Below are positions 1 to 50,008 of a stretch of DNA of 50,008 nucleotides, in pieces (positions within the stretch are counted from its first letter, which is position 1; each line of letters begins with the position of its first letter). The stretch lies in contig JAAYGG010000003.1 in NCBI GenBank assembly GCA_012727895.1, forward strand, positions 1-50,008, read 5' to 3'. The position numbers and the translations under genes are program-made. The notes under the pieces were generated by a model. That model searched no databases and was not told where the DNA came from. It saw only the letters and a program-made list of their open reading frames with translations. The stretch is from Bacillota bacterium (GTDB lineage: Bacteria > Bacillota > UBA4882 > UBA10575).

Positions 1-1
1 A

Positions 2-37
2 TCCAGCGTCCCGGGACAGGGAACCGTCCCCTGTCTC
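2..37. repeat. REP-like palindromic element downstream of ssb
   Basis: A 7-bp perfect stem (GACAGGG at 15-21, CCCTGTC at 29-35) encloses a 7-nt loop and sits directly after the ssb stop codon. No T-run follows on either strand, so it is a poor intrinsic terminator. The 11-mer TCCAGCGTCCC at 2-12 recurs at 26842-26852, also beside CCCCTGT, so this looks like one copy of a small dispersed intergenic repeat. Family assignment is inference. Confidence 0.45.
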
Positions 38-39
38 AA

Positions 40-462
40 CTAAAACGGGAGATCGTCCAGGTTGATCTCTTCCACGTTCTCCTCGTCGATGGGTTCGCCC
101 GGATCCATGCCGCCGGTATCCACATCCCCTGCCCGTCTACTATCCGAGGCCCTGTCTAAAAACTGGACATTTCCGGCCACAACTTCCGCCACCCGCCGGC
201 GCTGGCCATCCTGCGCTTCATAGCTCCGGATCTGCAACCGGCCCTCGACCGCTACCAACCTTCCTTTATGCAGGTGGTTGGCGCAGGTCTCCGCCAGGCG
301 CTGCCAGGCCACAATGGGGATAAAATCGGCTTCCCGTTCCCCGGCCTGGTTAAGAAAGGGCCGGTCAACTGCCAGGGTAAACTGGGCCACCGCCGTCCCG
401 TTTGGCGTATACCTGAGTTCAGGGTCTCTCGTCAATCTCCCGATTAACACCACAAGATTCAT
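40..462 (-). CDS. ssb: Single-stranded DNA-binding protein Ssb
   Basis: Binds and protects single-stranded DNA in replication, recombination and repair, acting as a tetramer in the cytoplasm. The 140-residue protein has the OB-fold start ([20 protein letters not shown], then [10 protein letters not shown]) and the acidic tail ending DDLPF that recruits partner proteins. The linker after about residue 105 is short. The ATG at 462 sits 30 nt after the rpsF stop codon, so the two are very likely co-transcribed, as in the conserved rpsF-ssb-rpsR operon. The next gene would be rpsR, but it lies beyond the window edge and a palindrome intervenes. Identification is secure. Confidence 0.96.
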
Positions 463-492
463 CTCTTCACATACACCACCTTATAAAGTAGG

Positions 493-780
493 TTAGGTGT
501 CGAGCTTCACAATCATGTGACGGATGACTTCATCGGAGATTTTCAGAACCCTGTCTAACTCCTGGACCTCGGTCTTGGGCAGTTTTGTCTGCAACAGCAG
601 GTAATACCCTTCGTTGAACCCCGCAATTTCATAGGCCAGCCGGCGTTTTCCCCACTGATCTTTCTGGGCGATCTCCCCGTTAATGTTTTTAATCGTTTCT
701 TCGAGCCGGCTGATGGCGTTCGCCAGTTCTTCCTCTTCCAACTGGGGTTTGAAGACAACCATCACTTCATAAGCGGTCAT
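493..780 (-). CDS. rpsF: 30S ribosomal protein S6
   Basis: Small-subunit ribosomal protein that pairs with S18 in the central domain of 16S rRNA. The 95-residue protein begins MTAYEVMVVFKPQLEEEELA and carries the family pattern KRRLAYEI..FNEGYYLLLQ near residues 45-65. An open frame extends further upstream, but the ATG at 780 is preceded by a strong GGAGGAGGTG ribosome site and matches family starts. It is followed after 30 nt by ssb. An extended -10 promoter is seen at 850-878. In many Firmicutes this operon also carries rpsR. Confidence 0.96.
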   Translation of the reverse strand: MTAYEVMVVFKPQLEEEELANAISRLEETIKNINGEIAQKDQWGKRRLAYEIAGFNEGYYLLLQTKLPKTEVQELDRVLKISDEVIRHMIVKLDT

Positions 781-849
781 CCGTTGACACCTCCTCCCTC
801 TGGACAAATGGCCCCGGCCTCCAGACCGGAGCAGGGAAGTACATGACAT

Positions 850-878
850 ATTATAGCATTTTGCCCCCAAGAAAACAA
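850..878 (-). promoter_or_regulatory. SigA-type promoter of rpsF-ssb
   Basis: On the minus strand TTGTTT (873-878) lies 17 nt before TATAAT (850-855), which is preceded by TGC and so forms an extended -10. It is about 70 nt upstream of the rpsF start. The weak -35 with an extended -10 is a common ribosomal-operon arrangement. Confidence 0.6.
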
Positions 879-882
879 GCTG

Positions 883-1095
883 TCATTCCGGGGCTTCGGT
901 AAAATCGCTCTTGATCAGCTTTTTAAAACCCTTCTCCAGTTTTGTCCGGGGGATCAGGATTATTCGCCCGCAGGTCAAACATTTCAGGCGAAAATCCATC
1001 CCCACCCTCATAATCTCCCATTCCTTTCCTCCGCAGGGGTGGGGTTTCTTCATCTCGATCCAGTCCCCAAGATAAAGCTTGAGCGGTTTTTTCAT
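883..1095 (-). CDS. DUF951 family small protein
   Basis: A 70-residue protein of the DUF951 family, found in Firmicutes beside ychF, mscS and rpsF. Its function is not established. The family core is present: LGDWIEMKKPHPCGGKEWEI, then RVGMDFRLKCLTCGR, with cysteines at HPCGG and CLTC that could form a small metal or nucleic-acid-binding site (inference). An open frame runs upstream, but the ATG at 1095, behind GGGGGTG, fits the family length of about 65-70 residues. It lies 102 nt before rpsF, with the rpsF promoter between, and follows the GcvH-like gene by 49 nt. Confidence 0.85.
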   Translation of the reverse strand: MKKPLKLYLGDWIEMKKPHPCGGKEWEIMRVGMDFRLKCLTCGRIILIPRTKLEKGFKKLIKSDFTEAPE

Positions 1096-1144
1096 CGCCA
1101 ACACCAACACCCCCGTTACACGGCTTTTTGGCGCGTGCGCGTCC

Positions 1145-1543
1145 TTACCTCCTAAGGCCCGCTTCCGTACGGAGGTACTCTTCATACTCTTCCGCCGAGA
1201 GCAAACCCCGGATTTCTCCGGGGTTGGAAGGCTCAATCACCACCAGCCAACCCTCGCCGTAAGGGTCGTCATTGATCAATTCCGGGCTGTGCTGCAGGTT
1301 ATCATTGACCGCAATCACTTCGCCGGAAACCGGGGCATAAATCTCCGCCGTCTCCCCGTCCAGCGACTCAATCGTGGTCATTCTGGTTTTTTCTTTCACT
1401 CTTTCGCCGACAGCGGGGAGGTCAATATAGACCACAGCCCCCAACCGCTCTTGGGCATAATCAGTAAGCCCCATCACCGCCCGGTCCTGCTCCACTCTTA
1501 CCCAGCTATGCTCCTTACTGTATCTCAAGTCGGACGGGACCAA
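1145..1543 (-). CDS. GcvH-like protein lacking the lipoyl lysine
   Basis: The 132-residue protein has the full lipoyl-domain fold of glycine-cleavage H protein: YSKEHSWVRVE at 8-18, GLTDYAQERLGAVVYIDLP at 25-43, YAPVSGEVIAVN at 69-80, then SPELINDDPYGEGW. Normal H proteins carry the lipoylated lysine in ESVKA. Here the segment reads ESLDGETAEIY (59-69), so Asp replaces Lys and the loop is one residue longer. It therefore cannot carry lipoate in the usual way. No glycine-cleavage genes are nearby. The start is TTG at 1543 behind GGGGGT. A structural or regulatory role is inference; a degenerate family member is the alternative. Confidence 0.85.
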   Translation of the reverse strand: MVPSDLRYSKEHSWVRVEQDRAVMGLTDYAQERLGAVVYIDLPAVGERVKEKTRMTTIESLDGETAEIYAPVSGEVIAVNDNLQHSPELINDDPYGEGWLVVIEPSNPGEIRGLLSAEEYEEYLRTEAGLRR

Positions 1544-1560
1544 TTATTCTACCCCCAGTC

Positions 1561-1591
1561 AGGCCGGTTTGTATCTGCTCACAACCGGCCT
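1561..1591 (-). promoter_or_regulatory. Leader hairpin before the GcvH-like gene
   Basis: A perfect 9-bp inverted repeat (AGGCCGGTT at 1561-1569 and AACCGGCCT at 1583-1591) lies between the promoter and the ribosome site of the GcvH-like gene, about 17 nt before its TTG codon. No T-run follows on the minus strand, so it is more likely a leader hairpin than a terminator. Confidence 0.5.
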
Positions 1592-1632
1592 CTTATTATT
1601 CATCCCCGGCAAAAGCACTTTTTTTCATTCTA

Positions 1633-1661
1633 ATCATATAATGAAGCAGCCTGCTTGTAAA
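1633..1661 (-). promoter_or_regulatory. SigA-type promoter of the GcvH-like/DUF951 genes
   Basis: TTTACA (1656-1661) and TATGAT (1633-1638) are separated by exactly 17 nt on the minus strand, about 90 nt upstream of the TTG start. The predicted transcript carries the 1561-1591 hairpin in its leader. Confidence 0.6.
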
Positions 1662-1686
1662 GGGATATTTTAAAGGAGGGACAGGA

Positions 1687-1773
1687 ATGTGCCATTTACT
1701 TGCCGGGCTTCTTAACGGCTTCCTGAAAAAAAACGGCAAGACCATCATTGTGATTCGCCGCAGGAACAGGTAA
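1687..1773 (+). CDS. Candidate 28-residue peptide
   Basis: A short frame on the strand opposite to all neighbours, between birA and the gcvH-like promoter. It starts with ATG behind a very strong AAAGGAGGG ribosome site and ends with TAA. The peptide begins MCHLLAGLLNGFLKKNGKTI and ends in an arginine-rich tail (VIRRRNR), so a short hydrophobic part is followed by a basic part. No family is recognised. No good -35 is visible in front of it. It could be a real small protein, a leader peptide or chance; the ribosome site is the main argument. Confidence 0.4.
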   Translation: MCHLLAGLLNGFLKKNGKTIIVIRRRNR

Positions 1774-1806
1774 AGATCGCCTTTATTCTTTCCCGGATTA
1801 CCGGGG

Positions 1807-2643
1807 TCAATACGGGGATATGAAACTGACCTCCCCGGTGGCAATGCCGGCGGCTCCGGTCCCGTCATCCAGGAGCAGTTCCAGGCTGCCGTCGTCCCGG
1901 ATTGCCACGGCTTTTCCCCGGTAACACCGGTCCCCGCTTTTTACCTCAACACGCCTCCCCAGGATGAGGGAGTATTGCCGGCAATAGGCCAGAGCCCGCG
2001 CAAACCCGTTTTCCCGGGCGTAAACATACTCCTCTTCCAGCACCGCCAAACAGCGGCGGAGAAGGGTTATTCTATCCACCGGCGCGCCCAGGCTCATCCG
2101 GAGCGAACCGGCCTTTTCCTGGAGATCTCCGGGAAAATCTGCGGCGGTCTGGTTGACATTGATCCCGATCCCCAGGAGCAAATACTCCCACGGGGCGCCC
2201 GCCTTCCCGGCGGTTTCAGCCAAAATCCCCGCAATCTTCCGGTTGTCCAGGTAAAGATCGTTCGGCCATTTAATCAGGGGCGTGAGTTCCAGTTCGGCGG
2301 AGACGGCCCTGGCAACGGCGGCCGCTGCCAGCAACGTCAGTTTGGGCAGTTCCCCCGGGGGGAATGCCGGTTTCAACAGTAAAGTCATCCAGATCCCCGT
2401 ACCGGCCGGCGAAAACCAGCTGCGGCCCAACCTTCCCCGGCCGGCCGTTTGCTTCTCCGCCAAAACAAGCAGGCCCTCCGGCGGGCTTGCCGGGCCCGTC
2501 GCCAATTCCCGCGCCCGCCGGTTGGTGGAAGGAAGTTCCGCGTAATACTCGATCCAATGCCCGGTAAAGCGGGTCGCGAGTCCTTTCTGTACCTCCCACG
2601 GGTAAAGCCGGTCCGGCCGGTACTCCCGCCGAGGATTGGCCAT
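1807..2643 (-). CDS. birA: Biotin--[acetyl-CoA-carboxylase] ligase, catalytic type without HTH
   Basis: Attaches biotin to the lysine of biotin carboxyl carrier proteins via biotinyl-AMP. The 278-residue protein shows the biotin/ATP loop GRGRLGRSWFSPAGTG, the KWPNDLYLDNRKIAGIL motif and the C-terminal SH3-like domain. The usual N-terminal helix-turn-helix of bifunctional BirA repressors is absent, so it should be a ligase only. The ATG at 2643 overlaps the stop of the upstream gene (TAATG) and has a GGGAGG site inside it, indicating translational coupling. A much longer upstream frame was rejected because it runs into the preceding gene. Confidence 0.92.
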   Translation of the reverse strand: MANPRREYRPDRLYPWEVQKGLATRFTGHWIEYYAELPSTNRRARELATGPASPPEGLLVLAEKQTAGRGRLGRSWFSPAGTGIWMTLLLKPAFPPGELPKLTLLAAAAVARAVSAELELTPLIKWPNDLYLDNRKIAGILAETAGKAGAPWEYLLLGIGINVNQTAADFPGDLQEKAGSLRMSLGAPVDRITLLRRCLAVLEEEYVYARENGFARALAYCRQYSLILGRRVEVKSGDRCYRGKAVAIRDDGSLELLLDDGTGAAGIATGEVSFISPY

Positions 2644-3683
2644 TATTTTGCCTCCCAATTCGTCACCCACATCGCCGGGCGGTTCCGGCGAAAGCTGAAA
2701 AAGACCAGTTTTTTCCCGTCCGGGCTCCAAACCGGCGCCGCGCCGTTACTGTTGACTTCCCCGGCCACCAGGCGCCTGCGGCCGGTTTTCAAGTCATAAA
2801 CGAAGAGGGCGGCCCGGTCCCGGGGAAGCTTGCGCTTATCCGGGGTTATCCCGCCCGTGGAAACAAAGGCAAGGTAACGGCCGTCAGGCGAAACCGCGGA
2901 ATACCGGTTGTCATGTTCATCAACGATCAGCGGTTTTTCCTCCCCGGTCGCCAGATCCAGGTACCAGATCCCGCCTTTGCCCAGTTTATAACTGCGATAG
3001 CGGGCGTCCCCGCCACCTCCTGCTGCCGGCAGGGAAATCTCGGTCGGTTCCAGTTCCAAACGGGTGAAATAGATCCTGTTACCAGCCCAGACCGGTGCGG
3101 TAATATACCCTTCCTTGAAGGCGGTTAACTGGGTAACATCCCCGCCTTCTTTTGCCACTACCGCAAGGGCGGAAAGGAAAGGCCCGTCCCCCCGGACAAA
3201 AACCACGGATTTCCCCTCCGGCGACCAGGCGGGATCCCGGTCCCAAGGTCCGGACGTCAACTGGCGCCCTTCTCCCGACGGGTAAGCCTTCCACCAAATA
3301 GAAGAGGCCGTCCCCTCCCCGGTGACCGACTCCGGCCTCCTGCGGACCATTACCACCCCGTCGCCCTGCGGCGACCAGCGGGGGGAGAAATCGATCAGGG
3401 ATCCGGTTCCCGTCCAGTGCAACGGTTCACCGCCGGTTCCCGGCTGGAATATCCAGAGCCGGATTTTTTCAGCCTCCTCACCCTGGAGTTTTCCGGCAAA
3501 AACAACCCTCCCGTTTTTCGCCCAGTCACAGCTCCACACATCATACTCCTCAGGCAAGAGGCAGACCGGCTCCTGCTGCTTGGCGGCGGTAAAAGGGGAA
3601 CTGCCGGCGAAAAAGAGAAAAACCCCCAGAAAAGCAGGGAAGATTAAACTGGAGAAGATAGAGGAATTCCTGAACCGGGCCAT
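2643..3683 (-). CDS. Exported TolB-like beta-propeller protein
   Basis: A 346-residue protein with a signal peptide (hydrophobic run from about residue 9 to 33, ending near FTAAKQ) followed by PD40/WD40-like repeats: SPRWSPQGDGVVMV, DPAWSPEGKSVVFV, SAVSPDGRYLAFV and APVWSPDGKKLVFF. These indicate a TolB-like six- or seven-bladed propeller outside the membrane. No Tol system is nearby, so the partner is unknown. The ATG at 3683 follows an AGGAGG site. It is translationally coupled to birA downstream. Function is not assigned. Confidence 0.75.
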   Translation of the reverse strand: MARFRNSSIFSSLIFPAFLGVFLFFAGSSPFTAAKQQEPVCLLPEEYDVWSCDWAKNGRVVFAGKLQGEEAEKIRLWIFQPGTGGEPLHWTGTGSLIDFSPRWSPQGDGVVMVRRRPESVTGEGTASSIWWKAYPSGEGRQLTSGPWDRDPAWSPEGKSVVFVRGDGPFLSALAVVAKEGGDVTQLTAFKEGYITAPVWAGNRIYFTRLELEPTEISLPAAGGGGDARYRSYKLGKGGIWYLDLATGEEKPLIVDEHDNRYSAVSPDGRYLAFVSTGGITPDKRKLPRDRAALFVYDLKTGRRRLVAGEVNSNGAAPVWSPDGKKLVFFSFRRNRPAMWVTNWEAK

Positions 3684-3755
3684 TGGTTCCTCCTGGAAAA
3701 GCAATGCTTTTTTGGTTCTAATTCGCCCGGCAGTTATCTTTTTCCTCCCGGAACA

Positions 3756-4715
3756 TTATTCCTCTTTATCCTCTCCCACCACTCTCACTTCCGGCTCCAA
3801 GAGAATCCCGGTTTTTTGGTAGACTTCCTCTTTGACCCGGTCGATGAGGGCCAGGATCTCCCGGGCCGTCGCCTGCCCGCGGTTGATAATAAAACCGGCG
3901 TGTTTCTCCGCCACCTGCGCATCGCCGATCCTGGCCCCTTTCAACCCGGCTTCCTCGATCAACCGGGCGGCAAACGCCCCCGGCGGCCGTTTAAAAACAC
4001 TGCCGGCGCTGGGGAATTCCAGCGGTTGTTTCTCCTTCCGTCTCCTATTCAACTCCGCCATCTTCGCCCGGATTTCCGCTTCTTCTCCCGGGACCAACAA
4101 AAACTCCGCATCCAGGAGGATCTCCTCCCCCTCCTGCAGCCGGCTCCGGCGGTAGGCGAAAGCCAACTCCTCCCGGGTCCGGTGGCAAAAGCCGGCGCCG
4201 GGCCGGTAAAGGGAGACCCTGGTAATAAGCGGCCCGATTTCGCCCCCGTAGGCCCCGGCATTCATAAAGACCGCCCCGCCGACGCTGCCGGGGATCCCGG
4301 AGGCAAACTCCAGACCGGAAAGGCCGGCAGCGGCGGCCGCTTCCGCCACCCGGCTTAAAGAAACGGCGGCTCCGGCCAGGATCTTATCCTCCCAAACCTT
4401 AACCTCCTGAAAGGCCTGGCCCAGCCGGATCACCACCCCGCGGATCCCGCCATCCCTGACCAGCAGGTTTGTACCCCTGCCCACCAAGAGCCAGGGGATC
4501 CCTTCCCGGCGGCAGTATTCGATGACCGCCGCCAGTTCCCCGGGGGTGGCCGCCTCTACCGCCAAGTCGGCCGGCCCGCCCACACGGAATGATGTTATCT
4601 TGGACATGGGAAGATCAAAGGTGTATTCTTTCAACTGCAACTCTTCGACCATTCTTTCCCGCCATTCTTTCGCCAATAACCCCACTCCCTGCTCGTTACT
4701 GGTTACTTCCTGCAT
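3756..4715 (-). CDS. murB: UDP-N-acetylenolpyruvoylglucosamine reductase MurB
   Basis: FAD-dependent, NADPH-using enzyme that reduces UDP-GlcNAc-enolpyruvate to UDP-MurNAc, the second committed step of peptidoglycan precursor synthesis. About 319 residues. Visible motifs are SFRVGGPADLAVEA, NLLVRDGGIRGVVIRL, GIPGSVGGAVFMNAGAYGGE, the catalytic-serine segment SAGSVFKRP, and C-terminal LLEPEVRVVGE. The start is probably ATG at 4715 (GCAGGG upstream); ATG at 4652 would give a shorter protein still containing every motif. It stands alone, divergent from spl with only 67 nt between them. Confidence 0.94.
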   Translation of the reverse strand: MQEVTSNEQGVGLLAKEWRERMVEELQLKEYTFDLPMSKITSFRVGGPADLAVEAATPGELAAVIEYCRREGIPWLLVGRGTNLLVRDGGIRGVVIRLGQAFQEVKVWEDKILAGAAVSLSRVAEAAAAAGLSGLEFASGIPGSVGGAVFMNAGAYGGEIGPLITRVSLYRPGAGFCHRTREELAFAYRRSRLQEGEEILLDAEFLLVPGEEAEIRAKMAELNRRRKEKQPLEFPSAGSVFKRPPGAFAARLIEEAGLKGARIGDAQVAEKHAGFIINRGQATAREILALIDRVKEEVYQKTGILLEPEVRVVGEDKEE

Positions 4716-4782
4716 GGCCCTGCACCAAGCAGGAAAAACTAATATAAGGCCGCACAAAAACCGCACGGCACAGGAGAAAGTC

Positions 4783-5805
4783 ATGGAATATTTTACTCCC
4801 GCCCGGGTCTATTTTGAACCGCAGGCCCTTGAGTATCCCCTCGGGAAAAAGCTCTATTCTTACTTTCGTGCAGAAAAAACCCCGGTAGCAATGACAACGT
4901 CCCACAACCGGGTAACCGGGATCCCGGGCGCCACCGCCCGGGAGGCCTTCATGGAGGCTAAAAAAACCCTTGTCGTCGGGGTGAAAAGGACTCTCACCCT
5001 TAACCCCTGCCGGCCTTCGGCCGATTATGAATTCACCTTGGGGACCAGTTGCCCCGGAGGCTGCCGTTATTGCTATCTCGCTACCACCTTGGGGAGAAAG
5101 CCCTATATCAGAATCTATGTAAATCTCGAAGAAATCCTCCATGCCGTAGAGAAATATATCGAGAAAAACCTCCCGGCCATCACCACTTTTGAAGCCTCCA
5201 GCACTTCGGATCCGGTCGCCGTCGAACACCTCACCGGTTCGTTAAGAAAGACCATTGAGTTCTTCGGCCGCCAGGAACACGGGAGGCTGCGGGTGGTCAC
5301 AAAATACGCCGCCATTTCCAACCTGCTCACAGCCGAACACCGTAACCATACCAAATTCCGCTTCAGCATCAATACACAGAAGGTCATTCAGAGTTTTGAA
5401 CCGGGCACCGCCCGCTTCTCGCAGCGCCTGGAAGCCGCCGGGAAAATGGCGGCCGCCGGTTATCCCCTGGGCTTTATTATTGCTCCGATCTTCATCTATG
5501 AAAACTGGCGTACCGACTACCGCCAACTCTTGGCGGAACTAGCCAAACGGCTGGCTCCGGATCCCCCGGAACTCAGTTTTGAACTGATCTCCCATCGTTT
5601 TACCGCCCGGGCCAAAAAGATCATCAGTGAACGCTTCCCCGATTCCGGCCTGGAAATGGAGGAAGAAAAACGTCAATTCAAATGGGGGAAACGCGGTTAT
5701 GGGAAATACCTTTATCCCCCGGAACAACTGGCGGAGCTTGAAGAGTTCTTTCGCCGGGAGATCCCCGGGTTCTTCCCGAAGGCCGTCATCGAGTATTTCG
5801 TTTGA
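4783..5805 (+). CDS. splB: Spore photoproduct lyase (radical SAM)
   Basis: Repairs 5-thyminyl-5,6-dihydrothymine in germinating spores by radical-SAM chemistry. 340 residues. The [4Fe-4S] motif CPGGCRYC gives Cys90, Cys94 and Cys97 in the CX3CX2C spacing of the Spl family. In Bacillus/Geobacillus enzymes a Cys near residue 140 returns an H atom to the product; the equivalent segment here is FEASSTSD, with Ser140 instead. Another cysteine, Cys76 in NPCRPSADY, precedes the cluster and could take its place (inference). The ATG at 4783 follows CAGGAGAAAG. It converges with spoIID, 12 nt apart. Identity is strong; the chemistry detail needs testing. Confidence 0.92.
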   Translation: MEYFTPARVYFEPQALEYPLGKKLYSYFRAEKTPVAMTTSHNRVTGIPGATAREAFMEAKKTLVVGVKRTLTLNPCRPSADYEFTLGTSCPGGCRYCYLATTLGRKPYIRIYVNLEEILHAVEKYIEKNLPAITTFEASSTSDPVAVEHLTGSLRKTIEFFGRQEHGRLRVVTKYAAISNLLTAEHRNHTKFRFSINTQKVIQSFEPGTARFSQRLEAAGKMAAAGYPLGFIIAPIFIYENWRTDYRQLLAELAKRLAPDPPELSFELISHRFTARAKKIISERFPDSGLEMEEEKRQFKWGKRGYGKYLYPPEQLAELEEFFRREIPGFFPKAVIEYFV

Positions 5806-5817
5806 TTGGAAATATTC

Positions 5818-7119
5818 CTAATATTCCCGGTGGATAAGGGTTTTTTCTCCATAGTAGTGGCGTAAAATCTCCTGGTAACCTTGGCCTTTTTCCGCCAAAG
5901 CCCGGGCGCCCCACTGGCTGAGGCCGACGCCATGACCGGCGCCGCGCCCGATCACCAGGACCCCTTCTCCCGGCCCGATCACCGTACGCCCGCGGATCTC
6001 CTCAACCGTTAGGGCCAGGCGGACCTTGGCCTCCACATAAACCTTGCCGTCGATCTCCATTCCCCTGCCTAAAGCCAATTCCTCCAGCCGGCCGGCGGCC
6101 GCGCCAAGCTCATCCGTTTTCACCTTGTAAAAACGGAAATTCGGCCCGGGTAACCGGAGCAGGCGGCGAATGGTCTCATAACGGACCACTATTTCCCCGG
6201 GCTCCTTGACGCGGCGGAAACCGAGACCGGAAAAGCCCCTCTCCCCGGCGGTAACCGGGAAAATTTCCAGGGCGCCGTGGCCTTTTAGTCCCAGTTTACC
6301 GGCGAGCTCTTCTCCGGAAAAAAAGAAGCTCTCCGGCCAATAATACTTTTCCCCGTTTTGGTCAAAATCCTCCACCCCGCGCAGGTAAGGCAGGGCTTTC
6401 CCTTCCCAGACATCCTCATTGTTCCGGGTAAACCCGCCGCTGCTGGCATGGTAAACCGCGTTGATGACCCGGTCTTCCCAGGTTAAGATCTCGCCCCGGG
6501 TTGCCGCCACAGCGGAGATGAAGGCGGGAGACTGGGGCAGGCCCGAATATTTTTGGCAGTGGACCTGGTCGCAGAAGTCAAACTCCCCGTGGCGGTTCAG
6601 GTTAAATAGGGTATAGGAACGGACGGCCACTGCGATCGCCTGTAACGCCGCAGGCGGCCAATGGGCATAGACCTCCCCGGCCAGCACCCCGGCAACATAA
6701 TCCTCCAACCCGGCATGGTTGAAGAAGGAAACGGCGCTCCCGGGCCGTAGCTCAATCTTGCCGGGGTAAGGCCGCCCGTTGATCTTTACCGGCTTCTCCG
6801 GATCCTCCGGGACAAAAAGCAGGGGAAACGCGGAAGTTATGTAATCGCCCGCACCCGTTGTCAAGAGGATTTTTCCTTCTTCCACCCCAACAAGCCAGGT
6901 CTTCCCGGTGGGCAACGACCCTTCCAGCGCCGGGATCCAACCGTTTTCTCCCTCATAATACAATCCAGCCGGCCCGGCCAGTTCCAAGTTGGCCGGTTCC
7001 TCCACGCTCAATTTGACGATAACCACCGGCTCGGGGAAGTCTGCACCGGCTGCCGCCGGGAGGAAGGAGAAGAAAAAAAGAAAAAACCCCCAAGTTATAC
7101 CTGGCCAAAACCGTTGCAA
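5818..7119 (-). CDS. spoIID: SpoIID/LytB family exported protein
   Basis: SpoIID is the lytic transglycosylase of the engulfment machinery and acts on peptidoglycan outside the mother-cell membrane. The 433-residue protein has a signal peptide, the amidase-enhancer segment LEDYVAGVLAGEVYAHWPPA with its conserved Glu, the QAIAVAVRSYTLFN motif, a cysteine pair in CDQVHC, SSGGFTRNNEDVW, and the terminal GRGAGHGVGLSQWGARALAE motif. The chosen start is TTG at 7119 behind GGAGG; upstream ATGs at 7140 and 7161 have no ribosome site. It could be a SpoIID paralogue (LytB-like), since no spoIIM or spoIIP is near. Confidence 0.85.
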   Translation of the reverse strand: MQRFWPGITWGFFLFFFSFLPAAAGADFPEPVVIVKLSVEEPANLELAGPAGLYYEGENGWIPALEGSLPTGKTWLVGVEEGKILLTTGAGDYITSAFPLLFVPEDPEKPVKINGRPYPGKIELRPGSAVSFFNHAGLEDYVAGVLAGEVYAHWPPAALQAIAVAVRSYTLFNLNRHGEFDFCDQVHCQKYSGLPQSPAFISAVAATRGEILTWEDRVINAVYHASSGGFTRNNEDVWEGKALPYLRGVEDFDQNGEKYYWPESFFFSGEELAGKLGLKGHGALEIFPVTAGERGFSGLGFRRVKEPGEIVVRYETIRRLLRLPGPNFRFYKVKTDELGAAAGRLEELALGRGMEIDGKVYVEAKVRLALTVEEIRGRTVIGPGEGVLVIGRGAGHGVGLSQWGARALAEKGQGYQEILRHYYGEKTLIHREY

Positions 7120-7231
7120 GCGACCGCCTCCAATTTTCATGATCAGTAAGAATATTTGCATCCTAGAATCTAGAGTATTAGAATAAAAGATGAAAGCACG
7201 CCCGGCCGGCGTCTGCGGAAAAAAGCGGGGG

Positions 7232-7267
7232 AAATAAAAATCCCGTCTTTCCCAGTGAAAAGACGGG
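7232..7267 (-). terminator. Intrinsic terminator of veg
   Basis: A 9-bp stem (CCCGTCTTT at 7242-7250, AAAGACGGG at 7259-7267) is followed on the minus strand by ATTTTTATTT. It lies 20 nt after the veg stop and isolates veg from spoIID. Confidence 0.85.
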
Positions 7268-7286
7268 CCTTTATTGCCGGTGGCAA

Positions 7287-7559
7287 TCAGCCGGTAGCCC
7301 GCACCCCGATGGGCGTGTCACCGACAGAAATCTCCACCGTCTTGGTGAGCAAATCAGCATAGCTATAGGAAACCCTCCGTTCCACCTGCCGTTCACGGAA
7401 GCTGACAACAAAAACTTTCGGGTAGGTCTGCTCAAGCACGCCGGTGATTTCAAATACCTTCTTGCGGCCCCGGTTCGCCCGCAAGTTGATCTCTTGCCCG
7501 ACGAAGTCGTTCAGATCCTCCCGGATCTTTTCCAAAATATTCGGCGCCTGTTTGGACAT
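7287..7559 (-). CDS. veg: Veg protein
   Basis: A 90-residue protein of the Veg (DUF1021) family. In B. subtilis Veg is abundant, is linked to biofilm-gene control and is driven by one of the strongest vegetative promoters. The family signature is clear: IREDLNDFVGQEINLRANRG, RKKVFEITGVLEQTYPKVF, and YSYADLLTKTVEI. Length is typical. The ATG at 7559 has GGAAGGTG upstream. It is a single-gene unit with a consensus SigA promoter and a strong terminator. The promoter carries a palindrome not needed for SigA recognition. Biochemical function is not known. Confidence 0.95.
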   Translation of the reverse strand: MSKQAPNILEKIREDLNDFVGQEINLRANRGRKKVFEITGVLEQTYPKVFVVSFRERQVERRVSYSYADLLTKTVEISVGDTPIGVRATG

Positions 7560-7637
7560 GCCTTTTCACCTTCCTTTATACCATCCTTCAATAAGGATAC
7601 CACAGGTTGTCCGGTAAGTCAAGAAATAAAATTTTAA

Positions 7638-7668
7638 ATTATAGCAAAGGCCTTGACATTTGTCAAGG
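7638..7668 (-). promoter_or_regulatory. Consensus veg promoter with palindrome over the -35
   Basis: Perfect TTGACA (7661-7666) and TATAAT (7638-7643) are separated by 17 nt. The -35 lies inside a perfect 8-bp-arm palindrome, CCTTGACA-TT-TGTCAAGG (7651-7668). The distance to the veg ATG is about 80 nt. Confidence 0.88.
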
Positions 7669-7831
7669 TTTTCACAGAAAAATTTTTCCCGGCGCCTTGC
7701 TGAGAAACTCCGGGCAACGCTCTTTTTTACCACCGGGAGTAATTTATGATAAAATTATGATACAATAGGGTAGGACGCGGGGTTTTGGAAATATCCGGAT
7801 TGATCATTGTAAAGAAAAGGGAGGATGGTAG

Positions 7832-9112
7832 ATGTTTTGGGATAAACCCGTGGAAACAATGGAAGAAGAGGCTTTAAGAGAGTTACAACTGCGGTTGCTC
7901 AACGAGACCCTGGCCAAGGCTGCCGGAGCTCCATTTTACCGGGATCTACCGGTTAGGGAAGTCAAGAGCCTGGAGGATTTTAGGGCCGTTCCTTTCACGA
8001 AAAAACAGGATCTGCGGGAGAATTTCCCCTATGGTTTCTTACGTACGGACCTGTCGGAAGCGGTACGGCTCCATTCTTCCTCCGGTACCACAGGCAACCC
8101 CACGGTTGTTTTCCATACCATGGACGACCTGGAAAAATGGACAGACCAGGTGGCCCGTTGCCTGTACATGGTGGGCGTCCGCAAGGAAGACGTTTTCCAA
8201 AACACCATGGGGTACGGGCTCTTCACCGGCGGTCTCGGCTTCCAGTACGGCGCCGAAAAGCTCGGGGCGTTGACCATTCCCATCGGCCCGGGCAACAGCA
8301 GGCGCCAAATCTGGTTTATGCAAACCTTCGGGACAACCGTCGTCCATATTCTTCCCAGCTATGCCCTGCGCCTTTATTCCGTCTTTGAGGAGATGGGCCT
8401 TGACCCGAAGAAAGATACTAAACTACGGATCTTCATCATCGGCTCGGAACCCCACAGCGAGGAATTACGCAGGCAAATTGAGGAACTATACGGCGTCAAA
8501 GCCTACAACTCCTACGGGCTCTCCGAGATGTGCGGGCCGGGAGTGGGCTTTGAGTGTCCCTACCAAGACGGTATCCATATCTGGGAAGACCGTTATATCG
8601 TCGAGGTGATCGACCCGGAGACCGGTGAAACCGTACCCGACGGTGAAGAAGGCGAACTGGTCCTCACCACCCTGCAAAAGGAGGCCATGCCGCTCCTGCG
8701 CTACCGGACCGGCGATTTGACCAGCGTCATCCCGGGCCGGTGCCGGTGCGGGCGGGTACACAAACGGGTTGCCCGGATTAAAGGGAGAGCCGATGATATG
8801 CTTATTATTAACGGTGTCAACCTCTTCCCGATCCAGATCGAAAAGACCATCATGAAGATCCCGGGAGTGGGGAAAAACTACCTGATCGAGATTAAGACCG
8901 AGAATTTCATGGACAAACTCTACGTCAAGGTCGAAGTGGACCGGGAGATCTTTGCGGGAACCCTTTCCGGCCTGACCGAACTGCAAAACAGGATTACCGA
9001 AGAGCTGAAAGGAGAGATCCTCGTCACTCCCACCGTCCAACTGGTCGAGCCCGGTTCCCTGCCGGTCTGGGAAGGGAAGGCCAAACGTGTGCAAGACATG
9101 AGAAATAAATAA
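7832..9112 (+). CDS. paaK: Phenylacetate-CoA ligase family enzyme
   Basis: ATP-dependent acyl-CoA ligase of the ANL superfamily that activates aryl acids as CoA thioesters. 426 residues, the family length. Motifs are SSSGTTGNPTVVFHT (AMP/phosphate loop, about residues 83-97), NSYGLSEMCGPGVGFECP, YRTGDLTSVI and the C-terminal lid with KGRADDMLIINGVNLFP. The start is ATG at 7832 behind GGGAGG. It forms a pair with a double-ACT gene 19 nt downstream, an arrangement recurring in anaerobes where such ligases act on 2-oxoacid or aromatic amino-acid breakdown products. The exact acid (phenylacetate or indoleacetate) cannot be read from the sequence. Confidence 0.88.
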   Translation: MFWDKPVETMEEEALRELQLRLLNETLAKAAGAPFYRDLPVREVKSLEDFRAVPFTKKQDLRENFPYGFLRTDLSEAVRLHSSSGTTGNPTVVFHTMDDLEKWTDQVARCLYMVGVRKEDVFQNTMGYGLFTGGLGFQYGAEKLGALTIPIGPGNSRRQIWFMQTFGTTVVHILPSYALRLYSVFEEMGLDPKKDTKLRIFIIGSEPHSEELRRQIEELYGVKAYNSYGLSEMCGPGVGFECPYQDGIHIWEDRYIVEVIDPETGETVPDGEEGELVLTTLQKEAMPLLRYRTGDLTSVIPGRCRCGRVHKRVARIKGRADDMLIINGVNLFPIQIEKTIMKIPGVGKNYLIEIKTENFMDKLYVKVEVDREIFAGTLSGLTELQNRITEELKGEILVTPTVQLVEPGSLPVWEGKAKRVQDMRNK

Positions 9113-9131
9113 TTACCAAGGGGGTGTGGGT

Positions 9132-9560
9132 ATGACTTACCACCTGTCAATCTTTATGGAGAACCGCCCGGGAAAACTGGAGCGGATCACAAAAATCCTG
9201 GCGGATCATGCGGTAAATATCAGAGCCATCTCGCTGGCCAGCGCCGGGGAGTTCGGGGTGGCCAAGTTTCTGGTGGATAATGGCGAAACAGCCTATAACG
9301 CCTTGAAGGAACAGAACATAACCGTCTCCAAACGCCGGATCCTCATTATCCTCCTTTCTGATGAACCCGGCGCCATGCACGGTCTTCTTCAGGTCCTGGC
9401 GGAAAATGAGATCAACCTGGAAGACTGCTACGGTTTTGTCATCGACCGGGGCAATCAGGCGGCCCTGGTAATTGAAGCGGAGAAATACCCCCAGGCCGAA
9501 GGGGTGCTGCGGGAAAAAGGCTACAAACTGCTTTCGGATGAAGAGTTAAGGAGCCTGTGA
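9132..9560 (+). CDS. Tandem ACT-domain protein
   Basis: A 142-residue protein made of two ACT domains: MTYHLSIFMENRPGKLERIT with GEFGVAKFLVDN, then RILIILLSDEPGAMHGLLQV with INLEDCYGFV. ACT pairs usually bind amino acids and act as sensors. Genes of this type commonly follow PaaK-family ligases, so it probably tunes the ligase or its pathway to amino-acid supply (inference). The ATG at 9132 is chosen over a GTG two codons upstream because GGGGGTG is then correctly spaced. A strong terminator follows. Confidence 0.85.
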   Translation: MTYHLSIFMENRPGKLERITKILADHAVNIRAISLASAGEFGVAKFLVDNGETAYNALKEQNITVSKRRILIILLSDEPGAMHGLLQVLAENEINLEDCYGFVIDRGNQAALVIEAEKYPQAEGVLREKGYKLLSDEELRSL

Positions 9561-9611
9561 GGGTTGGCTTGACAGCGGGTTCAGGGGGTTTAAGGAACTT
9601 AAGGAACAGGT

Positions 9612-9667
9612 AAAAAAAGCGGGAGTTGTCGCGTACCACCGGCGACAGCCTCCCGCTTTTCTTTTTT
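9612..9667. terminator. Bidirectional terminator between the ACT gene and sufB
   Basis: A long hairpin with outer stem AAAAGCGGGAG/CTCCCGCTTTT and inner stem TGTCGC/GCGACA, flanked by A- and T-runs on both sides. It can end transcription of the plus-strand ligase-ACT unit and of the minus-strand suf unit, whose coding end is a few bases away. Confidence 0.85.
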
Positions 9668-9670
9668 CGC

Positions 9671-10915
9671 TTACATAGTGCCCAGGGAAATGGTCTCCGT
9701 CATCTCGTCCACGGCTTTTTCCAGGATCTCCGGGAGCCCGGTGATCCCCACCTTCATAAAGCCCTGGAGCAACAGGGAAGTGGCTTCTTCCTCCGTCAAA
9801 CCCCTGGACATCAGGTACTCCACGGCCTCCCGGCTGATCGGTCCCACTGATGCCTCATGGCTCAACTCAGCCCGCGGCGCTCCCTGGACCTCAAGTTCGG
9901 GGATGGCCGCCATCTCCGTGTTGGGGGAGAGGAGGATCCCCTTACACTCCAGCAGCGCCTGGGCGGTATTGCTGGAAGCCACCAGTTTTCCCCGCATTAT
10001 GATGCGGGAGCGGCCGTCGGCCGCCGCCCGGCTGATCGCCTCGCCCCGGGTATTCTCCCCGTGTAACTCCAAGACCGTTCCCAGGTCAAGGACGGTATCT
10101 TCCTGCCCGTAAACAATGCTGTTAAACCGGGTCCTGGCCCCTTTCCCCTGCAGGATCGCCCGGGGGTTACTCTGCAACGAGCGGACGGGCTTTAGCAGGA
10201 GATAGTTATTGATAAACGTGGCGTCATCTTCAATAATCGCCGCGGACCGCGGGCGGACATGGAACTCTTCCGCCCAGTTATGGATCATGGTAAATGAGAG
10301 AAAAGCCCCTTTTTTGACGTAGAATTCGGAGATTCCCAGGTGCATGCCGGTCTCCACCTGCGGCACAGTGGTACAACCGCTGATAATCTCGGCCCGGGAG
10401 CCCTCCTCGGCGATGATGATGTTATGCACCCGCTGGCTGCTTTCATTCTCCGACTGTAAAAGGCAGGACTGGATCGGCTGGTCGATTTGGGCCCCGGGCA
10501 GAATCCGGATGAAGTAACCGCCTTTCTGGTACAACGCCGCGTAGGCCGTGTACTTGTCCTGATCAACCGGAACCGCCCGCCACCAATAGTCCCAAAGCCA
10601 ATCATATTTCTCCAGGGCCTTTTCAATCGCCATAATCTCCACCTGGCCCTTATAGGCCCGGGCCACCTCTTCATAAAGGACGGCATCGTTCTGTTGCATA
10701 AAGGAGCCGGCCCGGTCCCGCTCCTCCGGGTCAAACCCGGAGAGGAGCATCGCTTCCTTCATCCGCCGGGAGAAGTCCCCGTCAATGGCAGCGGCGTCCG
10801 TCTCCTCTTTCAGGTAAAGGGCGGGATCAAAGTCCGGCCCAAAAGCTGCCGGAACGGTCAGCGCTTTTTCGGCCCTCTCTTTTAACTCCTTTAAATACGC
10901 TTGCAGGTTGCGCAT
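9671..10915 (-). CDS. sufB: SufB/SufD-type Fe-S cluster scaffold protein
   Basis: Partner of the SufC ATPase in building iron-sulfur clusters. The 414-residue protein contains the parallel-beta-helix core of the SufBD family and its typical end: PELEVQGAPRAELSHEASVG followed by EAVEYLMSRGLTEEEATSLL. It is the only SufB/D protein here and no SufS, SufU or SufA is adjacent, so this is the two-gene minimal SufBC type of anaerobes and archaea. The ATG at 10915 lies inside the end of sufC (25-nt overlap) with GAGGGG upstream, so the two are translationally coupled. Whether it is functionally SufB-like or SufD-like cannot be settled by eye. Confidence 0.88.
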   Translation of the reverse strand: MRNLQAYLKELKERAEKALTVPAAFGPDFDPALYLKEETDAAAIDGDFSRRMKEAMLLSGFDPEERDRAGSFMQQNDAVLYEEVARAYKGQVEIMAIEKALEKYDWLWDYWWRAVPVDQDKYTAYAALYQKGGYFIRILPGAQIDQPIQSCLLQSENESSQRVHNIIIAEEGSRAEIISGCTTVPQVETGMHLGISEFYVKKGAFLSFTMIHNWAEEFHVRPRSAAIIEDDATFINNYLLLKPVRSLQSNPRAILQGKGARTRFNSIVYGQEDTVLDLGTVLELHGENTRGEAISRAAADGRSRIIMRGKLVASSNTAQALLECKGILLSPNTEMAAIPELEVQGAPRAELSHEASVGPISREAVEYLMSRGLTEEEATSLLLQGFMKVGITGLPEILEKAVDEMTETISLGTM

Positions 10916-11628
10916 TCCAAACACCCCTCAAAGCCGCGTTCGTTAATTACCTCAAAGAGATCCCTGGGATTGCCTTCACAGACCAACCGCCCGTTAAGCA
11001 TGACATAACCCCTGTCGGCATTGACATAGTTAAGGATATAGCCGGTATGGGTGATAATCAACCCGGACTTTGCCCGCTGCTTAATCCTCTCTCCCTTTAA
11101 AAGCTTGTTGAGGGCCTCCCCCACCACGGCGATATTCTCCAGATCCACCCCGGATTCGGGCTCGTCCACCAGTAACAACCGGGGATTCTGGATCATCAGC
11201 TGCAGGAGCTCGGCCCGTTTACTCTCCCCGCCGGAAAAATTCTCGTTCAAGCCCCGGTCCAAAAGATAATCACAATTCAGGGCCTGCGCCGGGCTGCGCC
11301 AGCTGGTCCCGTACCTCTCTGCCAGCAAACCGGCTAAATCCCGCAGTCGCACCTCCGGCAGGGCCGGCGAGTGTTGAACGGCTATTCCCAAGCCCAGCCG
11401 GGCCCGTTCATCCACGGTGAGCCTGGTAATATCCTCCCCGTTGTAGATGATTTTCCCGGCGACAATCTCCTGGTCCCCCATACCCATGATCGCCCGGAGG
11501 AGTGTACTTTTTCCGGAACCGTTCGGCCCCAAAAGGATATGGACCTCCCCGGGGGCGATGGTGAAGGAGATATCCTCCAGGATAATCCGGTCCCCGGCTT
11601 TAACTGTCAACCCTTCAACTTCCAGCAT
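10891..11628 (-). CDS. sufC: SufC ATPase of the minimal Suf system
   Basis: ABC-type ATPase that drives Fe-S assembly with the SufB-type scaffold. The 245-residue protein shows Walker A GPNGSGKST, a Q-loop region, the FSGGESKRAELLQL signature, Walker B LLLVDEPESGVD and the switch histidine in IITHTG. The ESGVD after Walker B is typical of SufC. The C-terminus carries an extra cysteine-rich tail, CLECATC, which many two-gene SufC proteins of anaerobes seem to share (recollection). The ATG is at 11628. It follows argF by 50 nt and may be co-transcribed with it. Confidence 0.93.
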   Translation of the reverse strand: MLEVEGLTVKAGDRIILEDISFTIAPGEVHILLGPNGSGKSTLLRAIMGMGDQEIVAGKIIYNGEDITRLTVDERARLGLGIAVQHSPALPEVRLRDLAGLLAERYGTSWRSPAQALNCDYLLDRGLNENFSGGESKRAELLQLMIQNPRLLLVDEPESGVDLENIAVVGEALNKLLKGERIKQRAKSGLIITHTGYILNYVNADRGYVMLNGRLVCEGNPRDLFEVINERGFEGCLECATCKRI

Positions 11629-11678
11629 GGTTTAACACCCCCGCCGCTTTTTCTCCAAACACGAAATGCCGGTTTTCA

Positions 11679-12617
11679 TCAGAGTAGCATCGCCAGGATC
11701 GCCTTTTGCACATGGAGCCGGTTCTCCGCCTGGTCGAAAACGACCGATTGCGGACCCTCAAAGACCTCCTCTGTAACCTCCTCGCCCTTATGGGCCGGCA
11801 GGCAGTGGAGGACCACCGCCCGTTCATCCGCCAGCGCCATCAATCCGGCATTCACCTGATACGGCCGGAAAACCGCCAGGCGCTCCTCCCGCTCCGCCTC
11901 CTGCCCCATGGAGACCCAGACATCGGTATAGACCGCATCGGCGCCACGCACCGCCTCCCGCGGGTCGTCGACCACCGCCACCGTCCCGCCGGTCTCCCGG
12001 GCAATGGCCGTTGCCTCTTCCACCACCGCCGGCGACGGCCGGTAAGCCGGGGGCGTTGCCACGAAAACTTTCATCCCGAATAAGGCCCCGCCGTATAAGA
12101 GGGAATGGGCGACATTGTTACCATCTCCGACATAGGCCAGTTTTAAACCGGCCACCCGCCCCTTCTTCTCGTAGAGGGTGAAAATATCCGCCAGGGCCTG
12201 GCAGGGATGGACCCAGTCCGTCAGGCCGTTAATCACCGGGATATCGGCGTAGCGGGCCAATTCAACCACGTCCTCATGGGCATACGTACGGATCATAATC
12301 CCGTCCAGGTAGCGGCTGAAGACCCGTGCGGTATCGGCAATGGTCTCACCCCGGCCCAACTGCAGGTCCTGGGCGTTCAGAAAGAGGGCGTGGCCGCCCA
12401 ATTGCCACATGGCCACCTCAAACGAGACCCGGGTCCTGGTGGAGTTTTTGGCAAAAACCATCCCCAGAGTCTTCCCGGCCAAGATCTCCTGTTGCTGGTT
12501 GAGGTAAGAACCGGTCTTCAAATACGCGGCGGTTTTCAGCAGCGACCATAATTCCTCCGGGGTAAAATCCTTTAAGCAAAGGAAATCCCGGCCTTTTAAA
12601 CTCTTCAACCAGACCAC
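11679..12617 (-). CDS. argF: Ornithine carbamoyltransferase
   Basis: Transfers the carbamoyl group from carbamoyl phosphate to ornithine to give citrulline. The 312-residue protein has the carbamoyl-phosphate loop NSTRTR (58-63), GRGETIADTARV, the DWVHPCQALAD motif and the ornithine-binding loop HCLPAHKGEEVTEEV. It starts with GTG at 12617. The gene is isolated from other arg genes and has its own promoter just upstream. A catabolic role cannot be excluded, but no arcA or arcC is near, so anabolic ArgF is favoured. Confidence 0.95.
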   Translation of the reverse strand: MVWLKSLKGRDFLCLKDFTPEELWSLLKTAAYLKTGSYLNQQQEILAGKTLGMVFAKNSTRTRVSFEVAMWQLGGHALFLNAQDLQLGRGETIADTARVFSRYLDGIMIRTYAHEDVVELARYADIPVINGLTDWVHPCQALADIFTLYEKKGRVAGLKLAYVGDGNNVAHSLLYGGALFGMKVFVATPPAYRPSPAVVEEATAIARETGGTVAVVDDPREAVRGADAVYTDVWVSMGQEAEREERLAVFRPYQVNAGLMALADERAVVLHCLPAHKGEEVTEEVFEGPQSVVFDQAENRLHVQKAILAMLL

Positions 12618-12657
12618 CCCCGGTAAAAACGTAAAAAATATGAGGAAAATATAATAA

Positions 12658-12686
12658 ATTATACATTACTTCCAGAGCTAAATCAA
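12658..12686 (-). promoter_or_regulatory. SigA-type promoter of argF
   Basis: TTGATT (12681-12686, overlapping the rarA stop codon) and TATAAT (12658-12663) are spaced by 17 nt on the minus strand. The AT-rich stretch just downstream could hold an ArgR site, but no clear ARG box was recognised. Confidence 0.65.
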
Positions 12687-14005
12687 TTATCTTTCTCCCG
12701 TTCCTCCAGGCGTTTGCGGATCTCCATTTCATACCCCTGGTCGCTGGGCTGGTAATAAACCCGGTCCTTCACCGGGTCGGGAAGGTACTGCTGGCGCACA
12801 TAGTGTCCGGGGTAGTCATGGGGGTAAAGGTAGCCCTTGCCGTGGCCCATGACCTTTGTCCCCGGATGGGAAGCGTCCCGCAGGTGCAAAGGGATCTCCC
12901 CCGTGTCTTTACTTTCCACATCAGCCATTGCCCGGTCAATCCCCAAATAGGCCGCGTTTGACTTGGGCGCTGTGGCCAGATACACCGCGGCCTGGGCCAG
13001 GGGGATCCGCCCTTCCGGCAGCCCCACCATCTCCAAGGCCTGGGCGGCCGCAACCGCCACCACCAGCGCCTGGGGATCGGCGTTCCCCACATCCTCGGCA
13101 GCGGCAATAATCATTCTCCTGGCGATAAACCGCGGGTCTTCACCGGCCGCCAACATCCGGGCCAGGTAAAAGAGGGCGGCGTCCGGGTCCGAACCGCGCA
13201 ATGACTTGATAAAGGCGGACACCGTATTGTAATGCTCATCCCCGTTCTTGTCATACCGGACAATCTTTTGCTGCACCGATTCTTCGATGATCTCCGGGGT
13301 AATATACCGTATGCCATCATCCGCCGGTCCAGTGCTCAAAACCGCCAGTTCCAGGCCGTTCAGGGCCGTACGGGCGTCACCGCCCGCCACATCCAGCAGG
13401 TGCTCCATGGCGCCGGCGGTCAATTCCACTTTATACTCGCCCAGCCCGTTTTCCCGGTCGGCCAGGGCCCGCCGGAGAATCGCCTCCACATCCGCTCTCT
13501 TCAACGGTGACAAGCGAAAAAGGCGGCACCTGGAAAGCAAAGGGGCGTTCAATTCGTAATAAGGGTTTTCGGTGGTCGCGCCGATCAGTAAAATTGTCCC
13601 GTCCTCCACCGCTGGCAGCAAGGCATCCTGCTGCGCCTTGTTGAACCGGTGGATCTCATCCAGGAAAACCACGGTCTTCTGGCCGTAAAGGGCCAGCCTC
13701 TCCCCGGCTTCCTGGATCAACTTCCGGACCTCCGCCACCCCGGCGGTTACCGCATTTAACCGTTCAAACCGGGCCTGCGTGTACCCGGCGATCAACAGGG
13801 CCAATGAAGTCTTCCCGGTTCCCGGCGGCCCGAAGAGGATCATTGAGCCCAAGCGGTCGGCCTCAATCATCCGGCGTAACGGCTTGCCCGGCCCCAAGAT
13901 TTCTTCCTGACCGGCAAACTCATCGAGGGTCTTCGGGCGCATGCGGTCCGCCAGCGGCGCCTCTTTTTTTCTTTGCCTTTCCCCGGCAGCCCGGAAAAGA
14001 TCCAT
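12683..14005 (-). CDS. rarA: Replication-associated recombination protein RarA (MgsA)
   Basis: AAA+ ATPase acting at stalled replication forks. The 440-residue protein begins [20 protein letters not shown], then [18 protein letters not shown], Walker [11 protein letters not shown] at about residues 56-65, Walker [21 protein letters not shown], sensor 1 [13 protein letters not shown], and the C-terminal tetramerisation part ([31 protein letters not shown]). An open frame runs about 90 codons further upstream, but the ATG at 14005 with AGGTGG before it matches family starts. Length is normal. Confidence 0.95.
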
Positions 14006-14174
14006 TAGGCACCACCTCTCCCTCAAGATATTCGCATCTACTCCCGGATCTCCTGCCCGGACCGCCCGCGCCCCTACACGCGCCGGTTCCGCCGGTTTTC
14101 CCGCACCCTGAAGAACCGGCCCTGGCAACCCCTGACCAATTCCCGTTCCCGACGCCCACCGGTAACTGTATCTA

Positions 14175-14864
14175 TCACCCCCGCGCCCGTACCCGCGCGG
14201 CGCAACTGATCTCCCCGGTGGGATCCACCCAGACCCGCCGGGGCGGCTCCTTGCGCGTCCCCTTAAAATCCAGCCGCCACCGGTCAAAGGTAAAAGTGAT
14301 CTCTTCCAACGCCCCCAGGGTCAACCGGCTTCTTTTCGCCCAATCCTCCACCAGCTTCAGCACCTCACTGGTCTTCTGCGTTCCCCCGCCGGTCAAAACC
14401 AGATCCGCTTTTTCAAAGAGATCATGCCGGTAGGACGGGGTGAACCCGGCAAACTCCTGCCTGTTCACATCGACCCCCTTCAACTGCAGCAAAAGGCGGA
14501 AAGGACCATCCTGCTGCAAACGGCGGATCTCTCCCCCGTAAAAATAGATACTCGCCTCCACCGGCGTCCCCGCCCAGTCAAACTCCTGGGCGGTATAGGC
14601 CAGGGTCTGCCACTCATCCCCCACCAGCGCCTGCAACTCCCCGCAAAGCCAGAACTTCTCCCCGGCATAATTCCCTTTCACCAGAACCGTAAAGCCTAAA
14701 TGATCCGGGAGTTGGTTGTCGTTGGCATCAACCAAAAAAAACCGGCCGGGTAAAGCCGGGTAGAACCCTTCTTCCCCCTGGGAGCCGGTTACCGGGGCCA
14801 GCAGAAAAACACCGAGAACAATAGGGAAAAATAAAACTAGATACCTGGCAGAACTCTTCTTCAT
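14175..14864 (-). CDS. Exported protein of unknown function
   Basis: A 229-residue protein that starts MKKSSARYLVLFFPIVLGVF and has a clear signal peptide ending near residue 30. The mature part opens with FFLVDANDNQLPDHLGFTVL, a pattern reminiscent of beta-sandwich domains that begin with a calcium-like DxNxD loop, and shows alternating hydrophobic residues typical of beta strands throughout. No family is recognised. It lies downstream of a single-domain response regulator and upstream of rarA, with spacers of about 100-170 nt. It may bind carbohydrate or protein outside the cell, but this is a guess. Confidence 0.6.
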   Translation of the reverse strand: MKKSSARYLVLFFPIVLGVFLLAPVTGSQGEEGFYPALPGRFFLVDANDNQLPDHLGFTVLVKGNYAGEKFWLCGELQALVGDEWQTLAYTAQEFDWAGTPVEASIYFYGGEIRRLQQDGPFRLLLQLKGVDVNRQEFAGFTPSYRHDLFEKADLVLTGGGTQKTSEVLKLVEDWAKRSRLTLGALEEITFTFDRWRLDFKGTRKEPPRRVWVDPTGEISCAARVRARG

Positions 14865-14960
14865 CGAAAAACCCCCTTTATTGCTGCGTCTTATGGAAAA
14901 TCTCTGCCGGTATCTGAATTTCCTGTTTCTTTGTAAACTCCTCCAGTGAATTTCTGGCGG

Positions 14961-15320
14961 TTATTTAGCCAACAGGCGCTCGACGGTCATTGTCACCTCA
15001 TTGGAGTTAAAGGGCTTGATTAAAAAATCCATGGCCCCCGCCCTGATCGCCTGGTAGATCAGGTTTTTCTGCCCTTCTGTGCTGCAAATGACAATTTTAG
15101 CCGTGGGGCTATACCGCATCAGGTCTTTAATCACTTCCAAAGGATTGCTGTCTTCCATAATCAAATCCTTAAAAACAAGGTCAGGAGAGGTCTCCCGGAA
15201 AAGCCGCAACCCTTCTTCAACCGTGCCTGCTTCATAGACTTCATTACCATGTTTGGTCAAAATCTCTCTGAGAACCAACCGGAAGAGCGGGGAATCGTCG
15301 ATAACCAGAATTCTGGCCAT
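14961..15320 (-). CDS. Single-domain (CheY-like) response regulator
   Basis: A 119-residue receiver domain with no output domain. The acidic pair is Asp8-Asp9 (VIDDSP), the phospho-acceptor is Asp52 in LVFKDLIM, the switch residue is Ser80 or Thr81 in ICSTEG, and Lys102 is in LIKPF. The residue before the acceptor is Lys, which is less usual. The ATG at 15320 follows a run of G (GGAGGGGGG), so the open frame upstream is not used. No histidine kinase or chemotaxis gene is adjacent, so the partner is unknown. Confidence 0.87.
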   Translation of the reverse strand: MARILVIDDSPLFRLVLREILTKHGNEVYEAGTVEEGLRLFRETSPDLVFKDLIMEDSNPLEVIKDLMRYSPTAKIVICSTEGQKNLIYQAIRAGAMDFLIKPFNSNEVTMTVERLLAK

Positions 15321-15451
15321 TTCCCCCCCTCCTTCGCATGACTTTCCTGATTCTATCTCCACGCGAACTACGCACTTATTTCTTTACTTACTATTCTTAT
15401 TATTTTCAACAAAATTTTAGAAACTCCTCCCTATCGTTAAAACTATGTAAA

Positions 15452-15802
15452 CTAAATCTGCTCCCCCAGTTCCGGTAATGACCCGTTATGAATCTCATAC
15501 GACCAGTTGCGCCCGGTATTATTATCCCAATTGTTGGCCTCGTCGCGAAAACAAAAATTTAACCGGGAGTCATCTGTAACCTTAATCCGTGCCGACCAAG
15601 CCCCGTCCCGGGTTTTGCGCATGGGGATGGTCTGGACGTTCGACCATTCCCCGTAACCAAACCCGGCATGAAGATAGATCTTGCCACTCCCGGTTTTGCT
15701 GAGCATTCCCTTGTATTTGATGCGGATCTCGTCGCCAAGGGTCACCGGTACCGGTTCCAGATAAATTCCTTCTGCTACTTCCGCCATTTTTTTCCGGGCC
15801 AT
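15452..15802 (-). CDS. Small cytoplasmic CBM25-like carbohydrate-binding protein
   Basis: A 116-residue protein with no signal peptide. It has the features of starch/glycogen-binding domains of the CBM25 type: a beta-rich core with YLHAGFGYGEWSNVQTIPMR, then WSARIKV, LNFCFRDEANNWDNNTGRNW and YEIHNG. Aromatic residues at Gly-Tyr-Gly-Glu-Trp and Asn-Trp-Asp are those expected to stack on sugars. The ATG at 15802 has GAAGGAGGAAG before it. Because it lacks an export signal it may bind an intracellular glucan such as glycogen (inference). No glycogen genes are in the window. Confidence 0.65.
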   Translation of the reverse strand: MARKKMAEVAEGIYLEPVPVTLGDEIRIKYKGMLSKTGSGKIYLHAGFGYGEWSNVQTIPMRKTRDGAWSARIKVTDDSRLNFCFRDEANNWDNNTGRNWSYEIHNGSLPELGEQI

Positions 15803-15873
15803 CTTCCTTCCTCCTTCACCAGTTACCTGCTGTTTGTACTATTGTACCCAAGGAGGAAAGAAACATACCCTTC

Positions 15874-15931
15874 CCGGGGCCAATCATTCCTTCCCCGGAG
15901 GCAACCACTGCTTTCCGGGGCCAATCATTCC
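15874..15931 (-). repeat. Short repeats at the guaA 3' end
   Basis: The 17-mer CCGGGGCCAATCATTCC occurs at 15874-15890 and again at 15915-15931, the second copy overlapping the guaA stop codon. A related CCCCGGAGGCAACCACT lies between them. The unit is about 40 bp, so the guaA tail looks partly duplicated. CCGGGG and CCCCGG also allow a 6-bp hairpin. Confidence 0.55.
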
Positions 15932-17532
15932 CACTCGATGGTCCCCGGGGGTTTGGCGGTTATGTCGTAAACAACCCGGTTGATCCCGGGAACTTCGGCA
16001 ATGACCCGGCGGGAGATCCGGTCCAAAAGCTCATAGGGCAAGCGGGCCCAATCGGCGGTCATCGCATCCTCGCTGGTCACCGCTCTCAGGACCAGGGCCG
16101 ACTCGTAGGTCCGCTGGCCGTCCGTCACCCCGGTGCTTTTTTCTCCGGTCAAGATGGCAAAGGACTGCCAAAGCTTCCGGGACCAGCCGGCGACGGCAAT
16201 CTCCTGATTGACAATGCTGTCCGCCTCCCGCAGCAAGGTCAGCCTTTCCGGGGTGACCTCGCCAATTACCCGTACAGCCAAACCCGGTCCGGGGAAAGGT
16301 TGCCTCCAGACCACCTCTTCCGGGATGCCCAATTCTTCGCCGACCACCCGCACCTCGTCCTTAAAGAGCAGGCGCAACGGCTCCAAAAGCTTAAACTGGA
16401 GATCCGCCGGCAGGCCGCCGACATTATGGTGGCTTTTGACCTTGACTGTCTGGCCGTCTTCCGTCATGCTTTCAATGACGTCCGGGTAAAGGGTCCCTTG
16501 GAGCAGGAAATCGATCTTCCCCAGTTTCCGTGCTTCCTCCTCAAAAACCCGGATAAACTCTTCCCCGACCACCCGGCGTTTTTCTTCCGGGTCGACCACC
16601 CCCCGCAGCCGGCCCAAAAACCGTTCCGCTGCGTCGACCGCGACCAAATTCAAATGGAACTGCTCCGCAAAGATCTTCTGCACTTCCCCGGCTTCGCCTT
16701 TGCGCAGCAAACCATGGTCCACAAAGACACAGGTCAATTGGGGACCAATCGCCCGGTGGGCAAGGACCGCTGCCACCGCCGAATCCACCCCGCCGCTTAA
16801 AGCACAGAGAACCCGGCCGTTGCCAACCTCCTCTTTGATCCCGGCGATTGTCCGCTCGATGAACGATCCGGGAGTCCAGGAAGGCCGGCAGTCACAGGGG
16901 CCGGAAAGGAAATTCTCTAAAACCGTAAACCCGGCCGGGGTCCGGAAGACCCCTGGATGAAACTGCAGCCCGTAAAGGCGGCGCTCGTCATCGCCGACCG
17001 CGGCTACGGGCGTATTGACGGTTGCCGCCAGCACCGCAAAACCCGGCGGCGCCGTTTTTACCCGGTCGCCCCGGCTCATCCACACCTCAACCCCTGCGGG
17101 CAACCGGAAAAAAAGCGGTTTTTCCTTTATGATCTCCAAGTTCTCCCTGTTCTCTGCAGGCGCGTCCTCTGAAGCCTGCGCAGACATGGAAGTGTTCTCC
17201 GGAGCGTGCGTAGACACGCCTTCTTCCCAAGCGGCGTTTCCCGTAACCTCCCCGCCGAACTCCCGTGCCAAAAGCCCCATGCCGGCGCCAATGGCCAGGA
17301 CCGGGATGCCCAGGTGAAATATGCCCGGATGGCACCGGGAGGCGGCGGGCCCGGCGCTCCCCGGCCCTCCGGGAAGGATTATCCCGCGGGGGGCTAGCGC
17401 CTTCAGTTTCTCCGGCCGGGTACCTGCAGGCAAAATCTCACTGAAAACCTTTGCCTCCCGGACCCGCCGGGCCAAAAGCCGGCTGGCTTGCGAATCAAGA
17501 TCAAGAACAACGATGGTATCTATACCCGTCAT
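15925..17532 (-). CDS. guaA: GMP synthase with degenerate glutaminase domain
   Basis: Aminates XMP to GMP. The 535-residue protein has an N-terminal class-I glutaminase-type domain (1-215), an ATP-pyrophosphatase domain (LSGGVDSAV, about 245-253) and the C-terminal dimerisation domain ([29 protein letters not shown] end). In normal GuaA the glutaminase nucleophile is Cys in GICYGMQ; here the segment is AIGAGMG, with Gly82 in its place. The triad Glu of FHPEV is Gly194 (FHPGVF); the His remains. A Ser/Ala/Glu-rich insertion lies at about 105-130. Glutamine hydrolysis should be lost, leaving an ammonia-dependent enzyme. The ATG at 17532 follows GAAGGTG. Confidence 0.9.
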
Positions 17533-17636
17533 CTTCTGCACCTTCTTACCCTTCTCTTTCTTTCATTTCTCATTCAAGGACAGGGGCGCGCCAGGCGGTC
17601 CGCCTTCCTTTCTTCCGTTAACAGCATCTTCCCCTT

Positions 17637-18203
17637 TTAGTTCTCCTCTTTTCCGCTGTTCTTCTCAGTGCTGTAAACCTCCGGCTTTAGCGCGGCAATC
17701 ATGGGTAATTGCCGGTAACGCTGGGCATAGTCCAAGCCATACCCGACAACAAACTTGTCGGGGATGACAAAACCGCTGTAATCCGGGGCAATCTCGGTTT
17801 TCCGGCGCGAAGGCTTATCCAGCAGGACACAGGATTTTAAACTCGCCGGCTGGCGCGAGGACAAGGTGGTAATTAGGTATCTAAGGGTCAACCCGGTATC
17901 AACGATATCTTCAATGATCAACACATGTTCATTTTGGATACTGACATCTATATCTTTGATAATCCGGACAATCCCCGAGGAACTGGTGGAAGCCCCGTAG
18001 CTGGAGACGGCGATCAAATCATAGCGCAGGGGTACCTTTATCTCCCGGATCAGGTCCGCCATGAACATCAGCGACCCTTTTAAGACGCCGACCACGATCA
18101 ATTCTTTGCCTTCATAATCCTTATTGATTTGGTTGCCCAGTTCTTTTACCCGCGCGGCAATCTCCTCCGCCGAAAAAAGGATCTCTGCTAAATCCTGCAT
18201 CAT
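17637..18203 (-). CDS. hpt: Hypoxanthine phosphoribosyltransferase
   Basis: Salvages hypoxanthine and guanine to IMP and GMP using PRPP. The 188-residue protein has the PRPP-binding motif VLIIEDIVDTGLTL, the flexible-loop region VSSYGASTSSSG, LLDKPSRRKTEI and the end DKFVVGYGLDYAQRYRQLP. The start is one of two adjacent ATGs (18203 or 18200) after GAGGAGTAAGG. Its upstream neighbour is a kinase-like membrane protein and its downstream neighbour is guaA, so two routes to GMP are adjacent. In many Firmicutes hpt lies between tilS and ftsH; those genes are 5 kb away here. Confidence 0.95.
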   Translation of the reverse strand: MMQDLAEILFSAEEIAARVKELGNQINKDYEGKELIVVGVLKGSLMFMADLIREIKVPLRYDLIAVSSYGASTSSSGIVRIIKDIDVSIQNEHVLIIEDIVDTGLTLRYLITTLSSRQPASLKSCVLLDKPSRRKTEIAPDYSGFVIPDKFVVGYGLDYAQRYRQLPMIAALKPEVYSTEKNSGKEEN

Positions 18204-18272
18204 AATTACCTTACTCCTCCTCTTGTTCGTTTCTATCATCCCCGCGCGCCTCTCCCGGCAAACCCGGGGGTG

Positions 18273-19679
18273 TTAACGGGCCGGGTTCATAACCACCGGT
18301 TCCGTCCCTTCCGACAGGATCTCCGTTTGCACCTCGACTATTTGCCATTTATACTTTTTCCACCCATGCTTAACCCGTTCCAAAACAAGGCGTTCCTCCC
18401 GCTCCTGGACCGTATACTCTTCCCCGCTGACATACTTCAGGCGGAAACTGCTCCGGAAGGACGGGCGCTCCGCCGGCGAGTCTTCTTCCGGTTCGATGCG
18501 GAGATTCTCCAGGACAATGAAGGGGAAACGCACACCCTCATAGAGCATCCGGGTCTTGGAGATTACATGCAACGTGACGGTTAAATTGATATATTCCTTC
18601 CCGGCCTCGCCGGTCACCGTCTGCTCCATTAGCACATGGTCAATATCAGCCAGGCCCTGGTAAAAATAGGCAACCACCTCTTCCGGGGTGGTCTCCGGGG
18701 TGACCACCTCCTCATACCCAGGCTTAGAAAGGAGGTAAAAAAGGACTAGAGCCGGGAGGAGGATGAGGACCGGCCACTTTGCCCTCGCCCACCACCGGTA
18801 GGCCCTCCTTTTTTGCTCCAACCGGCGCCGCGCCCGCTCCCCCTCGCCGGCAAAATGCTCTTTCTCCGTGGCCGTGGCCAAAAACCGGTCCTGGTGGTAT
18901 AATTCGCGGAGCCCGTCGAGAAACTCCTGCAAACCCGGGCGTTCCGCCGGAACCTTGCCCAGAAGCCTCTGGAGTAAAACCGCGAATGCGCCCCCGATCT
19001 CCGGTTGGTGATACCTGGGGTCCAACGGCTCTTCCTTTAAAATTGCGGCAGCGGTCTCTTCTTTCCGTTCCAAAGGAAAGGGATAAACCCCGGTCGCCAA
19101 ATAATACATGGTGAGGCCGATGGTATACAAGTTGGCCTTCTCATCCCACTGGGCATCCTCGATAATCTCCGGGGGCAGAAAAGCCTCCCGCAACTCTTCT
19201 CCTTCCCGGTAAGGGGCGAGCATAGCCTGGACACGGGGGTCAAGGACACAGGTTTTTCCCGCGCCCAGGGGGATCAGATCCATATAAAAGAACCCCTGGG
19301 GATACTCGCCCTGTTCCCCGAAGAAACGCAGGGCTTCGCCCATTGCCTCCCCGGCCCCAACCACCTCTTTCAGGGTAAGATCAGCCGCCCCCAACCGGGG
19401 CCAGTATTCCCATACTTCCCGCTGGAAGGGGAGGACCAGGTAGTAATCTTCACCAACCCTCTCCACCCCCAGGTAGGTCAGGAGGCTGCCGCCAGGGGAC
19501 GCCGGTAATCGCCGGATCATCTCCCGCAGGTCATGCAGGAACTCCAGGAAAAAGCGTTCCTTTGGGGAAATGGCAAGCTCCAGGGCTTCCAGGAGGTACT
19601 TTTCGCCCTTTTCGTTCCGGGCCAGGCAGAGTCTTCTCCCGTTCCCTCCAATCTTGGCGGCGGTGATTTTCAGCCCCAC
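18273..19679 (-). CDS. Membrane-anchored protein-kinase-like protein (probable pseudokinase)
   Basis: A 468-residue protein with a cytoplasmic domain resembling a Hanks-type kinase C-lobe: LPPEIIEDAQWDEKANLYTI followed by GLTMYYLATGVYPF matches the APE...D..SLG....TG..PF signature. Catalytic landmarks are missing: the beta-3 Lys position reads YLLEALEL, the HRD loop reads FFYMDLIPLG and DFG reads LDPR. A single transmembrane helix (WPVLILLPALVLFYLL, about 302-317) leads to an outside domain with an NTF2-like start (TPEEVVAYFYQGLADID). The start is GTG at 19679 behind GGAGG. Position next to hpt recalls YabT, the membrane kinase of the B. subtilis spoIIE-hprT region, so this may be its degenerate counterpart (inference). 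Confidence 0.65.
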   Translation of the reverse strand: MGLKITAAKIGGNGRRLCLARNEKGEKYLLEALELAISPKERFFLEFLHDLREMIRRLPASPGGSLLTYLGVERVGEDYYLVLPFQREVWEYWPRLGAADLTLKEVVGAGEAMGEALRFFGEQGEYPQGFFYMDLIPLGAGKTCVLDPRVQAMLAPYREGEELREAFLPPEIIEDAQWDEKANLYTIGLTMYYLATGVYPFPLERKEETAAAILKEEPLDPRYHQPEIGGAFAVLLQRLLGKVPAERPGLQEFLDGLRELYHQDRFLATATEKEHFAGEGERARRRLEQKRRAYRWWARAKWPVLILLPALVLFYLLSKPGYEEVVTPETTPEEVVAYFYQGLADIDHVLMEQTVTGEAGKEYINLTVTLHVISKTRMLYEGVRFPFIVLENLRIEPEEDSPAERPSFRSSFRLKYVSGEEYTVQEREERLVLERVKHGWKKYKWQIVEVQTEILSEGTEPVVMNPAR

Positions 19680-19935
19680 CCTTTACACCTCCGTTCTTTA
19701 TGATATAATTTTATCAATTGGCAATTTTCTTGCCGCCCGCTAACACCGGCGCGCGGTTGCGCATACCGGGGCGGCATTGGGAGGCAGGGTTGTACAGGTC
19801 TCCCCCGGTGAAGATAAAAGATAATATAAAGAATATATGGAATAAATAGATAAATATTAAAGATAAAGATGATGAGGGTTTTTACCGATTTTAATTATAG
19901 GAAACCGTTTACCCGCATTGGAGGAAGGTGACGAA

Positions 19936-21636
19936 GTGTCAACAACCAACTCCTTCACTCGTAAACGGAGGTTATACAACCGGTGGCGAACCTCCTTGAA
20001 TATGCAATGGCTCCTTATTCTCGTGCTGGCCGTTGCCTCTTTGATTGTAAAAAGATACCAACCGGCACATTTCCGCCAGTTTGCCGTGGTATTTGCCTAT
20101 ATTTTTCTAACCGTTCTCCTTAAGGAAATACTCTTACGCCGTAAGATCATTTATTTCCACCGTTTTTTATGGTTTTTTATCCTCCTCAACGTTTCGTTGG
20201 TCTTCGCCATGTACAACCTGGGACATTTCCCCCTTAATTTCCTTTTTTCCCTCTATATTCTCTTAATCTTCGATTCAATTGGCGGATTAAGCCACAAGGA
20301 GTTACAGTTAACCACCATCTTCTCCTCAGTGGCTTTTCTGGTCAATATTATCATCCTTTGGCCACAAGGTACCGCCTCCTACCGGCAAGCGGGCCTTTTA
20401 CATCTATATATACTGCAGGGAGTAGGGTTCTTCCTCTCGCTGCTCTTCATAATTCTCGCCTATTACACGACGCTTCTCCGCTCCCGGCAGGCGGAAGATC
20501 TCATTCAAAACTTGGAACAACTGCTCCATGAGAAAGAACGTAACCTGAAGCAGTTATACGAAGTCAATGCCGCCCTGGAAGAAAAATATGCCGCCTCTTA
20601 TACGCTGAGCCTGATCCAGCAATACCTCCTCGACGAGATGCAGGACCCGAAATTGTTGGAGAAGATCACCGATATCATCCAAGGGGTTTCCGGCAGTTCC
20701 GTCTGTGCGATCCTGGGCTTAAGAGAGGACCAGGAGGCGGAGAAACCGGGCAGCCGCGCTTTACAACTCCTGGCGGTCTCGGGCACCAAAGACCCTTCCG
20801 CCCTCATCCGGCTCCTCGAAGACCCGGCAAGCCCCACTTACCGGGTTTTGGAAGAAAAGAAACCCAGTTATGAGAGGGAGGCTTCCACAGAGGAACTCGC
20901 CCTCTGGAACATGCTGGGGATAAAATCCTTCTTCATGATCCCGCTTTTCACCAAAGAAGAGGAGATCGGCCTCCTGCTCGTCGCCCATTCGCAAGAGGGA
21001 GCCTTCAACCGGGACCAGTTGGAATTCTTGCAGCTTATCGCCAACCAACTCAGCCTGGCCCTGGAGAATATCCTCCTGCACCAAAAAACCCAGGAACTTG
21101 CCTGGCACGACCCGCTGACCGGCCTCTACAACCGTTATTACCTCAATCAATACCTGGCCAAACAGGAGGAGAAATACGGGTCCGGACTGGCCCTCGGCTG
21201 CATCATTTTTGATCTTGACCATTTTAAACAGGTTAATGATAAATACGGCCATGTCACCGGCGATCTGGTTTTGAAGAAGGTCGCCGCCATCCTCCGGAAA
21301 CATGCCGAAACCGGGGAGGGCTGGCTCGCCGGGCGTTTCGGCGGCGAAGAGTTTATCCTCCTTGCCACCTGTTCCGTCAGGTGCTGCCGCTGTCAAACTC
21401 CCCGCTTGAAACAGGTCGCGGATGAGATCCGTAAACAGATTGCCGAGACCACCTTTACCAGCGGCGACGGGAAAACCTTCTCCCTGACCATCAGCGGGGG
21501 GATCGCCTGCATCCCCAAACACGCCAAAAACACCGACGAGATGTTTATCAAGGCCGACGAAGCGCTTTACAGCGCCAAGAGAGCCGGCCGCAACCGCATT
21601 ATCGTCTATTCCGAACCGGAGGAAAGCAAAGGCTAA
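19936..21636 (+). CDS. Membrane GAF-GGDEF diguanylate cyclase
   Basis: Makes cyclic di-GMP from GTP. The 566-residue protein has about five or six N-terminal membrane helices (residues about 24-185), a coiled-coil linker (LEQLLHEKERNLKQLYEVNA), a GAF-like domain (about 215-385) and a GGDEF domain opening DPLTGLYNRYYLNQYL. The active site is GGEEF at 469-473, so it should be active. The RxxD inhibitory site is not visible upstream. A cysteine cluster CSVRCCRC at 479-486, just after the active site, is unusual. The start is GTG at 19936 after GGAGGAAGGTG. It stands alone on the plus strand and overlaps the comB end by 4 nt. Confidence 0.88.
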   Translation: MSTTNSFTRKRRLYNRWRTSLNMQWLLILVLAVASLIVKRYQPAHFRQFAVVFAYIFLTVLLKEILLRRKIIYFHRFLWFFILLNVSLVFAMYNLGHFPLNFLFSLYILLIFDSIGGLSHKELQLTTIFSSVAFLVNIIILWPQGTASYRQAGLLHLYILQGVGFFLSLLFIILAYYTTLLRSRQAEDLIQNLEQLLHEKERNLKQLYEVNAALEEKYAASYTLSLIQQYLLDEMQDPKLLEKITDIIQGVSGSSVCAILGLREDQEAEKPGSRALQLLAVSGTKDPSALIRLLEDPASPTYRVLEEKKPSYEREASTEELALWNMLGIKSFFMIPLFTKEEEIGLLLVAHSQEGAFNRDQLEFLQLIANQLSLALENILLHQKTQELAWHDPLTGLYNRYYLNQYLAKQEEKYGSGLALGCIIFDLDHFKQVNDKYGHVTGDLVLKKVAAILRKHAETGEGWLAGRFGGEEFILLATCSVRCCRCQTPRLKQVADEIRKQIAETTFTSGDGKTFSLTISGGIACIPKHAKNTDEMFIKADEALYSAKRAGRNRIIVYSEPEESKG

Positions 21637-22379
21637 TCCTCTTCCGCAGCCAAAATGATCCCGCCCGCCTCCAACCTGGCCAGAACAGGGAGGAGATCCA
21701 CCTGCCCGCAGTAACGGAGATCACTAGCCATCCCTAAAGACGCAAGATAACGGCCATGATCCGTCTGGGTCAGAGCCACCACCACCGGACCCATCCCCGC
21801 TATCTGCCTGTAGGCAAGCATCCCGGCCCGGGCCGGATCCGTCAGTTCCACCACGGATTCGTCTTTAGCCGCAAAGATCAGGTTATCAATGATCATCCCC
21901 GCGCAAAACAAGTCCTCCAGGGCCAGGCGCCCTTTTCTCCCCGCACAAAAGAGAAAGATCTCTCTCTCCTCTTTTTTTAAGTAGGAACAGACCCGGCTTA
22001 TGTTGAGAAAGGCTCCGACCAGGATCTCGGCGGCGCCGGCCGCTTCCAAAAAAGCCTTTGCCCCGTTGGTTGTGGTAAAGATCAGCTTCTTCCCGGCCAC
22101 TACCTCTTTGCCGTATTCATCAGGGGAATTCCCCAGATCAAAGCCGCGGATCTTCCGGGCTTCCCGCTCGCCGCCGAGCAATACCTGGTCCCGCCCGTAT
22201 TTCTCAGCCAAAGCAAAGGCCTCCTTGGGTTCGGCCACAGGGATAACCTCCGGGCAGCCGTTGGCCAGGGCGGTCAGGATTGTACTGGATGCCCGGAGGA
22301 CATCAATCACCACCACCGTCTTCCCGGCAAACTCCGCCGGGTCTCTTTCGCCGGTCGCAAAAGCCAAGTCAATCCGCAC
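21633..22379 (-). CDS. comB: 2-phosphosulfolactate phosphatase family protein
   Basis: ComB removes phosphate from 2-phosphosulfolactate, a step known from coenzyme M synthesis in methanogens and from sulfolactate formation in Bacillus spores. The 248-residue protein shows VVVIDVLRASSTILTALANG, LLGGEREARKIRGFDLGNSP, FTTTNGAKAFLEA and LFCAGRKGRLALEDLFCAG, all family-typical. The start is GTG at 22379 after GAGGAG. No comA or comC is adjacent. In a spore-former a sulfolactate role is possible, but many Firmicutes carry the gene without known CoM or sulfolactate pathways. It is followed by the convergent diguanylate cyclase. Confidence 0.85.
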   Translation of the reverse strand: MRIDLAFATGERDPAEFAGKTVVVIDVLRASSTILTALANGCPEVIPVAEPKEAFALAEKYGRDQVLLGGEREARKIRGFDLGNSPDEYGKEVVAGKKLIFTTTNGAKAFLEAAGAAEILVGAFLNISRVCSYLKKEEREIFLFCAGRKGRLALEDLFCAGMIIDNLIFAAKDESVVELTDPARAGMLAYRQIAGMGPVVVALTQTDHGRYLASLGMASDLRYCGQVDLLPVLARLEAGGIILAAEED

Positions 22380-22385
22380 CGGTCA

Positions 22386-23339
22386 TCACTCCTCTCTGTC
22401 AAGCTCCGTTCCGGCGCCGGTCATGGCAAAGGGTGCAAGCACCCGCGCAACTTCCCGCTCATGTAACCGCCAGTACGACTCGTAAAATTCCCCGGGCAAG
22501 GTGGTAAAGGACAGATTTTTCCCCAGGTCAAGGCGGGTAAAGAGATAATAAAGGGCGAAGATTTCGCCGGCGGTCAGATCCGTCTGCAGGTATTTCCGGC
22601 TGATACGGATAGCTGAGAAGAGCCGTCCCGGGGTTACCCCCTTTTTTAACTCTCCCGCCAGTGCGGAAAGGAAGAGTTGCTGGCGGCGGACGCGGGTGAT
22701 ATCCCCCAGCGGATCCCGGCGGTATCTCACATATTGCAAGGCTTTTTCCCCGTCCAGCCGCTGCCGGCCGGGCTGCAAATCGATGTACAGGCCGGCGCTC
22801 TTGTCCGTATAGAGCATCCTTTTGTCCACATCTATTTCCACCCCGCCCACCAAATCCACCAGTTCTTTAAAGGCGGCGAAATCCACCCCCACATACCGGT
22901 GGACCGGCAAGCCCAGGAGGTTTTCCACGGTCTCCCTGGTCAACGGGTATCCCCCGTAGGCGTAAGCCATGTTAATACGCTGCGTGCCAAAACCGGCCAA
23001 CTCCACCAGGCTGTCCCGGGGAACCGAAAAAATGCCGGCTTTCTCTAGCTGTGGCCGCCAGGCAACAAAAAAAATGGTATCGGTCCGTTGCGATGGGACC
23101 CCGCTTTCCCCGGTGGTCCTCTCGTCAAAGCCCAATACCAGAATATTCAAGGGTTCTTCCAAAATCCTGCCGGCGGTTTGCAGGCGGGCATAAATCACCA
23201 CCAAAAGCAGGAGGAGAATGGCGTTTGTCCATAAAACCAGCTTTTGAAAGAAAGAAGAACGCTTCCGGGCATACGCACCCATAAGCGGCCTCTCCCATAC
23301 CGGCCTCTCCGTAAGTGCCCCGCCCATCAACGGTTCCAC
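22386..23339 (-). CDS. LytR-CpsA-Psr family cell-wall ligase
   Basis: LCP enzymes move lipid-linked glycopolymers onto peptidoglycan outside the membrane. The 317-residue protein has one N-terminal transmembrane helix (about 35-53) and the LCP domain: LNILVLGFDERTTGE, RTDTIFFVAWRP, GIFSVPRDSLVEL, RINMAYAYGG, the polyprenyl-phosphate-site arginines in YVRYRRDPLGDITRVRRQQ. The start is GTG at 23339 with AGGAGG eight bases before. It sits 6 nt upstream of comB and 62 nt downstream of ftsH, so one transcript is likely. Confidence 0.9.
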   Translation of the reverse strand: MEPLMGGALTERPVWERPLMGAYARKRSSFFQKLVLWTNAILLLLLVVIYARLQTAGRILEEPLNILVLGFDERTTGESGVPSQRTDTIFFVAWRPQLEKAGIFSVPRDSLVELAGFGTQRINMAYAYGGYPLTRETVENLLGLPVHRYVGVDFAAFKELVDLVGGVEIDVDKRMLYTDKSAGLYIDLQPGRQRLDGEKALQYVRYRRDPLGDITRVRRQQLFLSALAGELKKGVTPGRLFSAIRISRKYLQTDLTAGEIFALYYLFTRLDLGKNLSFTTLPGEFYESYWRLHEREVARVLAPFAMTGAGTELDREE

Positions 23340-23401
23340 CTTCTTTACCTCCTGTCCCGGTAGTCGTTCATCCCCCTGCCCGGCAGGGGAAGTCTAACTG
23401 T

Positions 23402-25267
23402 TTACGCTTCAACCTCCTGCGGTGTTTCCGGTTTCTCCTCCCCGGAACCTTGCTCCCCGGAAGCCATAAGGCGTTCAAAGTCGGCCGCTTCCAGGGTCTC
23501 CTTCTCCAGAAGCGCCTCGACGATGGCGTCCAGTTGCTCCCGGTAGGTACGGATAATCTCTTCCGCCCGGTTATAGGCGTCCGTGATTATCCTCTTCATT
23601 TCCTGATCAATACTGGCCGCCACCTCTTCGCTGTAGTTCCGGTCACGGGAGATATCCCGGCCTAAAAAGACCTGTTCCGCCGGGCCGTGACCGAAAGTCA
23701 TCGGCCCCAGTTTGTCACTCATCCCGTATTCCGTAATCATCTTCCGCACCAGCTTGGTTGCGCGTTCCAGATCACTCCGGGCGCCGGTGCTAATCTCCCC
23801 CAGCGCCACTGCTTCCGCGGCCCGGCCTCCCAGGAGAAAGACCACATCTTCCAGGAGTTCCGTCCGCGTGGCGTAACGCTTGTCTTCTTCCGGCAAGGCC
23901 AGGGTATACCCGCCGGCCTGGCCGCGGGGGATGATCGAGACCTTGTGGATCGGGTCCACCGTGGGGAGATAATGCCCGACCAGGGCATGTCCCGCTTCAT
24001 GATAAGCCGTTAATTGCCGCTCTTTTTCGCTCATGACCCGGCTTTTCCGTTCCGGGCCGGCCATTACCCGCTCAATGGCCTCTTCGCAATCGGCCATCAG
24101 GATGACCCGCTGGTTCTTCCTGGCCGCCAAAAGGGCCGCTTCGTTCAGGGTGTTGGCCAGATCCGCCCCGGTGAACCCGGGGGTCCTCCTGGCCAGCACC
24201 TTCAGGTTCACATCCTGGGCCAGCGGTTTCCCCTTGGCGTGGACCTTCAGGATCTCCTCCCGGCCCTTGATATCCGGGATATCCAGTACCACCTGCCGGT
24301 CGAAACGGCCGGGCCGGAGCAAAGCCGGGTCCAGAACATCCGGGCGGTTCGTGGCTGCCAGGACAATGATCCCGGAATTCGGCTCAAAACCGTCCATCGC
24401 CACCAAAAGCTGGTTCAAGGTCTGTTCCCTTTCGTCATGCCCACCGCCAAGACCGGCTCCGCGTTGCCGCCCCACGGCGTCAATCTCATCGATAAAGACG
24501 ATACAAGGCGCGTTTTTCCGGGCCGTCTCAAAGAGGTCCCGGACGCGGGAGGCGCCCACGCCCACAAACATCTCGACAAAATCGGAACCGCTGATGCTGA
24601 AGAAGGGCACGCCGGCCTCGCCGGCCACGGCCTTAGCCAGCAAGGTCTTGCCTGTACCGGGCGGGCCGACCAATAGGATCCCCTTGGGGATTTTGGCCCC
24701 CAGTTCCGTAAAACGCCTGGGCTGCTGGAGGAATTCGACAATCTCCACGAGTTCGTCCTTGGCTTCTTCCGCCCCGGCCACATCGTCAAAGGTGACTTTG
24801 GCTTTCTCCTCCGTGTACAGCCGGGCCCGGCTCTTCCCGAAAGCCATGGCTTTACTCCCCGAGCTTTGCATCTGGTTGACAATGAAAAACCAAAAACCCA
24901 GCAGAATAAGGATCGGCAAAAGGCTGGGCAGGAGCACAGCCCACCATGGTTCGGTCTTTTGTTTATATTCCCTGGGCACCCCGGCCCGTCCCAAAGGCCC
25001 TTCGTAAACATCGGAAGCCAGGGAGGGGCTGGGTCCCCGGGAGACAAAGGGAAGGGGTTCGCCGCCTTTTACCGGCCTGAATTTGCCTTCAATCTGCCCG
25101 TCGCTGTAAATATCCACCTCTACGATCTCGTCTGCTTCAACCTTGGCCAAAAACTCATCCCACGTAAGATTCTGCGGTGACTGGTTATCGGCAAAAAAAT
25201 GCCTGAGGACAAAAAGGGCGATGATAGCGAGAAACAGGTAAAAGGTCAATTCCCTAAAAAAGCGCAA
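23402..25267 (-). CDS. ftsH: ATP-dependent zinc metalloprotease FtsH
   Basis: Membrane AAA+ protease for quality control and turnover of regulators. The 621-residue protein has two transmembrane helices (about 8-25 and 108-131) flanking an extracytoplasmic domain, Walker A GPPGTGKT, Walker B IVFIDEID, the pore loop [15 protein letters not shown], the second region of homology [20 protein letters not shown] and the zinc site HEAGH. Start is TTG at 25267 behind AGGAGG; no closer in-frame ATG exists. It is in the tilS-ftsH order common to Firmicutes, but hpt, usually between them, is elsewhere. Confidence 0.97.
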
Positions 25268-25308
25268 TCACAAACCTCCTCTCGAGGCTAAAAAAGCCAT
25301 AGCTCATA

Positions 25309-26781
25309 TTATATCACAGGCGGGTTATTTCCACAATAAAAAAAACCCTCCCCGGCACGGGGGAAAAAAGTAAGATGCAGAATCCTCCGGGTTTCTCTGG
25401 TAATCCGGGCCCGTGCATCCGGTTGGCAGCCGGCAACCCAAAGAATACGGTCTTCCCCGTCGACCAGCAGGAGAACCTTATCCCGCTCCCGCCGGGGGAT
25501 TTTCCGGTCGCCAAAAAAATCCTTCAGTTTTTTGCTTCCCCCCAGCCCCAACGGGTAAAAGCGGTCACCCGGCTTCCGGGTCCGCATATAGAGGGGAAAG
25601 ACGATCTCCTGCCCGTCAAGGAAGACCTCCCCTGAGCGGACTTCTCCCCAATCGGCGGGAAGTGCTTCCGGGGTAACCCAGACTGCTTTTACCACTCCCC
25701 GCCCTCCCTCTAAAACGGTCTCCCCGGGCACGGTGAGGCACTGCCGGAACGGGGCAATCTCCTCCCGTTCCTCCCTGGGGCCCAGCACTACGAGATCGTT
25801 CTCTTTCCGGCATTCCATACCCCCGGGGAGACTGATTCTTTTCCCGTTCTCCCCGGCCAGCAGGTGCAGGAAGGCCTCGGAATGCTTAAATTCCAACCGG
25901 GTACCGCCGGCCCCGGCCTCACCGGCAAAAAGCGCCCCCCGGCGCCTCTGGACGAGGGAAAAAAAGAGCCGGCGAAAAACCGCCCGGCGCAAGGCCGGCG
26001 CCAAAGAAAGCCACGACTTTACCGGGATGCGGCAAAACCCGGCCTCCGGATCAACCCCCCAGTCTTTTAAGGTCTTTTCCACCAGCGCGCCGGTATACTC
26101 CTCCCATTCCCGGAAGATCACCGCGGTTTCCTGCAACCGTTTTGCCAGGCCGGGCTGGTACTCCCTTAGCAGGAGCGGCAGCAGGCAATGGCGGATCCGG
26201 TTACGAAAATAGTCAGTCTCCCGGTTGGAGGCATCCTCCAGCCACGGCAGGGAATGCTCCCGGGCGTAGGCCAGGATCTCCTCCCTGCTTACAGCGAGCA
26301 AGGGACGGATATACGGACCGCGAACCGGCGGGATCCCGGAAAGCCCTTCCGGCCCTGCGCCGGTCAAAAAACGCATTAAAACCGTTTCCACCTGGTCATC
26401 GGCCTGGTGTCCCAGGGCAATTTTGGTGGCGCCGGTCGCTTGCGCCGCCTCCGCCAGCAGCCGGTATCTTTCCCGCCGTGCCCGTTCCTGCAGAGAGGCG
26501 CCGCGCGCCCTTTTTTCCAGCTGGATCTCTTCCACCCGGCAGGGTAGGCCCCATTCGCCACAGACCTTTACCACCAACTCTTTTTCGGCCTCCGCCTCCG
26601 GGCGCAGGCCGTGGTTGAGGTGGAAGACATGGAGGCGCAGGGACAGCGGCAACCGGCGCAGGACAAAGAGAAGGGTCACCGAATCGACCCCTCCCGAAAC
26701 CGCAACCAGTACCTTCTCACCGGGATTTACCATTTTGTACTGCTGAACAGTGGCAAAAACCTTCTTTTCCAGCTCGTGCAC
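25309..26781 (-). CDS. tilS: tRNA(Ile)-lysidine synthase TilS
   Basis: Changes cytidine 34 of the CAU-anticodon tRNA-Ile to lysidine, so that it reads AUA as isoleucine. The 490-residue protein has the PP-loop SGGVDSVT, the LNHGLRPEA segment, LGHQADDQVETVLMR and IRPLLAVSREEI, followed by the C-terminal tRNA-binding domains (PLGLGGSKKLKDFFGDRKIP). GTG at 26781 has a GGAG site eight bases before it and is preferred over TTG at 26796. It lies between spoIIE and ftsH. Its presence bears on the ATA-start proposals below, since AUA is read by this tRNA internally. Confidence 0.95.
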   Translation of the reverse strand: MHELEKKVFATVQQYKMVNPGEKVLVAVSGGVDSVTLLFVLRRLPLSLRLHVFHLNHGLRPEAEAEKELVVKVCGEWGLPCRVEEIQLEKRARGASLQERARRERYRLLAEAAQATGATKIALGHQADDQVETVLMRFLTGAGPEGLSGIPPVRGPYIRPLLAVSREEILAYAREHSLPWLEDASNRETDYFRNRIRHCLLPLLLREYQPGLAKRLQETAVIFREWEEYTGALVEKTLKDWGVDPEAGFCRIPVKSWLSLAPALRRAVFRRLFFSLVQRRRGALFAGEAGAGGTRLEFKHSEAFLHLLAGENGKRISLPGGMECRKENDLVVLGPREEREEIAPFRQCLTVPGETVLEGGRGVVKAVWVTPEALPADWGEVRSGEVFLDGQEIVFPLYMRTRKPGDRFYPLGLGGSKKLKDFFGDRKIPRRERDKVLLLVDGEDRILWVAGCQPDARARITRETRRILHLTFFPRAGEGFFYCGNNPPVI

Positions 26782-26824
26782 GACTTTTCTCCTCAACCAA
26801 CCCGTTTTCCCGCCATATCCTGCC

Positions 26825-26859
26825 GGAACGGCTCCAGCCGTTCCAGCGTCCCCTGTTCC
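26825..26859. repeat. Second copy of the REP-like element, between spoIIE and tilS
   Basis: A perfect 9-bp palindrome (GGAACGGCT at 26825-26833, AGCCGTTCC at 26836-26844) runs into TCCAGCGTCCC (26842-26852) and CCCCTGTTCC, sharing that 11-mer and the CCCCTGT word with the element at the window start. It lies in the 134-nt gap between spoIIE and tilS. Confidence 0.5.
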
Positions 26860-26915
26860 TATCTCCTATAACGTTTTCGCCGTTGTTTAGTTTCCTTCCT
26901 CCTCTTGCCGGAGAT

Positions 26916-29462
26916 TTACGGAAGATTTACGCCCCGCGGGTTTTCCCTGAGCACCTGCAGGACAAGGATGGTCATATCGTCTTCCACACTCCCCCCGGCC
27001 TCAATCTTTGCTGCCTCCAGCAGGTAACGGCAGAGGGAGTCAACCCCGGGAAGGTCCAGTTGAATCAAGATCTTATAAATCCAGTCCTCCTTTTGCCGGT
27101 TATGCGCACGGGCGCGCGCCAGATCCGTCACCCCGTCGGTCACCATCACCACCACATCGTTTTCCCGCAGCTCATACCTGGTATACTCCGGTTCCACATT
27201 TTTCAAGATCCCTACCGGCAGGGAGGTGGAGCTAATCACATCCACTTCTTTCCCTCTCTTGATATAAGTGGGGGCGGCGCCGATTTTAATCAGTTCCGTT
27301 TCCGCAGTGAACTGGTCAAAAACAAACAGGTCCAAAGTGGCGAAACTCTCTTCCGGGCTGCGCAAGAGCAAAAGGGAGTTCAGTAATTGCAGGCAAAAAT
27401 CCTTCTCCAGGCCTGTTGCAAGCAATTTCTGCAGGAGGGAAACGGTGGTGCTGCTTTGGCGGGCTGCTACCGGGCCCGCCCCCATCCCGTCGCTCAAGAT
27501 GGCAAAGACATACCCTTCCTTCGTCTCCAGGATGCTGTGGCTGTCCCCGGATAAAGTATTTCCGTCCCGGGGGATTTTTTCCACCGCCGCGGCAATCCGG
27601 TAACAGCGGCGGGGAAGAAGGTAAAAACCGCAAAATTCCCCGCCTGTTCCGGCCGGGCAATTCTGCCGGGAGACCGTAAACCTCCTCCCCAGCAACTGGG
27701 AGATGAGCGGGGCAATTACCCGGTAGCACTCCTCCTGCCCGCTACAGGCCTTCTTCTCCAGGAAGATCTCCACCCGGTTCTTCTCCAACCCGGTAACGAT
27801 CATCTCCCTGACCGGCAGGTTCATCCTTTGGAAAGCCGCCCGCAGTTCCCCTTCGATCTCCGCCCGGAATTCAACGCTTAGTTTAAGATGACGGGAAAGC
27901 CCGGCGATTATCCCGGAGATCTCCCGCAGTTGCCCGGCGAGAAAAGCCTGTCCAGCTTCATACCGGCGCCGCCAGAGATGCTCGGCCTGTTGCCTCTCGA
28001 CCCAGGAATTAACGGCAATGATCAACTCCTGCTTTTGCGGGCAATCCTTGGCCAGGCGCCCTTTGACCTGTGCCGGGTCGGCCATCCCGGTGATCTCGGC
28101 GGCGGCGATCAGGTCAAAGATCTCCCGGTAAGTGGAGTAGAAAAGCCGGCCCCAGCATGAGGAGTATGAAGGGCAAAACCTGCATCTTTGCTCGGAGATT
28201 TTTTCCACGAACGCGTAGATCTCCTCTTGCCCCTCGTCTTCTTTCCCGTCTTCCTCCCGGGTAAAGGCCCCGGCAATCTGCTCAAATAGCTTGGCCAGGC
28301 TCAGCAAGCGTTCCACAACCACTTCTTTCAACCGCTTTTGCTGCCGGGAATTCCCGGTGGCCCCGGCCGGCAACGGCAACAACTCTTCGATCTTCCGGCA
28401 AAGCCGGTCCGGGCAGGCAAGAAAAACCGCGGCCGCCGCCGCTCCTGACAGCAGCAACTCTTCCAGACCCGGCGCCTCCCACCACCTGGCGGCCGCCAGC
28501 GCCATATGAACAACGAAACCCAGGACAAAACCGTACTTTTTTTTCAGGAGTTCATACCCGAGGCCGGCCGCGATGCCGCTGCCGCTAAGGAAAAAAAGGC
28601 GCAAAGGATTATTCCGGCCGCAGATGACTTCCGCGGCGCCGAAAACAACCGCGGCAACCGTCCCCCCTCCTGTACCATACCTTTTTGCCGTTAAAAAAAT
28701 GAGGAAAAAAGCGAAAAAGAGGTCCGGGGCCGGCCATGGATCCAACCGGGAACCGGGAGCCGGGGCCTGTCCCAAGGAGAAAAAGACCGCCACCGCCAAG
28801 ACGCCCAGGGAGAGCAGGACTTCTTTACTATCCTTCCCTGGTCGCGGCCAAGGTGAAAAAAGAAAACCGGTCCCCGGCGCCAGCGCATAAATTAATAAAT
28901 ATAACAGGACGACTTCTCCCAGGCCTCTCCGGAGATCAAGGAAGGCCGCCGGCTGGAACCGGGCAGCGGTAAACCAGAGCAAAAGAAGGATTGCCGCCGG
29001 CAACAGGAAGGCAAGGAAATAAGCCCAAAGCCTCCTCCACCGCCGGGTGCAATAGATGCCAAGCAAGACCGGGAGATAAAGAAAGGCCCGCCCGGGGAAC
29101 TCCTCCACCGGTAGCCCGGACCAGGAATAAAGCGCAAAGAAGGTGAGGAAAAAAACGAGAAAACCCCCGCCAAGGCCATTTTTAAGCCAGGCCCCGCAAA
29201 AAGCAGGGCCAAAAGGGAAAAACCCCGGCGGTAACTGCAATTGTCCAAGGGAGGCGCCGACCGCCAGCCCAAAAAATAACCGGCCCCACCCTTTCCGTCT
29301 CTTCCGGCCGGTTTCCCGCACGCGTCCGTGTGGTCTCCTTTGTTCCGGCGTGAATTCGCCTTTCCACGAGGATAGAGCTTTTTTCGCTCCTACCCCAATT
29401 ATCTCCCCTCCTGTTACAGGTATTATCCGGTTAATTACAGTATTATCCGTTATAGGTACCAT
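26916..29462 (-). CDS. spoIIE: Stage II sporulation protein E (SpoIIE)
   Basis: Membrane PP2C-type phosphatase that dephosphorylates SpoIIAA and so activates SigF in the forespore; it also helps place the polar septum. About 848 residues, close to the B. subtilis size. The N-terminal third is a bundle of membrane helices, the middle contains the oligomerisation region with a cysteine-rich CRFCPSYSSCW, and the C-terminal phosphatase shows ILSDGMGAGPVAARQS and VVVMVTDGVTDLA with the metal-binding aspartates. ATG at 29462 is the only standard start but has a poor ribosome site. A near-perfect AGGAGGGG precedes an in-frame ATT at 29399, which would remove 21 residues. Confidence 0.93.
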   Translation of the reverse strand: MVPITDNTVINRIIPVTGGEIIGVGAKKALSSWKGEFTPEQRRPHGRVRETGRKRRKGWGRLFFGLAVGASLGQLQLPPGFFPFGPAFCGAWLKNGLGGGFLVFFLTFFALYSWSGLPVEEFPGRAFLYLPVLLGIYCTRRWRRLWAYFLAFLLPAAILLLLWFTAARFQPAAFLDLRRGLGEVVLLYLLIYALAPGTGFLFSPWPRPGKDSKEVLLSLGVLAVAVFFSLGQAPAPGSRLDPWPAPDLFFAFFLIFLTAKRYGTGGGTVAAVVFGAAEVICGRNNPLRLFFLSGSGIAAGLGYELLKKKYGFVLGFVVHMALAAARWWEAPGLEELLLSGAAAAAVFLACPDRLCRKIEELLPLPAGATGNSRQQKRLKEVVVERLLSLAKLFEQIAGAFTREEDGKEDEGQEEIYAFVEKISEQRCRFCPSYSSCWGRLFYSTYREIFDLIAAAEITGMADPAQVKGRLAKDCPQKQELIIAVNSWVERQQAEHLWRRRYEAGQAFLAGQLREISGIIAGLSRHLKLSVEFRAEIEGELRAAFQRMNLPVREMIVTGLEKNRVEIFLEKKACSGQEECYRVIAPLISQLLGRRFTVSRQNCPAGTGGEFCGFYLLPRRCYRIAAAVEKIPRDGNTLSGDSHSILETKEGYVFAILSDGMGAGPVAARQSSTTVSLLQKLLATGLEKDFCLQLLNSLLLLRSPEESFATLDLFVFDQFTAETELIKIGAAPTYIKRGKEVDVISSTSLPVGILKNVEPEYTRYELRENDVVVMVTDGVTDLARARAHNRQKEDWIYKILIQLDLPGVDSLCRYLLEAAKIEAGGSVEDDMTILVLQVLRENPRGVNLP

Positions 29463-29480
29463 CCCGGTACTATCCTGTTT

Positions 29481-29514
29481 ATTATACCAAAAAATCCCTT
29501 TTGTGCTTGTCGAC
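29481..29514 (-). promoter_or_regulatory. spoIIE promoter with Spo0A box and 21-nt spacer
   Basis: On the minus strand TATAAT (29481-29486) is preceded, 21 nt upstream, by TCGACA (29508-29513). The extended word GTCGACA matches the reverse of the Spo0A box TGTCGAA at six of seven positions. A 21-nt spacing with an 0A box over the -35 is the arrangement known for Spo0A-activated SigA promoters of spoIIG and spoIIE. Confidence 0.7.
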
Positions 29515-29631
29515 TATTTACGCTGTAAAAATATGAAATTTTCCGTTATTTTCCTTTTGTCTCCACCGCCCCGGGCTGCCGGCCCACTGGCGCCGGCTTT
29601 TTACCCGGGTTTCCGGACAGTTGCCAACTCA

Positions 29632-30720
29632 CTACCGGCTTTCCGCCCGGAACCGGGATATGGGGGACCCCCGGGTGGCCCGTTTTCTCCCCGGGTTTTT
29701 TTGAGGAGCCGGAAGAGGTTTTAACAGGAGGGGCAGAAGAAGAAAGAAGGAGACCATGCCGAAGAAGGGGTATAAAACCATAATCAGACGGCCAAAACCC
29801 ACTTGGCCAATGATCACCGCCACAACCATCAGAACGGCAACACTCAGGGTAAAGTAGCGGCTCTCCGCCGGCCCGATCCTGGTGGCCAAACCGTAACCAT
29901 GAGCGATCAAGGTGGAGAAGAGCTCTCCCCAGAGCACCAGGGCGTAACCATACCGCCACAAGCCGCCCCAGTCTGCGGTTAAAACAAAAAGCGGAAGTTC
30001 GCCCCCGCTGCCGCCGGCCGCTGCCATCACCCGGTGAAAAAGAAAAGCCAAAACCCCCAGGGAAACCCCGCCGAGAATCCCGCCCCGCCGCAAAACGGCG
30101 GCATTGTCGTGCAGGCGGTGGAGGGTCACCAGCACCGGCAAAGCCAAAACCAGGTTATAGGCGGTATATTGTAAAGCGGCCAGGAGCCAGTGACCTTTAG
30201 CCGGCGCCGCCGGTACCAACTGCGCCGGGGAAGAGGGGGCCGTTTTCAGGTTAAGGATGATCCCGGCAATAAAGAGCAGGGGGATGAATACAAGGTTGAC
30301 CCCTTTAATCCCCTCCAGCCGCCGGCTGAGAACAAGCACTGCCAGAAGGGCCGTGCCCCAGCAGCCCCAGGCCCATCTTCCCCCCAGTTGCACTGTAAGC
30401 GCGCCGGAGCCGGCCAGCATCACTCCGAGCAAAAAGAGGAGAAAGACCGTGAGGATCAGGTCCCCGCCGCGGCCCGCCCACTTCCCGGCCAGGCTGTGGA
30501 GGAAATCCTGGTAAGAAGCGGCCTTAATGCGCCGCCCCCACTCCATGACCTTGGCGCCCAAAACCGCCAAAAGCAAAGTGGAGTAAAACAGCCCCCAGGT
30601 ACCGGCAGTCCCGTACTGCGAAAAAAACTCCCAAATTTCCCGGCCGGAGGCAAAACCCGCCCCAATCACCGTACCGATATAGATAGCGGCAACGGTGAGC
30701 ACCCGAAAGACCTCATTCAT
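29632..30720 (-). CDS. YkvI-family membrane transporter
   Basis: A 362-residue integral membrane protein with about ten hydrophobic helices. The start MNEVFRVLTVAAIYIGTVIG, followed by AGFASGREIWEFFSQYG, is the hallmark of the YkvI family, which belongs to the amino-acid/sodium symporter (LeuT-like fold) group. The substrate is unknown. The ATG at 30720 overlaps the dacF stop in an ATGA, so the two are translationally coupled. The basic C-terminal tail after about residue 335 is probably cytoplasmic. It precedes spoIIE, which has its own promoter. Confidence 0.82.
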   Translation of the reverse strand: MNEVFRVLTVAAIYIGTVIGAGFASGREIWEFFSQYGTAGTWGLFYSTLLLAVLGAKVMEWGRRIKAASYQDFLHSLAGKWAGRGGDLILTVFLLFLLGVMLAGSGALTVQLGGRWAWGCWGTALLAVLVLSRRLEGIKGVNLVFIPLLFIAGIILNLKTAPSSPAQLVPAAPAKGHWLLAALQYTAYNLVLALPVLVTLHRLHDNAAVLRRGGILGGVSLGVLAFLFHRVMAAAGGSGGELPLFVLTADWGGLWRYGYALVLWGELFSTLIAHGYGLATRIGPAESRYFTLSVAVLMVVAVIIGQVGFGRLIMVLYPFFGMVSFFLLLPLLLKPLPAPQKNPGRKRATRGSPISRFRAESR

Positions 30721-31928
30721 TCACGGCCACTCCACAACCTCCGCCACCACCAGTCTTTATCCACCCGTTCCCGGACGATTAAATCCACCCCGCAGACCTT
30801 TTCCCCGCGAAAAAAAAAGGCCACTTCCCCCGCGACCGTCCCCGGTCTTACCGGCAGCCGGAGTTTATCCGGGCGCAGGATGATTCTTCTTTGCGCATAT
30901 CCCTCCTCGCCCTTGGGGATGACCACCAGCAGCCGCCGGCGGGGATAAACCGCCACGGCGCGGGGGTACCCGCCTGCCGTCTCGATCTTCCCCACGGGTT
31001 TTTCCGGGGTAGCCAGCAGCTTCAGGGTGAAGTTGTTAAACCCGTACTCCAGAAGGCGCGCCGACTCACCCCAACGGTCCGGGCTGTTCAAGACCACGGA
31101 GATAAAACGGCGGCCGTCCCGGGTGGCCGAAGCAACCAGGCAATACCCGGCTTCGGAAGTGGTGCCGGTCTTCACCCCGTCCGCCCCGGCAAACGACCAG
31201 AGCAGCCGGTTGGTATTCCGGACCTTCCTTGTCTTTTCCCCCCGGTACCACTCGATCGCCTCTTCCTTCGCCGCTACCAGCCGGGAAAACTCCGGATTCC
31301 GCAGGGCGTAACAGGTAAGGCGGGCCAGATCATAGGCGGTGGTATAATGGGCGGGCGCCCGCAGCCCATGGGGGTTTTGGAAATTGCTGTTGAGCGCCCC
31401 CAGTTCCTTTGCCTTCCTGTTCATCATGCGCGCAAAATTCCGCTCCGACCCGGCGATATGTTCCGCCACGGCAACGCCCGCATCATTCCCCGAGCAAAGC
31501 ATGAGCCCTTCCAATAACTCTTTGAGGGTCAGCTGGTCGCCCGCCTTCAACCACAGGGTCGAACCTCCTGTCCGGGCGGCCCGCCGGCTAACGGTAACCA
31601 CATCTTCCAGGTTCCCCTTTTCCAAGGCGACAATGGCCGTGAGGATCTTCGTGGTACTGGCCGGGGCGCGCCGCTGGTGCTCGTTTTTGGCAAAGAGGAT
31701 CATCCCGCTGACCTCTTCCACCAAAATGGCGGCCCGGGCACGGATCGCCGGACCACTGGTATAGTCGGGGAGGTAGATCAAGGGAGGATAACCTTCCACC
31801 CGCCGGTAACCCGATCCGGCCGGTATTTCTTTGCGGTGCTTAAAGGTCCCGGCTGCCGCCAAGGCCAGGCCTAAAAAGAGGAAAAGAAGAAAGCGGCGGG
31901 TTCTTCCCGGAAAACGAAAGACTTCCAT
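30717..31928 (-). CDS. dacF: D-alanyl-D-alanine carboxypeptidase (DacF/DacB type)
   Basis: Penicillin-binding serine peptidase that trims the terminal D-Ala of peptidoglycan stems; DacF acts in forespore cortex formation. The 403-residue protein has a signal peptide (hydrophobic 12-27), the nucleophile motif STTK at 91-94, SGN at 146-148 and KTGTTSEAG from 253, with a C-terminal PBP5-like beta domain. ATG at 31928 with GAGGTG ahead. It is coupled to the YkvI-type transporter and lies upstream of spoIIE, so a sporulation role is plausible, although a vegetative DacA role cannot be excluded. Confidence 0.92.
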   Translation of the reverse strand: MEVFRFPGRTRRFLLFLFLGLALAAAGTFKHRKEIPAGSGYRRVEGYPPLIYLPDYTSGPAIRARAAILVEEVSGMILFAKNEHQRRAPASTTKILTAIVALEKGNLEDVVTVSRRAARTGGSTLWLKAGDQLTLKELLEGLMLCSGNDAGVAVAEHIAGSERNFARMMNRKAKELGALNSNFQNPHGLRAPAHYTTAYDLARLTCYALRNPEFSRLVAAKEEAIEWYRGEKTRKVRNTNRLLWSFAGADGVKTGTTSEAGYCLVASATRDGRRFISVVLNSPDRWGESARLLEYGFNNFTLKLLATPEKPVGKIETAGGYPRAVAVYPRRRLLVVIPKGEEGYAQRRIILRPDKLRLPVRPGTVAGEVAFFFRGEKVCGVDLIVRERVDKDWWWRRLWSGRE

Positions 31929-32001
31929 AACTGGCAGGCACCTCTTTGTTTTTCATCTTTATGCCCGCCGCCCCGGGAAAATGAGCACGCCGCCCACGAT
32001 C

Positions 32002-32026
32002 AAAAAGGGCCGCCTTCCGGCAGCCC
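32002..32026 (-). terminator. Intrinsic terminator after the barrel-like gene
   Basis: The stem GGGCTGCC/GGCGGCCC (32007-32014 with 32019-32026, one mismatch) closes a 4-nt loop and is followed on the minus strand by TTTTT. It lies about 80 nt after the stop of the exported barrel-like protein. Confidence 0.75.
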
Positions 32027-32103
32027 CCGTAAATGGTTACCAGGCCGTTCGCCTGTTCCATTCATCCCCGGCCCTGTTTTCCGGCGGCCGGTTTCTTCCG
32101 GTG

Positions 32104-32820
32104 TTACAGTTCAATAAAGATCCCGGCATCCCAGCGCAGCTCTTCATTTTTGCAATAGATCCCGGCTTCCACGCCGTTCGCCCACTTCCGGCTGAGGGTG
32201 GTTTTGTGTTCAATCCGCCCTTCCACCAGAACCAACGGCTCGAGACGGAGATGCCAATTCCTGCCGAAATCCCAGTTCAAATCGACCTTAATGTAGATCT
32301 CCGGGTCATGCTCTATATTAGGGATGAATTCACCCCTTATTCCGGCAAAAACAAAATGGCCCTTACCGATCCCAATCTCCAAATCGCACTGGTAGTCCAG
32401 GAGATATTCGTTAACCTCCTGCCGGTAGTAACCAGTGGCATCCGCCAAGAAAGCGGTATTCTCGCCCAACACACCCCGGTATTTCATCCCCGCCAGGTAT
32501 TCCTCGGTGGTAAAATCATAACCGGCCTGCAAGGACAAGTTGGGGACGGGTAGATAAGCCGCACGTAATTGGAGGCGCTCCTCCAGCCGGCTGAGGTTCA
32601 ATTGCCAGGAAGGGCTAAATCTGAAAGTCCCGTCAAAAACCGCCCCCTCTTCCATGGCATAACCGGCCATCAAGGACCCGCGTTTATAATCCGGTTTATC
32701 CTCCGGTTCATCCTCCGCCGCCCAAACAGAAATCCCGCCGAGCAAAAGCCCGCCCAGGACAAGGGCGGCCAGGATCAGCCCCTGGTAAACCCGGAGACGA
32801 TGGTGGAAAACTATCCGCAC
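32104..32820 (-). CDS. Exported beta-barrel-like protein
   Basis: A 238-residue protein with a signal peptide (hydrophobic 12-32, ending SVWAAEDE) and a mature part of repeated amphipathic strands with alternating polar and apolar residues, such as FDGTFRFSPSWQLNLSRL, ERLQLRAAYLPVPNLSLQAG and YDFTTEEYLAGMKYRG, resembling outer-membrane barrels more than soluble folds. The final strand reads LRWDAGIFIEL. Start is GTG at 32820 behind AAGGAGGGG; an upstream ATG frame was rejected. No family is recognised. If it is a true porin-like barrel the cell would need an outer membrane, which some Firmicutes have. That is inference. Confidence 0.55.
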   Translation of the reverse strand: MRIVFHHRLRVYQGLILAALVLGGLLLGGISVWAAEDEPEDKPDYKRGSLMAGYAMEEGAVFDGTFRFSPSWQLNLSRLEERLQLRAAYLPVPNLSLQAGYDFTTEEYLAGMKYRGVLGENTAFLADATGYYRQEVNEYLLDYQCDLEIGIGKGHFVFAGIRGEFIPNIEHDPEIYIKVDLNWDFGRNWHLRLEPLVLVEGRIEHKTTLSRKWANGVEAGIYCKNEELRWDAGIFIEL

Positions 32821-33217
32821 AGGGATTCCCCTCCTTTTGAAATAGCCGCCTGCGTTATTACGAAGATGGCTGTTTATCGTATCCTTGATCCAACTAATAT
32901 AACGATTTTTTATCAAAAACATTTCTGATAAATTTCACTGATAGAATTCGCCAATAAAGCTCATAAGCACCGAAGACCGTTATAAATATTTTTAATTAAA
33001 TTCGTCGGCAATAAATATTTCTAATATGAATACCTTTGCCTACAATAAAAAGATGTAAAATGCTGGTAGTTCCCGGCACTCCAGTAATATGTTCGGGAAT
33101 GGTCACGAAAATCCTTTCTCCCGGCGGCGTTAAATTTTTGGTCTCCCGGCTTTTTTTCACCAACACGGGAATCCTTTGGCAACCACGGTTTTTTGCCCCA
33201 CTTTTCTCACCGGTTAT
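32821..33217. other. Gene-free region between groEL and the barrel-like gene
   Basis: No supported gene. The part 32880-33060 is AT-rich and should contain the promoter of the barrel-like gene, but no clear -35/-10 pair was found. In the part 33060-33215 the minus strand carries three copies of GCCGGGA(G/A)A (at about 33063, 33119 and 33145), a spacing that could suit a leader-RNA element or protein site. Open frames here on the plus strand are antisense continuations into groEL. Confidence 0.35.
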
Positions 33218-33260
33218 AAAGAAACTGCCATTTGCCTTTGAGGCAAATGGCAGTTTCTTT
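33218..33260. terminator. Terminator of the groESL operon
   Basis: A perfect 20-bp stem (33218-33237 with 33241-33260, loop TTG) flanked by AAAGAAA and TTTCTTT, starting 25 nt after the groEL stop. Such a long A/T-flanked hairpin can act in both directions. Confidence 0.9.
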
Positions 33261-33285
33261 CAAATGCACGCGCTAGCATACATCC

Positions 33286-34914
<1,629 letters not shown>

Positions 34915-34926
34915 TTATTTTCTACT

Positions 34927-35217
34927 TTATTGGTTAACAATGGCCAGGACATCGCTCTCTTTAATCACAGTATACTCTTCGCCATCAAGCTTGACTTCGG
35001 TCCCGGCATATTTGGCAAAAAGAACGGTGTCGCCTTCCTTGACTTCCAAGGGGACTCTTTCACCATTATCCAAGAGCCGCCCGGTACCAACGGCCAACAC
35101 CTTACCCATTTGCGGTTTTTCTTTAGCGGTATCCGGCAGGACAATCCCGCCCTTTGTTTTTTCCTCGCTCTCCATTACTTTAATGACGATCCGCTCGCCC
35201 AAAGGTTTAATATTCAT
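34927..35217 (-). CDS. groS: 10 kDa co-chaperonin GroES
   Basis: Seven-subunit lid of the GroEL chamber. The 96-residue protein starts [20 protein letters not shown], with the mobile loop [12 protein letters not shown] and [23 protein letters not shown] at 35217 is preceded by GAGAGGAGGG; an upstream frame of ten codons was rejected. First gene of the groESL operon; the CIRCE operator lies 24 nt upstream. Confidence 0.98.
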
Positions 35218-35240
35218 AATTTCCCTCCTCTCAAAACTTA

Positions 35241-35267
35241 TTAGCACTCGCTTTTGTTGAGTGCTAA
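35241..35267 (-). promoter_or_regulatory. CIRCE operator (HrcA-binding)
   Basis: A perfect TTAGCACTC-N9-GAGTGCTAA inverted repeat (35241-35249 and 35259-35267), the consensus operator of the heat-shock repressor HrcA. It lies just downstream of the groESL promoter, so bound HrcA would block the operon. Confidence 0.97.
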
Positions 35268-35279
35268 CATCTATAGAAG

Positions 35280-35308
35280 ATTTTATCTAACGTCCCTTTC
35301 TTATGCAA
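35280..35308 (-). promoter_or_regulatory. SigA-type promoter of groESL
   Basis: TTGCAT (35303-35308) and TAAAAT (35280-35285) are 17 nt apart on the minus strand, with CIRCE beginning about 13 nt downstream. The gap 35309-35548 upstream of it holds only short imperfect dyads. Confidence 0.8.
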
Positions 35309-35548
35309 GATTCATTAATTTTCATTTTTAGGGATTATCGTCTATTAGTAATTATTATAACCTGATTTCGTCCTTTTTTCTACTTGAATCTCTCTTTTTT
35401 ATTAAGAGCGCTAATTAAACGTGTGTTATGTCATCCGTGCAAAAACCAAAAAACCCCAAAACACTAACGGTTTCAGGGTCTCGGTGCGCAATAAATGCGC
35501 GGTGCGCTTGCATGTTCGCAAATGGAGAAAACCCAGGCATAAGGGGGT

Positions 35549-35905
35549 TTAATGCATCTCGCCACTGTAAGGAAATTGCGCCTGGTAATTGGTGAATTGA
35601 TCTTTGGTCTGCTGGAGAGACTGGCGGGTGGTGGAAGTCAGGTTGTACCACCCGTTTTTAAACATTAAGTTAAAAACATCCCGCGCCGCCTGGTGGGAGT
35701 CGTTAAGGATCCCCATGACCAGGTTATGGAGATCACGGTGACTCGCTTCCCGGGCAAAATCATTGTAATTGTCCGTCAGGTATTTCTCCATCGCCAAGAG
35801 ATCATTGGCGACATCCCTATCATTAAACTGCGGCCCTTTGACTTTCGGCACGCCGGTGGAGGGGTTCTTAATCGCTCCCGGTTGTTGTTGTCCCTGCTGA
35901 TTTAT
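35549..35905 (-). CDS. CotF-family spore coat protein, possible ATA start
   Basis: A coat-F domain protein: FNDRDVANDLLAMEKYLTDN, EASHRDLHNLVMGILNDSHQ and FNLMFKNGWYNL match the helical CotF family, which in clostridia forms coat components. The Gln/Gly/Pro-rich N-terminus (NQQGQQQPGAIKNPSTGVPK) resembles starts of relatives. In front of it GAAGGAGG is followed nine bases later by ATA, with no ATG, GTG or TTG in frame nearby, so ATA at 35905 may be the start (118 residues). GTG at 35851 is a standard but ribosome-site-poor alternative. It lies 26 nt after another coat-like gene, in one unit. Confidence 0.8.
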   Translation of the reverse strand: MNQQGQQQPGAIKNPSTGVPKVKGPQFNDRDVANDLLAMEKYLTDNYNDFAREASHRDLHNLVMGILNDSHQAARDVFNLMFKNGWYNLTSTTRQSLQQTKDQFTNYQAQFPYSGEMH

Positions 35906-35931
35906 CTTTCTTCGCCTCCTTCTTCCCTTCT

Positions 35932-36222
35932 CTACATCAAGGCCTTCTGCGGGTCCACTGCATCCAAAAGGCGCTGGTAATGCTGTTGATGCATACTCCC
36001 CAGCCTGTTGGCAAGGGCGGCTACCTCCTGGCTCTGGCAGATCCCCGCCAACTGGTGACACTTCTTCATCGCCAGCAGTTCCCAGGAGAGCGCATCTTTT
36101 AAGTAATGATGGTCTTTATCGGTGAGCACTGCCGGAGGCTCGCTCATCCGGCCGACTGTTTGCCCGCCCAAATGGGATTGCTCTTGCGCCTGCATCCCTT
36201 GGTCCATCTCTTGGTGGGCCAA
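35932..36222 (-). CDS. CotF-like small coat-associated protein
   Basis: A 96-residue, His/Gln/Met-rich protein with a helical hairpin: LTDKDHHYLKDALSWELLAM, then KKCHQLAGICQSQEVAALAN and QHYQRLLDAV. This resembles the short ferritin-like/CotF-related proteins often encoded next to CotF genes. Start is TTG at 36222 behind AAGGAGGTG; the ATG four codons further is too far. The stop (TAG) lies 26 nt before the next coat gene. Co-expression in the mother cell is likely, but no sporulation promoter was identified upstream. Confidence 0.65.
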   Translation of the reverse strand: MAHQEMDQGMQAQEQSHLGGQTVGRMSEPPAVLTDKDHHYLKDALSWELLAMKKCHQLAGICQSQEVAALANRLGSMHQQHYQRLLDAVDPQKALM

Positions 36223-36306
36223 AGTAACACCTCCTTTTCGCACTGGTCACTCGGTTCACTCAGTAACCGGGATTGCGGCTCGGGTTCCGGCCCAAGGCGT
36301 CCGGAT

Positions 36307-36662
36307 CTCGCCACTACTCGTTCACCGCTCGTCACCCATGCTTGAGCAATACCGCAGCATACCGCTAAATGCTGCTGTCGTTGAATACCTAAAGCCAGAC
36401 CCGAGGCCGGCGCTCCACCCCAGCGCGCCGGGGGGCGCCCTTGCCGGATTGCCGGCAGGCCAGCCCACAATCCCCACCAGCGGTGTTAGGAGCGAGCAGG
36501 GCAAGGCGCGAGGGAGGATGGAGCGCAGATAATACTCAATGTATATCGAGCACCGCCCGGACCGAGCAACGCAGCCATGCGACGCTAATAACGCCGCGTC
36601 TGCCGGCAATCCGGCAAATAGCCATCGTCACTCACCCACTCGCCACTCGTAACCCGTCGCTC
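36307..36662. repeat. Gene-free repeat region with an 18-bp inverted repeat
   Basis: The 603-nt gap between alaS and the coat genes has no supported gene. Degenerate direct repeats built on CTCGCCACTCGT/CTCGTCACCC occur at 36307-36337 and 36629-36662 and bracket a segment holding a perfect 18-bp inverted repeat (36441-36458 and 36600-36617, 141 nt apart, containing TTGCCGGATTGCCGG). This may be a decayed mobile or MITE-like element or a structured RNA. A 95-codon frame on the minus strand (36322-36609) has no ribosome site and low-complexity content. Confidence 0.55.
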
Positions 36663-36744
36663 TTGGAGCCATATCTAAGTATTCCCAGGCAACTCCCGAT
36701 GATACAAGGCTCTTTTTTCCAAGGTCCACGCCATTTCCGCACAT

Positions 36745-36776
36745 AAAAAGCGGTTCCCGTTACCTGGGAACCGCTT
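36745..36776 (-). terminator. Terminator of alaS
   Basis: An 11-bp stem AAGCGGTTCCC/GGGAACCGCTT with a short loop, followed on the minus strand by TTTTTA, 50 nt after the alaS stop codon. Confidence 0.9.
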
Positions 36777-36825
36777 ACCGGTACCATCCATTAATACTGG
36801 CTTAAGCCGGCCAAACCCGGGTTTC

Positions 36826-39450
36826 TTACCCCTCCAGGAGCTCCCGGATGAGCTTCTCCCCTGCGGCCAGGGCCTCATCGAGCTTCGCCGCGTCCTTCCC
36901 GCCGGCCTGGGCCAGATCCGGCCGCCCGCCGCCGCCACCGCCGGTAATCGCCGCCACCTTCTTCACCAGTTCACCGGCGTGAACCTTACCGGTCAAATCC
37001 GCAGTGACCCCCGCCACAAAATGGACCTTCCCGCCGCTGGCGGCGCCAAGCAACGCTACGCAGGAACCAAGCTTATCCTTGAAATAGTCGATATTCTCCC
37101 GGAGCAGTTCCATCCCGGACCCGTCGCAACGGGCAACCACATAACGATAGTCCCCGGCTTCCCGGACCCGGGTCGCCAGAATTTCCTCCCTCGCGACACA
37201 AGCCTGCTTGCGGGCCTCTTCTTCCTTGGCCCGGGTTAACCTGGCCTGTTCCGCCAGGAGCTCCTCAATCCTGCTGACCAGTTTCTCCGGTTCCACTTTC
37301 AGCAGGGCCGCCGCTTCCTGCAGGGTCTCCCTTTCCCCGGCCGCCCGGCGCAGTGCGGGTACCCCGGCCACCGCCTCGATTCTCCGCACCCCCGTGGCCA
37401 CGCTCCCCTCGCTCAAAATCCGGAAGCAGAAGATCTCCGCGGTATTCCGCACATGGGTACCGCCGCAGAGTTCCAGGCTGACCCCGCCGACCTGGACAGC
37501 CCTGACTTTTTCCTCATATTTTTCACCGAAGAAGGCCAGCGCACCCCGGTCCACAGCACACTGGTAACCGGTGACCTCGGTCCAAACCGGCAGGCCGCTG
37601 GTGATCAATTGGTTGACCCCCTCTTCCACCCGCCGGAGTTCTTCGGCGGTGAGGCGCTGGTAATGGGTGAAGTCAAACCGGAGGCGGTCCGGCGCCACCA
37701 GCGAACCGGCCTGGTGGACATGGTCGCCCAGTTCTTTCCGGAGGACCGCCTGTAAAAGGTGGGTGGCGGTATGGTGGGCGGCGGTCATCCGGCGCCTATC
37801 TGCCGCCACCTCCAGGATATAAACAGGTTCATCCATGGGAAACGGCTTTTCCTTGGGGACAAAATGGGCCAAATGGTGCTGTTCCCACCTGGTATCGACC
37901 ACCGGGAACTCCTCCCCGGCAACCCGGATCACCCCGGTATCACCCACCTGGCCGCCGCCTTCCGGGTAGAAGGGCGTCCGGTCAAAAACCAGCAGGTAAT
38001 GCTTGTCGTCTTCTCCCACCACACAGAGGCGGGAGGCTGAACGCAGGTAACCATACCCGGTAAACTGCGAATGGGGCAGGGAGGCAATGGTCTTCCACTT
38101 GTAATCCTTGTCCTCCCGGGCAAATTTCCCACTTTTCCGGGCCCGCTCCCGTTGCTCCTCCATCAGGCGGTTAAACCCCTCGACCTCGACGGTCAGCCCC
38201 TCTTCGGCGGCGAGCAATTGGGTAAGGTCCAGCGGGAAACCGTAGGTATCGAAGAGACGGAAGGCATCCGCACCGGAGATGGAGTTCCCCTTATTCGCCT
38301 TTGCCTCCTTGGCCAACGCGGCAAAGATCTCCAGCCCTTTATCGAGGGTCCGCAGGAAGGCTTCTTCCTCGGCCAGGATCACCCGGCAACAGTGTTTCTC
38401 CCGTTGCCGCAATTCCGGGTAGGCGTCGCCCATCACTTCCACCACCACCGGCACCAACCGGTGGAGGAACGGCTCTTGCACCCCCAGGGTCCGGGCGTAA
38501 CGGGACGCCCGCCGCAAGATCCGGCGGAGGACATAGCCCCGTCCTTCATTGGCCGGCAGGACGCCGTCGCTGATGGCAAAGGTCAATGCCCGGATATGGT
38601 CGGCAATCACCCGCATGGCCACCTGGTGCTGGGGATCCGTCTCCCGGGCCCCGGTATATTCCGTAATCCGCTCCAGGATTGGCAGGAAAAGGTCGGTATC
38701 ATAGTTTGAACCTTTCCCCTGCAAGACCGCGACAATTCTCTCAAAGCCCATCCCGGTATCCACATGCTTGGCGGGCAACTCCTCCAGGGTGCCGTCGGCC
38801 TTCCGGTTATACTGGATAAAGACCAGGTTCCAAAGTTCAATATAGCGCCCGCAGTCCCCGTTGACCGCGCAGGTATGGCCGGGCACGTCGCCCTTGTCGC
38901 AATGCTCCGGCCCCAGGTCATAATGGATCTCCGTACAGGGGCCGCACGGACCGGTATCGCCCATCTCCCAGAAATTATCCTCGTCCCCGAAGAACAAGAC
39001 CCGTTCGGCGGGGATACCGGTGACTTCCGGCCAGAGGGCCGCTGCTTCCTGGTCGCTATGATGCACTGTGGCGTAGAGTTTCTCCGGCGGCAGGCCCCAG
39101 ACCTTGGTCAACAACTCCCAAGCCCAGGCGATGGCCTCCCGTTTATAATAATCACCGAAGGACCAGTTCCCCAACATCTCAAAGAAGGTATGGTGATAAG
39201 TATCCCACCCCACTTCCTCCAGGTCGTTATGTTTCCCGCTGACCCGGATAACCTTTTGGGAGTTGACCGCCCGGCTGTAAGGCCGGGTCCCCGTACCCAA
39301 AAAAACATCTTTAAACTGGTTCATCCCGGCATTCGTAAAAAGCAGGGTTGGGTCATTCTCCGGTAGCAAGGAGGCGCTGGGGACAAACGTATGCCCTCTG
39401 GCGGTAAAGAAATCTATAAATTCTTGACGAATCTGGTTGGCGGTTTTCAC
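36826..39450 (-). CDS. alaS: Alanyl-tRNA synthetase
   Basis: Charges tRNA-Ala and edits mis-acylated Ser/Gly. The 874-residue protein has the class-II catalytic domain (EFIDFFTARGHTFVPSASLL, FTNAGMNQFKDVFLG), the editing domain zinc/active-site motif HHTATHLLQAVL with CGGTHVRNT further on, and the C-Ala domain with a Gly-rich GGGGGGRPDLAQAGG near the end. Start is GTG at 39450 behind AGGAGGGATTCC. It has its own SigA promoter and terminator, so it is monocistronic. No T-box antiterminator was recognised in the 100-nt leader. Confidence 0.98.
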   Translation of the reverse strand: MKTANQIRQEFIDFFTARGHTFVPSASLLPENDPTLLFTNAGMNQFKDVFLGTGTRPYSRAVNSQKVIRVSGKHNDLEEVGWDTYHHTFFEMLGNWSFGDYYKREAIAWAWELLTKVWGLPPEKLYATVHHSDQEAAALWPEVTGIPAERVLFFGDEDNFWEMGDTGPCGPCTEIHYDLGPEHCDKGDVPGHTCAVNGDCGRYIELWNLVFIQYNRKADGTLEELPAKHVDTGMGFERIVAVLQGKGSNYDTDLFLPILERITEYTGARETDPQHQVAMRVIADHIRALTFAISDGVLPANEGRGYVLRRILRRASRYARTLGVQEPFLHRLVPVVVEVMGDAYPELRQREKHCCRVILAEEEAFLRTLDKGLEIFAALAKEAKANKGNSISGADAFRLFDTYGFPLDLTQLLAAEEGLTVEVEGFNRLMEEQRERARKSGKFAREDKDYKWKTIASLPHSQFTGYGYLRSASRLCVVGEDDKHYLLVFDRTPFYPEGGGQVGDTGVIRVAGEEFPVVDTRWEQHHLAHFVPKEKPFPMDEPVYILEVAADRRRMTAAHHTATHLLQAVLRKELGDHVHQAGSLVAPDRLRFDFTHYQRLTAEELRRVEEGVNQLITSGLPVWTEVTGYQCAVDRGALAFFGEKYEEKVRAVQVGGVSLELCGGTHVRNTAEIFCFRILSEGSVATGVRRIEAVAGVPALRRAAGERETLQEAAALLKVEPEKLVSRIEELLAEQARLTRAKEEEARKQACVAREEILATRVREAGDYRYVVARCDGSGMELLRENIDYFKDKLGSCVALLGAASGGKVHFVAGVTADLTGKVHAGELVKKVAAITGGGGGGRPDLAQAGGKDAAKLDEALAAGEKLIRELLEG

Positions 39451-39548
39451 AGGAATCCCTCCTAAAAAAATGACTCTTTGCAGTTTTCCATAACTATCTA
39501 TAGCTGATTATAGCTTTGCCCCATCAATCCATTTTTCTCTTCCCTACT

Positions 39549-39577
39549 ATTCTACAGGAAACCGGCCTCCCCTGCAA
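39549..39577 (-). promoter_or_regulatory. SigA-type promoter of alaS
   Basis: TTGCAG (39572-39577) and TAGAAT (39549-39554) lie 17 nt apart on the minus strand. The leader of about 90 nt includes CTATA-N6-TATAG, a small dyad. The remaining gap up to the plus-strand acetyltransferase gene shows nothing else of note. Confidence 0.65.
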
Positions 39578-39761
39578 GAAAAGGCGCGGGAAAATCGCCT
39601 TGCCCGGGCGCCCGGCGCCTAATCTCCCAGCGGCCCGGCACAGCCTGGTAATGAAAAATAACCTTTAAATAGCTTTGGACAGCAGGAAAAAGGCGGCCGG
39701 TAACGAATATTTAACGGTGCTTTTTATCATAAGAACCTTTATCCTAAAGGAGGCGGTGGCC

Positions 39762-40934
39762 TTGGCCCTCAGCCTGGCAAGAAAGCGAAGCGCACGTACG
39801 CGCCAAGATCCGGCGGTAACGGTGACCCGGGTTTGTACCCGCCGTGACTGGAGAACCTTTATTAATCTCCCCTGGAAACTGTATAAAGATGACCCCAACT
39901 GGGTCCCGCCCCTGAAAGCCGATATGTGGGATACGGTCAACCCCGCGAAGAACCCCCTGATGAAGCTGGGCCCGTACCGTTATTTCCTGGCCTGGAAGAA
40001 CGGGAAACCGGTTGGGAGGATCGGCTCGGGGATCGATGAAAAACTCAACCGGGAAAAGAACAAAAGCGAGGGCTATATCACCCTCTTTGAATCAATCAAC
40101 GACTACGAAGTGGCAAAGGCCCTCTTCGATGCGGCTTTATCCTGGTTAAAGGAACGGGGGATAACGACCGTCACCGGGCCCCAGTCACCATCGAACGGCG
40201 ACGACTACCGGGGTCTCCTCATTAAGGGTTTTGACAGCCCTCCGATCCTGCTCAACTCCTACAACCCCCCGTACTACGCGGAGTTCTTTGACCGGTACGG
40301 GTGGGAAAAACACTTCGACCGCCTGGCTTTCTACTACGACTTGCGCAAACCGGTGACCGCCCGCTTCGAGCGGAGCGTGGAACTCTTGATGAAACGTTAC
40401 AAATATACGGTGCGCCCGATGAATATCAAAAAAATCCGGGAGGAACTGGTCGGCCTCCAAAAACTGGTCGCCCGCGCGATGCCGGAGGAGTGGCCGGATA
40501 TGGTCCCGCCCAGCGTTGAAGAGCTGGAGGATGAGGCCAACAAGCTCCTTCCCGTGGCCGACCCGGACTTGGCCCTCATCGCCGAGAACGAAAAGGGAGA
40601 ACCGGTCGGGCTGGCCTTGGCCCTTCCCGACTACAACCAGGTCCTGAAGAAAATGAACGGGCGGCTCCTGCCCATCGGTTTCATAAAGTTCCTCTGGTAC
40701 AAGCGGAAGATCACCGGCGGGCGGATGTTCGCGTTAATGGTCGACCCCGACTACAGAAACAAAGGGGTCTCCGCCGCCATGTACCTCTATGCCTTCCGGG
40801 CGGGTCTCAAAAAAGGTTATACCTACGGCGACGGCTCCACCATCCACGAGTTCAACATCAGGATGCGCCGGGAAGCCGAACGGGCCGGCGGTGAACTCTA
40901 CCGGATCTTCCGCATCTACCGGATCGACCTGTAA
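39762..40934 (+). CDS. GNAT-like acyltransferase family protein
   Basis: A 390-residue protein. The C-terminal part (TGGRMFALMVDPDYRNKGVSAA) reads like the acetyl-CoA-binding motif of GNAT enzymes, with R-N-K-G-V in place of the usual Q/R-x-x-G-x-G/A. The N-terminal part (FINLPWKLYKDDPNWVPPLK) and ITTVTGPQSPSNGDDYRGLL are typical of a large uncharacterised family found widely in bacteria. The substrate is unknown. The start is TTG at 39762, eight bases after AAAGGAGG; an upstream ATG frame lacks a ribosome site. It is an isolated plus-strand gene convergent with mgtE. Confidence 0.72.
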   Translation: MALSLARKRSARTRQDPAVTVTRVCTRRDWRTFINLPWKLYKDDPNWVPPLKADMWDTVNPAKNPLMKLGPYRYFLAWKNGKPVGRIGSGIDEKLNREKNKSEGYITLFESINDYEVAKALFDAALSWLKERGITTVTGPQSPSNGDDYRGLLIKGFDSPPILLNSYNPPYYAEFFDRYGWEKHFDRLAFYYDLRKPVTARFERSVELLMKRYKYTVRPMNIKKIREELVGLQKLVARAMPEEWPDMVPPSVEELEDEANKLLPVADPDLALIAENEKGEPVGLALALPDYNQVLKKMNGRLLPIGFIKFLWYKRKITGGRMFALMVDPDYRNKGVSAAMYLYAFRAGLKKGYTYGDGSTIHEFNIRMRREAERAGGELYRIFRIYRIDL

Positions 40935-40953
40935 ATTCCGGCGCCGTCCCCGC

Positions 40954-42285
40954 CTAAAACAGGCTCAAAAATATCTGGGCGATTGTAAAATAGGTCAGCA
41001 GCCCGAGAGCATCCATGATAGTGGTGATCAAAGGGCTGCTGGCCACCGCCGGATCCAACCGCAACTTGGTGAGGATAAAGGGCAGGACAACCCCGACCAG
41101 ATTGGCAATGATCACAATCGCCAGCATGGTCAGGCCGATGATCACCCCGATGAGCGCTCCTCCCCGGAAGACTCCCAGAAGCCAGCCGGCTGTCCCCAAG
41201 GTGAGCCCCAAAAGCGTCCCCACCAGCAGTTCCTTGCAAAAAGTCTTGAACCATTTTCCCGGTTTGATATCTTCAGTCACCAGGGCCCGCACCACCAATG
41301 TTGCCGCTTGGGAACCGGTATTTCCCCCGGTATCGATTAATAGCGGGATGAAAAAGGCCAGTATCATCGCGGCGTTGAGGGTTTCCTCAAAAACGGCAAT
41401 GATCCCTGAAGAGATGAGGTTGATGAAGACCAATGCCAGAAGCCAACCGACTCGCTTCGTATACAAGGTCAAAACCCCGGCACTCTTGTAGCTCGTTCTC
41501 AGCGGCGTGACGGAACCGGTCTTGTGAATATCCTCTGTCGCCTCTTCCTTGGCAATGGCGATGACATCGTCAACAGTAATAACACCAACCAGCCGGTCTT
41601 CCTTATCCACCACCGGCAAGACCAGCAGGCTGTATTTTTCAAAGAGCCGGGCCACTTCTTCCTGGTCCAGATCCTCCGGGACCTTCACTACTTTTCTGTG
41701 CATAATCTGACCCACCCGGGTCTCCAGGGGCGCCACCACCAGTTCCCGGAGGCTGATCACACCCACCAGCTTTTTATCGCGTGTTACTACATAAATATAG
41801 TAGGCGTTCTCGGCGGAAGGCGCCACTTTCCGCAGGTAGGCAAGGGTCCCGCCGACGGTCAGGTTTTCCGGGATAGCCACAAATTCGGTGGCCATCAGCC
41901 CGCCGGAGGTATCCTCCTCGTAGGCCATGAGTTCTTTTAATTCTTCGCCGGCTTCTTTCATCAGCGTCAGGAGTTTTGCTGCTCTTTCCTTGGGGAGTTC
42001 CGCCAGGATATCCACGGCTTCGTCGGAGTACATCTCTTTCAGGATCTCCGCTGCCGTCCCCACCGGCAACCGCTCCAAAACAGCGGCGGCCTCCGGCACT
42101 TCCATCTCTTGCATGATGATGGCGGACTGTTCATGGGGGATAAGGAGGAAAAACCTTTCCTGCTCCTCCAGGGAAAATTCGTGCAACGAATCGACCAGAT
42201 CTGCGGGATGCAATTCCTTCACAAGCTCCAGGAGTTGCTGAACCCTGCCTTCCCGAAAAAGAGAATAGAGAATGGGCTGAACCAC
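40954..42285 (-). CDS. mgtE: Magnesium transporter MgtE
   Basis: Dimeric Mg2+ channel gated by cytoplasmic Mg2+. The 443-residue protein has the superhelical N domain (LHPADLVDSLHEFSLEEQER...), two CBS domains (AYYIYVVTRDKKLVGVISLR; LLVLPVVDKEDRLVGVITVD) and five C-terminal membrane helices with the pore segment PLLIDTGGNTGSQAATLVVR. The start is GTG at 42285 after GGAGGAGG. The 238-nt leader with its own strong promoter carries two terminator-like hairpins, so expression is probably controlled by attenuation. Confidence 0.95.
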   Translation of the reverse strand: MVQPILYSLFREGRVQQLLELVKELHPADLVDSLHEFSLEEQERFFLLIPHEQSAIIMQEMEVPEAAAVLERLPVGTAAEILKEMYSDEAVDILAELPKERAAKLLTLMKEAGEELKELMAYEEDTSGGLMATEFVAIPENLTVGGTLAYLRKVAPSAENAYYIYVVTRDKKLVGVISLRELVVAPLETRVGQIMHRKVVKVPEDLDQEEVARLFEKYSLLVLPVVDKEDRLVGVITVDDVIAIAKEEATEDIHKTGSVTPLRTSYKSAGVLTLYTKRVGWLLALVFINLISSGIIAVFEETLNAAMILAFFIPLLIDTGGNTGSQAATLVVRALVTEDIKPGKWFKTFCKELLVGTLLGLTLGTAGWLLGVFRGGALIGVIIGLTMLAIVIIANLVGVVLPFILTKLRLDPAVASSPLITTIMDALGLLTYFTIAQIFLSLF

Positions 42286-42314
42286 TTTCCTCCTCCTTTC
42301 CCGGGTAAGGCAGG

Positions 42315-42335
42315 AAAAATGCCCCGGCAGGGGCA
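42315..42335 (-). terminator. Leader terminator proximal to mgtE
   Basis: Six-bp GC-rich stem TGCCCC/GGGGCA with a 4-nt loop, followed by TTTTT on the minus strand, ending 30 nt upstream of the mgtE start codon. Confidence 0.7.
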
Positions 42336-42368
42336 GGAAATCTGGGGGATCCCTCAATTCTCAGGGCG

Positions 42369-42397
42369 AAAAACCCCGGGGAGAAAAACCCTCCCGG
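42369..42397 (-). terminator. Leader terminator distal to mgtE
   Basis: CCGGGAG pairs with CTCCCCGG (one bulged base) around a T-rich loop and is followed by TTTTTC on the minus strand. Confidence 0.55.
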
Positions 42398-42432
42398 AGC
42401 AAGATTCCGGCCTCACCCGTATGGTGGTTTCT

Positions 42433-42458
42433 GCGGGGAAGACCCCGCGCTTTTTTTC
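42433..42458 (+). terminator. Plus-strand terminator shape inside the mgtE leader
   Basis: Read on the plus strand, GCGGGG-AAGA-CCCCGC is followed by a run of seven T. No plus-strand gene ends nearby, so it may end read-through from the acetyltransferase region or simply be the reverse of a leader hairpin with an A-rich flank. Confidence 0.35.
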
Positions 42459-42529
42459 TTCCAGTCGTTGCCAACTAGGGCCAGAATCCATCTTCTTCAC
42501 CCCTTGGTTGATCATTTCTTCCCTAGTTT

Positions 42530-42558
42530 AGTTTAATTTTTTTAGCCCTCCCTGTCAA
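42530..42558 (-). promoter_or_regulatory. SigA-type promoter of mgtE
   Basis: A perfect TTGACA (42553-42558) and TAAACT (42530-42535) are 17 nt apart on the minus strand. The predicted start is near 42523, giving a 5' leader of about 238 nt. Confidence 0.72.
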
Positions 42559-42580
42559 TTGGCGCCATTAATTTTTACAG

Positions 42581-42624
42581 AAAAAAAATACCCGGGTCGC
42601 AGGGCGTATACGTACGCCACCCGG
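42581..42624 (-). terminator. Terminator of the Gre-type gene
   Basis: A two-tier hairpin (CCGGGT/ACCCGG with inner GGCGTA/TACGCC) is followed on the minus strand by an unbroken run of eight T. It lies about 20 nt after the gre stop and just before the mgtE promoter, separating the two units. Confidence 0.85.
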
Positions 42625-42645
42625 CCTGCGCCTGGGCGTTTATCC

Positions 42646-43095
42646 TCAGTACTCAGGGGAGAAAGAAATCTCTTTGATCCGGTAACGGAAAGTCCCGGCC
42701 GGTGCAGCCACCGTAACCTCCTCCCCCGGCCTTCGCAGAATTAATGCCCTTCCGGCCGGCGACAGGCAGGTAACATCCTCAATCCGGTTCTCCCCCTGAT
42801 ATGGCAGGACAATCCGGAATTTAAAACAATCCCCGCCCGCCAAATCCTCCACATCCACTTCACTGCCGATTACCACCAAAGGAAACCCCTTCCCGGCCTC
42901 TCCTGGGGCAAGGGTTTTCAGCGCCTTTTCCAATCCACGCAAGTATTTATCGAAAAAGTCCTCAAATTCATCGCATTCTACCGAATCCTCGGGAAAACAC
43001 TGGTCGATAATCCGGTCCCGGTCTTTCTCCATCATTGCCAGGTGTTCCTTTAATTTGGCGATCTGTTCCTCCGCGGCATTAACCTCTCTATCCAT
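42646..43095 (-). CDS. GreA/GreB-type transcription elongation factor
   Basis: A 149-residue protein with an N-terminal coiled coil (AAEEQIAKLKEHLAMMEKDR) rich in acidic residues (FPEDSVECDEFEDFFDKY) and a C-terminal FKBP-like domain typical of Gre factors (VVIGSEVDVEDLAGGDCFKF, EDVTCLSPAGRALILRRPGEEVTV). Gre proteins enter the RNA polymerase secondary channel to rescue backtracked complexes. Whether the tip acidic pair needed for cleavage is conserved is unclear by eye, so it may be a Gre-like regulator. ATG at 43095 follows GGAGAGGTG. Its leader contains a terminator-like hairpin. Confidence 0.8.
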   Translation of the reverse strand: MDREVNAAEEQIAKLKEHLAMMEKDRDRIIDQCFPEDSVECDEFEDFFDKYLRGLEKALKTLAPGEAGKGFPLVVIGSEVDVEDLAGGDCFKFRIVLPYQGENRIEDVTCLSPAGRALILRRPGEEVTVAAPAGTFRYRIKEISFSPEY

Positions 43096-43143
43096 TTTCA
43101 CCTCTCCTTCTGTCCATTTAATGGTAAAGTCCCAAAAATATAT

Positions 43144-43182
43144 GTGAGGCATTTTGCCCCCCAAAGGAACAAAATGCCTCAC
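43144..43182 (-). terminator. Long hairpin in the gre leader / after tlyA
   Basis: A perfect 13-bp stem (GTGAGGCATTTTG at 43144-43156, CAAAATGCCTCAC at 43170-43182) with a 13-nt loop is followed on the minus strand by ATATATTTTT. It lies downstream of tlyA and also downstream of a likely gre promoter, so it may end the tlyA transcript and also attenuate gre. Confidence 0.75.
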
Positions 43183-43193
43183 CTTACATTTAT

Positions 43194-43222
43194 ATTAAAC
43201 CATAAAAGACAATGATTGTCAA
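43194..43222 (-). promoter_or_regulatory. Likely gre promoter with a Fur-like dyad over the -35
   Basis: TTGACA (43217-43222) and TTTAAT (43194-43199) are 17 nt apart on the minus strand. The -35 overlaps the perfect dyad GACAAT-G-ATTGTC (43208-43220), whose 6-1-6 form resembles Fur-family boxes. The -10 has a weak second position, so the promoter is only likely. Confidence 0.5.
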
Positions 43223-43259
43223 TGGTGTATGATATTACCATTATATAGTAAGGTTTTAA

Positions 43260-44066
43260 TTAAATCCCATTATTCTGCCAGGCGGCTGCCACCACCGCAT
43301 CCAGGTCCGGATAGGGCGCCGGCTCGCCGGTTTTCTTCCAGTAAGCCAGAAACTCGATATTCCCCTCGGGACCGCGCAAAGGGGAATAAGTAATCCCGCC
43401 CAACCGCAATCCGGCGGCTTCCGCCGCAGCCAGAACCCGGGCCAGCACCTCTTTATGGGTTTCCGCCGCCCTGACCACTCCCTTTTTGCCCACCTTCTCC
43501 CGGCCCGCTTCAAACTGCGGCTTCACCAGGGCGATAATCTCCCCGTCCGCTGTGAGCAAACGGATAAAAGCCGGGAGGACTTTGGTCAGGGAGATAAAGG
43601 ATAAATCCGCCGTGAGCAGGCTGGGGATAACGGGAAGTTCCCCCGGTTCCAGGTGGCGGATGTTGGTCTTTTCCATCACCACCACCCGGGGGTCTTGCCG
43701 CAATTTCCAGGCCAGTTGGCCGTAGCCCACATCAACGGCGATGACCTGGCCGGCGCCATGTTGGAGCAGGCAGTCGGTAAAGCCGCCGGTGGAGGCCCCT
43801 GCATCAAGGCAGATCCGGTCTTTCACCGTTACCGGGAAAACAGCCAGGGCATGTTCGAGCTTGTAACCGCCCCGGCTGACGTAACGGAGGCTTTCCTTCA
43901 CCGTAATTGTACTCTCTTTGCTGATCCTGGCCCCCGGTTTGTCAAGGACTTTCCCGTCCACCAGCACCTCCCCGGCCATAATCAGCGCCCGGGCTTTTTC
44001 CCTGCTCGGTGCCAGCCCCCGCCGGGTGACCGCCATATCCAGCCGCTCCCGGCTTTCCTTTTCCAT
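43260..44066 (-). CDS. tlyA: TlyA-family rRNA 2'-O-methyltransferase
   Basis: S4-domain plus FtsJ-fold methyltransferase that modifies 16S/23S rRNA ribose. The 268-residue protein has an N-terminal S4 RNA-binding domain (about 7-65: LDMAVTRRGLAPSREKARAL), the SAM motif CLDAGASTGGFTDCLLQHGA, and K-D-K-E catalytic residues in VSRGGYKLEHAL, TADLSFISL and ALVKPQFEAGRE. ATG at 44066 has a GGGGGT site. In many Firmicutes tlyA (yqxC) sits between dxs and ahrC/recN; none is here. The flavoprotein reductase lies 49 nt upstream. Confidence 0.94.
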   Translation of the reverse strand: MEKESRERLDMAVTRRGLAPSREKARALIMAGEVLVDGKVLDKPGARISKESTITVKESLRYVSRGGYKLEHALAVFPVTVKDRICLDAGASTGGFTDCLLQHGAGQVIAVDVGYGQLAWKLRQDPRVVVMEKTNIRHLEPGELPVIPSLLTADLSFISLTKVLPAFIRLLTADGEIIALVKPQFEAGREKVGKKGVVRAAETHKEVLARVLAAAEAAGLRLGGITYSPLRGPEGNIEFLAYWKKTGEPAPYPDLDAVVAAAWQNNGI

Positions 44067-44115
44067 CCTCCGGCTTTACCCCCTTTCCCTGCGCCCGGTT
44101 TCCGCTCTCGCGTTT

Positions 44116-44964
44116 TTACCGTTCCGCCAGATACTGGACGGCGGAGAGCGCAGCCACCTGGCCTTCCCCTACCGCCTTGGCGATCTGCCACGGCCGCCCC
44201 GTGCAGTCACCGGCCGCAAAGAGCCCGGGGATGTTAGTGGCCATCCTGCGGTCCACCTGGATCGCCTCGTCCGCCATGGCCAACCCCGGATAGAGCTGTT
44301 CCGGGGGCAGGCCCGCCCGTTCAAGAAAGACCCCGGCCACTTTGTATTCGCCGGCGGTGGTAACCACCCGTTCCAATTGCCCCTCGCCCTCCAAACGCAA
44401 GGCCTTCCCGTTCACCAGTTCCACGCCGGGCGGCAGGTTGTACTCGCCCTTGTACTCCGGCAGGTAATAGACTTTCCGGCAAATACCGGCCAAAAAAGCG
44501 GCTTCCTCTTCCCCTGCGGGCAACTGTGAGATGACCATCACGTCCCGGCCACGGAAAAACATCCCGTCACAAGTGGCACAGTAGCTAACCCCGCGCCCGG
44601 CAAGCTCAACCTCGCCCGGGAGCGTCGCCTTCTGGGGGGCGCCAGTAGCCAGGATGACGGCTGCCGCTTCGAAACCCTCGTTTTTTCCCATAACAAAAAA
44701 GCCGCTTTCTTGCGGCTGGATGTTGATGACCTCTTCCTTCTTGATTTCCACTCCTGCCGCCACCGCATGTTCCCGGAACCGCTCCGCCAGTTCCGGGCCG
44801 CTCACACCGGGCAACCCCGGGTAATTTTCGATCCGCCCGGCCGGCCGCAGTTTGCTGCTGATTGTCTCCTTGGCCACAAGCAAAACCTTTTTATTCCGCC
44901 GCCGGGCGTTGAGCGCCGCCGACAAGCCTGCCGGCCCGCCGCCAACAACCAACAGGTCATACAT
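44116..44964 (-). CDS. Thioredoxin-reductase-like flavoprotein lacking NADPH motifs
   Basis: A 282-residue protein with the FAD motif VVGGGPAGLSAALNARR (6-22), the redox pair CATC (Cys129, Cys132) and the C-terminal FAD motif GLFAAGDCTG. The NADPH Rossmann motif GxGxxA of normal TrxB, expected around residues 145-153, reads SQLPAGEEE, and the HRRxxxR motif is replaced by CRKVYYLPEY. This fits ferredoxin-dependent flavin thioredoxin reductases or related NADPH-independent types rather than canonical TrxB. ATG at 44964 follows AAGGAGGAG. It lies between a DUF881 gene and tlyA; no thioredoxin gene is adjacent. Confidence 0.85.
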   Translation of the reverse strand: MYDLLVVGGGPAGLSAALNARRRNKKVLLVAKETISSKLRPAGRIENYPGLPGVSGPELAERFREHAVAAGVEIKKEEVINIQPQESGFFVMGKNEGFEAAAVILATGAPQKATLPGEVELAGRGVSYCATCDGMFFRGRDVMVISQLPAGEEEAAFLAGICRKVYYLPEYKGEYNLPPGVELVNGKALRLEGEGQLERVVTTAGEYKVAGVFLERAGLPPEQLYPGLAMADEAIQVDRRMATNIPGLFAAGDCTGRPWQIAKAVGEGQVAALSAVQYLAER

Positions 44965-45009
44965 GCCGATCTCCTCCTTGCTTCTCCTGTACCTGAAGAG
45001 TCCGTGCGA

Positions 45010-45741
45010 TTATTCATTCTCCCCGTCCTCTTCGTACAACCGGGCATATTCAAAAACCAGATTTCCCTGGTAGGCCGGGATAAGAAGGTCGCTTTTTTCC
45101 TTGATGGTTATCCCCAAACCATAGGGCTCGATCTGTGCCTCAATGAACCCGCCGGGCATGGTCAAAGCCGCCCGTAAAGCCGCCGGGTCCCCCAGGGCAT
45201 GGACGACATAAGGCGGGGCCAGCTTCTTCGTACCGGCCAGGATCAGCGAACCGGCGCAGGTAAACCCCGTCTGCGCCACCACCCGCTCCCCGTTGACGGC
45301 CACAGCCTCCGCCCCGGCGACCCACAGCTCGTTCACGAGAAAGAGCAGGTGGTCATAGTGGACCAGCAGCAAATTGGGGTCCATAAACCCCACCCGTCCT
45401 TCCCTTCCGGAATCCTCCAGGACAATCTCCAGTCCCGGCCCGGAGAGGGGATAGAGCCCGGAAGCCAGCCGCAGGAGCCTTAATTCCTCTTCCGAACCGC
45501 CGCCGTCTTGGGTTTGAGCCGCCACCGGCCGTCGCTGGAGCGCCCCGATATCCTCCTCCAGCCGTTGCCCGCGGGCCCGCATCTCCGCCTCCAAACGCTC
45601 GACCCGGGATATAAGTTCACTAAGGTCCCGGGCGGGAAGCTCCTGACGGGGGCCGGTAACGGCCCGGAACTGGAAAACCAGGGAGATCCCCAGGAGAACC
45701 GTGGCTAATACCAGTGCAATTTGGCTGCCGCGACTACCCAT
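45010..45741 (-). CDS. DUF881-family membrane protein
   Basis: A 243-residue protein with one N-terminal membrane helix (about 7-24), a coiled-coil stretch (ELISRVERLEAEMRARGQRL) and the DUF881 domain (ASGLYPLSGPGLEIVLED, LLLVHYDHLLFLVNELWVAG, AVAVNGERVVAQTGFTCAGS, YGLGITIKEKSDLLIPAYQG). In many Firmicutes such genes lie next to division-gene clusters; function is not known. The ATG at 45741 overlaps the TGA of a short repeat-containing frame in TGATG; ATG at 45747 is two codons upstream and also possible. Confidence 0.82.
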   Translation of the reverse strand: MGSRGSQIALVLATVLLGISLVFQFRAVTGPRQELPARDLSELISRVERLEAEMRARGQRLEEDIGALQRRPVAAQTQDGGGSEEELRLLRLASGLYPLSGPGLEIVLEDSGREGRVGFMDPNLLLVHYDHLLFLVNELWVAGAEAVAVNGERVVAQTGFTCAGSLILAGTKKLAPPYVVHALGDPAALRAALTMPGGFIEAQIEPYGLGITIKEKSDLLIPAYQGNLVFEYARLYEEDGENE

Positions 45742-45935
45742 CAACATCCCGCCTTCCTTCCTGTCCCTGCCGGCGCCTTTCTTTTTTTACTTCCCTTTCC
45801 CGCGGTAAATTCCTCTTTCGCAGCGGTAAATTCCTCTTTCCCAAGGTGTAAATCCCCCTTTTCCAACCGGAACCTCCCCTTCCCACGGGCAAAAAAAAAC
45901 CCTCCTGTGGGGTTGTCTCCTGTAGGGTTGTCCAT
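45741..45935 (-). repeat. Tandem-repeat segment with a coupled 64-codon frame
   Basis: Two kinds of tandem repeats occur: a 15-bp unit TCCTGTGGGGTTGTC (45903-45917 and 45918-45932) and a 21-bp unit containing GCGGTAAATTCCTCTTTC (45802-45819 and 45823-45840). The minus-strand frame over them begins MDNPTGDNPTGG and contains KEEFTAAKEEFTAG, and its stop overlaps the DUF881 start by one base (TGATG). Its own ribosome site is weak. ACCCT/AGGGT with T8 (about 45890-45930) also makes a weak mreB terminator. Coding status is uncertain. Confidence 0.4.
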
Positions 45936-46029
45936 CAGCCCGTGCGGGCGAAAACGCTTATACCGCCCTGTTGAAGCCGCCGCTCGCCGCCGGCGGTAAC
46001 CGTACCAAAACTACTGCCGGGCCGTCCAG

Positions 46030-47064
46030 TTATTTTTTCGGGCCCACCAGTACCCTCCGGAGGAGCGGCAGGTGCTCCAGGGTCTTGCCCGCGCCGATCA
46101 CCACACAACTCATGGGGTCATCGGCCAATTTCACCCGCATCCCCAATTCCCTCGAGACCAACTGGTCAAGGCCTTTCAATAAAGCCCCGCCGCCGGTCAT
46201 CACCACATCCTTGTTCATAATATCCGCCACCAACTCCGGCGGGGTCTGCTCCACCACCTGCCGGATGGCATTGATCATGCTGGTGACCGGTTCTTTCAGG
46301 GCCTCGCGGGTCTCCTCCGTGCTGATCTTCACCGTCCGCGGGAGGCCGGTAATCTGGTCCCTCCCCCGGACCTCGCCGGTGGTCTCGTCCGGGAGGGGAA
46401 AAGCCGACCCGAAGTTAATCTTGATCTCTTCGGCCGTCCGTTCCCCAATAATCAGGTTGTAATTTTTCCGGATAAACCGCCCGATGGCGTCATCCATCGC
46501 ATCGCCGCCGACCCGGATGGAAAGGCCCGAGACCACTCCGCCCAGGGAGATGACGGCCACGTCGGTGGTACCGCCGCCCACATTAATCACCATGTTTCCC
46601 ACGGGTTCATGGACCGGCAGGCCGGCGCCGATCGCCGCGGCCACCGGCTCCTCAATCAGATAGCATTCCCGCACCCCGGCACTGACCGCGGCGTCAATGA
46701 CCGCCCGCCGCTCCACCTCGGTGGTGCCTGTGGGGATGCTCGTCACCACCCGCGGTTTAAAAAAAACCCGGCCGCGGCAGGCACGGCGGATCAGATAGCG
46801 CAACAACTCCTTGGTCAGGTCAAAGTTGGCGATGACCCCTTCCCGTAAGGGGCGGATCGCCACAATATCCCCGGGTGTGCGCCCGATCATCCGCCGGGCT
46901 TCCTCCCCGACGGCCAGCACCTGATTGGTATTTTTCTTCACCGCCACGACCGAGGGTTCCTGGATGATCAAACCCTTGTTTCTCTCGTAAACCAGGCAAT
47001 TGGCGGTTCCCAGATCGATCCCCAATTCTTTGGAAAAATAACCGGCCAGGAAACGTACTGCCAT
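46030..47064 (-). CDS. mreB: Cell-shape actin homologue MreB/Mbl
   Basis: Membrane-bound, ATP-binding actin-like filament guiding cell-wall synthesis. The 344-residue protein has the phosphate-1 motif GIDLGTANCLVYERNKG, TSIPTGTTEVERRAVIDAA, EEPVAAAIGAGLPV, phosphate-2 NVGGGTTDVAVISLGG, and the adenosine motif MTGGGALLKGLDQLVSRELG. The phosphate-2 Asp (VDIGGGT in relatives) is Asn161 here. ATG at 47064 sits 4 nt after the rluB stop. It is a paralogue placed away from mreCD, as Mbl is, so it could equally be called mbl. Confidence 0.93.
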   Translation of the reverse strand: MAVRFLAGYFSKELGIDLGTANCLVYERNKGLIIQEPSVVAVKKNTNQVLAVGEEARRMIGRTPGDIVAIRPLREGVIANFDLTKELLRYLIRRACRGRVFFKPRVVTSIPTGTTEVERRAVIDAAVSAGVRECYLIEEPVAAAIGAGLPVHEPVGNMVINVGGGTTDVAVISLGGVVSGLSIRVGGDAMDDAIGRFIRKNYNLIIGERTAEEIKINFGSAFPLPDETTGEVRGRDQITGLPRTVKISTEETREALKEPVTSMINAIRQVVEQTPPELVADIMNKDVVMTGGGALLKGLDQLVSRELGMRVKLADDPMSCVVIGAGKTLEHLPLLRRVLVGPKK

Positions 47065-47068
47065 CTTG

Positions 47069-47848
47069 TCAACTTCCTTCTTTTCCGGGTCTCTGCGCGC
47101 CTTTCCTCTTTGCCTGCCCGGGTAAATCCCCGATGCCGAGGAGCTTCTTCACCTCAGCCGCCTTCAGCGCCCGTATTTTCCCGGCGGGCAAATCCCCGAG
47201 CACCAGCGGGCCCATGGCCACCCGTTTCAGAGCTAGAACCGGGTGGCCGGCCGCCCGGCACATCCGCCGGATCAGCCGTTTTCTCCCCTCATAGACTGTA
47301 ATCCTTAAAGTAGCATTCCCCGCTTCAACCCGCAATATGTCAACCTTGGCCGGTAAAGTAAACCCGTCCTCCAGCCGGATTCCCCGCCGCAACCGGCGTA
47401 AGGCCCTGTCCTGGGGGACCCCCCTCACCAGCGCCTCATAGACCTTGGGCACCCGGTACCGGGGGTGGGTTAAGGCTTGCGCCACCGCCCCGTCATTGGT
47501 GAGGAGGAGAAGACCGGTGGTATCCTGGTCCAGGCGGCCGGCGGGGAAAAGGCGGAAACGCCCATACTTCCCAGGGACCAGATCCATGACGGTCGGGCGT
47601 CCCCAGGGATCCCGGACCGTCGTCACGTACCCGGCCGGTTTATGCAGCAACAAATAAACCGGCTCTTGCGCGGGGGCGACCTCCTGCCCTTCCACGGTCA
47701 CCCGGTCGCGATCCGGGTCCACTTTCCGGCCCAGTTCCCGCACGGTTTCCCCGTTCACCTGCACCAGCCCGGCGCTGATCAACTCCTCCGCCTTCCGCCG
47801 GGAGGCCACGCCGCTTTGGGCCAGATATTTGGCTAACCTTACCTGCAC
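47069..47848 (-). CDS. rluB: 23S rRNA pseudouridine synthase RluB-type
   Basis: Makes a pseudouridine in large-subunit rRNA. The 259-residue protein has an N-terminal S4 domain (VRLAKYLAQSGVASRRKAEE), the catalytic-Asp motif GRLDQDTTGLLLLTND, the RPTVMDLVPGKYGRFRLFPA segment and a C-terminal basic extension. It starts with GTG at 47848 behind AGGAAGG. It follows phoR by 12 nt and precedes mreB by 4 nt, so phoP-phoR-rluB-mreB is probably one transcript. RluB versus RluE/RsuA is judged from the segment order. Confidence 0.92.
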   Translation of the reverse strand: MQVRLAKYLAQSGVASRRKAEELISAGLVQVNGETVRELGRKVDPDRDRVTVEGQEVAPAQEPVYLLLHKPAGYVTTVRDPWGRPTVMDLVPGKYGRFRLFPAGRLDQDTTGLLLLTNDGAVAQALTHPRYRVPKVYEALVRGVPQDRALRRLRRGIRLEDGFTLPAKVDILRVEAGNATLRITVYEGRKRLIRRMCRAAGHPVLALKRVAMGPLVLGDLPAGKIRALKAAEVKKLLGIGDLPGQAKRKGAQRPGKEGS

Positions 47849-47860
47849 CTTGTACCTTCC

Positions 47861-49171
47861 TTATTCTTGCTGGAATTTGGGGAGCGTAAAATGGAAACAA
47901 CTGCCCTTCCCCGGTTCGCTCTGGACCCAGACCTTCCCCTCATGCCGGTCGATAATATGCTTTACAATGGAGAGTCCCAAACCCGTGCCGCCCATCTCCC
48001 GGGAACGGGCCTTGTCCACCCGGTAAAAACGCTCGAAGAGGCGGGGGATGCTCTCGCGGGGGATACCGATCCCGGTGTCGCAGATAATAAACTCCTGCAT
48101 ATCACCGTGATCCACTTCGCTGACCTTGATCGAGCCCCCGTCCGGCGTATATTTCACCGCATTGTCCAAGAGGTTGACCAGGACCTCCCGGATCCGGTCC
48201 TCATCGGCCCAGACCGCCGTCGGCCCCAGTTCCACCGAGAAACTGAGTTTCTTTTCGGCGAGGCGGGTCTGAAGGGTCTGGCGGACCTCCTCCACCAGCG
48301 GGGCGAGGAAGATCCGCGCCCGCTTCAATTCGGTCTCCCCGGACTCCAGGTGGGAAAGGTCGAGAAGGTCATTGATCAGCCGGTTCAAACGGTCGGTCTC
48401 CTGATAAATGATGGTCAGGAACCTCTTGGTGGCCTCCAGGTTCTCCAGGCCCCCGTCCAACAGGGTCTCGATGAAACCTTTGATCGAGGTCAACGGGGTC
48501 CGCAGTTCATGGGAGACATTGGCCACAAATTCCGTGCGCATATTCTCCAGATGCCGCAGGCGGGTGATATCCCGGACCATAGCCAAAACCCCCTGCGCCT
48601 CTTCGTCCTCTGCCGGCCGGATTGGGACCAGTTCCAGGCTGAGGTGCTTCCGTAACGGGGGATCAAGAGTCAACTCCTTGCTCTGGGACCGGCCGGTCAC
48701 AAAAACCTGGTGGAAGAGTTCGACCAGCTCAAACTCGCGCCAGACCTCGCGGGGGAACTTCCCCAGGGCGGAACCGCGTTCCAGGTTGAAAAGTTTCTCC
48801 GCAGCCGGGTTCATAAAGGAAATCCGTCCGCCGGAGTCGGTGGCGACCACACCCTCCACCATGCTGAAGAGGATGGAAGCCATCTCCTCTTTTTCTTGGA
48901 TGGCACGCCTGGCTATGTTCTTCAGTTCTTCCAGATGGGCGCCGGCCTCCCGGATAAACTCCGTAAAATGCGCTGTTTTAACTTCGGGTAATATTGCCGA
49001 GAACCTCTCCAAAGGAGCGAGAAAATAAGAATAGAGCAGGTAGCCGCCGAAAAGAAACCAACCGGCGGCCAGGAGAGTAAGGCCGGGACTACTCAAGATG
49101 TACTTGGAAAAAAAGACCGGCAGGATAAAGAAAACCAGGCCGGTTATGAATTGCAGACGGATACGGTACAT
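47861..49171 (-). CDS. phoR: PhoR-family sensor histidine kinase
   Basis: Two-component sensor, probably for phosphate limitation. The 436-residue protein has two N-terminal membrane helices with a short outside loop (about 9-50), a PAS domain (SMVEGVVATDSGGRISFMNP), the H-box VSHELRTPLTSIKGFIETLL, N-box LLDNAVKYTPDG, G1 CDTGIGIP and G2 GGTGLGLSIVKHII. Unlike B. subtilis PhoR the extracytoplasmic part is tiny, as in PnpS-type kinases. ATG at 49171 lies 6 nt after the phoP stop. A different sensor of this class cannot be excluded. Confidence 0.9.
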   Translation of the reverse strand: MYRIRLQFITGLVFFILPVFFSKYILSSPGLTLLAAGWFLFGGYLLYSYFLAPLERFSAILPEVKTAHFTEFIREAGAHLEELKNIARRAIQEKEEMASILFSMVEGVVATDSGGRISFMNPAAEKLFNLERGSALGKFPREVWREFELVELFHQVFVTGRSQSKELTLDPPLRKHLSLELVPIRPAEDEEAQGVLAMVRDITRLRHLENMRTEFVANVSHELRTPLTSIKGFIETLLDGGLENLEATKRFLTIIYQETDRLNRLINDLLDLSHLESGETELKRARIFLAPLVEEVRQTLQTRLAEKKLSFSVELGPTAVWADEDRIREVLVNLLDNAVKYTPDGGSIKVSEVDHGDMQEFIICDTGIGIPRESIPRLFERFYRVDKARSREMGGTGLGLSIVKHIIDRHEGKVWVQSEPGKGSCFHFTLPKFQQE

Positions 49172-49177
49172 ACCGGA

Positions 49178-49882
49178 TTAAGCCTCCCGCATTCTGTAAC
49201 CCACACCCCGGACCGTCTCCAGCCAGTAGGGCTGGGCCGGGTCTTCCTCTATTTTCTGGCGCAGGCGGCGGACATGCACGTCCACAGTCCTGGTATCACC
49301 AAAAAACTCGTACCCCCAGAGGTTTTCCAGGAGATATTCACGGGAAAAGGCCCGTCCCGGGTGGGAAAGCAAAAGGTGGAGCAGGTCAAACTCTTTCGGT
49401 GTCAGATTGATCTCCTCATCCCTGACAAACACCTTGTGCCTGCGAAGATCCATTTTGATCGGGCCGAGGACCAGCGTCTCCTTCTCCTCCGCCTCGCTGA
49501 AACTCTTGTCCACGCGCCGGAGGATCGCCCGGATCCTGGCGACCAGTTCCCGCGGGGAAAAAGGCTTGGTCACATAGTCGTCGGCCCCGGACTCCAGGCC
49601 CAAAACCCGGTCGGCCTCTTCCGCCTTGGCCGTGAGGATAATGATGGGGATATCGCGAGTCACCGGGTTTTGCCGGATATTACGGCAGATCTCCATCCCG
49701 TCGACCCCGGGGAGCATCAGGTCCAGCAGCACCAGGTCGGGGTGTTCCTCCTGGACCTTCCGCCAACCTTCCTCCCCGGTCATGGCCTTGGAAATAATCC
49801 AGCCTTCTTTCTCCAGGTTATAGGCTACCAACTCCAGGATATTGGGTTCATCCTCAATAATCAAGATCCGCTCTTTTTGCAT
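49178..49882 (-). CDS. phoP: PhoP/PhoB-family response regulator
   Basis: OmpR-type transcription factor partnered by the adjacent kinase. The 234-residue protein has a receiver domain (IIEDEPNILE; phospho-acceptor Asp in LVLLDLMLPGVDG; LTAKAEEAD; VTKPFSPREL) and a C-terminal winged helix (LTPKEFDLLHLLLSHPGRAF, TVDVHVRRLRQKIEEDPAQP). The ATG at 49882 is preferred because GGAGGGTATGGG precedes it; an upstream frame of 22 codons was rejected. WalR was considered, but no walHIJ genes are present. Confidence 0.92.
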   Translation of the reverse strand: MQKERILIIEDEPNILELVAYNLEKEGWIISKAMTGEEGWRKVQEEHPDLVLLDLMLPGVDGMEICRNIRQNPVTRDIPIIILTAKAEEADRVLGLESGADDYVTKPFSPRELVARIRAILRRVDKSFSEAEEKETLVLGPIKMDLRRHKVFVRDEEINLTPKEFDLLHLLLSHPGRAFSREYLLENLWGYEFFGDTRTVDVHVRRLRQKIEEDPAQPYWLETVRGVGYRMREA

Positions 49883-49919
49883 CCCATACCCTCCTTCAAC
49901 GCGCACTGCTTTTGTTATC

Positions 49920-49948
49920 AGTCTATCGTAACTATAATCAAGTGTCAA
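49920..49948 (-). promoter_or_regulatory. SigA-type promoter of phoPR-rluB-mreB
   Basis: A perfect TTGACA (49943-49948) is 17 nt from TAGACT (49920-49925) on the minus strand, about 40 nt upstream of the phoP start. Confidence 0.65.
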
Positions 49949-49975
49949 CAGGTTTTGCCAAGCTGGCAGCCATAG

Positions 49976-50002
49976 AAAAAACCACCGGTTGTTACCGGTG
50001 GT
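49976..50002 (-). terminator. Terminator of a minus-strand gene beyond the window
   Basis: A perfect 9-bp stem (ACCACCGGT at 49981-49989, ACCGGTGGT at 49994-50002) is followed on the minus strand by TTTTTTC. It closes the transcript of a gene lying beyond the window edge. Confidence 0.85.
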
Positions 50003-50008
50003 AAGTGA

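Follow-up and report, generated by a model that had tools for sequence, protein, structure and literature searches.

The GMP synthase (GuaA) encoded in the window, by which we mean the whole 50,008-nucleotide stretch of DNA analysed, is very probably an ammonia-dependent GMP synthetase and one case of a family-wide move from glutamine to free ammonia. As read from the sequences of this protein and its relatives, the glutaminase half is broken and decaying and the synthetase half is intact and constrained; from this evidence we infer that free NH3 is the nitrogen donor in the cell. The two halves and the neighbouring gene lie in the window as follows.

15925 to 17541, minus strand: guaA, GMP synthase with a putatively inactivated glutaminase domain (538 aa, GTG start, intact frame)
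16888 to 17520, minus strand: class-I glutamine amidotransferase (GATase) domain with a broken triad, approximately residues 8-218 (PF00117, 88.8 bits; alignments)
17287 to 17289, minus strand: codon of Gly85 (GGC), replacing the nucleophile Cys (alignment)
16957 to 16959, minus strand: codon of His195, the sole triad residue kept (alignment)
16951 to 16953, minus strand: codon of Gly197, replacing the triad Glu (alignment; Glu in the congeners, Ala in G004)
17155 to 17235, minus strand: Ser/Ala/Glu-rich insertion of the window's genus, approximately residues 103-129 (alignment; low predicted confidence)
15928 to 16866, minus strand: ATP-pyrophosphatase (ATPPase) and dimerisation half, residues 226-538, intact (PF00958, 134 bits; TIGR00884, 481.7 bits)
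17637 to 18239, minus strand: hpt, hypoxanthine phosphoribosyltransferase, upstream neighbour of guaA (TIGR01203, 220.4 bits)

The C-terminal models, the PP-loop SGGVDS and the HHN lid motif place the window protein in the GuaA family. It scored above the cut-offs of the full-length "glutamine-hydrolyzing GMP synthase" model (PRK00074, NCBIfam; 675.9 versus 400 bits) and of the C-terminal model TIGR00884 (481.7 versus 338.75 bits), and below that of the N-terminal model TIGR00888 (151.5 versus 172.15 bits); the broader Pfam GATase model PF00117 was exceeded (88.8 versus 22.8 bits). The predicted structure has the GMP synthetase fold, with 7sbc as its best Foldseek match (TM-score 0.85 by query and 0.90 by target). 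SGGVDS and HHN are invariant in 24 aligned GuaA, and with the models above cut-off and purifying selection on this half (see below) the initial annotation was right to call the synthetase half intact.

The Cys-His-Glu triad of glutamine-hydrolysing class-I amidotransferases reads Gly85, His195 and Gly197 in the window GuaA. Both replacements had been noticed in the initial annotation, which numbered from an in-frame ATG three codons downstream of the GTG, so that its Gly82 in AIGAGMG corresponds to our Gly85 and its Gly194 in FHPGVF to our Gly197. The site aligned with Gly85 is Cys in all 85 other GuaA, a count taken apart from nine dead GuaA, duplicate loci and locus L031 (copies without the nucleophile are called dead here, and those with it live). 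The insertion described within the glutaminase domain is real as well: it follows the nucleophile helix in the window and its two congeners, varies in sequence and length among these three genomes of the genus, and has a pLDDT below 50 at residues 103-129 against a mean of 79.8 for the predicted model. A synthetase half that is intact joined to a glutaminase that is broken is the pattern of a candidate ammonia-dependent GMP synthetase, and it exposes an annotation error, in that curated models label this protein "glutamine-hydrolyzing".

The GTDB family of the window's genome comprises 16 genomes; the order holds 17 and the class 29, and the class was therefore used as the outgroup. The genomes are drafts throughout, in which absences could be gaps. 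We found guaA in 15 of the 16 family genomes; G003 (94% complete) yielded neither guaA nor a PurQ/PurL glutaminase match. Gly replaces the nucleophile Cys in nine of the 15 GuaA (G000, which is the window's genome, G010, G011, G002, G004, G006, G001, G014 and G015), and Cys is kept in six (G005, G007, G008, G009, G012 and G013). In the class outside the family, Cys was present in 12 of 12 GuaA read, none being dead, and G027 (72% complete) gave no GuaA match. Across 84,980 species, each represented by one genome, a scan confirmed at least 585 GuaA loci, and among the best 80 of these, which are the loci we named, 79 of the 79 other than L031 have Cys. L031 is a dead GuaA that belongs to the genome of G011 (the two sequences do not differ over 1500 bp), the MAG AS08sgBPME_117; the AS08sgBPME series comes from a biogas-reactor study (PMC7038595), whose relevant passages concern another MAG of the series.

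The question had been raised of whether a clade shares both losses. The Cys loss is indeed common to all three genomes of the window's genus (G000, G010 and G011), which are among the nine family copies above. The Glu loss is not shared in this way: among full-length family GuaA it occurs in the window (Gly) and in G004 (Ala), and the window's congeners keep Glu.

The dead GuaA differ in how far their glutaminase halves have changed. Cys alone is lost in G002, G006, G010 and G011, Cys and Glu are lost in the window GuaA, and all three triad residues are lost in G004 (QFLPA). In G015, G014 and G001 the middle of the GATase domain is deleted, with the first ~100 residues kept and Gly where the nucleophile turn had been. 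Apart from that of G010, every dead GuaA has an open frame through its synthetase half. The G010 guaA (L003, frame 1645-3126, minus strand) has an in-frame TAG at the position of the window's Glu491, 48 codons before the end, after which homology resumes; this may be a sequencing error or a true nonsense mutation. Together, the copies would provide natural stages in the decay of a single domain that is fused to an apparently working enzyme.

To count the losses, we compared trees. On the synthetase half, a single clade of dead GuaA was ruled out (AU test, p 6e-50) and three changes are needed. The tree of three concatenated proteins requires four, namely in the window's genus, in G014 and G015, in G001, and in G002, G004 and G006, a count that leaves out G003, which is without guaA. 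Several forks are weak, the starred branches alone force only two changes in either tree, and the class outgroup G017 was placed among the family in the concatenated tree. One early loss of Cys followed by its regain through gene transfer is formally possible; regain of Cys together with the pocket is unlikely, and we therefore read the changes as three to four losses of the GuaA nucleophile within the family, each to Gly, on trees whose forks are partly weak.

Selection on the two halves differs between dead and live copies. dN/dS of the GATase half was 0.225-0.421 in six dead pairs (among the three members of the window's genus, and among G002, G004 and G006) versus 0.058-0.136 in five live pairs, and that of the synthetase half was 0.056-0.160 in dead versus 0.015-0.074 in live pairs. 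The synthetase-half values of the window's genus (0.115-0.160; 0.115-0.119 for the window versus its congeners) lie above those of the live pairs. The pair G014-G015 stands outside these ranges, with a value of 0.125 for its GATase remnant at a saturated dS of 2.7. Amino-acid changes fell 106:48 between the GATase and synthetase halves in two disjoint dead pairs versus 71:65 in three live pairs (Fisher p 0.005).

The same pattern appeared at conserved sites, which were defined on named live GuaA with duplicate loci and L031 set aside. Full-length dead copies kept 173 of 234 conserved GATase cells (74%) versus 227 of 234 (97%) in live family GuaA. At conserved synthetase sites they kept 582 of 648 (90%, part of the shortfall being due to the cut G010 frame) versus 629 of 648 (97%), and the three GATase-truncated relatives kept 310 of 324 (96%). 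The sites lost in at least four of the six full-length dead copies are I23, V63, G83, C85, Q89, W154, H157, V198 and H200. I23 and V63 are replaced by other hydrophobic residues, and the erosion extends to the pocket, with Q89 lost in four of six copies, W154 in five (it is kept in the window) and H157 in four. Position 23, Ile in every live GuaA of the alignment, has become Leu in each of the six full-length dead copies, which stem from two separate losses. Constraint on the dead GATase halves is relaxed, not absent, with dN/dS still below 1, and all six full-length dead copies keep D14, L22, A24, R25, R28, E29, G58, G59, P80, G87, D159 and nine other residues. Some role of the dead half may therefore remain; the N-terminal helix, for instance, may still be needed at the interface.

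Of the three readings offered in the initial annotation, namely free ammonia, an ammonia-supplying partner or a regulatory domain, free ammonia is the best supported, the regulator is left standing and the partner is not supported; the observation behind them is confirmed and its interpretation is partly supported. Biochemical work bears on the first of these. Passages of PMC10526850 describe how the synthetase half of GMP synthetases adenylates XMP and how external ammonia completes the reaction in vitro, with Km values for NH4+ of 4.1 mM for the M. jannaschii ATPPase subunit, 103 mM for the E. coli enzyme and 174 mM for the human enzyme. In the parts of PMC4673825 that treat the C89A mutant of PfGMPS, glutamine activity is gone and the ammonia reaction is retained (Km for NH4Cl 8 versus 19 mM, kcat 63 versus 55 per min), and the isolated PfGMPS ATPPase half works with ammonia at a 5.9-fold lower kcat and a 2.7-fold lower Km for NH4Cl. 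By analogy, the ATPPase half of the window GuaA would adenylate XMP and then aminate it with NH3 from solution, and the glutaminase half, unable to hydrolyse glutamine, would be decaying. The C89A kinetics suggest that at high ammonium the loss of Cys would cost little; and since glutamine bound to C89A slows the ammonia reaction, erosion of the pocket might next be favoured and deletion of the domain finally follow.

The rival that survives best, though we consider it unlikely, is that the dead half now regulates, for instance by sensing glutamine and slowing the ammonia reaction, a role compatible with ammonia as the donor. Glutamine bound to PfGMPS C89A does slow its ammonia reaction, according to the same passages (PMC4673825). 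The dead-half dN/dS below 1 would suit such a role, and so would the residues kept in all six full-length copies. Among these is D159, which by alignment would correspond to the glutamine-binding Asp172 of PfGMPS (mutation of D172 raises the Km for glutamine 170-fold; PMC4673825, same passages); the window also keeps W154, and the first ~100 residues survive even in the three deleted forms. However, Q89, W154 and H157 of the pocket are eroded in most full-length dead copies, the middle of the domain is deleted in three relatives, and the kept residues could be explained by folding or by the synthetase interface.

The free-ammonia reading gains from the main point, which lay beyond the view of the initial annotation: glutaminase death also occurs across the family in CarA, PurL/PurQ, AsnB and some PyrG. 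CarA was found in eight of the 16 family genomes, and all eight have Gly for Cys; the catalytic His is also changed, the motif reading QYQPE, EFYPE or QYRAE versus QYHPE in six CarA from outside the family. In the window's genome and its two congeners, carB is present without an adjoining carA, and in G005 and G001 pyrC and carB lie with no carA between them. G014 and G015 showed no carA and no carB above the cut-off, and the G006 contig ends inside carB. There was no CarA among the four PF00117 matches of the sister-family genome G016, so that absence of carA is not confined to the window's family. A carB match in G012 (C116:3867-6998) contains an in-frame stop, TAG.

Fifteen family genomes yielded a PurL glutaminase domain or PurQ, which is dead in 11 of them, with Gly in G000, G010, G011, G015, G001 and G012, Ala in G002, G004, G006 and G007, and Asp in G014; it is live in G005, G008, G009 and G013. 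Dead PyrG accounts for two of 17 copies (that of G012 and one of two in G013), the other 15 keeping Cys. PabA/TrpG has Ser for Cys in G010 (L142, GVSLGS) and is live in G009. Overall, Gly occupies the nucleophile site in 25 of the 31 dead class-I copies read in the family. Gly suits the nucleophile turn of the class-I GATase fold, where the backbone is strained. A Gly codon can be turned into one for Ala or Asp by a single base change, whereas a Cys codon needs two, which is consistent with Gly as an intermediate. By comparison, all 30 class-I loci read outside the family have Cys and His-x-Glu (10 GuaA, which are also among the 12 class GuaA above, 10 PabA/TrpG, six CarA and four PyrG); the AsnB and PurL/PurQ counts cover the family.

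Among class-II enzymes, a short AsnB lacks Cys1 in 12 of 12 copies (Ala in seven, Ser in five), and in the two of these copies run against Pfam the GATase profile matches over no more than its last third. The AsnB comparison was made inside the family, and the short AsnB may once have had Cys1. AsnB-like proteins of another type in G014 (L178) and G015 (L176) were left out of this count, and two further class-II matches (in L256 and L258) were not scored. Full-length AsnB with Cys occurs in G005 and G013, on contigs with two glnA and glmS. Contigs of this kind are G005:C32, G013:C131, G003:C76/C183 and G008:C2, and the glmS contigs looked at also carry full-length asnB, a hisH-like gene or a second pyrG. 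Such contigs, on which glutamine-using genes are kept live side by side, may represent a gene cluster for surface polysaccharide or an island that was acquired.

PurF keeps Cys in 15 of 15 family copies. GlmS is recognisable in five of the 16 family genomes, with Cys in both copies read, and PF01182 (NagB) matches occur in all 16. GlmS is not known to use ammonia. A hypothetical rule under which glutaminases die where the partner accepts NH3 easily would be consistent with PurF being spared and with GlmS being either wholly present or wholly absent. Glutamine is not wholly abandoned: PurF and most PyrG keep Cys, and all 16 family genomes have glutamine synthetase.

Within the window's own genome, GuaA and the PurL glutaminase are dead and AsnB is without Cys1, and PyrG (with Cys) and PurF are live. 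carB is present, and no carA was found; glutaminyl- and asparaginyl-tRNA synthetases, read from translations, adjoin carB. The genome has no SIS-domain match, and hence no recognisable GlmS. NagB scored above its cut-off (TIGR00502, 287.8 versus 236.9 bits) and glutamine synthetase is present. It would seem that glutamine is still made and used in this genome, but that fewer enzymes can take its nitrogen.

This inventory bears on whether a separate glutaminase or amidotransferase subunit feeds ammonia to GuaA, as in the archaeal two-subunit enzyme, which we regard as very improbable. Two-subunit GMP synthetases do exist, as described in passages of PMC10526850. The initial annotation had suggested looking for a second guaA or a stand-alone glutaminase, and neither turned up. 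The only other guaA match in the window's genome is 29% identical over residues 232-418 (E 6.6e-4), and the class-I search returned three PF00117 matches, which are GuaA itself, PyrG and a gamma-glutamyl-GABA hydrolase-like protein (under the cut-off of that model); none is a dedicated partner, and no class-I glutaminase partner gene for GuaA was found in this genome. A single partner would need to supply CarB, PurL and AsnB as well.

It is equally hard to credit that GuaA is a vestige and that the cell relies on guanine salvage through the neighbouring hpt, the next gene. The in-frame TAG of the G010 guaA and the failure to find guaA in G003 would accord with a vestige. The synthetase half of the window GuaA, however, is intact and under purifying selection, and the GATase-truncated relatives retain nearly all of their conserved synthetase sites. 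The initial annotation had pointed to hpt as a second route to GMP. Its adjacency holds, but compensation for a dead GuaA does not, in that, of 15 further genomes checked, six have hpt next to guaA and in two of these six (G009 and G016) the GuaA is live; the other nine were without hpt within the stretch examined around guaA.

Sequencing or assembly error, which had been proposed as a possible refutation and for which a draft genome in 164 contigs might speak, is almost certainly not the explanation, because the same residue is changed in nine of 15 family GuaA from separate genomes with differing Gly codons (GGC, GGT and GGG, with other Gly codons in the congeners G010 and G011 than in the window) and the equivalent site is changed in other enzymes too; this reading is refuted for Cys and is improbable for the window's Glu change, at a residue that the congeners keep. 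A changed genetic code was also considered and rejected: the altered codons are GGN, and all three stop codons serve as ends in the 31 window frames taken as genes (TAA in 19, TGA in 8 and TAG in 4).

Beyond GuaA, it seems fairly likely that the whole family is switching its biosynthetic nitrogen donor from glutamine to free ammonia, in GuaA (repeatedly and in parallel), CarA/CarB, PurL/PurQ, AsnB and some PyrG, with the 16 genomes at many stages, which range from a single Cys change through deletion of the domain to loss of the gene; NagB, run towards synthesis with ammonia, may carry out the GlmS step. The likely cause would be an ammonium-rich niche and cell interior, in which synthetases that accept NH3 directly could do without a glutaminase. 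In passages of PMC7038595, one biogas plant held 4.2 g/L total ammonia, or ~0.3 M if expressed as nitrogen, a figure that is not tied to the reactor of L031.

Compared with the single-chain bacterial GuaA of E. coli (PDB 1gpm) and A. baumannii (7sbc), the window protein has the same domain order, fold, synthetase motifs and dimerisation domain, but is without the nucleophile Cys and the triad Glu, has a partly eroded pocket and carries the low-confidence insertion. It resembles the engineered PfGMPS C89A in that the nucleophile is removed and the synthetase half intact. However, C89A, as passages of PMC4673825 describe it, is a laboratory Ala mutant that keeps NH4Cl-dependent activity, whereas the losses in the window's family are natural and recurrent, are to Gly and have led on to further decay. 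Natural cases of class-I GATase triad loss with a shift to free ammonia are vertebrate CPS I and the CPS III of the fish Alcolapia; in the passages of PMC7657897 this concerns one urea-cycle enzyme, whereas here several biosynthetic amidotransferases of one bacterial family are affected. The single-domain NAD synthetase NadE also uses ammonia, and such enzymes are common; passages of PMC3376133 propose the ammonia form as ancestral and the glutaminase as recruited, whereas here the glutaminase is being lost. The synthetase subunit of the archaeal two-subunit GMP synthetase works on its own with ammonia (passages of PMC10526850), but that enzyme has a live separate GATase subunit, and none was found in the window's genome.

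Table 1 of PMC3376133, which covers ~800 prokaryotic genomes and tabulates gene arrangement, not catalytic residues, has no guaA (730 genomes), asnB (700), pyrG (800), purL (660) or carAB (600) without its glutaminase component. The PMC literature searched by title and abstract, which includes few subscription journals, gave no report of a natural glutaminase-dead GMP synthase or of a bacterial family with many dead amidotransferases. As far as we have seen, the kind of change is known but the enzyme affected is new, and the breadth of the change within one bacterial lineage is apparently new as well. That free cellular ammonia is typically low is the accepted reason why glutamine serves as the amide donor. 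In this family one can test directly what preserves glutaminases over evolution, and whether the ambient ammonium level decides it.

Several minor observations concern neighbouring and related genes. The NagB proteins of the window's genus (L241, L242 and L243, from G000, G010 and G011) depart from their relatives at GATPVG and GRDGHWAFNEP and keep FNLDEY and GH..FNEP; they could be tuned to another direction or substrate. A nagB-like match in G002 (C156:20251-20871) contains an in-frame TAA. Downstream of guaA, positions 15452-15802 (minus strand) of the window encode a small protein matching the carbohydrate-binding module families CBM53 and CBM25. Upstream of hpt, the frame at 18273-19679 (minus strand) has a weak protein-kinase match (30.6 bits, below the Pfam cut-off of 31.7) and is possibly a degenerate kinase; a similar frame occupies the same place in L031.

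Follow-up and report, generated by a model that had tools for sequence, protein, structure and literature searches.

A predicted uORF attenuator in the leader of a Bacillota mgtE gene and acidic-start uORFs in mgtE leaders of the phylum

The mgtE leader studied here is probably a translation-controlled attenuator, in which a uORF would govern mgtE expression with low Mg2+ as the putative signal. The sensor is likely the ribosome that translates this uORF. The kind of mechanism is already known from the enterobacterial leader peptides MgtL and MgtQ; the Bacillota mgtE version was unmatched in Rfam, Pfam, NCBIfam or the searchable literature, and literature searches, which covered subscription journals thinly, returned no report of mgtE leader peptides in Bacillota.

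The DNA analyzed, called the window below, is a stretch of 50,008 nucleotides (contig JAAYGG010000003.1); all positions refer to it, and all features lie on its minus strand unless the plus strand is named. An initial annotation had proposed that the leader may be an unrecognised ion-sensing or attenuation RNA. The attenuation part of this proposal stands, with conserved terminator, antiterminator and anti-antiterminator segments. Ion sensing in the aptamer sense is unsupported, since the conserved blocks are explained by the uORF start and the competing stems, and since relatives keep the uORF topology while swapping the RNA sequence. The annotation overlooked the 45-codon uORF, the 10-bp stem between the uORF start and 42412-42403, and an antiterminator formed by 42419-42394 with 42327-42302.

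The mgtE leader and known RNA families

The mgtE gene (40957-42285) starts with a GTG at 42285 and carries MgtE_N, CBS and MgtE domains in a Pfam scan. Its sigma-70-type promoter, TTGACA-17-TAAACT (42558-42530), had been called near-consensus, which agrees with its 10 of 12 matches in a consensus scan; it is kept in the congeners. The leader length of ~238 nt upstream of the GTG (42524-42286) was also correct. The leader is kept in two congeners, and the three sequences are 80-85% identical, so that this exact RNA shows almost no covariation and its conservation could partly reflect kinship. The 101-nt core of the leader has a fold with z = -5.5, and 0 of 200 shuffles were equally stable.

In an Rfam scan of the window, the search that had been suggested as a check, no family reached its gathering score and no known RNA class was found, and a permissive scan of 42100-42700 (E up to 10) gave chance-level matches alone, with the M-box not among them. 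The earlier view that this is not an M-box is borne out: RF00380 has no match in the window or in the 16 genomes of the family (0/16), as against 16 of 61 genomes in a wider sample. The leader is real, conserved and outside the M-box and every other Rfam family.

Several of the hairpins described earlier are less conserved than the leader as a whole. The 7-bp hairpin with a GCAA loop is present at 42478-42461, within the uORF, but just its 4-bp core is kept in both congeners, and for this reason the GNRA hairpin was rejected as the key element. It is followed, as described, by an A-run and then by a GC hairpin (42448-42433), which also lies within the uORF and is variable. Both hairpins with T-runs that had been read as terminators were located, at 42399-42369 and 42335-42315. 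The first, however, sits inside the coding frame of the uORF and is weakened in the congener L007, and it was rejected as the main switch on these grounds. The second, TGCCCC-TGCC-GGGGCA-T5, is a near-perfect intrinsic terminator that is identical in all three species. On the plus strand, a terminator-like hairpin with a T7 run (42432-42449) was also considered and set aside; it is absent from the congeners, has no plus-strand gene upstream, and is probably the mere complement of the variable GC stem and the A-run.

A conserved uORF in the leader

The ORF listing and the comparison of the three species show a uORF of 45 codons (MDSGPSWQRLEEKKRG..., 42354-42491) before mgtE, with 44 and 52 codons in the congeners. 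Its Shine-Dalgarno sequence, AAGGGGTG (42498-42505; AAGGAGTG in the congener L008), stands at the usual spacing from the ATG, and ribosome site, ATG and frame are all preserved across indels in both congeners. Codons 1-9 (MDSGPSWQR) are base-for-base identical in the three species and are followed by a divergent coding tail. We infer that the uORF is translated.

Could this uORF instead encode a small protein that has a function in its own right, such as binding to MgtE, while the stems are ordinary leader structure? The conserved start region and the good ribosome site would fit. Conservation is limited to the first residues, however, while the sequence and length of the tail vary; the frame overlaps the segments of the switch described below, and the peptide has no Pfam or NCBIfam match. 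We consider such a function very improbable. More broadly, ten uORF peptides from the leaders of this study were tested against NCBIfam and Pfam, and none matched a leader-peptide or protein family.

Competing stems and the proposed mechanism

Computation of the leader folds gives two mutually exclusive stems, the choice between which would depend on translation at the uORF start, with a predicted 1:2 versus 2:3 switch in all three species. Segment 1 (42479-42489) consists of the first uORF codons. When the start is free, the MFE structure of each species contains stem 1:2, in which GGAUUCUGGCC (42489-42479) pairs over 10 bp with GGCCGGAAUC (42412-42403), a part of segment 2 (CGGGUGAGGCCGGAAUCUUGCUCCGG, 42394-42419). 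Segment 3 (42302-42327) comprises the 3' arm of terminator 2, its U-tract and GCCUUACCCG. When codons 1-6 are blocked, as a mimic of a ribosome, the predicted fold switches in all three species to a 22-bp antiterminator of segments 2 and 3, in which CGGGUGAGGC-C-GGAA-UCU-UGCUCCGG (42419-42394) pairs with CCGGGGCA-UUU-UUCC-U-GCCUUACCCG (42327-42302). Besides the terminator arm and U-tract, the second strand of this helix takes in one half of a hairpin (42286-42319, found in the folds and in the duplex test) by which the mgtE Shine-Dalgarno sequence is masked, and one helix would therefore lift both blocks. In the duplex test, the antiterminator has energies of -48.9, -47.3 and -45.5 kcal/mol in the three species; for shuffled tails the mean was about -25 to -28 kcal/mol (sd 4), and 0 of 300 were as stable in each species.

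Based on these folds, which are thermodynamic and ignore co-transcriptional kinetics, the following mechanism can be suggested. The uORF would be translated from its own ribosome site. If its start is free of ribosomes, or if the uORF is fully translated, stem 1:2 would form between the uORF start and GGCCGGAAUC, allowing both terminator 2 and the hairpin 3:4 that masks the SD to form, with mgtE off. If ribosomes load and then pause or abort in the first codons, segment 1 would be covered and segment 2 left free to pair with segment 3, so that terminator 2 would be lost, the mgtE ribosome site opened and mgtE turned on. The signal may be low Mg2+, favouring abortion on acidic or proline-containing N-termini through Mg2+-dependent destabilisation of the ribosome. 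Pausing or abortion of the ribosome, the identity of the signal as Mg2+ and the direction of control are all inferred here. The uORF stop lies 18 nt upstream of terminator 2, and a ribosome finishing there would therefore cross stems 1:2 and 2:3 and leave terminator 2 free. One prediction is inconsistent with the full-translation step: when a ribosome is placed at the uORF stop in L007, stem 1:2 is not restored in the predicted fold.

Another explanation is that the leader is an unrecognised riboswitch whose aptamer, built from the 10-bp closing stem, the GCAA hairpin, the A-run and the UACGGGUGAGG block, binds Mg2+ or Mn2+ and chooses between terminator and antiterminator; the frame would then be incidental. 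The strong core fold (z = -5.5) is what such an RNA might show, the A-run and the UACGGGUGAGG block are conserved, and the lack of any synonymous change in the first nine codons, where ~27% would be expected from mgtE, may reflect a constraint at the RNA level. Yet the Shine-Dalgarno sequence, ATG and frame survive indels, the antiterminator accounts for the UACGGGUGAGG block, and neither the GC hairpin nor the greater part of the GCAA stem is conserved. Orthologous leaders also miss the core while retaining a uORF at the same place. We therefore regard a riboswitch as unlikely, and leaders that resemble orphan riboswitches can turn out to be uORF attenuators.

Orthologous leaders in the family

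A DNA-level search found no similarity to the leader outside the genus, and the orthologues were therefore reached through the MgtE protein. Orthologous mgtE genes of other genera (53-60% identical) have leaders without DNA similarity detectable by search, yet a uORF is found about 200-250 nt upstream. Peptides of these family uORFs include MDSDLYGDSNPR, MDSDLYGDGSS, MESEFHSDSIPRP, MESDLYGDSIPKPRRR and MDTDPYPNKW, and uORFs starting with MDSDLYGDS, MESEFHSDS, MESDLYGDS and MDTDPYP lie at the same place as in the window. A second mgtE class (35% identical) carries MDADSSNGT uORFs, likewise at this place, as seen among the seven leaders examined. In these relatives the sequences are replaced, but a uORF is kept, and in most leaders its ribosome site and start still pair with sequence from further along the uORF. 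For the family orthologues L011 and L025, the fold predicted with a ribosome at the start leaves the terminator in place; an AAAGGG/CCCUUU antiterminator drawn for these two was dropped, as it is not the most favourable of the predicted folds.

The peptide of the window differs from these orthologues. Its first ten residues, MDSGPSWQRL, hold a single acidic residue, and the M[DE]x[DE] pattern of the other genera is reduced in its N-terminus, MDSGPSW, to one acid and one Pro. At the codon level, ATG GAT TCT GGC CCT of the window aligns with ATG GAT TCT GAC CTT of the leader L009, which suggests that Asp4 was replaced by Gly4 in the lineage of the window genus. The peptide of the window appears to be a diverged member, with D2 kept and D4 replaced by G4-P5, in which a response to Mg2+ is less certain.

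This loss of the second acid from MDSGPSWQR raises the question of whether the uORF attenuator of the window genus senses a signal other than Mg2+ through ribosome pausing, such as proline or tryptophan supply, EF-P activity or general translation. All three species have Pro at codon 5 and Trp at codon 7 and miss Asp4, and MgtL and related leaders have been found to respond to proline translation as well (PMC11552253). However, a lone Pro or Trp codon makes a weak sensor, the downstream gene is a Mg2+ transporter, and M[DE]x[DE] is retained at this position in sister genera. A non-Mg2+ signal is quite unlikely in our view, and low Mg2+ is the signal that we prefer for the attenuator.

The genome of the window also contains an mgtE paralogue, and no acidic uORF was found in its leader (L021). 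This second mgtE of the genus (L021, L022 and L023, from contig C130 of genome G000 and from congeners) is preceded by a conserved ORF of 62 aa (MQRESRPSLRRIYTWLQQG...EEAVYLL.GR...), which is unrelated to the acidic uORFs.

Comparison with known Mg2+-responsive leaders

The enterobacterial peptides MgtL and MgtQ are documented cases in which an unstable nascent chain serves to sense Mg2+ (PMC11282234, PMC8092293). In E. coli MgtL, the EPDP start leads to ribosome drop-off at low Mg2+, and changes of Glu2 and Asp4 abolish expression of a downstream fusion (PMC11282234). In Salmonella, translation of mgtB needs Asp2 and Glu5 of MgtQ and works through a 1:2 / 2:3 / 3:4 switch that lies over the start of the uORF (PMC8092293). 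Abortion at low Mg2+ on acidic or proline-containing N-termini was shown for the E. coli peptide (PMC11282234) and inferred for the Salmonella one (PMC8092293).

MgtL (MEPDP..., upstream of mgtA in E. coli and Salmonella) resembles the Bacillota leaders in having competing leader stems and a short uORF ahead of a gene for a Mg2+ transporter; it shares acids at codons 2 and 4 with the wider Bacillota family, and the signal proposed here is likewise premature ribosome release at low Mg2+. The Bacillota leaders differ from MgtL in preceding an MgtE gene, in their longer uORFs (28-52 codons) and in lacking sequence similarity past the first residues. They would act through intrinsic terminators and SD masking, where MgtL depends on Rho, and the window peptide is without the second acid. 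MgtQ of Salmonella mgtB is similar in its three stems, of which 1:2 lies over the uORF start, 2:3 makes the downstream gene accessible and 3:4 masks it; unlike the window element, which adds an intrinsic terminator, it has 8 codons, is intergenic and acts at the level of translation only. Regulated function, acidic spacing and stem logic are shared with MgtL and MgtQ, and we therefore propose that the Bacillota leaders may work alike. There is no sequence homology between the Bacillota uORFs and MgtL or MgtQ, we do not claim them as homologues, and the window peptide holds one half of the acidic pattern.

Two other leader types deserve mention. The M-box also controls mgtE-type genes through an intrinsic terminator; it is missing from the window and the family, and in some relatives it stands in tandem with an acidic uORF. 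The mgtE motif of Thioalkalivibrio (SRC-65-1) is a candidate structured mgtE leader that includes the SD region (PMC11109978), but it has been reported from one proteobacterial genus only and was proposed as a riboswitch without a uORF (PMC11109978); we set it apart by its description.

Acidic-start uORFs before mgtE in Bacillota

In the wider survey, 100 upstream regions were taken from 186 Bacillota genomes with mgtE and pooled with the earlier leaders to give 145 leaders, in which we looked, within the last 320 nt, for SD-preceded uORFs starting with M[DE]x[DE]. Such uORFs (for example MDADP, MDTDP and MESD) are present in 33 of the 145 leaders; dinucleotide shuffles gave 0.37, with never more than 2 in any of 30 rounds, and the reverse strand gave 0. 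By their family labels the 33 leaders span at least 13 Bacillota families, and they include related genomes, so that 33 is not the number of independent origins; in one of them, L161, the uORF overlaps the mgtE start and is probably spurious. The excess is specific to mgtE, with M[DE]x[DE] uORFs in 0 of 30 SSF transporter leaders and 1 of 26 CorA leaders (MDGDPSKQ, L197).

Pro at position 5, which played no part in the selection, occurs in 16 of 36 acidic uORFs and in 23 of 144 other uORFs (p = 5e-4), with all four proline codons in use. Of the 32 nt that make up the ribosome site and start of the acidic uORFs, 21 pair with sequence from further along the uORF, compared with 11 in other uORFs of the same regions (p = 9e-7). 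A search that was independent of mgtE, for an SD followed by MDADP in 398 genomes, found ten short uORFs with a stop, eight of them upstream of mgtE, one downstream of an M-box and one unassigned. Five leaders (L071, L077, L119, L140 and L152) have a full M-box at gathering score (150-160 bits) upstream of the acidic-start uORF that precedes mgtE.

With a little more belief than doubt, we suggest that Mg2+-sensing leader peptides of the form M-[D/E]-x-[D/E]-(P) control mgtE across the Bacillota by ribosome destabilisation. They would replace the M-box in some lineages and stand directly behind it in others, as two independent sensors, an RNA aptamer and the ribosome, in series on one transcript; the window leader would be a diverged member with an intrinsic terminator and SD masking as its outputs. 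That unrelated uORFs ahead of mgtE share this acidic start in at least 13 families suggests that the ribosome may be a widespread Mg2+ sensor, and the acidic-start signature offers a sequence-based route to finding such peptides.

Some single loci may also be of interest. The five leaders with an M-box apparently hold two Mg2+ sensors in series, and tandem leaders of this kind would let the two be compared on one RNA. The acidic uORF upstream of mgtE in one of them, L071 (minus strand), forms a single near-perfect hairpin of >30 bp (z = -8.6), which spans its own start and the sequence up to the mgtE ribosome site. The acidic uORF of the CorA set (MDGDPSKQNKYKQNFRSRYAAATKNKTA, L197:1333-1419) has a strong SD and lies immediately upstream of corA. 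In L234, from a genome without mgtE, an M-box is followed by an MDADPEPQMDH uORF and then by a gene that by eye resembles an ABC-type permease, an arrangement which may represent a Mg2+-regulated ABC transporter.
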